From: Parcubacteria group bacterium
GTDB lineage: Bacteria; Patescibacteriota; Minisyncoccia; Phycocordibacterales; Phycocordibacteraceae
Direction: 5' to 3'
Length of the DNA stretch: 51,755 bases
Assembly (NCBI GenBank): GCA_028286945.1
Contig: JAQBQR010000028.1
Coordinates: 1-51,755 of the forward strand
Shown: piece after piece, positions 1-51,755 of the stretch
Position numbering within the stretch: the stretch's first letter is position 1
Layout of the letters: each line of letters starts with the position of its first letter
The notes under the pieces: model-generated
Databases searched by the model: none
What the model saw: the letters and a program-made list of their open reading frames with translations, nothing else
Told to the model about the DNA's origin: nothing
Position numbers and translations under genes: made by a program

Positions 1-2
1 GC

Positions 3-2618
3 GGAACTAACACCGCAGTCGGTACGTCAACGCTTACAATCTCAACTGCAAGCTATGTGGGCATTGGTACCACTTCGCCTGCATCACTTCTTGAAATATC
101 AGGAACAGATACCGGCACAACGGCCACCACATTCACTCCCGCAACGACGCTTTCAATTGGAAACCGTTCAACGACGAACAACACCATTGCTACACTCGCA
201 TTCCGCACGCAGGACGCGACAAATGGTGTAGCATCTTCTTCAGCACAAATTGTTTCAATTAATAGCAGTCACACAGCAACGAAGATTTCAGGTATTCTTT
301 CGTTCCAAACAAATAATGCGGGTTCTCTAACGGAAAAAATGCGTATAACGGCCGCAGGACTTGTGGGCATTGCAACCAATGCTCCGGGATCGTATCTGAC
401 TATTAACCCAGCAACTCCGGCCGCAGGCACGGCGAATCTCAATGCCACTCAACTTGTGCAAATCGTAGGTGGTGCCGGCGGCGATAATACCGCGAATACG
501 GGCACCGTGTTTGCAGGAAATGGAGGTGCTATCGTCATTAACTCAGGTGCCGGTGGTTCGATTACAGGAACACCAACCTCAGGGTTTGGAGGTACCGGTG
601 GAAACATAAGCTTTATTGCCGGTGCCGGTGGTGCAGGAGGAGGAACGACTCCATTTGGTGGTAGCGCGGGCACCATAAGCTTCACCGCTGGCGCTGCCGC
701 TTCAAATGCTGGTGCAGTTGGTGGAGACGTCACCATCGGCGGGGGATCTGCAAGCCTCTCAACGGCCTTTGCTGGGTCGGTATACATCGCTGGTGGTAAC
801 GCAAGCACGAATGCGGCTACGGGAAATGTTATCTTGGGCGTCAGTATTTCAGGAGGTACTCCTCGTGGCAGGGTCGGCGTGGGAACCACAACTCCGTGGG
901 CTCTTTTCTCTATTGATCCAGAAACAACAAATCTTGCAGGAGGTACTCCTGAATTTGTCATTGGTTCTTCGAGTGCTACTCATCTGATTGTTACGCAGGC
1001 AGGTAAGGTTGGTATCGGTACTACTTCGCCTGCAGCACAGCTCACGACGACCGGTACCGTCCAATTCGCGAACTATGGCAGTGCAGGGGCAACCGTAACA
1101 ACTGATGCAAACGGTAACTTGTCTGTGTCATCTGACGAGAGACTCAAAGATATAAATGGCAGCTTTAACCGCGGTCTCGCTGAAATCGAACAGCTTTCCC
1201 CAATCCTGTACCATTGGAATGCAACAAGCGGTCTTGATCAGAAGGGTCAGTATGCCGGTTTTAGCGCTCAGAATGTAAAATCCGTAATTCCTGAAGCGGT
1301 GGCTACCGACAGCCGTGGATACCTTACCCTTGCTGATCGTCCTATCATTGCTGCAAGCGTGAACGCCATAAAGGAGCTCGCGGGACGCACCGATACGCTT
1401 GCGACCAGCTCGGCTAGCTTCACAGCACAGCTCCAGACATTGAATACGGCATTTGCTCAGAATCAGACAAATTTGGCACTTCCACATGCGCTTACCGCCA
1501 CAACACTTACCGCAGAATCACTCAGCATTGCGCAGGGAATTTCTTCCGGCTCACTCACCGCACAGTCAGTGAACGCTGCCGGAACCATATCAGCTGCACG
1601 CTACACCGTGCCGGCTGAAGCAAATGTGTTTACGTTCGGCTCAAGTACGATGAGCACCGTGCTTCCGCAGGAAGCACTAACAGATAACGGAAGTGTTGAT
1701 ATCTACAAACTTGCAAGCTACGGCGTCGCGCGCGTTCAAGCACTTGCAGAGCGCACTGATCTTCTTTCGATAAAGATTGATGATATTGAATCACGCCTTG
1801 CGGCGATAGAAGTACTTACCGGTAGCTCAAGTACCGATCCGGTGAACATCGTGGGAACTACGCTAACAAATATTCTTTCATCACTCGGCGTAGTGATGAA
1901 GGACGGTCTTGCGATGTTCAATAATTTGATAACGCATCAGCTTACGCTCGTGGGAGGAACGGACGGAACGGCATCAACGGGTTCAGTAACCATGCCGTCT
2001 GGATCTACCTCAATCGTTGTTACGAATGCACTCGTGCACCCAAGCTCAAAGATTTTCCTCACCTTCACTTCGTCAGTAGACGGTTCGTGGTACCTCTCAG
2101 AAAAGAAGGAGGGAAGCTTCACGGTAATGCTCTCGAAGCCACAAACGTCTGACACGGCCTTTGACTACTTCCTCATTCAAACTGACCCTCACGCGCAGGT
2201 CGCAGCGGCAGGACAGGCAAACCAGCCTGCGACGCCACCACCAGGAAGTTCAGAGGCAACAACCACACCACCTACGGTTTCTCAGGATGGGGGACCAACC
2301 GTCTCGCTCGTTGGGGACGCTGCAGCACAGGTCGTTCAGGGTGGCGCATGGACAGATCCTGGAGCCACCGCTGCCGCAGCTGATGGCACGAGCCTCACCG
2401 CAGACATTGTAGTAACCGGTACGGTAGACGTGCAGACGCCAGGGCTCTATACCATTACCTACCGCGCTACCGATGCAGGAGGGAAGATTGGCCAGGCATC
2501 ACGCGTGGTAACGGTTCTGGCGCCTGTAAGCGGCGCATCTGATCCTGCGGTAACCGCCACGCCGCCTGCAGACTCCGGCCCAACGGCTGGGGCTGATGCT
2601 GGCACACCGGCTTCATAA
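3..2618 (+). CDS. Tail-fibre/adhesin-like surface protein with VGIGTTSPA repeats, Gly-rich region, S74 intramolecular chaperone domain and C-terminal DUF5011-like Ig domain; 5' end lies outside the window
   Basis: Frame is open to the window edge (GTNTAVGTSTLTISTASYVGIGTTSPA); S74 signature SSDERLKDI...YHWN...GFSAQNV; Ig-like GGAWTDPGATAAAADG...TPGLYTITYRATDAGG. Confidence 0.8.
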   Translation, partial: GTNTAVGTSTLTISTASYVGIGTTSPASLLEISGTDTGTTATTFTPATTLSIGNRSTTNNTIATLAFRTQDATNGVASSSAQIVSINSSHTATKISGILSFQTNNAGSLTEKMRITAAGLVGIATNAPGSYLTINPATPAAGTANLNATQLVQIVGGAGGDNTANTGTVFAGNGGAIVINSGAGGSITGTPTSGFGGTGGNISFIAGAGGAGGGTTPFGGSAGTISFTAGAAASNAGAVGGDVTIGGGSASLSTAFAGSVYIAGGNASTNAATGNVILGVSISGGTPRGRVGVGTTTPWALFSIDPETTNLAGGTPEFVIGSSSATHLIVTQAGKVGIGTTSPAAQLTTTGTVQFANYGSAGATVTTDANGNLSVSSDERLKDINGSFNRGLAEIEQLSPILYHWNATSGLDQKGQYAGFSAQNVKSVIPEAVATDSRGYLTLADRPIIAASVNAIKELAGRTDTLATSSASFTAQLQTLNTAFAQNQTNLALPHALTATTLTAESLSIAQGISSGSLTAQSVNAAGTISAARYTVPAEANVFTFGSSTMSTVLPQEALTDNGSVDIYKLASYGVARVQALAERTDLLSIKIDDIESRLAAIEVLTGSSSTDPVNIVGTTLTNILSSLGVVMKDGLAMFNNLITHQLTLVGGTDGTASTGSVTMPSGSTSIVVTNALVHPSSKIFLTFTSSVDGSWYLSEKKEGSFTVMLSKPQTSDTAFDYFLIQTDPHAQVAAAGQANQPATPPPGSSEATTTPPTVSQDGGPTVSLVGDAAAQVVQGGAWTDPGATAAAADGTSLTADIVVTGTVDVQTPGLYTITYRATDAGGKIGQASRVVTVLAPVSGASDPAVTATPPADSGPTAGADAGTPAS

Positions 2619-2639
2619 TCCATATAGTATTCTGTAACC

Positions 2640-2894
2640 ATGTCTCCCGTCACTTTCAATGAGCCCTCATACGAGTTCAGAAGCAATACTCCGAAAAGTA
2701 AGGGCATTACGGGTTGGCTCGTCGCGCGTGGTTTTGCAAAGGATGACAAAGGTGCGAACGTGCTGATGCTTAGTATCGCAGGCATTGGGTTTGCGATAAT
2801 GGTTGGCGTTTGGATAACCATGCCAAGCAAACATACTCAAACACCCCAAGAGCGTGCACGTATCGAAGCTTCTACCCGCATGCCCATTAAGTAG
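2640..2894 (+). CDS. Small single-TM protein, paralogue of 5333..5599
   Basis: Shared V(T/S)FNE-P-Y N-terminus, GFxxxxxxAKD block and TM segment; -10-like TATAGT just upstream. Confidence 0.7.
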   Translation: MSPVTFNEPSYEFRSNTPKSKGITGWLVARGFAKDDKGANVLMLSIAGIGFAIMVGVWITMPSKHTQTPQERARIEASTRMPIK

Positions 2895-2899
2895 CAAAT

Positions 2900-3382
2900 A
2901 TGAAAAACATCCGCACCAAAGGTTTTACTCTCATTGAACTTCTCGTCGTCATTGCAATTATTGGAGTGCTCTCATCCGTGGTTCTGGCGAGCTTGAATTC
3001 AGCTCGTAATAAAGGAAAGGACGCTGCGATAAAAGAGGGAGTGCAACAAATGAGAAGTCTCATGGCCCTTGAGTATAACGACACGGGAACCTATACCGCG
3101 CTAGAACCAGGCCGTTGGTTCTATAGCACCGCGGACTGTGCAGCCTCATTTAGTGGAACGTATGCGGCAAATGCTCGTACCATTTGTTCGAACCTCTTTA
3201 GTAACACCTCAGGTTCAGGATCAGTGCTGTTTATAGGAAATGCCGTGGATCCGGTAGGGAAGTTCGCCATAATGGTTCTGTTGAATAGTAAAAATACGTA
3301 TTATTGCGCAGGAAGCAGCGGAGCCACATCGGATATAGAGACGGGCGGATGGGGCTCACCCGGCTGCTACGGTAATCCGTAG
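2900..3382 (+). CDS. Type IV pilin/pseudopilin-like prepilin
   Basis: KGFTLIELLVVIAIIGVLSSVVLASLNSAR prepilin N-terminus. Confidence 0.9.
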   Translation: MKNIRTKGFTLIELLVVIAIIGVLSSVVLASLNSARNKGKDAAIKEGVQQMRSLMALEYNDTGTYTALEPGRWFYSTADCAASFSGTYAANARTICSNLFSNTSGSGSVLFIGNAVDPVGKFAIMVLLNSKNTYYCAGSSGATSDIETGGWGSPGCYGNP

Positions 3383-3449
3383 CGCAGACGTGGTGCGCAC
3401 GAGCAGTGTTAGAATTATCAAATAGAAATTACCTCACGAATTTGCCCTT

Positions 3450-4463
3450 ATGAAACCTGTACGCGTAGCTATTAATGGATTCGGTCGCATTGGCCGCGCT
3501 TTTGTGCGTCAGGCATATGACCGCCCTGAGATTGAAGTGGTGGCGGTGAATGATTTGGGTTCGCTTGAAAATCTTGCGTACCTCCTTAAGTACGACACCG
3601 TGTATAAGCGCGCACCGTTTTCTGTAGAAGCGAAAGATGGAAAGCTAATGGTTAATGGAAAGGAAGTTGCATTCCTTTCTGAAAAAGATCCTGCGATGCT
3701 TCCGTGGAAGGATTTGAATGTAGATGTGGTAATTGAATCAACAGGATTTTTCACTGACTACGAAAAAGCGAATGCGCACATCACTGCTGGTGCGCGACGC
3801 GTGGTTATCTCTGCTCCGGTTAAAGATGAAAATCCTTTGGGCGCAACCGTGCTCATGGGACTTGATGAAAGTAAGTTAGGTACGTGCATGATCACAAGCA
3901 ATGCCTCATGTACCACGAACTCTGCGAGCCCGGTTATCGCTATTCTTGATGAAGCGATTGGTATTGAAAAAGCGATTCTTTCAACAACGCACGCATATAC
4001 TGCAAGTCAGTCCATTGTGGATGGCTCTGCGAAGAAAGATATGAAGGAAGGCCGCGCCGCGGCCCAGAACATCGTACCCACTTCAACGGGTGCAGCCATT
4101 GCCGTTACAAAAGCGTACCCATCACTAGCAGGGAAGTTTGATGGTATTTCACTTCGTGTGCCGGTTCCTGCAGGTTCGATAGCTGACGTTACGTTCATTG
4201 CGAAGCGCGCAACCACCGTAGAGGAAATAAATGCGGCGCTTCGCGTCGCCGCCTCTTCACCACGCTGGGCAGGAATCTTTTCTGCCACGGACGAAGAATT
4301 TGTTTCAAGCGACATCATCGGCGAACGCTTCGCTTCCATTGCTGACCTTGGCATGACGCGCGTCGTGGATGGCACGCTCGTAAAAGTACTCGCGTGGTAT
4401 GACAACGAAGCAGGGTACACGCACACACTCGTTGAGCATGCCATTAAAGCAGGGAATGCATAA
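3450..4463 (+). CDS. gap: Glyceraldehyde-3-phosphate dehydrogenase
   Basis: INGFGRIGR NAD-binding start, SNASCTTN active site, WYDNEAGY. Confidence 0.97.
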   Translation: MKPVRVAINGFGRIGRAFVRQAYDRPEIEVVAVNDLGSLENLAYLLKYDTVYKRAPFSVEAKDGKLMVNGKEVAFLSEKDPAMLPWKDLNVDVVIESTGFFTDYEKANAHITAGARRVVISAPVKDENPLGATVLMGLDESKLGTCMITSNASCTTNSASPVIAILDEAIGIEKAILSTTHAYTASQSIVDGSAKKDMKEGRAAAQNIVPTSTGAAIAVTKAYPSLAGKFDGISLRVPVPAGSIADVTFIAKRATTVEEINAALRVAASSPRWAGIFSATDEEFVSSDIIGERFASIADLGMTRVVDGTLVKVLAWYDNEAGYTHTLVEHAIKAGNA

Positions 4464-4481
4464 CCAGTAATACATCTATAC

Positions 4482-4775
4482 ATGGAAGCATCACCAGAAA
4501 TCCAAGAAGTGCTCGATACGATACGAAGAGAAAACCGTCATACTCGAATGGTCTTCGGAGTTGGAATCATAATCCTGGCGGTGGTACTCATGTATCTCGC
4601 TCCAGTGGTAATCCGTTCTCAATTTGCGAACTCAGAATCAAACACCGACGATACTGCTCTGACCGCTACGATGCACAAACCAGTACCTGGAAAGCCAGCT
4701 AATAGCGGGCTAATAACCCATAGCACTACCACGTCGACCACCACTACCACGCAGGCCACATCGACAAAACCATAA
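4482..4775 (+). CDS. Small membrane protein with Thr-rich tail
   Basis: Single TM (MVFGVGIIILAVVLMYLAPVVI), Ser/Thr-rich C-terminus. Confidence 0.6.
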   Translation: MEASPEIQEVLDTIRRENRHTRMVFGVGIIILAVVLMYLAPVVIRSQFANSESNTDDTALTATMHKPVPGKPANSGLITHSTTTSTTTTTQATSTKP

Positions 4776-4825
4776 CTCGTGAGACTTCATTTCTTTCTCA
4801 CGTCAGACGCACTAGTATTAATTCT

Positions 4826-5308
4826 ATGAATATTTACCTCGCCGCTGATCACGCTGGATTTCGTCTAAAAGGGGTGTTGATAGAGCAGCTCGGCCTCTTG
4901 GGACACGCGGTCACCGACTGCGGTGCATTCGAACTTAATCCTGATGATGACTATCCTGATTTCGTTCAACCACTCGTAGAAAAAGTACTCGCCGATGAAG
5001 GGTCTTTTGGAATTATCTGCGCAGGCAGCGGGCAAGGGGAAGCGATGTGTGCGAATCGAACGCCAGGTATTCGTGCTGCCGTATTCTATGGACCCATGCC
5101 CGCACACGAAGCACTGGACCGCGAAGGTGGTTTTTCACAAGATGGATATGATGCGGTGCGTCTTTCACGCAGACATAATAATGCGAATGTGCTCTCGATT
5201 GGTTCACGATTTGTTTCTCCTTCACAAGCAGACGAGGCCATCCGAACCTTCCTTTCTACTGAGTTTACCGGTGACGAACGCCATATCCGCCGTCTCGGAA
5301 AGTTCTAA
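4826..5308 (+). CDS. rpiB: Ribose-5-phosphate isomerase B (RpiB/LacAB family)
   Basis: MNIYLAADHAGFRLK...GIICAGSGQGEAMCANR...HNNANVLSIGSRF. Confidence 0.93.
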   Translation: MNIYLAADHAGFRLKGVLIEQLGLLGHAVTDCGAFELNPDDDYPDFVQPLVEKVLADEGSFGIICAGSGQGEAMCANRTPGIRAAVFYGPMPAHEALDREGGFSQDGYDAVRLSRRHNNANVLSIGSRFVSPSQADEAIRTFLSTEFTGDERHIRRLGKF

Positions 5309-5332
5309 ATTGGCCTGATACTATATAGAAGT

Positions 5333-5599
5333 ATGGCCAATGTATCCTTTAACGAAGAACCAAATTATCGCTACGCCTCTACAAAAAAGGTTCAAGCAAA
5401 GAGCAGCATCAGTGGTTTCTTAATACGAAATAATATTGCAAAGGACGAACGCAGCGCCCAGTACGTCCTTCTTGGTATTGCCGTGGTAGCTATCATTATT
5501 GCGATTTTTATCCTGACCCATTCGACAAACACCGCTGGCACTCCCCATCCATTGCCCGTACCCGCAGGTACCGTACTTCCCAGTCACGCAGTACGGTAA
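5333..5599 (+). CDS. Small single-TM protein, paralogue of 2640..2894
   Basis: VSFNEEPNYRY, GFLIRNNIAKDERS, TM segment. Confidence 0.7.
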   Translation: MANVSFNEEPNYRYASTKKVQAKSSISGFLIRNNIAKDERSAQYVLLGIAVVAIIIAIFILTHSTNTAGTPHPLPVPAGTVLPSHAVR

Positions 5600-5608
5600 T
5601 ATAAAGAT

Positions 5609-6043
5609 ATGAAGCAGAACCGCGCCTTCACCCTCATTGAACTCCTCGTCGTGATTGCAATCATTGGCCTTCTATCCAGTGTCGTACTTGCTTCGCTTAA
5701 CTCCGCACGTTCTAAGGCACGTGATGCACGAAGAATTTCTGATTTACATCAAATTCAAACCGCTCTTGAAACGTACTACGATAAAGTCGGCTCATACCCA
5801 CCCTATGGAACAACGTTTGTAACCGATGATCTCACCGTGTTAGTGCCAAACTATATTCCTGCATTCCCGCGAGATCCGAGTGTGCAAACCGCCCTTGGAG
5901 GAACGGACTACCGTTATTCCTCAGCAGGGGGAACAGCCGGATATGCGATACTCGCCTTTCTTGAAAAGACGCGTACGTGGTGCCAGATATCGAGCGGTAC
6001 TGATGCTCCCGGTTTGAACTGGGCAGCATTACCTCACTGTTAA
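5609..6043 (+). CDS. Type II secretion/type IV pilin-like prepilin
   Basis: RAFTLIELLVVIAIIGLLSSVVLASLNSARSKARDARRISDLHQIQTALETYYDKVGSYP. Confidence 0.92.
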   Translation: MKQNRAFTLIELLVVIAIIGLLSSVVLASLNSARSKARDARRISDLHQIQTALETYYDKVGSYPPYGTTFVTDDLTVLVPNYIPAFPRDPSVQTALGGTDYRYSSAGGTAGYAILAFLEKTRTWCQISSGTDAPGLNWAALPHC

Positions 6044-6058
6044 ATTACGCGGTCATCT

Positions 6059-6778
6059 ATGAATATCATCATCCCGGCCGTCCTTCCAATCTCATCAGAA
6101 GACTTACAGGATAAACTTCTGCGGTTACAGGGGTTTGCCAAAAACGTCCAGGTTGATTTAGTAGATGGAGTATTTGCGTCGCCAGCGTCATGGCCATTTA
6201 CTACTCCGGGGAAAATAGATGAGCAAGGGCAAAATCTGGATGCACTTGAATTTTTGGGTGCGCTTCATATGGAACTTGATTTAATGGTGACAGATCCTGA
6301 AGCCTGCATTGATCCATGGATAACTGCCGGTGCGAATAGGATCACTATTCATGCGGAGAGCACACGAGTACTCCCAAAAATACTTTCAGATATTAAAACT
6401 AAATACGGTCATGATGTGGCATTTATGCCTGGCCTTTTATCCATCGGACTCGCTATTCATGCTTCTACAGAAATAAGTCTTATTGAGCCTTTTTTGAACC
6501 AGGTGGATTACGTACAGTTTATGGGCATTGATACCATTGGACGGCAGGGTGAACCCTTTGATGCCCGTATTTTGCCCAAGCTTCGCGCCTTTAAGAAAAA
6601 ATATCCGAAGATGCCCGTGCAGGTAGATGGAGGGGTATCGCTTGAAACGGCACCTGCGCTTTTATCTGCGGGAGTCTCGAGACTCATTGTGGGTTCTGCG
6701 ATATGGAAGGCGAAAAATGTGGAGACTGCGTATGCAGAGTTTGAAGAATTAACCACAAGGTACGGTATCTATACGTAA
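6059..6778 (+). CDS. rpe: Ribulose-phosphate 3-epimerase-like TIM-barrel protein
   Basis: VQVDLVDGVF, HMELDLMV, RITIHAE, VQVDGGVSLETAPALLSAGVSRLIVGSAIW. Confidence 0.8.
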   Translation: MNIIIPAVLPISSEDLQDKLLRLQGFAKNVQVDLVDGVFASPASWPFTTPGKIDEQGQNLDALEFLGALHMELDLMVTDPEACIDPWITAGANRITIHAESTRVLPKILSDIKTKYGHDVAFMPGLLSIGLAIHASTEISLIEPFLNQVDYVQFMGIDTIGRQGEPFDARILPKLRAFKKKYPKMPVQVDGGVSLETAPALLSAGVSRLIVGSAIWKAKNVETAYAEFEELTTRYGIYT

Positions 6779-6809
6779 CTCAGAGCGCGTGCGTGGTATC
6801 GTAATATCA

Positions 6810-7688
6810 ATGAGTGTTACTGATGCAGAAGTAGCAGACCTTGAGAAAAAAGCGGAACAGATTCGCGAGACTATTATTACCATGCTTGTGTCAGCAGGTT
6901 CCGGGCACACTGCAGGACCCCTTGATATGGCTGATATTTTCACGGCTCTGTATTTTCATATCCTTAAACACGACCCGAAGAATCCCGAATGGGAAGAGCG
7001 CGACCGGTTAATTCTTTCAAACGGACATATTGTTCCTGTACGCTACGCAACGATGGCTCACGCAGGATATTTTTCGGTGGAAGAATGTCAGACACTTCGG
7101 AAATTCGGTTCGCGGCTGCAGGGACACCCGGAACGTGAGCGCCTCCCAGGACTGGAAACCACCTCAGGTCCACTGGGCGAAGGACTTTCACAAGGTGCGG
7201 GAATTGCGTACGCATTTCGCATGAGTGAAGGCACGCGAGCCAGCGCAAGCAACGCACGTCATGTATACGTCTGTATGGGTGACGGGGAACAAGACGAAGG
7301 AAACGTGTGGGAAGCCGCTATGTGGGCAGGAAAGAATAAGCTTTCAAATCTGATTGCAATCATTGACCGTAATAACATTCAGATAGATGGGATGACCGAA
7401 GACATCATGCCCCTGGGAGATCTGCGCGCGAAGTATGAAGCGTTTGGATGGCATGTGCTTGAAGTTGATGGACATAATATGCGCCAATTCATTGAAGCCG
7501 TAGATGAAGCGAAAGCTATTTTTGAAAAGCCGACAGTGATCATTGCTCATACCATCGCCGGAAAGGGAGTGCCGGATATTGAAACGGATTTTCACTGGCA
7601 TGGAAAACCTCCGACAAAAGAAGAAGGTGCGAAGTTCCTAAAGGAACTTCGCACGGCTGGCGGTCGGGTGCCGCACGAATATTCATAA
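6810..7688 (+). CDS. Transketolase, N-terminal (TPP-binding) subunit; ORF track start 6789, ATG at 6810 preferred
   Basis: SAGSGHTAGPLDMADIFTALYF, GPLGEGLSQGAGIAYAFR, GDGEQDEGNVWEAAMWAGKNKLSNLIAIIDRNNIQIDG. Confidence 0.94.
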   Translation: MSVTDAEVADLEKKAEQIRETIITMLVSAGSGHTAGPLDMADIFTALYFHILKHDPKNPEWEERDRLILSNGHIVPVRYATMAHAGYFSVEECQTLRKFGSRLQGHPERERLPGLETTSGPLGEGLSQGAGIAYAFRMSEGTRASASNARHVYVCMGDGEQDEGNVWEAAMWAGKNKLSNLIAIIDRNNIQIDGMTEDIMPLGDLRAKYEAFGWHVLEVDGHNMRQFIEAVDEAKAIFEKPTVIIAHTIAGKGVPDIETDFHWHGKPPTKEEGAKFLKELRTAGGRVPHEYS

Positions 7689-7690
7689 CT

Positions 7691-8683
7691 ATGATTTCAC
7701 CTCACGCAAAACTAGCGGATACTGTCTTTTCTAAGGACGTCGAATTAAAATCGACGCGTGATGGTTTTGGTACGGGAACAGTAGAAGCAGGAAAGGCTGA
7801 TGAAAACGTAGTGGTGCTCTGCGCAGATCTTAAAGAATCAACGCGTGCCGAATGGTTTGAAAAAGAATTTCCTGGTCGCTTCATTGAGGTTGGCATTGCT
7901 GAACAAAATATGGCTGGTCTTGCTGCGGGGTTTGCGATGGCTGGCAAGGTTCCGTTCATCGCAAGCTACGCTGCATTCTCTCCTGGACGAAACTACGAAC
8001 AGCTTCGTACGATGGTTGCGCTTAACAATCTGCCCGTGAAAGTCATGGGAATGCACGCCGGTGTTTCTGTCGGGCCTGACGGTGCAACCCATCAAATGCT
8101 CGAAGACATGGGATTGATGCGTATGCTCCCTCGCATGGTGGTCATAAATCCTATTGATGCAGAAGAGGCGCGTAAGGCAGTAGTGGCAGCGGCAAAGACA
8201 AAAGAACCTACATATATTCGTTTTGGTCGTTCACCCGTGCCGGTGATTACCACGTCTGAGACACCATTTGAAATAGGGAAGGCACTTACGTTATGGAACG
8301 CGTCGAAGCCGAAGGTAGCGCTTATGGCGACCGGTGCGATGTCATCCGTGGCGCTCGCTGCTGCTCGTGCACTTGATGCTGATGGTATCGCCTGCACCGT
8401 GCTTCACGTACCCACAATCAAGCCACTCGATGAAAAGGCGGTATTAGCTGCGGCGCAAGCCGCCGGAAAGGTTATTACGATTGAAGAGCATCAGGTGGCC
8501 GGCGGCTTCGGCAGCGCCATCTGTGAATTCCTCGCAGAAACATATCCCGTACCAGTGAAGCGCCTCGGCATTCAGGATGTATTCGGTCAGAGCGGTGAAC
8601 CGAACGAGCTCTTAGAGCATTACGGACTCGGCGCACCGCACATTGCTGAAGTAGCCCGACAATTCGTAGGAAAGACGTTGTAA
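7691..8683 (+). CDS. Transketolase, C-terminal (pyrimidine-binding plus C-terminal) subunit
   Basis: RDGFGTGTVEAGKADENVVVLCADLKEST, FIEVGIAEQNMAGLAAGFAMAGKVPFIASYA, GVSVGPDGATHQMLEDMG. Confidence 0.94.
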   Translation: MISPHAKLADTVFSKDVELKSTRDGFGTGTVEAGKADENVVVLCADLKESTRAEWFEKEFPGRFIEVGIAEQNMAGLAAGFAMAGKVPFIASYAAFSPGRNYEQLRTMVALNNLPVKVMGMHAGVSVGPDGATHQMLEDMGLMRMLPRMVVINPIDAEEARKAVVAAAKTKEPTYIRFGRSPVPVITTSETPFEIGKALTLWNASKPKVALMATGAMSSVALAAARALDADGIACTVLHVPTIKPLDEKAVLAAAQAAGKVITIEEHQVAGGFGSAICEFLAETYPVPVKRLGIQDVFGQSGEPNELLEHYGLGAPHIAEVARQFVGKTL

Positions 8684-8684
8684 T

Positions 8685-8834
8685 ATGGCTTCAAAACAAA
8701 TCAATCCTTTTCTAGCTATCCTTGCAATCACGATTATCGGTGCAACGGGTACTTTTTTCGTCGTACATAAAATATTTGATACCGACTTTACGTATGCTTC
8801 TGCCGCTGCACATGACGGCATTTCAACGAACTAA
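8685..8834 (+). CDS. 49-aa small TM protein, absent from the supplied ORF track
   Basis: Manual translation MASKQINPFLAILAITIIGATGTFFVVHKIFDTDFTYASAAAHDGISTN*, starting 1 nt after the transketolase stop. Confidence 0.5.
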   Translation: MASKQINPFLAILAITIIGATGTFFVVHKIFDTDFTYASAAAHDGISTN

Positions 8835-8842
8835 GTTTTTCT

Positions 8843-9277
8843 CTAAGAACGAAACGAATGATCAAGTCCGGTGTCTGTTAACCTACCAATAGCCGCTTGG
8901 ATACGTCGATATTTGGCGTGAAATCGTGCTTTAATCTCGTCTGGCATTTGAGACTGTCGCTCTAAAACATTCTTAACTGCAACGATAGCAGGTAGCGCTT
9001 CCTTCGCTGACTCGCGCGCTGTATTTGCTTTAGCTTCTTCGTAAGTATGAAGTTGAATCGCAGCAAGCGCAGCAATATCATGCGTCTGTTCAAAGTTTTC
9101 AAATGCGTCTTCTAACTCCTTAATTTTCTCAGCGAGTTGTTCTGCGCTGAGTCCATCTCTTTCCGGAGCGGGGTAGTCGTTAGCAAATAATCTTGCTTGT
9201 TCCTGATCCTCTATTTCTTGCTGGTTCAATGCTTCCTTCGTTTCAAACACCGCTGGTTTCGGAGGTTTTTCTGACAT
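8843..9277 (-). CDS. Hypothetical charged helical protein
   Basis: 144-aa ORF rich in E/K/A filling the gap between neighbouring genes; -10-like TAGAAG near ATG. Confidence 0.6.
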   Translation of the reverse strand: MSEKPPKPAVFETKEALNQQEIEDQEQARLFANDYPAPERDGLSAEQLAEKIKELEDAFENFEQTHDIAALAAIQLHTYEEAKANTARESAKEALPAIVAVKNVLERQSQMPDEIKARFHAKYRRIQAAIGRLTDTGLDHSFRS

Positions 9278-9285
9278 AGGTACTT

Positions 9286-10011
9286 CTAAAGAGAAAAGCC
9301 TGCAGCCTTACCGTCTTCGTAGAATGCCTTTACACCCTCAAGTGAAAACTCAGAAAGATCTTTGCCGATATCTCCAATCTTCTTAAGAATATCGGGTGGT
9401 ACGGTGATAATGTCTGCGCCCACAGACTCTGCTTCGTAGATGTTGTACACTTCGCGACAACTTGCCCATAAGAGCTGAGCAGCTGGCTTTGAGGAAAGAA
9501 TACTCTTTGCTTCACGCATGATCGGAAGGGGATCAACTCCGGTATCAGCAATACGCCCAGCGAATATAGAAACAATAGACGGAACATTTGCATCAAGTGC
9601 ATCGGCAACTTCTGCTACTTGTTCAGGAGCAATGATGAGTGTGATGTTCAACTTCATTCCTTCAGCCGCGAGCTTTTTAATAAGTGGCGCAGTAGATTCG
9701 CCGGAGGTATTGGTCACCGGAATTTTTACGTACACATTTTCACCCCAGGTATGGATGATGCGAGCTTGGCGCTCCATCTCCACAAGATCATCAGCAAACA
9801 CTTCAAAGGAGATGGGCTTGTCAGTAATCTCTTTAAGAATGTCGGTGGCGAATCCTTGATAGTCGCTTACTCCAGCCTTTCGTAAAAGATTAGGATTTGT
9901 CGTAAAACCCTTTATATATGGGTGAGTAGCGAGCTCGATAAGATCTTCACGCTTAGCGCCATCTACGTATAACTGTACGTGAAGCTGATCGATGGGTGTG
10001 GGTTTTTTCAT
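9286..10011 (-). CDS. tal: Transaldolase/fructose-6-phosphate aldolase family (ORF 9286..10335 trimmed to ATG at 10011)
   Basis: MKKPTPIDQLHVQLYVDGAKREDLIELATHPYIKGFTTNPNLLRKAGV...VYVKIPVTNTSG; TATAAT 6 nt upstream of this ATG. Confidence 0.92.
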   Translation of the reverse strand: MKKPTPIDQLHVQLYVDGAKREDLIELATHPYIKGFTTNPNLLRKAGVSDYQGFATDILKEITDKPISFEVFADDLVEMERQARIIHTWGENVYVKIPVTNTSGESTAPLIKKLAAEGMKLNITLIIAPEQVAEVADALDANVPSIVSIFAGRIADTGVDPLPIMREAKSILSSKPAAQLLWASCREVYNIYEAESVGADIITVPPDILKKIGDIGKDLSEFSLEGVKAFYEDGKAAGFSL

Positions 10012-10018
10012 AGCTACA

Positions 10019-11017
10019 TTATATAACCTCGAGCACGTATGACGCAGGAGCGTCAGCGATATATTTCTCGAGCTGCTCACGGGTGAGAAGGCCTCGCTGT
10101 GCACCAATGTCCTGCACCACCGACATGGAGTTAATGGGACCCCAGAGTAGTGCTTCTTCAAGCGGCTTTCCAAGAGCGAGTGCTGCAACAACGGTAGATG
10201 CGAAGGCATCGCCAGCACCGGTGCGTTCAAATGGCTTGCGCGCATCAGGATACATCGGGATCTTCCACGACGTAGTGCCGTCATATGCATATGCGCCATT
10301 TGTTCCATCCGTAATAACCACAATCTTTGGTCCAAGAGCGCGCATGCCCGTGAGGAGGTCCTTGATTGATGGCACTGCCGTGAATTTCAAAATGTGTTCT
10401 GCCTCTTCTTTGTTGCAAAAGAATATTTCTGAAGCCGCGTATACATCAGCAAATTCTTTAGCATCTGTCTTAATCTGGAACGTGCCAGGCTGGAAAGCGA
10501 TCTTTATTTCTGGATGCTTTGCAAAAAGCTCCATGAGCGCGTGATAGTAGGGAATTGAATTATCGGCAAGAGATGAGCAGTACACCCAAACAGGAGAGGA
10601 AGAAAGAGTTGGCACTTCATAGTCAAACAATTCGTGCTTGATCAGAATGGTGCGTTCGGTTTGGTACCAAAGCACATAATGGTAGTTCGAAGCCTTGCCT
10701 GGCTGTGTGACCATGTATTCCGTGGAGACCTTTTCATTCTTAAGCACTTCAAGCATTTCTTCACCGTATCGGTCTTCGCCAACATATGCGCGCAGGCCAG
10801 AGTCTAGGCCTAGACGAGCAGCTGAAACGGCAGCATTCGAAGCATTTCCCACAGCAGCTACCACGGTGGCTGATTCGTAGGGGATCTTTTCGCCAAATGC
10901 TAAACAGAGCTGGCATTCTAAAGCTCCTTTTTCACAATGCACCTCAGCTTCGGTTAGACGGATAAACGGTTCAGTGACTATGTCGCCGATGGCAAGGAAA
11001 TCAAGTGGTTGAGACAT
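10019..11017 (-). CDS. PfkB-family carbohydrate kinase
   Basis: VAAVGNASNAAVSAARLGLDSGLRAYVGEDRYG...VVITDGTNGAYAYDG...FERTGAGDAFASTVVAALALG. Confidence 0.92.
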   Translation of the reverse strand: MSQPLDFLAIGDIVTEPFIRLTEAEVHCEKGALECQLCLAFGEKIPYESATVVAAVGNASNAAVSAARLGLDSGLRAYVGEDRYGEEMLEVLKNEKVSTEYMVTQPGKASNYHYVLWYQTERTILIKHELFDYEVPTLSSSPVWVYCSSLADNSIPYYHALMELFAKHPEIKIAFQPGTFQIKTDAKEFADVYAASEIFFCNKEEAEHILKFTAVPSIKDLLTGMRALGPKIVVITDGTNGAYAYDGTTSWKIPMYPDARKPFERTGAGDAFASTVVAALALGKPLEEALLWGPINSMSVVQDIGAQRGLLTREQLEKYIADAPASYVLEVI

Positions 11018-11114
11018 ACTCTCATTCTAAGCTCTTGAACCAAGAGCGTCGAGCAAATCACGGTGACGAAGTATGAGGAAATCTTCATGTAGACGTACGT
11101 GATACACTTCCAAC

Positions 11115-12125
11115 ATGATTGATCTTCAAGACGTTGCACATACGCTTTTACGAAGCGGCAAGGGAATTTTGGCAGATGATGAGACTGACGTTCACGCTGA
11201 CAAATGGCTTGCAGCACACGGAATTGAAGGCGGAGAGGAAATGCGTAGGAAGTTTAGAAATCTATTTCTGGCTGCACCTGATAACGAAAAGTATCTTTCG
11301 GGAGTAATTTTATTTGAGGGAACGCTTACACAAAAAGCAGATGACGGAACGCTTTTCACTGAACTCCTTGCGAAAAAAGGAATCCTTCCCGGCATTAAGG
11401 TGGACCAGGGTTTAGAACCATTTCCAGAAGGCGGAAAGGAAACCATAACGAAGGGCTTGATTGGTCTCCCTGAACGTCTTATGGAATTCCGCGCCAAATA
11501 CGGTACCGGATTTGCGAAGTGGCGCGCAGCAATAACCATAGAAGGTACGCAGCTTCCCACTGCACAGGCAATTCATGAAAATGCGAAGCGTCTTGCGCTC
11601 TACGCGCTTGAAGTGCAAAAGGCAGGCATGGTACCCATCGTGGAGCCTGAAGTATTGCTCGAAGGAAATCACAGTCGCCTTCGCGCACGTGAAGTCGTGG
11701 CAGAAACCATCAGTGCTGTTATTTCGAGCCTTGAAGATCAAGGGGTAGATATCACTGGTGTCATCCTTAAAACATCAATGGTGCTTTCTGGAAATAAGAG
11801 CGGAAAAATGGATACGCCCGAAGAAGTGGCTGAAGACACCGTCGGTGTCCTTTTGGAAAATGCACCAAAAGATCTTGCCGGTATTGTTTTTCTTTCAGGC
11901 GGACAATCCACCGAACAGGCCACCGCGAATCTTCGCGCCATCGAAGCACTTGCAAAAGAAAAGAACGCACCCTGGCCGCTCACGTTCTCATACGCTCGAG
12001 CGCTTCAGGATGAAGCGCTCACCATCTGGCAGGGAAAAGATGAAAACATTCCCGCAGCCCGTGAAGCGTTTATTACGCGACTCAAAGAAGACGCCTGCTT
12101 TACGCTCGCTGATTCCGCTTGTTAG
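11115..12125 (+). CDS. fba: Fructose-bisphosphate aldolase class I
   Basis: LLRSGKGILADDE, GTLTQK, GILPGIKVDQGL, AKWRAAITI, VPIVEPEVLLEGNHS, FLSGGQSTEQATANLRAI, FSYARALQDEAL. Confidence 0.95.
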   Translation: MIDLQDVAHTLLRSGKGILADDETDVHADKWLAAHGIEGGEEMRRKFRNLFLAAPDNEKYLSGVILFEGTLTQKADDGTLFTELLAKKGILPGIKVDQGLEPFPEGGKETITKGLIGLPERLMEFRAKYGTGFAKWRAAITIEGTQLPTAQAIHENAKRLALYALEVQKAGMVPIVEPEVLLEGNHSRLRAREVVAETISAVISSLEDQGVDITGVILKTSMVLSGNKSGKMDTPEEVAEDTVGVLLENAPKDLAGIVFLSGGQSTEQATANLRAIEALAKEKNAPWPLTFSYARALQDEALTIWQGKDENIPAAREAFITRLKEDACFTLADSAC

Positions 12126-12176
12126 GTACTGCTCCGGCTCTTCAAGTCGGTTCTGATACAATCAGGGACTATACCT

Positions 12177-13181
12177 ATGCAAAAGCACGAACAAGGAAAG
12201 ACCTCAGTAATGGCTGCGTTAGCCGGGAATGTTTTTATAACGCTCATTAAAACAGTAGCGGCGATTTCAAGCGGTTCGGTGAGTATGTTTGCGGAGAGCG
12301 TGCACAGTTTTGCTGACACGCTTAACCAAGCGTTATTACTGATTGGTATACAACGCTCAAAGAAGCCGGCGGATGATATTCGCGGATATGGATATGGAAT
12401 TGAGCGATTCTTCTGGTCCCTTGTTTCTGCATGTGGCGTACTTTTCATTGGCGCAGGAATTTCTGTCTATCATTCGATTAACTCTTTGCTGCACATAAGT
12501 CATGAGGCTGCTGCCTTCAGCTTGCTCGGTATCATTGTGCTTCTCGTAGCTCTGGTGATTGAAGGAGCGACGTTATGGATTGCACTTACTGAATTGCGTA
12601 ACGGAGAAAAATTCTCACGCGAGCTTTTCCAAGAAGCAGATCCAGTACTGCTCGCTGTTATCTATGAAGACGGAGTGGCGGTCTGCGGTGTGATCTTTGC
12701 ACTCATCGCTCAGGGGGTAACATATTTAACAGGGAATGCAGTATATGACGCAATTGGCGGAATCGCCGTTGGTCTCATTCTGGGCGTGCTTGCAATCATG
12801 CTCATTATAAAGAATCACAAATACATAATAGGGAAGGCTCTCGACGAAGATATCGGTGCAGATATTATTGAGGCCCTTGAACGCGATCCCTGCGTTGAGA
12901 AGGTCATTGAGTTCAAGTCGGCTGCAATTGATGTAAATAAATACCGAATCTTCGCGTCAGTCGAATGGAACGGTTCGCCATTATACGAGGAGATATATGG
13001 GGAAGGTGATCTTCAGGAAGAATTTAACGATATTAAAGATAGTTTTAAGGAGTTCACTAAACTCATGTTTAGGACCACGGACCGTATCCCACGCCTCGTG
13101 GGTAACCGTATTGCGGTGATTGAGAAGAATATTACCGCTGAGTTCCCCCAAATAGCATACGTGGACATAGAGATTAACTAG
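12177..13181 (+). CDS. Cation diffusion facilitator (CDF) family transporter
   Basis: ALAGNVFITLIKTVAAISSGSVSMFAESVHSFADTLNQALLLIG; multiple TM helices. Confidence 0.9.
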   Translation: MQKHEQGKTSVMAALAGNVFITLIKTVAAISSGSVSMFAESVHSFADTLNQALLLIGIQRSKKPADDIRGYGYGIERFFWSLVSACGVLFIGAGISVYHSINSLLHISHEAAAFSLLGIIVLLVALVIEGATLWIALTELRNGEKFSRELFQEADPVLLAVIYEDGVAVCGVIFALIAQGVTYLTGNAVYDAIGGIAVGLILGVLAIMLIIKNHKYIIGKALDEDIGADIIEALERDPCVEKVIEFKSAAIDVNKYRIFASVEWNGSPLYEEIYGEGDLQEEFNDIKDSFKEFTKLMFRTTDRIPRLVGNRIAVIEKNITAEFPQIAYVDIEIN

Positions 13182-13239
13182 ATTTAGCCTCTGCCGGGCA
13201 TTTGCGAAAAGCCCGTATATGGGGCATACTCGACCTACT

Positions 13240-13893
13240 ATGAATACGTTGAATGCAACCAAGCGCACCGAGACCGGAAAGGCCTCACGCACCCTTCTCG
13301 CTACTGGCAAGATGCCGGCTGTTGTCTATGGTCCTAACCAGGAGACAGAGTCGATCACCCTTACCCTTACTGATTTTACTAAAATCCTTCGTGATGAAGG
13401 CGAGTCAACCGTTGTTGAGATCGCTGGACTTGGAACGACCTTCCAGGCACTCATCCAGGAAATTGATCGTGACCCTGTTACGCATCAGCCACGTCACGCT
13501 GACTTCTACGCTATTAAGAAAGGCGCAAAGGTTACCGTTTCTGTCCCACTTTCATTCATCGGCGAAGCTGGTGCTACGAAGCTTGGTGCAAGTATCGTGA
13601 AAGTTATGCACGAACTTGAAGTTGAAGCAGATCCTTCAAAACTTCCTCACGAAATTGAAATTGATCTTGAGGTACTTGAGAACATTGGTGACCAAATTCA
13701 TGTTAAGGACGTGAAGCTTCCTGCAGGAGTTGTTGCAACTCTCGACGGTGAAGAAGTGGTGGTTCTTGCTCAGACAACTCAGGAAGAGCCTGAAGAGGAT
13801 GCCGGCGCTCCAGACATGGACGCAATTGAGGTAGAGCAGAAAGGTAAGGAAGACGGTGAAGAAGGCGACGCAGAAGAGAAGTCAGGAGAGTAA
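13240..13893 (+). CDS. rplY: 50S ribosomal protein L25 (CTC type), acidic tail
   Basis: MNTLNATKRTETGKASRTLLATGKMPAVVYGP...DPVTHQPRHADFYAIKKGAKVTVSVPLSFIGEA; -10-like CATACT 9 nt from ATG. Confidence 0.93.
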   Translation: MNTLNATKRTETGKASRTLLATGKMPAVVYGPNQETESITLTLTDFTKILRDEGESTVVEIAGLGTTFQALIQEIDRDPVTHQPRHADFYAIKKGAKVTVSVPLSFIGEAGATKLGASIVKVMHELEVEADPSKLPHEIEIDLEVLENIGDQIHVKDVKLPAGVVATLDGEEVVVLAQTTQEEPEEDAGAPDMDAIEVEQKGKEDGEEGDAEEKSGE

Positions 13894-13910
13894 TACTTTT
13901 GAAGTAACGC

Positions 13911-13935
13911 AAAAACCGCCGAAAGGCGGTTTTTG
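13911..13935 (+). terminator. Rho-independent terminator after L25
   Basis: aaaaaCCGCCgaaaGGCGGttttt. Confidence 0.85.
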
Positions 13936-14015
13936 CTTTTATGCTCACCTTTTCTTTTGCGTACGCGTAACATTCTCCGGTCGCCAGCGTCTCAAATGGT
14001 ATACTGTCCTTCTGT

Positions 14016-15404
14016 ATGGTGTTTCAAAAACGTTTATATACCCCTTTGTTTTACCTGGCATTTGCCACACTCCTAACGACCGCAATTTTCATATATCCTC
14101 AGCTTTCTCAGGCACAAACAGCAGATGCCGCTCTGGGTGCACGTCGCGCCGCCCTCCAGGCCCAGCTCGATGACCTTGAAAAACAGATCGCTGCCACACA
14201 GTCCACGCTCACCGGACTTAAGGGTGAAGGACAGTCCATTCAGCGCGATATCAGCATTCTTGACGCGGGTATTAAAAAGTCACAGCTTCAAATTCGCGCG
14301 ACGCAGGTGCAGATTAATGCGCTCGCACAGAATATTGTAGTCCACGCAAATACCATCGGTCAGCTTTCAGGGAACTTGGATAGCGAGCGAGCTTCGCTCG
14401 CTCAGATCCTTCGCAGCACGAATGAGATCGACGACTCTTCATCACTCATTGAAGTGATACTTTCCGCACAAGACGTCTCAACATTCTTTCGCGACTTAGA
14501 CGCATACGTAACGCTTAAGTCTGCGCTTGGTCAGTCTAGCCAGCAACTCATCAACACTCGTGCCGCAGCAGAAACAGAAAAGGACGCGCTCGTAGATCAG
14601 AAGTCACAGCAAGAAAAGCTCGTGGCCATTCAAGCGCAGGAAGAAGCAAGCATTGTGAATCAGCAAGCTCAAAAGAAAGTGCTGCTCGCACAGAACAAGA
14701 ACACTACAGCAAAGTACCAAAGTATTTTTGATACGCAGTCAAAGACCGCGGGACAAATTCGTGCAGAACTCTTCTCGCTCGCCGGTGGTAGCGGACAGAT
14801 CCCCCTTCCAACGGCCATCGCGCTTGCGAAAGCTGCAGGTGCCGCCACCGGCGTTCGCCCCGCGCTCATCCTCGGCATTTTAAAACAAGAAACAAACCTT
14901 GGACAGAATGTGGGGCAGTGTCTCCTTACGAATACACCTAATAAAGGTGACGGAAAGGGAAAGAACACCGGAACACCGTTTGATGGCGTGATGAAGCCAA
15001 CGCGCGACGTTGATCCATTCATGGCGATCACTACTTCGCTTGGCATTGATTGGCAAACGCAGCCCGTGTCATGTCCTCCGTCATATGGATACGGCGGTGC
15101 TATGGGTCCTGGCCAATTCATCCCTTCCACCTGGATGCTGTATACGGATCGCGTAGCTAAGCTCGCTGGACACCCTGGCACTCCCGGAAACCCATGGAAT
15201 AACCTGGATGCCTTTACGGCCACGGCTATGCTTATGGCAGATAACGGCGCTGCGGCACAGACCCAGGACGCTGAACGCATGGCCGCACTTCGCTACTTCG
15301 CTGGATGGGGAAATGCCTCAAACCCTGCATACTCCTTCTATGGCGACGGCGTACTCGGCTTCGCCGCTCAGTTCCAGGTAGATATTGATACGCTGGGCAG
15401 TTAA
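14016..15404 (+). CDS. Secreted coiled-coil protein with SLT-like lytic transglycosylase domain
   Basis: N-terminal TM/signal, long coiled coil (EnvC-like), C-terminal GILKQETNLGQN...GGAMGPGQFIPSTWMLY...NNLDAFTATAMLMADNGA...ALRYFAGWGN. Confidence 0.85.
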   Translation: MVFQKRLYTPLFYLAFATLLTTAIFIYPQLSQAQTADAALGARRAALQAQLDDLEKQIAATQSTLTGLKGEGQSIQRDISILDAGIKKSQLQIRATQVQINALAQNIVVHANTIGQLSGNLDSERASLAQILRSTNEIDDSSSLIEVILSAQDVSTFFRDLDAYVTLKSALGQSSQQLINTRAAAETEKDALVDQKSQQEKLVAIQAQEEASIVNQQAQKKVLLAQNKNTTAKYQSIFDTQSKTAGQIRAELFSLAGGSGQIPLPTAIALAKAAGAATGVRPALILGILKQETNLGQNVGQCLLTNTPNKGDGKGKNTGTPFDGVMKPTRDVDPFMAITTSLGIDWQTQPVSCPPSYGYGGAMGPGQFIPSTWMLYTDRVAKLAGHPGTPGNPWNNLDAFTATAMLMADNGAAAQTQDAERMAALRYFAGWGNASNPAYSFYGDGVLGFAAQFQVDIDTLGS

Positions 15405-15831
15405 TAAAAAAGTTCGCATGACGAACGCTCGCTTCCCAGTATCGCGCTCGTACTTCGCCCGATATTATCTAATGGCAATCGGAGGAGCCATAATCAACTT
15501 CGGCTCTTTTTGGGTTTTCTACCATGTTCTTCAGATTTGGTATCTTCTCGCGGCGGTAAGTGCCTTTGCACTTAGATTCTTTTTTAAATTTCTCATCATT
15601 CGCACGTGGCTTTTCCTCGACCCGCACATGTCAGGAACATTTCTCATACACGGCACGTATTTTTTTGTCTTAGAGCTCTCGAGTCTTGCCGTAAGTACAC
15701 TGCTGCTTTTCATCCTGGTCCAAGGTCTAGAACTACCACCGTTCTTGGCCCTCATTGGTATTGTTGCACTAATGAGCGCAGGGAATGCCATGCTTACACG
15801 ACTTTTCTTTCGCCCTAGAGTGAGCGCCTAA
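15385..15831 (+). CDS. GtrA-family membrane protein (ATG at 15418 likely; upstream start overlaps the previous gene)
   Basis: RYYLMAIGGAIINFGSFWVFYHVLQIWYLLAAVSAFALRFFFKFLIIRTWLF. Confidence 0.75.
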   Translation: MIRWAVNKKVRMTNARFPVSRSYFARYYLMAIGGAIINFGSFWVFYHVLQIWYLLAAVSAFALRFFFKFLIIRTWLFLDPHMSGTFLIHGTYFFVLELSSLAVSTLLLFILVQGLELPPFLALIGIVALMSAGNAMLTRLFFRPRVSA

Positions 15832-15847
15832 GGCCGCGGCTGGTAGT

Positions 15848-16360
15848 ATGGTGAATATGGAATCCTGGATTTTCACGTCACTTTGGTTCGTCCTTTGGTG
15901 CTGGACGGTAAATCTAAGTCTGAACGCGCTTGGCTATGCAACCCTCCGATTCGCATGGCTGCGTACCCGCGATCGTGCACTCGATGGGCGGGAGGCGTTC
16001 TTTGACCACAAACGATTTCTCGGAGATTCGACAACCTGGGGAGGCCTCATTCTTGTAGCCATACTTGGTCTTATCGGCATGAATATTTGGCCGGGTAGGT
16101 ATCTGTTGCTACTTTCATTCAGCGTATATGCAGGACATGCCCTCGGAAGTTTTATTAAACGTCGTCTCGAACTTCCGCGTGGCGCCTACCTGCCGTTTGT
16201 CGATCATGGCGATTACCTCATTACAGCAGGTGCTGTCGCCTGTGCTCTTGGCATAGTGTCTGGGTGGAGCATTGTGTTTTGGATATTTTTTACGATCGCA
16301 ACAACGCCGCTCGTAACTTCCGCTGCTTTTTATCTACACCTTCGACGCGCACCTTTATAA
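15848..16360 (+). CDS. CDP-archaeol synthase (CarS)/DUF46-like integral membrane protein
   Basis: RFLGDSTTWGGLILV, GHALGSFIKRRLELPRGAYLPFVDHGDYLITAG. Confidence 0.65.
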   Translation: MVNMESWIFTSLWFVLWCWTVNLSLNALGYATLRFAWLRTRDRALDGREAFFDHKRFLGDSTTWGGLILVAILGLIGMNIWPGRYLLLLSFSVYAGHALGSFIKRRLELPRGAYLPFVDHGDYLITAGAVACALGIVSGWSIVFWIFFTIATTPLVTSAAFYLHLRRAPL

Positions 16361-16363
16361 TCT

Positions 16364-17776
16364 ATGTCCTACATCCTCGAACTGCTTAATAGCATCATGA
16401 ATACGGTTACCCTCGGCACGTACCCGGTGCGCCCTTTTTTGCTTCTGGGGTATGGAGTACTTATTATTCTTGCGGCAACAACATTTCCGTACCTCCACAA
16501 AAGAATTTCCATTTCCACTCGCGTGCGCGCAGGGCTAGATCAAAGCCTGCGCATACTCGCGCTCGCTTCGCTCACGCTTCTTTTTCTTATCCCGATAGTA
16601 AGTGAAGTTGCTGTTTTTCATAGCTTCGGCATTCCACAAAGCTCACTCGGCATCTTCTTCGCAGGTGACGAAATAACAAGCACGCGCATCGCTCATAACC
16701 ATTTCGGGAAAACTGCCATTGCTCAATTCTTTGGGTACGGACAATCTTCTATTGTTCAGGCATCTGACACTGGCGCAGCCCTTTTGCCGTATATGCCTGC
16801 GTGGCTGCCGCCCGTAGAGGCAGTGCTCTTCGTCATAGCGTTGCTGTGTTCTCTCTATATTGCCGCTCGCTTTGTTGCGACGATTTTTGGCCGGACAAAT
16901 AAAGCGTGGGCGATGGCGTTGTGCACACTCATCGGATTTCTCATGCTCGAGAAATCACTCGATGGGGGATTTGTAAGTGATGGGGCAGGGATAGCATGTG
17001 TTGCATATGTAATCCTCATATTTTTCCATGCACATTATTTTTACAAAGCAGTACTCTATGCCACGCTCGGATACCTGTGGCTCATTAGTGTCTTATATGT
17101 CACAGGATTCTATAGTCCGCAGTCGTATATTCTCTACACGGCCATACGTTCTGGAGTTCTACTACTTTCTATTTTTGCTCTGTACCGTGTAGCGAAAGGA
17201 AAGCGTGATCAAATGCTATTGCTCCTAGCAATTAGCGCCATTGCAAGTATCGCGATACTTTCCTACACACAAGGGAAATGGGACCGCGCATATCTCCAGA
17301 TGCCACTTACTCCAGGGAGTTCGTACCTGACTGCCTATACTTCGGAACTTCCACCAGCATTTCCTCTGCAAAAAATTGGAACGGTCGGCAATCTTTCTAT
17401 ATATAATCCAATGGATACTCCGTATAAAACCGTTGGCGCAATGGTCGCGGCGTACAGCCTTCCTTATTGGTATCGACCTCTTACTTCAGATGTTCTTCAG
17501 TGTTCAGGCAAAATAACTGCACGTACTGCACGATTTACCATATATTCTTCTGCTCCTCTCCAGAATGTACCTGCTAAACCGGGTGTTTTTGCTGATGCGC
17601 AATTCGTCCCGATGAGCGCAACGCCGAATGGCTGGTATGCATATCAAGCGGAAGTTGCCTATCACCCCTGCATTTCCCGTTATTTAAATGTGATTCAAGA
17701 AACTGTTCATACGGCAGGTTCAGACAGGTTTATCGTATTTGGGTTGACTATTCATTCCCAGGCGACTCCTGAATAG
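16364..17776 (+). CDS. Polytopic membrane protein of unknown function
   Basis: Several long hydrophobic segments; starts 4 nt after the CarS-like gene. Confidence 0.7.
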   Translation: MSYILELLNSIMNTVTLGTYPVRPFLLLGYGVLIILAATTFPYLHKRISISTRVRAGLDQSLRILALASLTLLFLIPIVSEVAVFHSFGIPQSSLGIFFAGDEITSTRIAHNHFGKTAIAQFFGYGQSSIVQASDTGAALLPYMPAWLPPVEAVLFVIALLCSLYIAARFVATIFGRTNKAWAMALCTLIGFLMLEKSLDGGFVSDGAGIACVAYVILIFFHAHYFYKAVLYATLGYLWLISVLYVTGFYSPQSYILYTAIRSGVLLLSIFALYRVAKGKRDQMLLLLAISAIASIAILSYTQGKWDRAYLQMPLTPGSSYLTAYTSELPPAFPLQKIGTVGNLSIYNPMDTPYKTVGAMVAAYSLPYWYRPLTSDVLQCSGKITARTARFTIYSSAPLQNVPAKPGVFADAQFVPMSATPNGWYAYQAEVAYHPCISRYLNVIQETVHTAGSDRFIVFGLTIHSQATPE

Positions 17777-17845
17777 GCCCTTAAAACGTGATGGGGATAG
17801 CCCGCAGCAAAGCGTAGCCGGACTGTCATACTGTAAGGTACTAGT

Positions 17846-18805
17846 ATGGATATCACCCAAACCACTACTCCTCCCGCACTAGCTCCCCTCAAGCGCACGC
17901 CACCCCATGCACGACATGTGATCATTGGACTCGTGGTCGGTATCCTTGTCGTCCTTGTGGCGGCAGGATATTGGTTTACCCATAGTGCCATTGGCACATT
18001 CTATGGTGTTGAATACGTTGCCGGTCCGTTTGAAAGCCGCACCGTGTATCAAATTGGACTGAGCGGAGCCCGCGCAATTACGCTGCCTGTTCCGGGAAAA
18101 GTGTTTGACTATGCACGAAACGGAAGCGCTCAAGTGGCGCTGGCAACAGCCACAAATGGGGACGAAGAGGTGTATCGCATTGAGGGTGGCACAGCAAAAA
18201 TGCTTACAAATGACGGAATGATTAAATCCGGTATCGCGCTTTCTGCGGATGGAAAAACTATTGCGTACGCGGAGCGCATAACGTCTGCAACATCTACGGA
18301 CCCAAATGCCTTCTATGAACCAAATAATTGGACGGTGCAATTGATCGACACTACGTCCTCTAAGCCTCGGACGATAGGTATCGGATACGGACCACAGTTC
18401 TTCGTACAGAATGGTTCGTTGCATCTTTTGTATACCTCAAGCGCTGCTATTCATCTCGCTGATCTTGTAACTAATACCCACCAAGACATCCCCGTATCAC
18501 TTGCTTCTCGAAAAGGTTTTCGTACAAGTATAGTCTCGGCAGACGGGACCTATCTAATCCTGCCTGACGTTGCCGCGGGATACGCACTCTACACGCTCAC
18601 ATTCCAAGGTGGACTCGCCACGTTCGCACCCGTCGGCCCGCTTCCTTCTAAAACGAGTGCGGTTGCTTTCAAAGGGAATACGATACTAAGTGTTTCAGAC
18701 GACGGAGTTCATTCGCTCTTCCGCACTTCGCTTCCTGAAACTCCTTCGCGTATCGTAAAGGCTCGCCTTGAACCTTTGAACGTTATATTCAAACTGGTAC
18801 CATAA
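17846..18805 (+). CDS. Membrane-anchored beta-propeller-like protein (paralogue of 23124..24137)
   Basis: Pro-rich N-terminus, TM (HVIIGLVVGILVVLVAAGYWF), then TolB/PD40-like repeats (ADGKTIAYAERI). Confidence 0.65.
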   Translation: MDITQTTTPPALAPLKRTPPHARHVIIGLVVGILVVLVAAGYWFTHSAIGTFYGVEYVAGPFESRTVYQIGLSGARAITLPVPGKVFDYARNGSAQVALATATNGDEEVYRIEGGTAKMLTNDGMIKSGIALSADGKTIAYAERITSATSTDPNAFYEPNNWTVQLIDTTSSKPRTIGIGYGPQFFVQNGSLHLLYTSSAAIHLADLVTNTHQDIPVSLASRKGFRTSIVSADGTYLILPDVAAGYALYTLTFQGGLATFAPVGPLPSKTSAVAFKGNTILSVSDDGVHSLFRTSLPETPSRIVKARLEPLNVIFKLVP

Positions 18806-18810
18806 TTCGT

Positions 18811-20745
18811 ATGAAAATCACCCCCCGACAATTTCTTGTTCAGAATCGATTTCTTGCGATGGCGATCTTCGTAACTGTAGTGGCGTTCTCGAGTATCGTA
18901 TTTCTTAATGTAGGAAATGTGCACGCACAGTCATGTGGGGACTATATCCAGGGAGGTGGTGGCACGTGTACCGATCTTGATCCAAGCCGCCAAGATCCCG
19001 CACAAGTGGCATTCACGGCAAATCCAAGCAGCATTCAGTCAGGCGCCAGCTCGCTTCTTTCGTGGGGTTCGGACAATTCAAGCAGCTATTATCCCTATGA
19101 TACTTGTACGATCGATCATGGTGTAGGAGCTTTTGCTAATTCGGGATCAGTAAGTGTTTCTCCAGCACAAACCACCACATACAACATCTTTTGTCGGCAT
19201 ACCGTGCAGTACTCAACTCCGTGCGGTAATACGAATTGTTTTACCTATGGGTATATAGATTCAAGTGCAGCCACTACGGTCAGTGTCACGCAAAATCCTT
19301 CGCTTCTCGTTTCTTGTTCTGTAACTCCCGCTTCCATAAATACAAATAATTCGGCCACCTGGGCGGTATCTGCATCTGGAGGAACGGGTTCGTATACGTA
19401 TGCGTGGAGCGGAACCGATGGACTTTCGGGTACTTCAGCTTCTGTTTCAAAACTCTATACAGCTGCCGGCGCAAAAAGTGGAACAGTTACGGTGACTTCA
19501 GTAGGAGGACAAAGTTTAAATACAATTCAACCAACTCAAGATCATCCTGGTTTGCTCGGATACGCAACGGACATCGTTGCCATGTTCTTGCACCCGGTTA
19601 ACATAGCGCATGCAATGATGATTGCTTGTGATGGTGGAGGATTCGCTTTCTTTATCGGAAATGGTGGAGGATGTGATGCCGGTGTTGGAGGTGATGGTCC
19701 AAGCGCCACCACTGTTTCTTGTACTAATACCATTACCGTCAATTCTCCACTCCAACCTGACCTCACCCCACTCTCCCTCACCCCACACACCGTAGTGGCA
19801 GGGCAATCATCAGTCTTCACAGCGACCCTTGCAAACACGGGCACGGCAGCCACTCCAAACTTCTCTTCAACGGTCTATGTTTGTGCCACGAGTGATGCCG
19901 CGTGTCTTGGAAACTCACTTGCACGAGCACAATCTGTTTGGGACAAACTCCTTGCTTATGTGCACGCGCAGATTGCACACGCAGCCACGTCCATGAAGAT
20001 CACCCTTACCGGAGCTGCTATCGGTGCAGGAAGTACCGGTCCCCAAAGCGGTTCGTATACCTTTGCTTCACCTGGCACGTATCAAATGCGCCTTTGTGCT
20101 GACCTTCCAAACAATCAAGTGACTGAATCAGATGAGAATAACAACTGCGGAAACTGGGAGGTACTTGCCGTGTGTCCTTCAGGCAACACGATAGATGGTT
20201 CAGGAAACTGTGTAGCTCCTCCGCCACCATCTAATCCTCAGCCAACGTGTTCACTCACTGCAACTCCTTCAAACTCTGTTCCCTCAACACTCACCTGGTC
20301 ATCAACTAATGCCACGACGTGTACGGGTGGTGGATTCTCGGCGGGGAATGCAACAGGTGGTTCGGTAACAGCAGGAACGCCGGGAACGTATACGCTTAGC
20401 TGTACCGGTTCGGGAGGTTCATGTAGTACCTCTGCAGATATTTCTGGAGGTGTCTGTACTGGTACTCCAACCATTACCATCGCCGCTGCACCCGGTCGCG
20501 TTCGTGTCGGCCAAACCTCGACCATCTCATGGACGGCAACTAACGTTCCAGGAGCAAGTCCAACCTGCACTGTCTCTGGTCCAGGCGTATCACAAAGTAT
20601 TCCAGCAGGAGGTACGCCAACGTGTGCAATTCCAAATGGATCGGCATCACCAACCATAAATACGCAGTCCACCTACACCATTACCTGTGCAGGCATCTCA
20701 AAGAGTGTGACCGTGAACGTGATTCCTAAATTCATCGAGTTCTAG
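18811..20745 (+). CDS. Secreted surface protein with CARDB and Ig-like domains (paralogue of 24130..26040)
   Basis: TM/signal N-terminus; PDLTPLSLTPHTVVAGQSSVFTATLANTGTAATPNFSSTVYVCATSDAACL; C-terminus NVIPKFIEF*. Confidence 0.8.
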   Translation: MKITPRQFLVQNRFLAMAIFVTVVAFSSIVFLNVGNVHAQSCGDYIQGGGGTCTDLDPSRQDPAQVAFTANPSSIQSGASSLLSWGSDNSSSYYPYDTCTIDHGVGAFANSGSVSVSPAQTTTYNIFCRHTVQYSTPCGNTNCFTYGYIDSSAATTVSVTQNPSLLVSCSVTPASINTNNSATWAVSASGGTGSYTYAWSGTDGLSGTSASVSKLYTAAGAKSGTVTVTSVGGQSLNTIQPTQDHPGLLGYATDIVAMFLHPVNIAHAMMIACDGGGFAFFIGNGGGCDAGVGGDGPSATTVSCTNTITVNSPLQPDLTPLSLTPHTVVAGQSSVFTATLANTGTAATPNFSSTVYVCATSDAACLGNSLARAQSVWDKLLAYVHAQIAHAATSMKITLTGAAIGAGSTGPQSGSYTFASPGTYQMRLCADLPNNQVTESDENNNCGNWEVLAVCPSGNTIDGSGNCVAPPPPSNPQPTCSLTATPSNSVPSTLTWSSTNATTCTGGGFSAGNATGGSVTAGTPGTYTLSCTGSGGSCSTSADISGGVCTGTPTITIAAAPGRVRVGQTSTISWTATNVPGASPTCTVSGPGVSQSIPAGGTPTCAIPNGSASPTINTQSTYTITCAGISKSVTVNVIPKFIEF

Positions 20746-20857
20746 ATTTTAGATAGAGTATAGAGCCCGTCAGGCCTTGTTAGTTTCGCATAAGTGTGGT
20801 TATGTGAGGGCTGTGGCGCTTTTGCCACGTCCTTTTCAGACCACAGGAGGGTTCGAG

Positions 20858-21442
20858 ATGATTCGTTATACACTCGCAGTCGCGATGATGCTCGGTCTTT
20901 CTGCGGCAGCGCATGCCCAGGAGGACTATCCACACGCCGCGGACATACGTCCGATGGGTCCGCAAGAGCAGGCGGGGAGGTATCAACCCCCGCCGAATCC
21001 GCAGATGTCGCAACGGGATGTCCGTAAACTATGCCCGAACGATACAGAGTGCATCTACTGGGTGAATCACAGTAAGCATCGCATTACCCAGATGCTCTAT
21101 GCCGTTGCCCGCGACGCGTCGACCGGCCAGTATTTCTGGAGCGGTAAGCAACTCGCACCCAACGTCGAGCTCTATAACAACAGATGGATCTTCATTCGTC
21201 GGCCGAAGGACATGGGCTGTTCGATCGCCTTTCGGATCTGGCTGGAGTATAAGGGGCACTCGATCTGGGCCGAAGACGAATTCAACTTCTGCACGGACAA
21301 GGCCTCATATATCGAACTCAAACCTCCCCAGATGCCAAATGCTCCGAAACGTCCATGTGTGTACGTCGAGGCGGATCCGAACGCTCCTTCTGAGTCAACG
21401 GCTGCTGCACAGGAACGATGTACCCAGTCTCAGTCGAACTAG
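20858..21442 (+). CDS. Secreted protein of unknown function with proteobacterial-style signal peptide; GC-rich codon usage
   Basis: SD cacAGGAGGgttcgagATG; MIRYTLAVAMMLGLSAAAHAQEDYP; Cys-containing mature region. Confidence 0.7.
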   Translation: MIRYTLAVAMMLGLSAAAHAQEDYPHAADIRPMGPQEQAGRYQPPPNPQMSQRDVRKLCPNDTECIYWVNHSKHRITQMLYAVARDASTGQYFWSGKQLAPNVELYNNRWIFIRRPKDMGCSIAFRIWLEYKGHSIWAEDEFNFCTDKASYIELKPPQMPNAPKRPCVYVEADPNAPSESTAAAQERCTQSQSN

Positions 21443-21468
21443 GTCATGCGCGCCCATTTCGACAACAG

Positions 21469-21503
21469 AGCCCGCCAACCCTTTCAGGGAAGGCGGGCTT
21501 TTT
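21469..21503 (+). terminator. Terminator after the GC-rich secreted gene
   Basis: AGCCCGCC...GGCGGGCTttttt. Confidence 0.8.
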
Positions 21504-21557
21504 GCATATTTGGCTTGGTATTGCCGCTACAGGTTAGATTTGGTATAGTCTTCACAC

Positions 21558-21809
21558 ATGAAAAAAGACATCCACCCCGCAGATTACCGCCAGGTGATTT
21601 TCGAAGATATTGCCTCAGGCAAGTCTTTCCTTATTGGTTCAACCATCCATGCCACGGAAACGGGCACGTTTGAAGGAAAGGAATACCCAAAGGTAACCGT
21701 TGAAATCTCAAGCAAGTCTCATCCTTTCTACACCGGTGAAGATCGTACGCTTGATAAGACAGGACGTGTTGAGCGCTTCAAGCAGCGCGCACAGAAGGCA
21801 GGGAAGTAA
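21558..21809 (+). CDS. rpmE: 50S ribosomal protein L31, type B
   Basis: MKKDIHPADYRQVIFEDIASGKSFLIGSTIHATE...YPKVTVEISSKSHPFYTGEDR. Confidence 0.93.
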   Translation: MKKDIHPADYRQVIFEDIASGKSFLIGSTIHATETGTFEGKEYPKVTVEISSKSHPFYTGEDRTLDKTGRVERFKQRAQKAGK

Positions 21810-21810
21810 C

Positions 21811-21839
21811 AAAAAAGCCGCTTCACAGCGGCTTTTTTG
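21811..21839 (+). terminator. Terminator after L31
   Basis: aaaaaaGCCGCttcacaGCGGCtttttt. Confidence 0.88.
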
Positions 21840-21917
21840 TTGGCGGCAGATTGTTTTGTGCCGAACCCTCATCAAGAAGGTAATTATAATTCTTTGAATT
21901 CTGAAGTCAATTATAAA

Positions 21918-21949
21918 ATCAAACACACCGCTCAAGCGGTGTGTTTGAT
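21918..21949 (-). terminator. Perfect 15-bp stem with 2-nt loop, probable terminator of the tRNA-like element
   Basis: ATCAAACACACCGCT ca AGCGGTGTGTTTGAT; downstream on the minus strand is ttttataatt. Confidence 0.7.
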
Positions 21950-21951
21950 AG

Positions 21952-22020
21952 TGCCGGCGGAGGGAATCGAACCCTCATGTCAAACTTGATGAGGGTTCGG
22001 CATGCGAACCTGCCACCGGC
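21952..22020 (-). tRNA. Atypical tRNA-like element, anticodon uncertain (CAT in a candidate loop), 69 nt, no encoded CCA
   Basis: Acceptor GCCGGTG/CGCCGGC and T-arm GAGGG-TTCGATT-CCCTC are good; D and anticodon arms are degenerate and overlap a competing 10-bp hairpin. Confidence 0.45.
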
Positions 22021-22104
22021 ACATTGGAATTATAAGAAACAGTCGATCAAGAAAATCTTGAGATTCTTTAGGTAAAAACTGAGTTTTTTGCTAGGATTTG
22101 GGAA

Positions 22105-23058
22105 ATGGAATATTCGCCAGAATTTAAAACGAATCACAAGACCGCGTATCTGGCGGAAGAATATGAGCGCCTGGTGCGTGAGTATGAAGACGCTGTGGGG
22201 GCGGCAGCAGGTGACGCGGAACTTTTAGCACTAGCGGATGAGGACAAAACTCGCATCGAAGCGCGTCAGGGCGAGATCCTAGGAGAGATTGAGCAAATTC
22301 TCGATAAGGATAAAGAAGAAGAAACCTTGCCGAAGGCCGTGGTGCTTGAACTTCGCGCAGGTGCAGGAGGTGATGAAGCATCGCTGTTCGCCTCGGAGCT
22401 TCGTGATATGTATATAAAATATGCGGAAGGGAAACGATGGCAGGCACGCCGTATTGATGATCTTACTATTGAATTTGCCGGAACGGCCGCATACGAAGCA
22501 CTTCGCTATGAAACGGGCGTTCACCGCGTGCAGCGTGTGCCCCTCACAGAAAAGAACGGACGAATTCATACCTCAACTGCTTCGGTGGCCGTGCTCCCCA
22601 TTCGCACAAAACCAAAGTTCGAAATCAACATGGCAGATATCGAAATGGAATTCTCTCGCTCCGGAGGAGCTGGCGGGCAGAACGTGAACAAGGTTGAAAG
22701 CGCTGTGCGTCTTATCCATAAGCCCACCGGTATTGATGTGCGCTCGACCAGCGAACGTTCACAGCTCAATAACCGCCTTAAGGCGCTTGAGCTTCTTTCA
22801 GCAAAACTTGAGACCATCTATGAAGAAGAGGAGGCGAAGAAGCACGCAGATCTTCGAAGCGGTCAGATTGGCACCGGCGACCGTTCTGAAAAAATTCGTA
22901 CCTATAACTTCCCGCAAGACCGTGTGACGGACCATCGCCTCAAAGAGTCATGGCATAACCTCCCGAAGATTATGCTTGGGGGCATTGACCCAATAATCGA
23001 AGCCCTTCAGACCGCAGCAGCAAGCGGAGGAGTTGGTGCGGCAGATAGTGACGACTAA
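22105..23058 (+). CDS. prfA: Peptide chain release factor 1
   Basis: [70 protein letters not shown]. Confidence 0.94.
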
Positions 23059-23123
23059 TCGAAAACCATGCCATATCCACATCGTTCAATTCACTAGGTT
23101 GCTTGCATGCTACTGTTTAAGTA

Positions 23124-24137
23124 ATGAACGAACCGACCCCGCTCGCTAACGTTGTTCCACCCCTTACTCGATCCGCTCAGACCTCTTTTGGTGCGCGGAA
23201 AATCTTATCAATAGTTGTTCTCCTCGCCGTAATCATCCTGATTCTGGTTGCGGCGCTTTGGTATTCTGGGAAACATAACGCAACCGCAAAACCATTAACG
23301 GGATTTGCTGTTGCGTTAGGCCATGGCCCTGCACGCTCAATGTATGGTGTCGATTTTAAAACAAATACATTCTCACTTCTTGATATTAGTGATGCAAACG
23401 GTACACATTACTTTGCGCTCGATGCACTAACTGGAGCAGCTCAAGAAGATGGGTACGCATACTACATCCTTGGCGCAAAGAATGCTCCAACAAAGGAGAC
23501 TGATCTGTATACCAAGGGCGCAGACGGGAATCTTGTCGCACTCACGCACTCGAACACCTTTAAATACAATCTTTCTGTAGATACAAAAGAAGGTTTATTT
23601 GCATATGAGGCAACTGCGGCAACAAGCTCCACAGCCATAAACACAACCAAAGATTGGCGTATCACCATCTTTTCACAGCAATCGAAGAAGGAAAGTGTAA
23701 TTGCGGCAGGCAATAACCCTGTTCTTCTGTCCGGCATGCACACTGTGGTGTATGACCGAAATCAAAAATTGTATTCCTTTAATATGCAGTCTCAAAAAGA
23801 AATGCAGCTCTTCGACATCGCAACGGGTACTCAATATGCAGTAGATGGCGTACGCAACATGCTTGCGGTGCAAAATCCAATCACGAAGAACATAGATTTC
23901 TTTGATATTGTATACGGCTCTTCGCTTAGTTATGAAAAATCAGTGCCTCTCGTCAAAGCACCGGATTCACTTTCTTTTGTTAATGAGGCGCTTATTGCTG
24001 CGTACTTCACTCCAACCAAGGAAGCCACAACCACCTATCGTTTCCAGTCAGTGGGAAGCCTGAATTCTGCGGTGATCACGGCCCCGCCAACTTATACCTA
24101 CGGAGACGTCCTTCGCACCTACCCATACCATGACTAA
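23124..24137 (+). CDS. Membrane-anchored beta-propeller-like protein (paralogue of 17846..18805)
   Basis: Pro-rich N-terminus, TM segment, YGVDFKTNTFSLLDI..., same genomic context as the paralogue. Confidence 0.65.
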   Translation: MNEPTPLANVVPPLTRSAQTSFGARKILSIVVLLAVIILILVAALWYSGKHNATAKPLTGFAVALGHGPARSMYGVDFKTNTFSLLDISDANGTHYFALDALTGAAQEDGYAYYILGAKNAPTKETDLYTKGADGNLVALTHSNTFKYNLSVDTKEGLFAYEATAATSSTAINTTKDWRITIFSQQSKKESVIAAGNNPVLLSGMHTVVYDRNQKLYSFNMQSQKEMQLFDIATGTQYAVDGVRNMLAVQNPITKNIDFFDIVYGSSLSYEKSVPLVKAPDSLSFVNEALIAAYFTPTKEATTTYRFQSVGSLNSAVITAPPTYTYGDVLRTYPYHD

Positions 24138-26040
24138 AAACATTACCTACAGCTTTGTACTTTTTATTGCCGCATTTGCCTTTACCGCACATGCGCACGC
24201 TGCATTCAATCTTCAGCAGGTATCACAGTATGGTGATAATAAGGTGTTCATGACCAATACAACTGGAGCGTACCATACACATTCAGGTGTTAATTATGAC
24301 AGTAGCGATTCTGCGAATTACAACGGTACCTTTACCGATAACTCACAGAGTCTTTGTAATAGTGCAGTCGCTGCATCAGGACTTTCAGATACTCTCGATA
24401 CATACTGTATTTTCGATAAAGATGACGCTCGTGTAACACAAGTTGTACTTGCGCCTCTTGCCCCGTGCGTTACCTGTGATGGTGGAGGCATTACAGGCGG
24501 TCCTGGCAGTGGTGGAACATTCTATATTCGTTCAATCAGTAAAGACGTAATTGTGTATCAAGTTCCTCTTCAACAGGATCTGCTTTCAACTGTTATTCCA
24601 GCAACGAATACATGGATCGATGCTGACTGGGCATGGATGCTCGCTGGAGGATTTATGGGAACTGCAGGACCTGAACCGCAGCGTCCGTACCCGCCTGACG
24701 TTTGTTTTAACTCACACAGCAGTCTTTACCACAGCCCAATTTCACTTGGTTTCACCACAATAACTTCTGAGACGCGAACCTGTGACGTGTATCATCATAC
24801 TGGCACTATAAATCAAAATCCTGTTGCAACCCTCACAGCCGCTCCTCCAACAGTCGTGGCAGGTGGCGCCTCTCTCTTAACCTATTCGTGCAGTAACGAC
24901 GCAACTGCAGCTGCTATCGATAACGGTGTTGGAGCGGTTAGTCCTGTTGCAGCTGGAAGTCGTTCGGTGACCCCCTCAGATACAACCGTATACACCCTTA
25001 CCTGCACTAACTCGCACGGTTCATCAACGGCGAGCGCAACGGTCACCGTCACTGTGCAACAACCAGACCTCACCCCTCTCTCCCTCACCCCTCATACCGT
25101 AGTGGCAGGGCAGTCTTCAGTCTTCACTGCAACGCTTGCGAACACCGGTACTGCGCCCACGCCAAACTTCTCTTCAACGGTGTATGTATGTGCAACGAGT
25201 GATGCGGCGTGTTTAGCTAACTCTCTTGCGCTTAATTCTTCTACTACCGTCTGGAATAAAATCCTTGCGTTTGTAACAAACATCGCGCACGCCGCCACGT
25301 CCATGAAGATCACCCTTACGGGCGGAGTGATCGCTGCAGGTGCGAATGGTACACAGTCTGGCTCCCACCCCTTTGCCTCACCAGGTACGTACCAAATGCG
25401 TCTCTGTGCTGACCTTCCAAATAATCAGGTCACCGAGTCCGATGAAAACAACAACTGCGGAAACTGGGAAGTGCTTGCCGTATGTCCTGTAGGCAACACG
25501 ATAGATGGTTCAGGAAACTGTGTGCCACCTCAGCCACCTGTTAATCCGCAGCCAACGTGTTCGGTTACTGCCAACCCAACCAGTGGAGTTCCTTCAACCA
25601 TTACCTGGTCTTCCACGAATGCCACGTCATGTACGGGAGGAGGATTCTCAACGGGAGGAGCTCCAGCCGGATCAGCAAACGTTGGAACTGCTGGAACATA
25701 CACTCTTTCTTGTTCAGGCACCGGTGGGTCATGTCCTGTCGCAAGTGTGACTTTGGGTGGGGGAGCATGTACGAACCCTACAGCAACCATTACTGCCGCT
25801 CAGACTCGTATCCGGTCCGGAGGAACCACCACTATCACGTACGCTGCCAGCGGGGTCTCAGGAGCTTGTACCGTTACGGGTCCTGGAGCGCCAGGTGCGG
25901 TTAACCCAGCTTCCTGCAACGTAGGTTCTACGTCTTTCCCAACTCCGGCCCTTCAGACCCAGACCACGTACACCATTACGTGTCCAGGGGCGACGAGTCA
26001 GGTGATTGTGAACGTAATACCTAAGTTCATCGAGTTTTAG
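24130..26040 (+). CDS. Secreted surface protein with CARDB and Ig-like domains (paralogue of 18811..20745)
   Basis: Signal peptide; PDLTPLSLTPHTVVAGQSSVFTATLANTGTAPTPNFSSTVYVCATSDAACL; C-terminus NVIPKFIEF*. Confidence 0.8.
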   Translation: MTKNITYSFVLFIAAFAFTAHAHAAFNLQQVSQYGDNKVFMTNTTGAYHTHSGVNYDSSDSANYNGTFTDNSQSLCNSAVAASGLSDTLDTYCIFDKDDARVTQVVLAPLAPCVTCDGGGITGGPGSGGTFYIRSISKDVIVYQVPLQQDLLSTVIPATNTWIDADWAWMLAGGFMGTAGPEPQRPYPPDVCFNSHSSLYHSPISLGFTTITSETRTCDVYHHTGTINQNPVATLTAAPPTVVAGGASLLTYSCSNDATAAAIDNGVGAVSPVAAGSRSVTPSDTTVYTLTCTNSHGSSTASATVTVTVQQPDLTPLSLTPHTVVAGQSSVFTATLANTGTAPTPNFSSTVYVCATSDAACLANSLALNSSTTVWNKILAFVTNIAHAATSMKITLTGGVIAAGANGTQSGSHPFASPGTYQMRLCADLPNNQVTESDENNNCGNWEVLAVCPVGNTIDGSGNCVPPQPPVNPQPTCSVTANPTSGVPSTITWSSTNATSCTGGGFSTGGAPAGSANVGTAGTYTLSCSGTGGSCPVASVTLGGGACTNPTATITAAQTRIRSGGTTTITYAASGVSGACTVTGPGAPGAVNPASCNVGSTSFPTPALQTQTTYTITCPGATSQVIVNVIPKFIEF

Positions 26041-26080
26041 GGATTTGCCCCTATTAAAGCCCTGTGATATCTTATTCCTT

Positions 26081-26782
26081 ATGAATACTGCAGATATGCA
26101 GGGTGTTGGCGTCGACCGTCTTTTTGAGGCGGGCGCCCACTTTGCCCAAGTAAAAAGCCGCCGTCACCCAACAATGAAGAAGTTTGTCCTTGGCACCAAG
26201 TCCAAGGTTGAAATCTTTGATCTCGTGAAGACTGATGAACAGCTCATCGCTGCAAAGACTGCTATGGCTGCTCTTGCTCGTGATGGAAAGACGGTACTTT
26301 TCGTTGGAGGAAAGCGTGAAATCTCAGACCAGGTCCGTGAAGCTGCTGCTAAAATTGGTCAGCCGTACGTAGCCGGCCGTTGGCTCGGAGGAACTATCTC
26401 TAACTTCGTAGAGATTAAGAAGCGTATCGATCGTCTTGCTGATCTTCAGGCAAAGCGCGATTCAGGTGAACTTGCTAAGACTCACACGAAGCTTGAGCGT
26501 GTCTTCATCGACCGTGAAATCGAGCGTCTTGAGACTCGTCTTTCAGGACTTTCTACTTTGGCAAAGCGTCCTGACGCTATGATCATCGTTGACCCTAAGC
26601 GCGAAGCACATGCAGCAAAGGAGGCGAATGACGCACACATCCCGGTGATTGGCATCATGAGCTCTGACAACGACCTCTCAGATGCACAGTTCCCAATCGT
26701 GACGAACGACGCGTCTCGCAAGACCGTTGAGCTTCTCCTCGGAGAACTCGCAGCTGCATACGCTGCTGGCCGCGCCGCGTAA
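26081..26782 (+). CDS. rpsB: 30S ribosomal protein S2 (ORF track start 26045 trimmed)
   Basis: LFEAGAHFAQVKSRRHPTMKKFV, VLFVGGKREISDQV, YVAGRWLGGTISNF, PDAMIIVDPKREAHAAKEA. Confidence 0.95.
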   Translation: MNTADMQGVGVDRLFEAGAHFAQVKSRRHPTMKKFVLGTKSKVEIFDLVKTDEQLIAAKTAMAALARDGKTVLFVGGKREISDQVREAAAKIGQPYVAGRWLGGTISNFVEIKKRIDRLADLQAKRDSGELAKTHTKLERVFIDREIERLETRLSGLSTLAKRPDAMIIVDPKREAHAAKEANDAHIPVIGIMSSDNDLSDAQFPIVTNDASRKTVELLLGELAAAYAAGRAA

Positions 26783-26819
26783 GTGGTTGGTTAGTTTTGG
26801 GTGATTGTTTGGTGCAATA

Positions 26820-26888
26820 GGATTGGCGCAGAGGATAGCTTCCGAGCGAGCGGAGCCCGTGCAGGAAGACTATCCGTGCAGTCAATCC
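26820..26888 (+). ncRNA. Structured spacer between rpsB and tsf, candidate cis-regulatory RNA
   Basis: Nested complementary blocks GGATTG/CAATCC, GGATAG/CTATCC, CTTCC/GGAAG. Confidence 0.4.
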
Positions 26889-26924
26889 ATTTACGTAATA
26901 CTTATTTCAAATAATTGATCTTCT

Positions 26925-27509
26925 ATGGACATCTCAATGGACACTCTAAAAATGCTTCGCGACAAAACCGGCCTTTCGGTTATGCAGTGCAAGAAAGCCC
27001 TTGAAGAGGCGAACGGCGACGCTGCACAGGCAGAGGTAATCCTCCGCAAGCGCTCGAGCGATGCTGCTGACAAGAAGTCAGATCGCGAGCTTGGTGCTGG
27101 TGCCGTAGCAAGTTACATCCACGGTGGTGAAATCGGCGCGATGGTTCTTCTTTCATGCGAGACCGACTTCGTTGCGCGTAACGAAGAATTTCCTGCGCTT
27201 GCCCGCGAAATTGCCATGCAGGTTGCTGCAACAAATCCAAAGTATCTCCATGATACGGATATTGATGACACTGCGCGTACTGCTGCAATGACCGTCTTCA
27301 CTGAAGAGGTTAAAGATAAGCCGGAAGAAATGCGTGAGAAGATTCTTGAAGGAAAGATGCAGTCATACTTCAAGGACATGGTTCTTATGAACCAGCCGTT
27401 CATCAAGGATGATTCAAAGACCATCCAGCAGCTTGTGGATCAGGCGTCACAGAAATTTGGTGAACGCGTAGTGATCTCACAATTCGTTCGCTTCTCAGCG
27501 CGCGGATAG
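26925..27509 (+). CDS. tsf: Elongation factor Ts
   Basis: LRDKTGLSVMQCKKALEEANGDAAQAEVILRK...GAVASYIHGGEIGAMVLLSCETDFVARNEEF. Confidence 0.95.
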   Translation: MDISMDTLKMLRDKTGLSVMQCKKALEEANGDAAQAEVILRKRSSDAADKKSDRELGAGAVASYIHGGEIGAMVLLSCETDFVARNEEFPALAREIAMQVAATNPKYLHDTDIDDTARTAAMTVFTEEVKDKPEEMREKILEGKMQSYFKDMVLMNQPFIKDDSKTIQQLVDQASQKFGERVVISQFVRFSARG

Positions 27510-27546
27510 CACAGAAAGGACCAGGCCTAGCCTGGTCCTTTCTGTG
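27510..27546 (+). terminator. 17-bp perfect stem after tsf
   Basis: CACAGAAAGGACCAGGC cta GCCTGGTCCTTTCTGTG. Confidence 0.75.
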
Positions 27547-27565
27547 TATGTCATACTCTTATCTC

Positions 27566-28006
27566 ATGACGTCGTATCTCATTGCCATCTTCATTCCTCT
27601 CGGTATCTTAGTCGGCTTTTTGCTGCTGATTACCGTGGAGGGACGTCGAGGCGCGCGAATCATTCTGCCAGGCCGTAGATATCAATTTGATCTTAAAGCT
27701 GCGCGCGCTCTCTTCATACTTAAGCACGTAGACTGGGGAGCGTTCGCCCATGACCTCACCCGCACCGGTATTGAGAGAATGGCCCATGACATCGCCCACA
27801 GCACTCTGATGGCCGTACGCGCCCTTGAGAGGCAGCTTACGCAGGTGGTGAGGACATTGCGGGCTCGTCGCGAACACCCACTTTTCCCGATCTCTGCAGC
27901 TGACCGCCCGTCACGTATTCAGACCACTATTTCCTACGTAAAAAAGACGGTCAGACGCTCTCGAAAGCAGCCAACAGAAACGCCAGACCAGACCCGCGCA
28001 CAGTAG
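27566..28006 (+). CDS. Single-TM hypothetical protein with basic cytoplasmic region
   Basis: MTSYLIAIFIPLGILVGFLLLITVEGRRGARIILPG; CATACT 8 nt upstream of this ATG (ORF track start 27548). Confidence 0.6.
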   Translation: MTSYLIAIFIPLGILVGFLLLITVEGRRGARIILPGRRYQFDLKAARALFILKHVDWGAFAHDLTRTGIERMAHDIAHSTLMAVRALERQLTQVVRTLRARREHPLFPISAADRPSRIQTTISYVKKTVRRSRKQPTETPDQTRAQ

Positions 28007-28045
28007 CGAGTTTTGTGGTAAAACATATAGCAGTGCCCAATACGT

Positions 28046-28121
28046 GCCGCCTTAGCTCAGTTGGTAGAGCAACACTTTTGTAAAGTGAAGGTCCCCAGTT
28101 CAAGCCTGGGAGGCGGCTCCA
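28046..28121 (+). tRNA. tRNA-Thr (anticodon TGT), CCA encoded
   Basis: GCCGCCT TA GCTCAGTTGGTAGAGC A ACACT TTTGTAA AGTGA ... CCAGTTCAAGCCTGG AGGCGGC T CCA. Confidence 0.95.
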
Positions 28122-28123
28122 AA

Positions 28124-28822
28124 TTATTTCTTCTTTGCAGTGGTAGTAGCAGTTGAGGTAGCCGTGCTTGTCGCGAAGAAGTCCTTAGGGAAGAGAGTTT
28201 CGAAGGAATTAAGCGTCGTAAATCCATACGATGTTTTTCCATTTATCACGAAGGCAGGGAAGTTCGGTTGAATCTTCTCAACGCTCTTAAGGGTGTCGAG
28301 TGCGCCAAGTGCAAGGTCATAGTCAAAGGCGTATACGCGAAGCTTTGGGTTCTGGTTGTGGAGATATGAGAGCGCATATACGGCACGGTCACAGTCAGCG
28401 CATGAGCCGGGCTTGTTTGAATAGAAATAGAGCACGACCGTTGGGTTTACGTGACAGGTTGCAGAGAGACGCTTCGTCAAAAGATAGTCGCGAATCTGGA
28501 GAAGGGTGTACTGCTTCTTAAGTTGAATAACCTGTTCGTTCGTACTGCCGAGCTGCGTCTCTGTTGAAGAGAGTCGGTCACCGAGGTTTGATACTTCCGT
28601 AGAGAGCGTATTGCCTTCAGTGAGGTTTTCACAAGGAGCTTCTTCAAGAAGCGCAAACTGCGTCTCTAATGAAAGAGTGTCTGTCGCAAGCTGATCCTGA
28701 AGTTCAGAAAGCTGAGCCACGCGCTGCTGGTTAAGGAAGTTAATGGCGTATATAACCGTGCCTATAAGCACGAGGGTGATTATGAGGGAGATAAGGAGGT
28801 TGCGGCCGAGAATTAATTTCAT
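28124..28822 (-). CDS. Membrane-anchored thioredoxin-fold-like protein with CxxC motif
   Basis: N-terminal TM, coiled coil, VLYFYSNKPGSCADCDRAVYALSYL...FPAFVINGKTSYGF. Confidence 0.6.
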   Translation of the reverse strand: MKLILGRNLLISLIITLVLIGTVIYAINFLNQQRVAQLSELQDQLATDTLSLETQFALLEEAPCENLTEGNTLSTEVSNLGDRLSSTETQLGSTNEQVIQLKKQYTLLQIRDYLLTKRLSATCHVNPTVVLYFYSNKPGSCADCDRAVYALSYLHNQNPKLRVYAFDYDLALGALDTLKSVEKIQPNFPAFVINGKTSYGFTTLNSFETLFPKDFFATSTATSTATTTAKKK

Positions 28823-28872
28823 AGGGTGATTTAAGCACGGACTGGGCTACTCGTCATGGGGTCAGGGGTGGA

Positions 28873-30132
28873 CTAACGCCAGCCGCGTCGCGTACCGGTA
28901 ATGAGATCATACATAGAACGAATGAGCCAGATAGGTGCGATCAAGCCGTAGAAGGTCATATACATAATAATACCAACGAACAAATTGCCGGATGTTTTTG
29001 AGATGTGTTTACCCACAAGCATGGTTGTCACTGCGCCCATGAGCATGATGAGTGAAAGAAGCATAATGAATGAGACGGGGAAGAATAGGAAACTAAACGA
29101 AACGTGGGGGGTAAGGGTATACAAAAGAGGAAAACCAGAAACAAGAGCGATTTGATTCCAGATGGCCTGAACCGTTCTAACAACGATCACACCGAACATA
29201 ACGATTCCCGAAACGTTTGCAATAAGTCCAATTGGAATCATGAACAACCCAAGCGTACCGAATTGCTTATTTCCAATCATGTGACGGTAGTCATAAATGA
29301 CGTTACGTAGAAAGCCGGTGGTCCAGCGCGTACGCTGCTTCACGAGCGCGCGAACGGTAAGCGGTGTCTTTGTATAGACACGAGCCCGCGGCGCGTTCTC
29401 CAAAATGTATCCCGCGTTCTGCAAGCGGAGTGCCATCTCAAGATCCTCGGTGTTATGGGCATTTCTAAAGCCGCCTACTTTGAGAACAATATCGCGACGG
29501 AAGAATGAGAAAGGCCCTGGGGTCACATACAGACCGTTGAGTGAAGAGATCACGTGGCGAAGGGTAATGCCGTGGATGTAGTCAGCATTCTGCATACGCT
29601 CCAAAAGAGTCTTTGGATCCCATACCGACATGGCGCAGGTGACGGCCGCAACTTTTTCATCATCGAAGTACGCAATTATTTCACGAAGTGCATCTGGCGC
29701 TACGTATGAGTCTGCGTCGAGACATCCCACATAGACTGCGTCGTGTGCCTTTTCAATACCCAGGTTCATCGCTGTGTGCTTGCCACCGTTTTCTTTATGA
29801 ATGACCGTGACCTGCGGATTCTCGGCGTACTGATCCATAACGGCCGGCGTGTTGTCCGTGGAGCCGTCATCCACAAGTATGATTTCCAATTTGTCAGCAG
29901 GGTAATCAAGGGCCAGCAATGACTCTACGGTTCCCTGAATAGTGTTCTGTTCGTTCCAGCACGGAACAACAACCGCCACCTTCGGCGTCTGTGTAGAAAG
30001 TGCTCGGGAACGACGCTCACGGGCGGGCTCAGAGAGGAAAGTAACTAAGAGAAAAACCTCAAAGAAAACTGCGAGGAAGATAAAGGGATAGGTGAGGGCC
30101 TCAACAAGCATATAGGCGAATGTTCTAGTCAT
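28873..30132 (-). CDS. Family 2 glycosyltransferase, membrane-bound
   Basis: VAVVVPCWNEQNTIQGTVESLLALDYPADKLEIILVDDGSTDNT, CLDADSYVAPDAL, QRTRWTTGFLRN. Confidence 0.93.
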   Translation of the reverse strand: MTRTFAYMLVEALTYPFIFLAVFFEVFLLVTFLSEPARERRSRALSTQTPKVAVVVPCWNEQNTIQGTVESLLALDYPADKLEIILVDDGSTDNTPAVMDQYAENPQVTVIHKENGGKHTAMNLGIEKAHDAVYVGCLDADSYVAPDALREIIAYFDDEKVAAVTCAMSVWDPKTLLERMQNADYIHGITLRHVISSLNGLYVTPGPFSFFRRDIVLKVGGFRNAHNTEDLEMALRLQNAGYILENAPRARVYTKTPLTVRALVKQRTRWTTGFLRNVIYDYRHMIGNKQFGTLGLFMIPIGLIANVSGIVMFGVIVVRTVQAIWNQIALVSGFPLLYTLTPHVSFSFLFFPVSFIMLLSLIMLMGAVTTMLVGKHISKTSGNLFVGIIMYMTFYGLIAPIWLIRSMYDLITGTRRGWR

Positions 30133-30164
30133 TCTACCAAAAAAGTGCGAATATTACAGGCACA

Positions 30165-30914
30165 ATGAGCGCCGGCCGTTTACATCCTATGTCCATCGCC
30201 ATCCGCGAGATTTCGGAGATTTTCGCGCGTATGGGCTTCGGTATTGCGTATGGGCCTGAGCTTGAAGATGAGTGGTACAACTTCGATGCACTGAACGTTC
30301 CGCCTGAGCACCCAGCTCGGGACATGCAGGACACTTTTTGGACGAAGGAAGAGAAACCACGCACGCCGCGTACGCACACCACGTCCGTAACTATCCGATG
30401 CCTTGAAAAAATGGCGAAAGAAGGACTTCAAGAAATGCGTATGATTGCTCCGGCAAAAGTGTTCCGCAACGAAGCAACGGACATGACGCACGAAGCGCAA
30501 TTTTTCCAACTCGACGGCTTCGCCGTCGGCCCTGTGGGTTCGGTGTCACTTGCGCATCTTAAAGGTACGTACGAACAATTTTTCAAAGAGTATCTGGGTC
30601 CGAATGCAAAAGTCCGTTTTCGTCCAAGCTTCTTTCCGTTCACCGAACCTTCGGTGGAAGTTGATGTTTGGTTTGAACCAGCAGGAAAGGAAGGTCGATG
30701 GCTCGAAGTTGCCGGCGCTGGAATGCTCCACCCAAACGTCCTTACTAATGGGGGATTGGATCCAAAGAAGTATGGCGGTTTTGCGTTCGGCGGTGGCATT
30801 GAACGTTTGATTATGGTGAAGTATGGCGTCCCAGACGTGCGTCTTTTCCATAACGGAGATATTCGCTTTGTATACGGCTTTGATGAGTCAGTGATAGGAG
30901 GAATGCCTGCATAA
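30165..30914 (+). CDS. pheS: Phenylalanyl-tRNA synthetase alpha subunit, lacking the N-terminal coiled-coil region
   Basis: HPMSIAIREISEIFARMGFGIAYGPELEDEWYNFDALNVPPEHPARDMQDTFW...GGIERLIMVKYGVPDVRLFHNGDIRFV. Confidence 0.95.
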   Translation: MSAGRLHPMSIAIREISEIFARMGFGIAYGPELEDEWYNFDALNVPPEHPARDMQDTFWTKEEKPRTPRTHTTSVTIRCLEKMAKEGLQEMRMIAPAKVFRNEATDMTHEAQFFQLDGFAVGPVGSVSLAHLKGTYEQFFKEYLGPNAKVRFRPSFFPFTEPSVEVDVWFEPAGKEGRWLEVAGAGMLHPNVLTNGGLDPKKYGGFAFGGGIERLIMVKYGVPDVRLFHNGDIRFVYGFDESVIGGMPA

Positions 30915-30917
30915 GAT

Positions 30918-32885
30918 ATGAAAGTTTCTCTTACCTGGCTTCAGAAATATTTTGCAGAACCGCTTCCTTCGGTGGATGTGCTCGTGGATACGCTCACCTT
31001 TCATTCAAGCGAAGTTGAGGAAGTGATAGGCGAAGGGGAGAATACTGTTTTCGATGTGAAGGTTCTTCCTGATCGCGCGTCATACGGACTTTCGCACCGT
31101 GGAATTGCATATGAGCTAGCAGCTGCATTAGACCTGCCTCTCGCAGAAGATCCGCTTCGCACGGCACTTCCTGACTGGAATGAGAAAAATGCCGGTGGGG
31201 AAGCTACAAAGATAACGATATCTATTGAAGACGCGGAGAAATGTCGCCGCTACATGGCAGCGCGCATCACCGGAGTGAAAGTTGGCCCTTCACCTGAATG
31301 GTTAAAGACTGGGCTTACGCGTATTGGGCAGCGTTCTATCAATAACGTGGTTGATGCCACGAACTACGTGATGCTAAACATCGGGCAACCACTCCATGCT
31401 TTTGATGCATCGAAGCTCGCAATAGCGACAGATGGCACTCATGCGATATCTGTCCGTGCAGCGCATGAGGGTGAAAAAATAACCACGCTCACTGGCGAAG
31501 AGTTTACGCTGACACCGGCGACGCTCGTGATTGCTGATGGCACAAATGACACAGCACTTGGAATTGCAGGAGTGAAGGGAGGCAAGGCTGCGGAAATAAC
31601 GGAAGCCACAACGGACCTTATTATTGAGTCGGCGAACTTTGATGGGACAAAGACACGTAAGACATCGCAAACATTAAAACTATGGACGGATGCAAGTCTG
31701 CGTTTCCAAAATAAACTTTCGCCGGAGTTTGCGGCGTACGGGATGCGAGATGTAGTGACGCTTATTTTGGAGCTCGCCGGAGGCGAGCTCCAGGGCGTCG
31801 TCGATTCTTATCCAAACCCCGAAGCACCCGCTTCTTCGGTTTTGATTACCCTCGGTATGCTTAACGGGCACCTCGGCACGTCATTTGTTTCTGATGACAT
31901 GACGAATGTGCTTAACCGTCTCAGCCTTTCATTCGAAGTTTCAACACAAAGTACCGGCGATTTTACGGCGAAGGTCACGCCATCATTTGAACGACGCGAC
32001 ATTGTTATCTGGCAGGACCTCGCCGAAGAGATTGGTCGTATTCTGGGATATGACCGCGTTGAGCCCGTTCTACTTCCTCCCATGCCTACAGCCCCGGATC
32101 AGACCCGCTACGCGGGCATTGAAGCCGTTAAAGACGTTCTCACCCAGCATGGCTTCACTGAAATCAGCACGCCATCATTCGCCGCAGAAGGGGAGATCGT
32201 ACTTGCGAATCCTCTTCAGTCAGAAAAGCCCTGGCTTCGCGCCTCTCTGTCAGCAAACATGACTGATGCTATAGCGCGCTCTGCGTCCGTGGCGCCACGG
32301 GTGCTTGGTCCTGACCCTATGCTGAAACTGTTTGAAATTGGAACGGTATTCACAAAAGAGGGCGAACACCTTTCACTTACGCTGGGGTATCGTCAGCTCA
32401 CGGGTAAAGCGTCTGCGGTGGTACTCACCGATGCCATCGATGCGCTTACATCAGCTTTTCCTGACGCAGGTATTCCACAACCAACCACCACTGTGGCAAA
32501 TTCAGAAGTGCTCGAGCTTTCTCTTAAAGACGTAGATTTCTCTGCCATCGGCAAAGACCACTCGTTCACACAGTACAAACTCGATATGTATCATTCGTTT
32601 TCACTGTACCCATCCGCACTTCGCGACATTGCAGTGTGGACGCCATCAGGTACGGAAGAATCTGAGGTCGCCCTTTTGATACAAGAGAACGCAGGGGACT
32701 TACTTGCGCGTATGGATCTTTTTGATAGATTCGAGAAAACGGATGATGCTGGAACGCGTACTTCATTCGCATTTCGTTTAGTCTTCCAAGCAAATGATCG
32801 TACGCTTTCAGACGTAGACATTGATCCACTCATGACCGCAACCACCGCTGCATTAAACGCTAAGGAAGGTTGGCAGGTACGTTAA
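30918..32885 (+). CDS. pheT: Phenylalanyl-tRNA synthetase beta subunit, apparently without the EMAP/tRNA-binding insertion
   Basis: MKVSLTWLQKYFAEPLPSVDVLVDTLTFHSSEVEEV, VVDATNYVMLNIGQPLHAFDASKL, B5 and FDX-ACB-like regions. Confidence 0.94.
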   Translation: MKVSLTWLQKYFAEPLPSVDVLVDTLTFHSSEVEEVIGEGENTVFDVKVLPDRASYGLSHRGIAYELAAALDLPLAEDPLRTALPDWNEKNAGGEATKITISIEDAEKCRRYMAARITGVKVGPSPEWLKTGLTRIGQRSINNVVDATNYVMLNIGQPLHAFDASKLAIATDGTHAISVRAAHEGEKITTLTGEEFTLTPATLVIADGTNDTALGIAGVKGGKAAEITEATTDLIIESANFDGTKTRKTSQTLKLWTDASLRFQNKLSPEFAAYGMRDVVTLILELAGGELQGVVDSYPNPEAPASSVLITLGMLNGHLGTSFVSDDMTNVLNRLSLSFEVSTQSTGDFTAKVTPSFERRDIVIWQDLAEEIGRILGYDRVEPVLLPPMPTAPDQTRYAGIEAVKDVLTQHGFTEISTPSFAAEGEIVLANPLQSEKPWLRASLSANMTDAIARSASVAPRVLGPDPMLKLFEIGTVFTKEGEHLSLTLGYRQLTGKASAVVLTDAIDALTSAFPDAGIPQPTTTVANSEVLELSLKDVDFSAIGKDHSFTQYKLDMYHSFSLYPSALRDIAVWTPSGTEESEVALLIQENAGDLLARMDLFDRFEKTDDAGTRTSFAFRLVFQANDRTLSDVDIDPLMTATTAALNAKEGWQVR

Positions 32886-32895
32886 CGCCCTCACC

Positions 32896-34059
32896 ATGGA
32901 GAAAAATCCAGCAACCATTCTATTTTTTGGTCGCCCTGGCGCCGGCAAGAGTACTCAGGCGGAATTACTCACGACCTATTTACAGGCGAACTATACTCGA
33001 CGAGTCGTGTCCTTCCTCTGGTCATATGTACGTGACGAGTTCATGCGAGGCAATACAAACGTACAAAAGAGACTTCAGGAAAATCACGCGGCTGGAAAGC
33101 TGCAGCCAAAGTTTTTTAGTGTAAGTGTGTGGGGTCCAGAACTCTTACGCGAAATGACGGGCAACGAGCACTTGCTTATCGACGGCGTACCTCGCCAAGT
33201 GTTTGAAGCTGAAGCGCTTGATTCCGCTTTTGATTTTTTCGACCGAAAACAGGTACTAGTATTCAACATGTATATTAGTCGTGAGAAAGCTGTTGCTCGC
33301 ATACGCCAGCGTGCAGCTACCGACGGACGCATAGACGACACAAATGAAGAAGTCGTTCAGCATCGCTTGGATTGGTTTGAGACAGATACCGTACCCGTGT
33401 TAGACATGTTCAAAAAGAATCCTCGGTATCGAGTAATTGATATTGATGCTGATGCTCCTAGAAGTACTATCCAAAGCCAGCTTGCCTCACATGTTGCAAA
33501 CATATACGGAGACGCAGAGAATATCGCTATTTCCCAAAGTGCGAAAACGCATGAGCCGGCGATTGTCGTCAGTATTGGAATACCTGGCGCGGGTAAGACG
33601 ACTATCCTCAAGCCACTTGCTGATCGCCACCAGTCTATCTATGTAAGTCGCGACGACATACGACAGGAATTTTTTGGAAACCCGCATCTTCAGCAAGACA
33701 AGGATCTTATTTGGAAAGAAGCCGAAAGGCGAGTGCGTGCTGCTCTTACTGCGGGAACAACCGTAATATATGACGCTACATTCGCTGAACAGAAGAAGCG
33801 TCGCGACTTCGTTGCGTCACTCAAAGTGATGGGATGGAAGAATGTTATTGGTTTTTACGTGGATACTCCAGGCGATGTTGCAAAGGAACGTAACCGAAGA
33901 CGTAACTTAGATAAGATAGTCCAAGACGACGTTATGGATACTTTTTACATTGAACCTTTGCACGAACACCCTCCTTCACTTGAAGATGGATTCACCGAGC
34001 TGTACACGCTTAAAGAAATCGCGAAATTTGAAGCCAACCTCCTAAAGTACGAGGATTGA
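32896..34059 (+). CDS. Fused two-P-loop kinase: adenylate kinase-like N-half plus polynucleotide-kinase/zeta-like C-half
   Basis: FFGRPGAGKSTQAELLTTYLQ...LLIDGVPRQVFEAEALD; SIGIPGAGKTTILKPLADRHQSIYVSRDDIRQEFFG...TTVIYDATFAEQKKRRDFV. Confidence 0.85.
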   Translation: MEKNPATILFFGRPGAGKSTQAELLTTYLQANYTRRVVSFLWSYVRDEFMRGNTNVQKRLQENHAAGKLQPKFFSVSVWGPELLREMTGNEHLLIDGVPRQVFEAEALDSAFDFFDRKQVLVFNMYISREKAVARIRQRAATDGRIDDTNEEVVQHRLDWFETDTVPVLDMFKKNPRYRVIDIDADAPRSTIQSQLASHVANIYGDAENIAISQSAKTHEPAIVVSIGIPGAGKTTILKPLADRHQSIYVSRDDIRQEFFGNPHLQQDKDLIWKEAERRVRAALTAGTTVIYDATFAEQKKRRDFVASLKVMGWKNVIGFYVDTPGDVAKERNRRRNLDKIVQDDVMDTFYIEPLHEHPPSLEDGFTELYTLKEIAKFEANLLKYED

Positions 34060-34129
34060 CGATACCCTTTATTTTCAGTATGTTCGTAGTGGGTAGTTGA
34101 TCCCATCCCATTAGATATAGGAGGCATCC

Positions 34130-34852
34130 ATGTGGCCAGGAGCAGATCCTGACGCAATCGTGGATGCCTACCGGCATCCAGTAAGTAAACCGAACGTAAC
34201 CGGCATACACGAAGGAAAAGAAGCACAGTTAAGCCCGGAAGGAGAACTGCAAGTTCAGCCCATGTGCGCGCATATGAAAAAACAAGGCGTGCGCCGCCTG
34301 TTCTGCAGCCAAGCGGACCGGGCACTCATTCCGACGATTGAGATGGCGACCAAGCACAGCCTCTCGATGCAGGCTGACGAACGGTTCGACGAATTTCTTC
34401 GCCCGGATTGGACCATCGGTAGAGAACCCGATGACCCAGAAGTGTCTGAATTTCGCCGCCGCCGCATTGAGTCCTTCAGTCCGAATTGTAAGCCCCTTAA
34501 AGGCGAACACGGGCTTCTCGATTCAGCCATGATCACCAGCAGCGGATTGCAGTTGCTTCTCGACACTGCGATCGAGCAAGAAGAAAAGCACCTGGGGCTT
34601 CTCACGCATGGCCTGCACCTCCGCAGGATCTTTGCGTGGATTATGTCTCGGGGAGACTTTGATCGCTTCGGGTGGTACTTTCAAGACTCCTACTACGTCG
34701 GGGGTCTCGAGAATGCCGCTCATCTTCGTTTTTGGTATGGACACCCGTTCCGTAACCTCTCTCGGAGATGCTGGAATGTCGAATTGGGCGACAACAGCTA
34801 TTTGCCGCTTGAACTTCAATCGTTTTGGCGACGAGAGTGGCTTGCCACCTGA
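34130..34852 (+). CDS. Histidine phosphatase (phosphoglycerate mutase-like) superfamily protein
   Basis: SD AGGAGGcatccATG; YRHPVSKPN, LSPEGELQ, LFCSQADRALIPTIEMA, LLTHGLHLRRIFAWI. Confidence 0.55.
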   Translation: MWPGADPDAIVDAYRHPVSKPNVTGIHEGKEAQLSPEGELQVQPMCAHMKKQGVRRLFCSQADRALIPTIEMATKHSLSMQADERFDEFLRPDWTIGREPDDPEVSEFRRRRIESFSPNCKPLKGEHGLLDSAMITSSGLQLLLDTAIEQEEKHLGLLTHGLHLRRIFAWIMSRGDFDRFGWYFQDSYYVGGLENAAHLRFWYGHPFRNLSRRCWNVELGDNSYLPLELQSFWRREWLAT

Positions 34853-34885
34853 ACTCCAATAGCATTGCGAAAGCAATACAAAACG

Positions 34886-34922
34886 GGCCCTCTTCGCATC
34901 ACACGAAGGGGGCCTGGTTTCT
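34886..34922 (+). terminator. Hairpin after the 34130 gene
   Basis: GGGCCCTCTTCGcatcacaCGAAGGGGGCCTggttt. Confidence 0.6.
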
Positions 34923-35001
34923 TTTATCTTTTCTATATAAAAAAGCAGCCCTTCACTTGCGTGAAGGGTGCAGGATTCGGACTGTCGCCACGCAATCGTG
35001 G

Positions 35002-35184
35002 CTATTGTTCGTCGGTGTCAGCTGACGGTAGCTGAAGCGGACCGTGGGACGCAATATCTGCGACCTCAAGGACCATGGCGAAAATGCCAACGGCGAAGAA
35101 CCAAATCACCATAGTGATGAGCCTCAGAACTCCCCGTGGCGTAGTGCCAGGTACTCCGCTCATTTGATCAGGATGCGTGAGCAT
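35002..35184 (-). CDS. 60-aa membrane protein with strong SD
   Basis: GGAGGaattgcATG; MLTHPDQMSGVPGTTPRGVLRLITMVIWFFAVGIFAMVLEVADIASHG. Confidence 0.6.
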   Translation of the reverse strand: MLTHPDQMSGVPGTTPRGVLRLITMVIWFFAVGIFAMVLEVADIASHGPLQLPSADTDEQ

Positions 35185-35223
35185 GCAATTCCTCCCCAAT
35201 TCGGCATGAGTGCCTAATGAAAA

Positions 35224-35251
35224 GTATACGATTCTTGACGGAATTGTCAAT
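35224..35251 (-). promoter_or_regulatory. Near-consensus sigma70 promoter for the 35184 minus gene
   Basis: TTGACA-N16-TATACT on the minus strand; the -35 sits in an inverted repeat TTGACggaattGTCAA. Confidence 0.65.
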
Positions 35252-35301
35252 TAATTGCAGGGGATAGGGAGCTTCATCTGTGCTATACTATTGATAACAA
35301 T

Positions 35302-37404
35302 ATGGCTAAGAAAGACGACGAAAAGACGACGAAACCCGCCGCCCCTAAGAAGGCAGGTGGCCAGTACGACGCCTCAAGCATTACTGTGCTCGAGGGTCTT
35401 GATCCCGTGCGTAAGCGTCCAGGAATGTACATTGGAACCACCGGTCCTGATGGTCTCCACCACCTCATTTGGGAAATCTTCGACAACTCACGCGACGAGG
35501 CCATGGGCGGATTCGCTGATGACATTGAAATTACCCTTCTTCCTGACGGGTACGTACGCGTCGTGGATAACGGTCGCGGTATTCCTGTGGGCATTCACCC
35601 TAAGACAAAAATCTCAGCACTTGAGATGATCATGACGACGCTTCACGCCGGCGGTAAGTTCGGTGGTGAGGATTCAGGATACAAAGTCTCAGGAGGTCTC
35701 CACGGTGTGGGAGCTTCAGTGGTTAACGCGCTTTCAGTACACACGAAGGTAATCGTTCACAAAGACGGTGCTATACACATGCAGGAGTATGAGATCGGTA
35801 AGGCGAAAGCAAAGGTGAAGCAAATTGGAAAGACGAAACATAACGGTACCGTTACTTTCTTCAAACCAGACGTTTCAATCTTCAAGGATGGTATTAACTG
35901 GAACTGGGATAAGATCGTCGGCCATGTTCGCCAGCAGGCATATTTGGTAAAGGGAACACGTATCAGCGTCGTAGACGCACGTGATTTAGAGAACGTAGAT
36001 CACGAAGAAGTTGCATACGTTCGTGAGCTTGGTCTTGAAGTTCCTTCGATGACCTTCTACTTTGAAGGCGGTCTTCGCTCACTTGTGGCGTTCTACAACC
36101 AGCATCAAACTCCCGTACATAAGAACATTTTTTACGTAGATCAAGAAAAGGATGATGTGGCGGTGGAGATTTCACTTCAATACATCGACGACATCAGCCC
36201 TCGTCTCATGGCCTTCGCAAACAATATTTATAACCCAGAGCAGGGAACTCACGTGACCGGTTTTAAAACAGCACTCACGCGAACCATTAATGCCTACGCG
36301 CGTACCGCAAAGCTTATTAAAGAAGCTGACGAAAACTTCACCGGTGAAGACGTGCTTGAAGGCATTACCGCCGTGGTATCCGTAAAGATGCCCGAGATTC
36401 AGTTTGAGGGACAGACAAAAGGAAAGCTCGGTTCTGTGGAAGCACAGGGAGCTGTAGCGAGCGTATTTGGAGAAGCATTCAGTTCATTCCTTGAGGAGAA
36501 TCCTGATGATGCGAAGGCAATCATAAACAAAGTATCGCTCGCGCTGCGCGCTCGTAAAGCTGCTAAAGCCGCTAAAGACTCAGTGCTCCGCAAGGGTGCT
36601 CTCGAAGGAATGACGCTTCCAGGAAAGCTTGCAGACTGTCAGTCAAAGAGCGCCGAAGAATCAGAACTCTTTGTGGTGGAGGGAGACTCTGCTGGTGGTT
36701 CTGCAAAAATGGGTCGCGACCGACGCACACAAGCCATCCTCCCACTTCGTGGAAAAATCCTTAACGTTGAGCGCGCGCGTCTTGATAAGATGCTTGCTTC
36801 AGAGCAGATAAAGAATCTGGTGATAGCCATGGGTACGGCCATCGGAGACATTTTCGATATTTCAAAACTTCGCTACCACAAAATCATCATCGCTACCGAC
36901 GCCGACATCGACGGAGCCCATATCCGTACGCTTCTCCTCACGCTTCTGTATCGCCACTTCCGTCCGATAGTTGATGGTGGGTTCGTATACATGGCCCAGC
37001 CACCGCTCTATAAGATCAAACAGGGAAAGAAGATTTCATATGCATACTCTGACGAAGAGAAATTCCAGGTTCTTGGGGGTGCAGATGTGGAGGTAGAAAT
37101 TGAAGGCGAAGGATCAGAAGCTGAGCCAGAAGTTGAAGAGGAGGGAGGTGAGGACGCTGCAGAGACCACGGCGAAGAAGGGACCCGCAAAGGCGTCTATC
37201 CAGCGATACAAAGGACTTGGCGAGATGAACCCTGAGGAGCTCTGGGAGACCACCATGGATCCCCAGCGACGTCTTCTTAAGCGTGTGACCGTAGATGACG
37301 CTGCTGATGCGGACCGTATCTTCGATATCCTTATGGGTACCGACGTGGCGAGTCGAAAGGCATTCATCCAGTCAAACGCGAAACTCGCTACGTTGGACGT
37401 TTAG
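35302..37404 (+). CDS. gyrB: DNA gyrase subunit B (type IIA topoisomerase B), with acidic insert
   Basis: LEGLDPVRKRPGMYIGTTGPDGLHHLIWEIFDNSRDEA, VEGDSAGGSAKMGRDRRTQAILPLRGKILNVE, RYKGLGEMNPEELWETTMDPQRR. Confidence 0.96.
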   Translation: MAKKDDEKTTKPAAPKKAGGQYDASSITVLEGLDPVRKRPGMYIGTTGPDGLHHLIWEIFDNSRDEAMGGFADDIEITLLPDGYVRVVDNGRGIPVGIHPKTKISALEMIMTTLHAGGKFGGEDSGYKVSGGLHGVGASVVNALSVHTKVIVHKDGAIHMQEYEIGKAKAKVKQIGKTKHNGTVTFFKPDVSIFKDGINWNWDKIVGHVRQQAYLVKGTRISVVDARDLENVDHEEVAYVRELGLEVPSMTFYFEGGLRSLVAFYNQHQTPVHKNIFYVDQEKDDVAVEISLQYIDDISPRLMAFANNIYNPEQGTHVTGFKTALTRTINAYARTAKLIKEADENFTGEDVLEGITAVVSVKMPEIQFEGQTKGKLGSVEAQGAVASVFGEAFSSFLEENPDDAKAIINKVSLALRARKAAKAAKDSVLRKGALEGMTLPGKLADCQSKSAEESELFVVEGDSAGGSAKMGRDRRTQAILPLRGKILNVERARLDKMLASEQIKNLVIAMGTAIGDIFDISKLRYHKIIIATDADIDGAHIRTLLLTLLYRHFRPIVDGGFVYMAQPPLYKIKQGKKISYAYSDEEKFQVLGGADVEVEIEGEGSEAEPEVEEEGGEDAAETTAKKGPAKASIQRYKGLGEMNPEELWETTMDPQRRLLKRVTVDDAADADRIFDILMGTDVASRKAFIQSNAKLATLDV

Positions 37405-37475
37405 ATTCACTCACGAGTCGCATAAAATAATCAAGCCGGGCGAGATATTCCGGTTTGTGTACTACAATTACGTCC

Positions 37476-38834
37476 ATGCAAATCGACATTAAATCAGCAG
37501 TCAAAGAAGTCGAACACCTATTAGAGGCATGGCTTCCGTTAAGACTCCAATACGATAAAGTCCTTGGTGCCTCAATTGCAATTATTTATAAAGGGGAGAT
37601 TTTATACAAAAAGGGCTTTGGGTACGCTGACCTAGAAAAAAAGATTGAAACAGACGAAAATACGTTATATCGCGTCGGCTCTGTATCAAAGATATTTACC
37701 TCAGCTGCAATTTTTCAGCTCGCAGAACAAAAAGAGATTACTATCACTGATCCTGTTTCAAAGTACCTGCCTTGGTTTAAAGGAGAAAATGAAAAAGGGA
37801 AGTTAGAAGATATTACAATCGAGGAATTGCTTTCGCACATGTCTGGTATTTGGGGAAATGGTAATACCCCGCATTGGTTTACCGGTGAATTTCCAACAAC
37901 ACTAGAGCCTCTTCCGAGCGAAGCGTTGGTTTTTGAGCCATCTTCAGAATTCAAATATTCTAATTACGGCTTTGCTGTTTTGGGTGAACTCATTGCCACG
38001 GTAACTGGTTTACCGTATGAAAAGTATGTTCAGACAAACATTTTACATAAACTTGGAATGGCATCGACGTTTACCGATTACAAAGATGATATAGCAGGCA
38101 TTGCAAACGGACTTGGACGAGAAATACCAGGTCAGGAAAGAGAAAAATATGGGCATTACGCTACTAATGCATATGCGCCAGCGACTGGCTTTATTTCAAA
38201 TGTTGTTGATCTTGCTAAGTACATTGCCACCTTCCCGGTCAGTGCTTCAGAGGAGATTCTAAAAAATGAATCCAAGCAAAAAATGATTGAGGAACCTGAT
38301 ACTTACTCAAGAGGTACTGACAAATACTGTTTAGGGATTGAAAAATATGAGATCGATGGCAAAAAGATATACGGCCATGGCGGGGGGTTTAAGGGCTTTG
38401 TATCACAAGTTTCAATTGATGCTGATAATGAGTTGGGCGTGGTTGTCCTTACGAATTCCTCAAAAGCACCCGTATGGACATATACCCAAAGTATTTTCCA
38501 AGCGATATATGGCATTGCTGAAAATAGTTCTGATTACCTATCAGAAAATAAAATTGATACAAAAAGATATGAGGGAATCTATCGAAACTCTGGAGAAGAT
38601 AACGTCGTAGTTAGGATAAAGGACGTATTAATTTCTTTTGGAATAAATACGAGCTCGCCATTGTTTGGTAATAATAAGACAATTTTGCATCCGATATCTG
38701 AAGATGTATTTCTCCTAGAAGGCGGCGGCGGATTTGGCGCAAAGGGTGAAACGGTTACCTTTAGCGATATGAAAGATGGTTTATCTCAGAGAGCAACGTT
38801 TGCTGGCACCCCGATGATACGGGTTAATCAGTGA
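37476..38834 (+). CDS. Beta-lactamase-family serine hydrolase
   Basis: YRVGSVSKIFTSAAIFQLAEQ (SxxK), FKYSNYGFAVLGELI (YxN), GHGGGFKGF; ATG at 37476 preferred over 37455. Confidence 0.9.
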   Translation: MQIDIKSAVKEVEHLLEAWLPLRLQYDKVLGASIAIIYKGEILYKKGFGYADLEKKIETDENTLYRVGSVSKIFTSAAIFQLAEQKEITITDPVSKYLPWFKGENEKGKLEDITIEELLSHMSGIWGNGNTPHWFTGEFPTTLEPLPSEALVFEPSSEFKYSNYGFAVLGELIATVTGLPYEKYVQTNILHKLGMASTFTDYKDDIAGIANGLGREIPGQEREKYGHYATNAYAPATGFISNVVDLAKYIATFPVSASEEILKNESKQKMIEEPDTYSRGTDKYCLGIEKYEIDGKKIYGHGGGFKGFVSQVSIDADNELGVVVLTNSSKAPVWTYTQSIFQAIYGIAENSSDYLSENKIDTKRYEGIYRNSGEDNVVVRIKDVLISFGINTSSPLFGNNKTILHPISEDVFLLEGGGGFGAKGETVTFSDMKDGLSQRATFAGTPMIRVNQ

Positions 38835-38840
38835 TGGAAG

Positions 38841-39338
38841 ATGAAAGAAGATACCCCACAAGAACAGTCGTCAGTTCCCGTATCATTGCGACAAGCAACT
38901 AAGGATGATTTATCGTTTCTATTTACGGTTTTAACAGAAGCAATGAAGCCGGTGGTGAAGATACTTAATCCAGACAAGGTATTTGATCAGGAGGATGAGC
39001 GGAAGAAACATGAAGCGGAGTTTGTGCCTGAACAAATAGAAGTTATTCAATATGAGAACAAAGACGTGGGTCGCTTGCGAGTAGTTCGTACTGACGAATC
39101 TATCTATATTGGCGGCATTCAAATTCTTCCTGAATACCAAGGAAAGGGAATTGGTACGGCCATTTTCACCAACCTCATACAAGAGTCTGAACAGTCGGGA
39201 CTACCCATTGCCTTGAAAGTGCATGACGTCAACGAACAGGCACTTAATTTCTATAGAAATCTTGGCTTCATCCCTGGCGAAAAAGTAAAGGATCAGACCA
39301 TGATGCGATACGTCCCTGCTGGGAAAGGTTCTAAATAG
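38841..39338 (+). CDS. GNAT-family N-acetyltransferase
   Basis: IYIGGIQILPEYQGKGIGTAIFTNLI...LKVHDVNEQALNFYRNLGF. Confidence 0.9.
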   Translation: MKEDTPQEQSSVPVSLRQATKDDLSFLFTVLTEAMKPVVKILNPDKVFDQEDERKKHEAEFVPEQIEVIQYENKDVGRLRVVRTDESIYIGGIQILPEYQGKGIGTAIFTNLIQESEQSGLPIALKVHDVNEQALNFYRNLGFIPGEKVKDQTMMRYVPAGKGSK

Positions 39339-39362
39339 AGAGAAGTATTAATAATCGCGGAG

Positions 39363-39406
39363 AAAAAGAAAAGCCCCGCCGGCATGCCGGCGGGGCTTTT
39401 CTTTTT
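39363..39406. terminator. 44-bp perfect palindromic bidirectional terminator
   Basis: aaaaagaaaaGCCCCGCCGGCATGCCGGCGGGGCttttcttttt between convergent genes. Confidence 0.9.
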
Positions 39407-39411
39407 GCCTC

Positions 39412-40182
39412 TTAGTTATTGATGTCGATTGAACGACTTGCGAAGTTGTTTCCTTCATTTGATTCAACAACCTGATTGTTTGAATCAAGCGCGACGGTAA
39501 TGGTTCGGCTTACGCCTGAGTTACCACGGTCAAAGCCAAGGACGTAGTCAATGCTGTCGCCAGGTGCGAGTGACGGCTGATTTGCAGAGTTGTAGTTCTG
39601 CGCAGGAACCGTTGGAACGTTTACGTTGAAGTTCCAGCTTCCGGTGTAGTTTGTACCGGCGTTCGTAACGGTGAACTGGACTGCGCCAGACTTTCCATTA
39701 GGAACATTGTTTGAGGGAACGAACGTAGACGTATTTCCAGGAGAGTTCAGGTATCCCACGGCAGTGATGATCACCGCGAGGTCAGAAAGACCATGTGGTG
39801 CAACAGGAGTTGTGACGGTGGTCACCACGGTGGATGTCTGGCCCGTACCGGTTCCCGTCCCCGTACTGGTATGAACCGGGGTAGTGGTCGTTGCTGCAGT
39901 AACCGTGGTGGTTGCCGTAGTCGTAGCCACTATCGTTTCAAAGGGAAGGGTAGTCGTTGCCGTAACCACCTGGAGTGCAGGATCTTCGTTCTTCTTAAAG
40001 ATTGAAGAAAGTGAAACCGCAGCACCGCCAAAGCGTGATGCAATGCTTGGAACAAAGCGCGCACTGTAGATTGCAAGCCCAATACCAATAATAAGAAGCG
40101 CAATAAAGCCAACAATGGCAAGCGCATTTACAGCCGCACGGCGGCTGGGATCCCGGTTAATCGTCGTTGTCGTTATTTCCAT
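39412..40182 (-). CDS. Membrane-anchored CARDB-domain protein with Thr-rich linker
   Basis: N-terminal TM; DLAVIITAVGYL...GKSGAVQFTVTNAGTNYTGSW...LDSNNQVVESNEGNNFASRSI. Confidence 0.8.
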   Translation of the reverse strand: MEITTTTINRDPSRRAAVNALAIVGFIALLIIGIGLAIYSARFVPSIASRFGGAAVSLSSIFKKNEDPALQVVTATTTLPFETIVATTTATTTVTAATTTTPVHTSTGTGTGTGQTSTVVTTVTTPVAPHGLSDLAVIITAVGYLNSPGNTSTFVPSNNVPNGKSGAVQFTVTNAGTNYTGSWNFNVNVPTVPAQNYNSANQPSLAPGDSIDYVLGFDRGNSGVSRTITVALDSNNQVVESNEGNNFASRSIDINN

Positions 40183-40306
40183 ATACTACGTTGTTTACCA
40201 TACTCGTATCATACTGTCAAGTCCGAATTATGAAGACGGCGTGAGCCAGGGTCTCACGCAGGGCTTGACATACTGTGATTTATAGTGTAAATATATGTAA
40301 GACTAT

Positions 40307-40987
40307 ATGACCACGAATTCGACCAGTGTACAGACCGCCGTCAAGCTTGTTACCGCAAGCCATAAGGCGTATACCCAGAAATGGGCCTTCCTGGGCCTCT
40401 TCGTGTTCGTTCTATTCATCTCAACCAGCGCGGCAGCAATCTTTGATGTGCTTCCTGATCCTGCGAAAACAGTGGCTGACGAAACAAGCGCACCGCTTGT
40501 CCTCGCACCAGTAACAGCGGTAGCTACTCCCGAGCTTCCAACGAAGATCGAGATCCCAGCCATCAGCCTTTCGCAGAAGATCGCAAACCCCAACACGACT
40601 GATGTGCAGCTTCTCGACAACGCACTTCTTGCTGGCCCGGTACGTTACCCAACTTCCGCCGAACTCGGCGTGAACGGTAACGTGATCATTTTCGGACACT
40701 CAAGCTACCTTCCGATTGTAAATAACCAGGCCTTCAAAGCCTTCGACGGAATTCAGAAGCTTAAGCAGGGAGATCGCATCACGGTCACCGGTGCTACACA
40801 TGTATTCGTATACAGCGTGGAGACCGTTGAAAAGAAGAGCGCCGCTACGGACGATTCGATTCCGCTTAGTGTTGAAGGAAGCAAGCTTACCCTTGCGACC
40901 TGTAACTCATTCGGAACTCATTCGGATCGTTTCGTAGTGACCGCTACGCTGGTTGAGACAGATGTACTTGTAAATACAGTGCAATAA
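40307..40987 (+). CDS. Sortase
   Basis: N-terminal TM; IEIPAISLSQKI, GNVIIFGHSSYLP, KLTLATCNSFGTHSDRFVV (His, Cys, Arg positions). Confidence 0.9.
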   Translation: MTTNSTSVQTAVKLVTASHKAYTQKWAFLGLFVFVLFISTSAAAIFDVLPDPAKTVADETSAPLVLAPVTAVATPELPTKIEIPAISLSQKIANPNTTDVQLLDNALLAGPVRYPTSAELGVNGNVIIFGHSSYLPIVNNQAFKAFDGIQKLKQGDRITVTGATHVFVYSVETVEKKSAATDDSIPLSVEGSKLTLATCNSFGTHSDRFVVTATLVETDVLVNTVQ

Positions 40988-41107
40988 GTATTGTGGTAGG
41001 CTATCTGCCCCGGACATTCGTCCGAGATAGATAGCTCATTGCAATTCGGCATGAGTTGGTCTTAACAGCCGTCCCTTCAAGGGGCGCAAATAGAGGGAAG
41101 AACGTCA

Positions 41108-41992
41108 ATGAAATCGATCATTGCCGCCCTTGCGCTGCTCTTCGGGGTCGCGCTTGGGCAACCTGCGTCCGCGCAGTCCGTGGATCCGTGCAAACGTCCT
41201 GGCGTTTCCTGCTGGCACAATTTCGGGGCCGACCCCGCATATCACAGCAGGGCCGCCGCGATCGCCGATGCACCCCGTGTGTTTCGGCAAGCCGGATATT
41301 CCGAAAAGGTCATCAACGCTTTCAAGGCCGCGATGGCCAAGCCCGGCCGCCGCGTTCGTCTGGTGAATGGCGACATCCTGGCATTCATGCGCACGGGACC
41401 TTCGGGGATCATGCGCAACGTGCTGGTGGCTTTCCGCCAGCCGGTTGTCAACATGGAATTCGCCGCGCCTGCCGAGGAGTGGACCGTCGTCGTCGACGGC
41501 GAGACGCTCACGTCGGGCATTCCGGACATCTGCGACAACCTCTACATGAGGGTGCGGATTGTGGACGGTTGCGTTGAACTCACCTTCAATGCGAAAGTCC
41601 ACGGCAAGGTCCGGTGGGGCATCGGCTCGACCAATGGACCCATGCCTCCTGACGTTTGCAACGCGCAACATCAGGGTTCGGACGCCTGGTCGGCCTGGTA
41701 CGGCGAATGCGACGTGTGCATCCCCGCATACGGCTACATTCGCCGCGTGATGGGCGAGAACGCAACGGTGCCGCATCGGTACATGTATGACGTCACGCAG
41801 ACTCGACAGACTATTCGATTCTCGCGCGCAGTCTGGGCCAAGTTGGCTTATATCTGCCTCGAGGATGAGAATGGGGTCGGAACCTGCGGTGTCTACGTGC
41901 CGCCGAACGGCGTCGCGAGTGGTTGGAACAACCGCCATCACGTCGACATCGTCGACAGCTTCTGGCACTGGGGTGAAGATTGCCCTGAGTGA
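41108..41992 (+). CDS. Secreted Cys-containing protein with proteobacterial-style signal peptide, GC-rich
   Basis: MKSIIAALALLFGVALGQPASAQSVDPCKRPGVSC; purine-rich agaGGGAag upstream. Confidence 0.7.
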   Translation: MKSIIAALALLFGVALGQPASAQSVDPCKRPGVSCWHNFGADPAYHSRAAAIADAPRVFRQAGYSEKVINAFKAAMAKPGRRVRLVNGDILAFMRTGPSGIMRNVLVAFRQPVVNMEFAAPAEEWTVVVDGETLTSGIPDICDNLYMRVRIVDGCVELTFNAKVHGKVRWGIGSTNGPMPPDVCNAQHQGSDAWSAWYGECDVCIPAYGYIRRVMGENATVPHRYMYDVTQTRQTIRFSRAVWAKLAYICLEDENGVGTCGVYVPPNGVASGWNNRHHVDIVDSFWHWGEDCPE

Positions 41993-42118
41993 CACGTCGT
42001 CACTCCCTCGCCTGTTAGGGGGCTCTGTTGCTTGCAACACCCTCCTAACTTTTTTGTACGCCCGTAAGGGCAGGAGAACAATTTATTTATCTTTATTAAC
42101 GGTTAGAAAATTATCGAA

Positions 42119-44032
42119 ATGACTATGAAATCTATGAAAGATACAGTTACAAAAGTACAGGATCGTCCCATTGCAATGGGTATATTCGTCGTGCTTGCAG
42201 TTTTGGGTGTGGGTATTGCCATCGCTTTTGCGACTGGCATGACTTCTCCTACACTGGTTAAGGCGCAGGTTGTTGGTCCTCCATGTTGTACTCCACCACC
42301 GCCACCCCCCCCTCCTCCGCCCCCCCCACCGCCCCCACCACCGCCACCTCCGGTTGTTCCACCGATCCCACCGGTTACTCCTCCTGAACTTCCACCACCA
42401 CCACCAGAGACGCCACCAACTCCTCCAACTACACCTCCACCTCCTTCAGCAACCTGTGACTCACTCACCGCAAGCGCTGCGAGCATTAATCCTGGAGATG
42501 CGGTGACTCTGACCTGGCACACTACGAACGCAACTGCCTTTACGATTGATAATGGTGTTGGTTCCGTAACACCTGTTGATTCCGGAAACGTCGTTGTTCA
42601 TCCAACAGCGGACACCACCTATACCGGTACAGCTGCAGGAGCTTCAAACTCGGCAAGTTGTTCGGCACCGGTTCACATCATCCCAAAGACGACTACTACT
42701 CCTACCTGTAACTTCCTTCACGCAAGCGCGTCGACCATCAATTCTGGTGACGCCGTAACGCTCACGTGGAGCACCTCGAACGCAAGTTCAATCAGCATTG
42801 ATAACGGAGTAGGACCCGTAACGCCTGTTGATTCCGGAAACGTCGTTGTTCACCCAACGTCAAACACCACCTATACCGCAACGGTTCCTGGCGCACCTGC
42901 GAACTCAGCGTGTCAGGTTCCGGTTACGATCACGACGACCCATGTTCCAACCTGTGCTGAAACCAACTCATGCGGAGGAGGTGGAGGAGGGGGCGGTGGT
43001 GGAGGCGGCGGGGGCGGAGGAGGTGGTGGAGGCGGAAGCCCCAACATCGTTCTCAGCTCAAGCTCACGTCTTGCACCCCCACTTGGTAGCGTGTACCTCT
43101 CACAGATCCCGTACACCGGTCTTGACCTCGGTCCCGTTGGAACCGTTCTCTACTGGACAATGCTTGTGATCTGGAGTCTTGCAGCTGCATACCTCGTTCT
43201 CTTTGGATTCATTCCATTCATGCGTCGCCGCGCTGTAGCCTTTGGCTCAAACGTGAGCGAAGCACTTAACAACCAGCCATCACACACGGGGGCACACGCT
43301 ATGCCAGCAGCAAGTGTTGCCGCTTACTCAGCACCAGCTCCTGTCTACACGGCACCTGCGTATGCACCTGTTGCGCCGGCTCACACGCCAAACGTACATG
43401 AAACAGTTCACGCTGCAGCCGTAACGGCCGCAATGCCTGCACTCATGCCGCGTACCGCACCAGCACCTCGTATGGAAATGTCAGGTGACGGCTTCAAGAA
43501 GTTCGCTACATCTGACAGCCTCACCATCGATGACATCGTTAAGGGACTTTCACGTGAGTCAGGTATGCAGTTCACTGCAGAACCTACACACGCAGAAGCA
43601 CCCGTACAGCAGTCTGCACCTGCAGCTCCTGCACACGTTGAGGCACCGGTGTATGAAGCACCAGCTCCTCGTCCAGCTGCACCTGCAGCAAAGGTAGAGG
43701 AAGTACACCCTGAAGTAACAAACTTCATCGCCGCTATCCTTGAAGGTGAACGTGATGTGGTCTTCTCAACGATCCGTCACATTAATCAGGCAGGACACGA
43801 CGTTGAAGAGTTCGTCTCACACGCTATCCTCGCACTTGATGATGCCTACAAGGCCCGCATCGACGGAACACCTGTTCACGAAGATGTGAAGCGTGTAACG
43901 GATCACTGTGCAACGTCATTCCTCGAGCGCCTCGTCACGAGCCTTACAACGGCCGTTGACGGTAGCTACTCAATGGGAGTTACGGGCATCAAGCTTGCGC
44001 TTACGCGCGCACTTGCTGTGGCTCAGGGATAA
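42119..44032 (+). CDS. Surface protein: polyPro tract, two Ig-like repeats, polyGly tract, IPYTG motif, TM and large C-terminal cytoplasmic-like domain
   Basis: Signal/TM N-terminus; CDSLTASAASINPGDAVTLTW and CNFLHASASTINSGDAVTLTW repeats; YLSQIPYTGLDLGPVGTVLYWTMLVIWSLAAAYLVLFGFIPFMRRR. Confidence 0.85.
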   Translation: MTMKSMKDTVTKVQDRPIAMGIFVVLAVLGVGIAIAFATGMTSPTLVKAQVVGPPCCTPPPPPPPPPPPPPPPPPPPPVVPPIPPVTPPELPPPPPETPPTPPTTPPPPSATCDSLTASAASINPGDAVTLTWHTTNATAFTIDNGVGSVTPVDSGNVVVHPTADTTYTGTAAGASNSASCSAPVHIIPKTTTTPTCNFLHASASTINSGDAVTLTWSTSNASSISIDNGVGPVTPVDSGNVVVHPTSNTTYTATVPGAPANSACQVPVTITTTHVPTCAETNSCGGGGGGGGGGGGGGGGGGGGGSPNIVLSSSSRLAPPLGSVYLSQIPYTGLDLGPVGTVLYWTMLVIWSLAAAYLVLFGFIPFMRRRAVAFGSNVSEALNNQPSHTGAHAMPAASVAAYSAPAPVYTAPAYAPVAPAHTPNVHETVHAAAVTAAMPALMPRTAPAPRMEMSGDGFKKFATSDSLTIDDIVKGLSRESGMQFTAEPTHAEAPVQQSAPAAPAHVEAPVYEAPAPRPAAPAAKVEEVHPEVTNFIAAILEGERDVVFSTIRHINQAGHDVEEFVSHAILALDDAYKARIDGTPVHEDVKRVTDHCATSFLERLVTSLTTAVDGSYSMGVTGIKLALTRALAVAQG

Positions 44033-44041
44033 TTCATCTCA

Positions 44042-44083
44042 ATAAGAAAAGCCCCGCCGGCATGCCGGCGGGGCTTTTCTTAT
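44042..44083. terminator. 42-bp perfect palindromic bidirectional terminator, same core as 39363..39406
   Basis: ataagaaaaGCCCCGCCGGCATGCCGGCGGGGCttttcttat between convergent genes. Confidence 0.9.
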
Positions 44084-44092
44084 GTCTATGCG

Positions 44093-45856
44093 CTATGCAC
44101 GGGTTTTAATTTCTTCCTGCACCTTAGCAGCGAAGTCAGCAACGCTCATGGGCTCGAGCTTACCTGCATCACGGCTTTCAGGTGTTACGGTGCCAGCTTC
44201 CATCTCAGCGTCACCCACTATGAGTAGGTAGGGGATCTTTTGCATCTTTGCTGCACGGATACGCTTACCCAATGATTCATTTCCATCTTCAGCTTCTGCT
44301 CTAATACCTGCGTCAAATAATGTCTTAGCCACCTTGGCAGCGTATTCAGCGTGTTTGCCAGAGACAGGAAGTACCAATGTCTGTACTGGTGCTAACCAGG
44401 TAGGGAATGCTCCAGCAAAGTGTTCAATGAGGAAGCCAATAAATCGCTCATGCGTCCCGAGTGGCGCGCGGTGAATGATTGCTGGCGTTTTCTTCTTACC
44501 GTCGTTGTCCGTATACTCAAGTCCAAACCGCTTTCCCATAAACAAATCAAGCTGATTAGTCGATGCGGTGAACGCACGTCCAATAGAGGAGAAGATTTGG
44601 AAGTCCATCTTCGGGCCATAGAATGCAGCACCTTCATGTACTACCTTATACGGCACGCCGGACTTCTCCATGGCCTCAATGGTCATACGTTCTGCATCAA
44701 GCCAATCCTGCTCGTCCCCGTGGTATTTATCCATCTTGTTAGGGTCGCGCAGCGCAAGCTCCATTTCATAGTTTTCAATACCAAGAGCTTTGTAGTAATA
44801 CTCGTGAAGTTGGATTACGCGAACAAACTCTTCAACAGCATCCTCCTTCTGAATATAGATATGCGCATCATTCATCTGCATGCCGCGTACGCGCATAAGT
44901 CCGAAAAGGCTGCCAGAATCTTCGTAGCGATGGCACCATCCATATTCTGCATAGCGCACAGGGAGATCACGATAACTTTTTGGTCGTGCAGCAAATGTTT
45001 TATGATGGAACGGACAGTTCATCGGCTTGATGTAGTAGTTACCGCCTTCAATTTCAATCGGCGCATACATACTGTCCTTATAGAGAGGCAAGTGGCCAGA
45101 GGTATAGAACAGGTCTTCTTTCGTAATGATAGGTGTGGTTACACGCTGGTACCCCCACATTCGTTCCGTTTCCTTTGCCCAGTTCTCAAGCTCCTCTTTG
45201 ATGATATTTCCCTTAGGTAGCCATATGGGAAGTCCTTTTCCGATAGACTCATCGAAATGGAAGAGATCCATGTGTTCTCCAATGATGCGGTGGTCGCGCT
45301 TCTTTGCTTCCTCAAGCTGTGCCTTATGTGCATCAAGTTCTTCTTTCGTATCAAATGCTAATCCGTAAATGCGGGTGAGCATCGCGTTCTTTTCGTCTCC
45401 GCGCCAGTAGGCGCCAGCAATACGGGAAAGTTCGAAGGAATCTGGTGCTATCTCCTGGGAAGGATTTTCAACGTGGCCTCCACGGCAGAGGTCTGAATAT
45501 GTGCCGGAGGTGTAGAAGGAAACTTTTTGACCGTCCTTAGTAAACTCATCGATAAGTTCCTGCTTATACGGATTATCGACATATTCTGCTTTTGCTTCAT
45601 CAGCGGTCTTTTCGCTGCGGGTAAATTCAGTCCAGGTGGGGAGGATGTCACGCATGGTTTCTTCGATGCGCTTGAAATCTTCCTCGGAAGGTTTTTCATC
45701 AGGGAATTCAAAGTCGAAATAAAAACCGTCATCAATAGCGGGACCAATGGTGCGCTTAGCTGTTGGGTAGAGCTCAAGAACGGCTGCAGCTAAGAGGTGT
45801 GCCAGGGTGTGGCGCTTTTCGGACAGTGAAGTTGAAGTGGGAATATTCGATACCAT
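44093..45856 (-). CDS. thrS: Threonyl-tRNA synthetase, no N-terminal TGS domain
   Basis: RHTLAHLLAAAVLELYP, SFELSRIAGAYWRGDEKNAMLTRIYG, MNCPFHHKTF, GLMRVRGMQMNDAHIY, HRAPLGTHERFIGFLIEHFAG. Confidence 0.96.
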   Translation of the reverse strand: MVSNIPTSTSLSEKRHTLAHLLAAAVLELYPTAKRTIGPAIDDGFYFDFEFPDEKPSEEDFKRIEETMRDILPTWTEFTRSEKTADEAKAEYVDNPYKQELIDEFTKDGQKVSFYTSGTYSDLCRGGHVENPSQEIAPDSFELSRIAGAYWRGDEKNAMLTRIYGLAFDTKEELDAHKAQLEEAKKRDHRIIGEHMDLFHFDESIGKGLPIWLPKGNIIKEELENWAKETERMWGYQRVTTPIITKEDLFYTSGHLPLYKDSMYAPIEIEGGNYYIKPMNCPFHHKTFAARPKSYRDLPVRYAEYGWCHRYEDSGSLFGLMRVRGMQMNDAHIYIQKEDAVEEFVRVIQLHEYYYKALGIENYEMELALRDPNKMDKYHGDEQDWLDAERMTIEAMEKSGVPYKVVHEGAAFYGPKMDFQIFSSIGRAFTASTNQLDLFMGKRFGLEYTDNDGKKKTPAIIHRAPLGTHERFIGFLIEHFAGAFPTWLAPVQTLVLPVSGKHAEYAAKVAKTLFDAGIRAEAEDGNESLGKRIRAAKMQKIPYLLIVGDAEMEAGTVTPESRDAGKLEPMSVADFAAKVQEEIKTRA

Positions 45857-46048
45857 ATGACCAAAAGGATAGCATATATAAGGAAAAACCGGGTGACGCT
45901 CTTGCGAGAATCACCCGGCTCTTACCGACGTGCAAGCACGTGGCGTCTCCGCGTCAGCCCAGAAAGGTGGGGATGGCACTGACACGAAAGGGGTACGGTG
46001 CTGGCAGCACTGTAATTCAAGGAATGGCCAATGTCAATAGTAGATAAG

Positions 46049-46077
46049 AAAAAGGTCGACCGGGTTACCGGTCGACC
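46049..46077 (-). terminator. Terminator of the 46096..46791 gene
   Basis: Minus strand GGTCGACCGG taac CCGGTCGACC tttttc. Confidence 0.85.
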
Positions 46078-46095
46078 AGTTTGCGCGGATGCACG

Positions 46096-46791
46096 TCAGA
46101 GCTCGAAGCCCAGAAGCACGGCGACGCATTTTCCACGCCCCAGGAGCGTCAGCCCGGGAACAAAGCATGCCTTGAAAGCAAATTTGAATCCGAGGAAGAA
46201 TTCGCGAGCATAGTGCCCCGTCTTCGGGTACAAGAACCCGAGCCGGCAATAGAGACGTGCCAGCTGCTTCTGGTTCGTCACATAGGTTGACGCATCTTCA
46301 GCAACGAGATCGAGCCAGCGCATCGCCTCTTTTGTCTTGATATGCAGACCTGCGTAGGTCGTCGCAATCAAATAGTAGGTATGCGCCCTGTCGGTGTCCT
46401 TGAGCGCCCGCAGTTCAGATGTGTCGAGGGCCGCTTGGCACATCTTGCTTGCTAAAGTTTTGAGCTTCTCGCGTTCGCTGAAATCGAGTTCCGGCCGTTC
46501 CGCGATGTACGCGAAATAGGTCGTGATCATGTCGACGCGGTCGAAATGGTTCGACTCGAAATAGTCGTCGAAGTCAGCTGACGCGAGCACGTCCTTCTGC
46601 TGCAAGAGTTCGTCGCGCTTGGCGACAAGCTCAAAGCTGCAGCTTGGGCGCATTCGCGCGCTGTATAGCGCTACGCATAGCAGGATGAGATAGCGCTTGG
46701 GATCTTCCTGATATTTGGCGCGCGCATAGGCGACCGCTTTCGGATCACCACGCCATACGGCGTCTTTGTGCAGTTCGGCAGCTGTTGCCAT
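46096..46791 (-). CDS. Hypothetical TPR-like helical protein, GC-rich, with SD
   Basis: cGAGGAGacgaacgATG; MATAAELHKDAVWRGDPKAVAYARAKYQEDPKRYLILLCV. Confidence 0.6.
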   Translation of the reverse strand: MATAAELHKDAVWRGDPKAVAYARAKYQEDPKRYLILLCVALYSARMRPSCSFELVAKRDELLQQKDVLASADFDDYFESNHFDRVDMITTYFAYIAERPELDFSEREKLKTLASKMCQAALDTSELRALKDTDRAHTYYLIATTYAGLHIKTKEAMRWLDLVAEDASTYVTNQKQLARLYCRLGFLYPKTGHYAREFFLGFKFAFKACFVPGLTLLGRGKCVAVLLGFEL

Positions 46792-46919
46792 CGTTCGTCT
46801 CCTCGTTTTCTACTAGGGAAGGGAAATCTGTTATACGTATTCGTGTTGAGAAAGGCCGCTCAACGCACATTATATCACGTAAACCCCGTATGTAAAATTT
46901 CGCTAAGTAAAAAGAAAAT

Positions 46920-46950
46920 CGGCTGCAGCTGGGGGGAAAAGCTGCAGCCG
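46920..46950 (-). terminator. Hairpin downstream of dnaE
   Basis: CGGCTGCAGCT...AGCTGCAGCCG 11-bp stem, followed on the minus strand by attttcttttt. Confidence 0.7.
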
Positions 46951-47056
46951 ACCATTTCTCGCTCCCGATACTCAACTAGGGGCGAGTATCCGCGCAGGGT
47001 GGGGGGCCGAGCGGGGCCCTGCGCGAAATCGTATGTACGGTGCTTCCCGCACTGTA

Positions 47057-50000
47057 TCAGAGTGCCTTGAGGTTTTCAATAGCTATGGTAGTTTCGCCAT
47101 TTCGCAGAGAAACGTTGCCTTTAATGAGTACGCAGGTGCCCGGTACAATCAGCGCCATATGTTCTTTGAAAAGTTTCGGGAAGATAACACCCTCAATGGA
47201 ATCGGTCATATCTTCAAACGTAACGAAGGCCATACGGTCGCCGCCCTTGGTGAGATGAATCTTTGTTTCCATGATGAGCACCGGAAGGATGATGGTGCGT
47301 CCTGGCAATGGATCTTCTTTCGTGCGCTTTAGATCTGTACCGGCTTTTGTGCGGTATGCCTCGTGTGCTTCGAGCGGGTGTCCCGAAACATAAATACCAA
47401 GGAGTTCTTTTTCCCAGGCAAGTTTTTCTGAAGCAGGTGTTTCTGCAAGTGGTGCAGGAAGAGTGAGTGTGGGTGCCAAAGCAAATGCGCCGAAGAGAGA
47501 GTCTTGTGGTTTCTCTGCGGTGGCGTCGCGATGGAAGGCAAGCAGCGTTTCAATATGCGTAATCAAATGGCCGCGACCTCCCGATCCTTCTGCAAAACGA
47601 TCAAGCGCACCACCTTTAATAAGTGACTCGAGTGATTTGCGGTTTAGAGACTTATTCGCAACGCGCGCAAGAAAATCTGCGAGCGAGGTGTACGGCCCTT
47701 TAGCATTTCGTTCATCAAGGATGGCGTGCGAAATTCCTTCACCAAAGTTTTTAATAGAAGTGAGACCAAAACGAATGGCATCTTCGCCGTTAGGACCGCC
47801 ACCCTTCACCACAGTGAAGTCCGTACCACTTTCGTTCACATCAGGAGGAAGCACTGGAATTCCAAGACGCGTGCTTTCTGCGACGAATATAGAAATTGAT
47901 TCAGTGTCACCAGCGTCTGCCGTAAGTACCGCCGCCATATACTCAACCGTATAATTAGCCTTTAGATAGGCCGTTTGATAGGCAACTTTTCCGTAGCAGG
48001 CGGCGTGTGCTTTTCCGAATCCGTACGCTGCGAATGGTTCAATAAGTTTCCAAAGTCGTTCGCCTTTAGCAGGAGAGAGTTTTCCATATTCAGCAAAGCC
48101 CTTTAGAAGCTTCTCTTTCTGCGCGGCCATCTCTGCAGGAATCTTCTTACCCATAGCTTTACGGAGTGTGTCAGCCTCAAGCCAGGAATATCCTCCGAGC
48201 GTAATGGAGGTGAGAAGCACGTCGTCCTGGTACACGAGGAGACCATATGACGCATCCAGATAATCCTTCATGCGCGGATCAAGGTAGGTAACTTTTTCAG
48301 CATGCATTTTTCGATCAATGTATTCAGGAATTGATTCCATCGGACCCGGACGGTACAACGCCACCATGGCGTTGATGTCGTGAATGGTCGTGGGTTTAAG
48401 TTCCTTGAGATAGCGCGTCATACCTGAACCGTTGAGCTGGAAGAGTCCTTCTGTGTCGCCGCGAGCAAGCATCTCGAATGTCTTCGCGTCATCAAGCGGA
48501 ATATTTTCAATATCAATATCAATGCCGCGCGTGCGGCGAACACATTCCACCGCGTCTGAAATAATCGCCAAGTTCTTAATACCGAGGAAGTCGAATTTCA
48601 AAAGACCTGCTTCTTCCACCGCGTGCATGTCGAACTGGGTGATGAGCTTTCCCGTCTTAGGATCAACCTGGAGCGGCGTCCAATCCGTGAGGGGAGTCGG
48701 CGCAATAACCACACCGGCGGCGTGCACACCCGTCTGACGCGCGCAGCCCTCAATCTGTTTTGCCAAATCAATGATCTCACGCGTGTCGTCATCTTCTTCA
48801 TACAGCTGTTTGAGTTCAGGCTCTATTCCAATAGCTCGCGTAATGGTCATAGGAAATCCCTGCGCTCCAAGAGGAATGAGCTTCGCAATGCGGTCACCCG
48901 TGCCGTATGAGTGACCCAGTGCGCGCGCCACGTCACGCACGGCAGCGCGCGCCATCATGGTGCCGAACGTTCCAATCTGCGCCACATTATTTGCGCCATA
49001 CTTTTCCTTTGCATACGCAATCATTTCGTCACGGCGGTTATCAGCAAAGTCCATATCAATATCCGGCGCCTTTGGGCGCTCAGGGTTAAGGAAGCGCTCG
49101 AAGGGAAGTTTGTACGAAATAGGGTCCACCGTGGTGATACCGGTAAGGTAGGAGACGATGGAGCCCGCGGCGGAGCCGCGGGTCGTAGACAGAATACCCA
49201 CTTTCTTTGCGTAATGAAGAAGATCAGACACAGCAAGGAAGTACGGTGCGAATCCTTTTCCGTTGATGACCCCGAGTTCGTATTCAATGCGTTCAAGCAC
49301 TTCGGAAGTTTCCTCCATACCTCGACGCACCAAACCTGCGTACGTATCTTCACGCAACATTTCCTCATGCGTCTTTCCGTCTACCGTATCCACCTTCGGG
49401 AAGTTCCAAGAACCAAGCTCGAGCGTCACGTCACAGCGATCCGCAATTTCACCAGATGCATCCACCGCCTCAGGTACATCCTCAAACCATTCGCGCATCT
49501 GATTCTCATTCACGAATGAGAAATCTTCGTCTTCACTACCGCCTCCGCCTCCAAGACCAATGCGTCGCATCACTTCCGTGGCTTCACGGTCTTCAGGCTT
49601 CAGGTAGTAGACATCGTGCTGTGCCAGAAGGGGAACGCCCGATGTTTTTGAAAGCGCCTTCAACTCCTGCATACGAGCTTCGTGCCCGGCCACGCGCGGA
49701 TGGTGAGAAATTTCCAAATATAAATGATCAGTACCAAAAATACTTTGGTACTCAGCGAGCGCTGCAGCTGCAGCATTTTTATCTCCCGCAGCCAGCAAGC
49801 GCGCAGGGTCGCCGGCGAAGGAAGGAAGAATAGCAATGAGTCCGCCTTTGAGTTCACGAAGAATATCACGGTCAATGCGCGGCTTTTCAAAAAAACCTTC
49901 TACCTGCGCTGCCGAAACTAATTTCAGCAAATTCTTATATCCTTCATTATTTTCTGCGAGCAGCACGATGCGGCTTCGCTTCGCGTCTTGGACCGGGTCC

Positions 50001-50233
50001 TTATCAAAGCGTGTTCGTGGCGCCATATATATGTCGACGCCAATGATCGGCTTTATATCTTTCTTATGTGCCGTCTTATAGAACTCAATGGCACCGTGGA
50101 GGTTTCCCGTGTCCGTAAGTGCAATGGCGTCCATCCCTGCGTCCTTAGCAGCTCCCACGAGTGCCGGCACCTTAGGAAGCGCCTGAAGGAAGCTGTAGTG
50201 GCTATGTGTGTGGAGATGAATGAAACGACCCAT
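47057..50233 (-). CDS. dnaE: DNA polymerase III subunit alpha
   Basis: MGRFIHLHTHSHYSFLQALPKVPALVGAAKDAGMDAIALTDTGNL, GRGSAAGSIVSYLTGIT-like block, PDIDMDFADNRRDEMIAY, C-terminal OB fold. Confidence 0.97.
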   Translation of the reverse strand: MGRFIHLHTHSHYSFLQALPKVPALVGAAKDAGMDAIALTDTGNLHGAIEFYKTAHKKDIKPIIGVDIYMAPRTRFDKDPVQDAKRSRIVLLAENNEGYKNLLKLVSAAQVEGFFEKPRIDRDILRELKGGLIAILPSFAGDPARLLAAGDKNAAAAALAEYQSIFGTDHLYLEISHHPRVAGHEARMQELKALSKTSGVPLLAQHDVYYLKPEDREATEVMRRIGLGGGGGSEDEDFSFVNENQMREWFEDVPEAVDASGEIADRCDVTLELGSWNFPKVDTVDGKTHEEMLREDTYAGLVRRGMEETSEVLERIEYELGVINGKGFAPYFLAVSDLLHYAKKVGILSTTRGSAAGSIVSYLTGITTVDPISYKLPFERFLNPERPKAPDIDMDFADNRRDEMIAYAKEKYGANNVAQIGTFGTMMARAAVRDVARALGHSYGTGDRIAKLIPLGAQGFPMTITRAIGIEPELKQLYEEDDDTREIIDLAKQIEGCARQTGVHAAGVVIAPTPLTDWTPLQVDPKTGKLITQFDMHAVEEAGLLKFDFLGIKNLAIISDAVECVRRTRGIDIDIENIPLDDAKTFEMLARGDTEGLFQLNGSGMTRYLKELKPTTIHDINAMVALYRPGPMESIPEYIDRKMHAEKVTYLDPRMKDYLDASYGLLVYQDDVLLTSITLGGYSWLEADTLRKAMGKKIPAEMAAQKEKLLKGFAEYGKLSPAKGERLWKLIEPFAAYGFGKAHAACYGKVAYQTAYLKANYTVEYMAAVLTADAGDTESISIFVAESTRLGIPVLPPDVNESGTDFTVVKGGGPNGEDAIRFGLTSIKNFGEGISHAILDERNAKGPYTSLADFLARVANKSLNRKSLESLIKGGALDRFAEGSGGRGHLITHIETLLAFHRDATAEKPQDSLFGAFALAPTLTLPAPLAETPASEKLAWEKELLGIYVSGHPLEAHEAYRTKAGTDLKRTKEDPLPGRTIILPVLIMETKIHLTKGGDRMAFVTFEDMTDSIEGVIFPKLFKEHMALIVPGTCVLIKGNVSLRNGETTIAIENLKAL

Positions 50234-50278
50234 TAATGATGATTATACCTGCATTGTCGTAAGTGCTAAAATTTGGAT

Positions 50279-50896
50279 ATGACGGAGAAAGAAATCTTGG
50301 ATACTATTCGTTCCGATTCAGAGAGAATGTCCATTTTAAAAGCTGTTTCAGAGCTTAAACTATCTGACTGGTGGATTGGAGCGGGATTCGTGCGAAGTGC
50401 TGTATGGGATCATCTGTTCGCAAAAGGAAACCATACAAAGCTGAATGACGTGGACGTGGTGTATTGGAAATCACTCGACTCATATGGAATTCCTGAAGAA
50501 ACACTGATTTCTGTACTGAAAAAAGATGAAGCTAATCCTGTATGGGACGAAGAGCGTTTTTATCAAGAAAAACTCTCCTCATTCGTTCCTGGATATGAAT
50601 TTGAAGTAAAGAATCAAGCGCGCATGCATTTGTGGTCGGGGAAGTTAATTGAACGTGAGCCATACCTAACGGCAGCAGAGGGAATCGCCGACTGGGTTGA
50701 GACGGCTACGACTGTCGGCGTGCGTTTAAATGAGGGTGGAGAATTAATATTCACTGCTCCTAATGGTATTTTAGATTTAGTGAATGGAATTATTAGACCG
50801 CGAAAGAAGGAACTAACCGAAGTCACCTTAGAACGTACGGCAAAAAAGAATTGGTTAACGCAATGGCCGGGACTTCATTTCGAAGATGCTATATGA
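50279..50896 (+). CDS. Nucleotidyltransferase family protein (DUF925/COG3575-like)
   Basis: WWIGAGFVRSAVWDHLF...LNDVDVVYWKSLD...YEFEVKNQARMHLW. Confidence 0.8.
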   Translation: MTEKEILDTIRSDSERMSILKAVSELKLSDWWIGAGFVRSAVWDHLFAKGNHTKLNDVDVVYWKSLDSYGIPEETLISVLKKDEANPVWDEERFYQEKLSSFVPGYEFEVKNQARMHLWSGKLIEREPYLTAAEGIADWVETATTVGVRLNEGGELIFTAPNGILDLVNGIIRPRKKELTEVTLERTAKKNWLTQWPGLHFEDAI

Positions 50897-51477
50897 GTTG
50901 GGTAGTTGGAATTGACGAAGCAGGGCGGGGCCCGCTTGCGGGCCCCGTGGCGGTGGGGCTCATTCGTGCACCCGAATCCTTCGACATTCTTGCAGCATTT
51001 CCCGGCCTCAATGATTCGAAGAAGCTCACGGAAAAAGCTCGGGAACGTCTTTTCGTACTACTTGAAGAGCGGGTGAATGCTGGCGACATCTCATACTCCG
51101 TTGAACTGCGCTCGGCAGAAGATATTGATACGAAGGGAATTGCCGTTGTGATTCGCGACTCCATTAAAAGTGGTCTTGAGGCACTTTGCGATGAGGAAGA
51201 TAAGGAAACGAAAATTTGGCTCGATGGTTCTCTCAGTGCGCCTGTTCACTACACCCAAGAAACAGTCATAAAAGGTGACTCGCTTATTCCTTCAATCATG
51301 CTCGCATCCATTGCAGCGAAGGTAACTCGTGACCGACTCATGTGCGGCGTCGACGCACAGTATCCGCAGTACGGATTCGCCAAGCATAAAGGGTACGGAA
51401 CGAAGTCACATATGGATGCACTACGCGTCCATGGACTTTCCGACATGCACCGCAAGACATTTATTCACTTTGTATAA
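50893..51477 (+). CDS. rnhB: Ribonuclease HII
   Basis: VGIDEAGRGPLAGPVAVG, LNDSKKLTEKARE, SIAAKVTRDRLM, YGFAKHKGYGTKSH; ATGA overlap with the upstream gene. Confidence 0.95.
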   Translation: MSWVVGIDEAGRGPLAGPVAVGLIRAPESFDILAAFPGLNDSKKLTEKARERLFVLLEERVNAGDISYSVELRSAEDIDTKGIAVVIRDSIKSGLEALCDEEDKETKIWLDGSLSAPVHYTQETVIKGDSLIPSIMLASIAAKVTRDRLMCGVDAQYPQYGFAKHKGYGTKSHMDALRVHGLSDMHRKTFIHFV

Positions 51478-51482
51478 AAATA

Positions 51483-51508
51483 GTCGGCGGGAATGAATCC
51501 CCGCCGAC
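51483..51508 (+). terminator. Hairpin after rnhB
   Basis: GTCGGCGGG aatgaatc CCCGCCGAC; no strong U-tract. Confidence 0.5.
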
Positions 51509-51618
51509 CCGTATGGTGTAGCACCGAAGCGCTACGAGGTATGTACAGATGTCTTAGCCCAACATCCGTGAATGTGCATGCGTTCCCTCGTTTCCGAGGT
51601 GACTAAACGCACGCGCGT

Positions 51619-51711
51619 TCATGAAGGTGCGGGTGGCTTCAGCCGCTTAGGTTTCCCCGGCGGCGCCCCATCATCGGTGAAATTCGTCTGCTTGAGAATA
51701 AACGCGGGCAT
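51619..51711 (-). CDS. Possible 30-aa small protein MPAFILKQTNFTDDGAPPGKPKRLKPPAPS
   Basis: ATG preceded by AAGGGGC; basic/proline-rich tail; not in ORF track. Confidence 0.35.
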   Translation of the reverse strand: MPAFILKQTNFTDDGAPPGKPKRLKPPAPS

Positions 51712-51755
51712 GATGCGGCCCCTTACTGACTTGAGTTCTCACTAGGACGAATCGA

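Follow-up and report, generated by a model that had tools for sequence, protein, structure and literature searches.

The region flanked by rpmE (21558-21809) and prfA (22105-23058), two plus-strand genes named from sequence, harbors two predicted RNA genes, both on the minus strand: RNA-1 (22020-21952), a tRNA-like RNA, and RNA-2 (around 21876-21808), a small antisense RNA whose 5' end is complementary to RNA-1. The window, i.e., the whole 51,755-nucleotide stretch analysed, corresponds to contig C9 in a draft assembly of 716 kb, 86% complete. Comparative evidence argues that RNA-1 is tRNA-like and not a decayed tRNA, and that it belongs to a so far undescribed family of RNAs from tiny bacteria, most of them uncultured; the literature searched held no account of one. 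On balance, we think it somewhat more probable than not that the two RNAs form a module in which RNA-1, a putative competence-regulated tRNA mimic, is neutralised by RNA-2 and acts on the translation machinery. The features of the locus are collected in Table 1.

Table 1. Predicted features of the RNA-1/RNA-2 locus, in window coordinates
Feature	Position	Strand	Basis or remark
RNA-1 (tRNA-like RNA, 69 nt)	21952..22020	-	covariance model R2, 72.4 bits; covariation
RNA-1 acceptor, 7 bp	22020-22014/21959-21953	-	
RNA-1 D arm, ~3 bp	22013-22004	-	
RNA-1 anticodon-like stem	22003-21995/21985-21977	-	
RNA-1 anticodon-like loop CCUCAUCAA	21994-21986	-	
RNA-1 T arm	21976-21960	-	
RNA-1 discriminator A	21952	-	
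RNA-1 segment complementary to RNA-2 (anticodon-like 5' strand and loop)	21985..22002	-	inverted repeat, 18/18
RNA-1 promoter motif, 56 bp, about four tandem ~11-bp repeats up to the -10	22033..22088	-	position-weight matrix
Repeats of the window motif: CTCAGTTTTTA / CCTAAAGAATC / TCAAGATTTTC / TTGATCGACTG	within 22033..22088	-	
RNA-1 -10 element TATAAT	22029..22034	-	direct reading; TANNNT at a like distance in most members
Probable RNA-1 3' terminator, strong hairpin and short T run	21918..21949	-	terminator-like scan; inverted repeat
RNA-2 sigma70-type promoter TTGACT-16-TATAAT, 11/12 matches	21883..21910	-	promoter read and kept in nearly all members
RNA-2, antisense small RNA	21808..21876	-	complementary segment begins at predicted transcription start; ends predicted
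RNA-2 5' end complementary to RNA-1	21876-21859	-	then short hairpin, then terminator
RNA-2 rho-independent terminator, used in opposite orientation by rpmE	21808..21841	-	inverted repeat; terminator scan

RNA-1, a tRNA-like RNA family

The original prediction placed an acceptor and a T arm on the minus strand, and both are present. It called the D and anticodon arms degenerate, and they are not merely so: family comparison reads a short D arm (GCAGGTTCGC, with one A-C mismatch in the window copy) and a long anticodon-like arm (ATGCCGAAC-CCTCATCAA-GTTTGACAT) with a nine-position stem, one mismatch and a 9-nt loop. The competing hairpin GAACCCTCAT/ATGAGGGTTC it had described is real and is used by the free fold of the window RNA-1 (-36.2 versus -28.4 kcal/mol for the tRNA-like fold), and the third occurrence of GAACCCTCAT is explained by complementarity between the segment CCCUC of RNA-1 and GAGGG in the T stem. 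An alternative-fold tRNA as the main function is not supported by the other copies: of 42 members, only about 10 prefer the competing fold by a margin above 3 kcal/mol, the margin in the rest being about 0-2 kcal/mol; the hairpin, not being conserved across the family, was rejected as the functional element. What stands of the original reading is a non-canonical, tRNA-like element with a possible alternative hairpin, whereas a pseudogene, an att-derived duplication and an alternative-fold tRNA are not supported. The window copy itself, mismatched in both its D arm and its anticodon-like arm and strongly favouring the competing hairpin, may be functional or may be starting to decay.

A canonical or even lenient tRNA identity was rejected, as ARAGORN makes no tRNA call at the window element and the Rfam tRNA model (RF00005) scores 20.9 bits, under its gathering score of 29; a high-scoring canonical tRNA call, which would have spoken against the original reading, does not occur with either tool. 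RNA-1 shares with RF00005 a 7-bp acceptor (99.3% of cells paired) and a 5-bp T arm with T loop (100%), both with compensatory changes, but it lacks the canonical 5-bp anticodon stem and 7-nt loop, having instead a stem of 8-9 positions and mostly an 8-9-nt loop. In the Rfam search, RNA-1 matches no family above cut-off. A tmRNA identity (RF00023) was rejected, the region matching the permuted tmRNA model only locally, at 10.6 bits, and weak matches at the locus such as MIR172 merely reflect the inverted repeat. The window genome has a normal tmRNA separate from the element (G000:C37) and 29 other tRNA matches over the Rfam cut-off. RNA-1 as supplier of a missing anticodon is unsupported in G041, a genome that carries RNA-1 copies and 35 ordinary tRNAs (including Leu-CAA, Met-CAT and Thr-GGT); because this set looks full, RNA-1 does not appear to be needed for decoding. 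The "anticodons" of the RNA-1 loops and the discriminator bases vary among members, and no amino-acid identity is evident.

Beyond the window, the search recovered 41 more RNA-1 loci, some in Kaiserbacteria-like Parcubacteria and some in different families of the order. A similarity search located it at the same place in G010 (83%), a pattern search before prfB in G041, and a second pattern search in three copies in G102; covariance models R1 and then R2 were used to extend the search within the genus and to other families, the distribution being sampled within the order. Matches outside the genus lie in G276 and G233 (f62), G322 (f3), G386 and G407 (f66) and G162 (f58), and two outliers in G229 (f57) have lower R2 scores (41 and 44 bits) yet clear RNA-2s. 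These outliers aside, the members used score 48-77 bits with R2 versus at most 47.6 bits for ordinary tRNAs, E-values being taken from a shortened calibration; genuine tRNAs matched by R2 are mostly 71-82 nt long and RNA-1 members 66-71 nt. Copies examined per genome number seven in G102, five in G096, four each in G042 and G041, and one to three in the others. ARAGORN calls only one member, L226. The CCUCAUCAA loop subtype gave 33 pattern matches in named genomes, and R2 confirmed only those in Kaiserbacteria/Parcubacteria records.

What is conserved in RNA-1 is the RNA structure. Among 40 aligned members, all four helices covary, with double compensatory changes in 22 of 23 pairs, standard pairs in 88% of cells (71% when shuffled) and a covariation score of 0.583 versus 0.243 for shuffled alignments (reached in 0 of 500) that is lost when partners are slid; this alignment was fitted to the model and is thus biased toward the structure. 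An alignment of 26 members made with MAFFT likewise shows changes on both sides of 11 of the 13 pairs predicted in the acceptor and T arm. Such covariation and conserved structure speak against a tRNA pseudogene, one of the possibilities originally offered for the element, and the lack of conservation that would have undone the original reading is contradicted by these data. Across the family, the acceptor and T arm are almost perfect, the D stem has about three pairs, and the anticodon-like arm spans 8-9 positions with some mismatches; the loops include CCUCAUCAA, CUUUGUCAC, CCUGGUAA, AUUGGUAC and CCUGACAU. In a few cases (L223, L231) the pair is poor or decayed. L231 (G102:C21) is a decaying copy, in which RNA-1 has no 5' acceptor strand and the RNA-2 promoter and seed are still there.

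RNA-2 and its predicted pairing with RNA-1

The inverted repeat of the original prediction (21859-21876 and 21985-22002) was confirmed as 18 nt of 100% complementarity, 108 nt apart; by estimate, the chance of such a pair in 900 random bases is about 1e-5. Its origin as an att or recombination duplication is not supported: the inverted copy forms the 5' end of another predicted RNA, which has a promoter and a terminator to itself, and at about 40 loci this segment co-evolves with RNA-1. Almost all loci have a promoter resembling TTGAC(A)-16..18-TATAAT at a distance of a few to about 40 nt past RNA-1; the DNA that follows the predicted RNA-2 start can pair with the loop and the 5' stem strand of RNA-1, and a terminator comes next. 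The predicted start and the beginning of the complementary segment differ by no more than about 3 nt. About half of the loci have a second RNA-2 segment, which matches the 3' strand of the RNA-1 arm, and therefore the two hairpins could exchange strands completely. The hairpin that follows RNA-1 in the window is also present in G010, while most other members have none.

Loops differ between paralogues, and most RNA-1s are predicted to pair best with their own RNA-2. When duplexes with downstream DNA were compared for the first 27 loci, the own partner was the best of 27 for 20 RNA-1s. Four exceptions (L148, L149, L150 and L151) were ruled out as solitary RNA-1s, because their RNA-2 lies upstream on the same strand; gene order can therefore change while the pair persists. 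In a promoter-anchored test covering both sides, the own RNA-2 ranks first for 29 of 42. Cofolding within ten genomes ranks the cognate RNA-2 first for 29 of 33 RNA-1s, with a median penalty of 6.5 kcal/mol for a wrong partner and most non-cognate pairs near 0 kcal/mol. At equivalent addresses in related genomes, i.e., prfB (G041/G042), grpE-dnaK (G102/G107) and the 3' side of rpoC (G041/G096), the loops differ and complementarity to the local RNA-2 is kept. Judged by sequence only, the locus thus shows what marks an antisense pair, two separately promoted RNAs with extended, co-varying complementarity. A scan of G041 for long trans-acting targets of RNA-1 loops yielded none above background, a weak test in that the true RNA-2 of the prfB locus was also missed.

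The RNA-1 promoter motif and competence genes

The tandem repeats upstream of RNA-1 in the genus make up a 56-bp motif of fixed spacing, described by a position-weight matrix built from 25 RNA-1 upstream regions, the window's included. The window motif scores 27.5 bits and is the sole match above 14 bits within the window. In 1.04 Mb of fetched loci, 25 of 28 matches above 19 bits precede RNA-1, in a sample gathered around RNA-1 and tRNAs and with a matrix trained on the RNA-1 sites. Circularity was avoided by rebuilding the matrix without G041 and then scanning the whole of that genome (702,407 bases): eight matches reach at least 15 bits, namely the four RNA-1 genes, comEC, dprA, a RadC-type gene (UPF0758) and one other protein gene, whose first 70 residues have no Pfam match, while the shuffled maximum is 9.7 bits on one strand. 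A pattern search of 106 genomes returned 37 motif matches versus 6 for the reversed control. By inspection and Pfam, genes after the motif encode DprA, ComEC, a T2SSE-type ATPase, a HerA/TrwB-like ATPase, a PIF1-like helicase, HigB/Gp49 and PemK/MazF; G101, G102 and G107 carry the motif before genes for DprA, ComEC, the T2SSE-type ATPase, HigB/Gp49 and PemK/MazF.

The motif stands at the start of comEC and/or dprA in G010, G041, G042, G096, G101, G102 and G107. In the window genome it is weak before dprA (9.7 bits) and comEC (6.7 bits); these sites are the best in their own locus, lie at the gene start and score above shuffled controls. Because the motif is common to RNA-1, comEC, dprA and radC, RNA-1 probably belongs to a natural-competence regulon in the genus of the window. 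Upstream sequences differ in homologues from outside this genus, and the competence link is therefore drawn for the genus only. Repeats of 11 bp placed in tandem across the -35 region are characteristic of OmpR/PhoB-type activators. The HigB- and PemK-type genes under the motif in G107 fit a competence toxin theme and are no proof of RNA-1 toxicity. In Saccharibacteria, natural transformation through ComEC has been shown experimentally (PMC10633639).

Several further observations were made at motif sites and around the locus. In the other families (L216, L217, L220, L221, L226 and L227), a hairpin or palindrome (ACTTAAGTTGATGAACTTAAGT in L226, for example) lies directly before RNA-1, where the genus motif would be. 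A 26-bit copy of the competence-type motif is found in L032 (1164-1480; G000 contig C27, between miaA and tRNA-Leu), where it precedes an intergenic stretch of about 250 nt with a closing inverted repeat CAGGATTGAGAG/CTCTCAATCCTG, a terminator and no Rfam match, possibly another regulated non-coding RNA. At L274, L282 and L290 the motif precedes related secreted-type proteins (YHFSNFSATTPLHIYATTGK...), S53-type peptidase-like by eye, one N-terminal piece of which gave no Pfam match; at L267 and L294, in G096 and G107, the proteins encoded directly under the motif are small and NDK-like (PF00334 by Pfam for L267). In the window, RNA-1 and prfA are divergent with 84 bp in common (22021-22104), and the RNA-1 motif overlaps a prfA upstream region conserved in G010 (AGGTAAAAACTGAGTTTTTTG). 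The region is flanked by two much-alike large secreted-type proteins (18811-20745, 644 aa; 24130-26040, 636 aa), both with DLTPLSLTPHTVVAGQSS stretches and likely duplicates.

Proposed mechanism, alternatives and known systems

In the mechanism we favour, RNA-1 would be a dedicated mimic of tRNA, expressed from a promoter with the control motif found at DNA-uptake (competence) genes, and RNA-2 would be made, probably constitutively, from an ordinary strong promoter. The RNA-2 5' end would pair first with the RNA-1 anticodon-like loop and then invade the 5' strand of the arm; where present, in about half of the copies, the second RNA-2 segment would capture the 3' strand and open the whole arm. 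At basal level, RNA-2 would most likely neutralise RNA-1. Upon induction of the competence regulon, RNA-1 would exceed RNA-2 and act as a tRNA mimic on the translation machinery, possibly causing a pause in translation or growth. Computation supports the RNA-1 fold, its complementarity to and co-evolution with RNA-2, the orthogonality of the pairs, the arrangement of promoters and terminators, and the motif in common with comEC, dprA and radC; we infer that both RNAs are transcribed, that RNA-2 inhibits rather than activates, that competence induces RNA-1 and that RNA-1 affects translation. A fuller version, in which this RNA-only antagonistic module restrains translation or growth of competent cells through a DNA-uptake-linked tRNA mimic, the mimic is neutralised by a dedicated antisense RNA aimed at its anticodon-like loop, and paralogues diversify to stay orthogonal, is offered tentatively.

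The conserved pairing could also build a bipartite complex, in which RNA-2 opens the RNA-1 anticodon-like arm to make the active form, with no inhibition. Indeed, in window-like copies RNA-2 pairing would free the T-stem strand and restore the acceptor and T arm over the competing hairpin. However, most members adopt the tRNA-like form at or near their free minimum without help, and an ordinary promoter on RNA-2 with a special one on RNA-1 is the layout expected of an antisense brake, and we regard such a complex as unlikely. A selfish RNA-only addiction (toxin-antitoxin) module, whose competence promoter was merely captured in this genus, would suit the patchy distribution within order and genus, the several orthogonal copies per genome, the antisense layout and the other toxin-type genes under the same motif. 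It seems quite unlikely, given that copies occupy the same addresses beside housekeeping genes in related genomes, that no association with mobile genes was seen, and that one exact-pattern scan of viral contigs gave no match to the CCUCAUCAA subtype. The module has no constant orientation toward its neighbours, being divergent from prfA in the window, on the strand of prfB and convergent at other sites; the neighbours themselves vary, and RNA-2 is equipped with a promoter and a terminator of its own. Control in cis of an adjacent gene (prfA, rpmE, prfB or others) by a leader or attenuator, to which the 84-bp distance from prfA in the window and the position before prfB in G041 and G042 might point, is thus very improbable. 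A tRNA pseudogene or att scar, with an inverted repeat arising by chance or template switch, would explain the missing ARAGORN call, the arm mismatches and the strong repeat, but is barely credible against covariation and a conserved paired architecture at about 40 loci in several families of the order.

If the two-RNA module we favour is true, it would establish a new non-coding RNA class in which every free-standing tRNA mimic is matched by a private antisense RNA, and would do so in the Patescibacteria, a large, mostly uncultured part of bacterial diversity. In the whole G041 genome, half of the detectable putative competence-regulon sites are RNA-1 genes, offering a testable entry to the control of gene uptake in these reduced bacteria, and the orthogonal natural RNA pairs might find use as regulatory parts.

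By analogy, the proposed module resembles toxTA of Haemophilus influenzae, a competence-controlled toxin-antitoxin pair (PMC6957337), in being a two-part antagonistic module in a competence regulon with patchy distribution. Unlike toxTA, a protein/protein system, both partners here are predicted RNAs. CreTA comprises an RNA toxin that depletes a rare tRNA and is CRISPR-repressed; the parallel would be a non-coding RNA that is proposed to act on the tRNA/translation system and is checked by another RNA, yet CreT is no tRNA mimic and its control needs Cascade. In ColE1 RNA I/RNA II, hok/Sok and other type I toxin-antitoxin loci, a small antisense RNA pairs first with the loop of a structured target, and RNA-2 is similar in its constitutive-looking expression signals, predicted loop-first pairing and several loci with separate specificities. 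In contrast to those systems, RNA-2 would target neither a primer nor a toxin mRNA but a free-standing RNA that resembles a tRNA, with no protein evident, and the target's promoter bears a motif common to DNA-uptake genes. Like tRNAs (RF00005; tRNA-Sec, tRNA-Pyl, allo-tRNAs), RNA-1 has a 7-bp acceptor, a 5-bp T stem, mostly a TTCRA loop and, in many members, GG in the D region, whereas it has no 2-nt linker after the acceptor, a D stem of about 3 bp, an anticodon-like stem of about 8-9 bp with an 8-9-nt loop, and practically no variable region. At 69 nt, RNA-1 is too short for the tag reading frame and pseudoknots of tmRNA (RF00023), but it shares with tmRNA a tRNA-like domain, a reduced D arm and a long helix replacing the anticodon arm.
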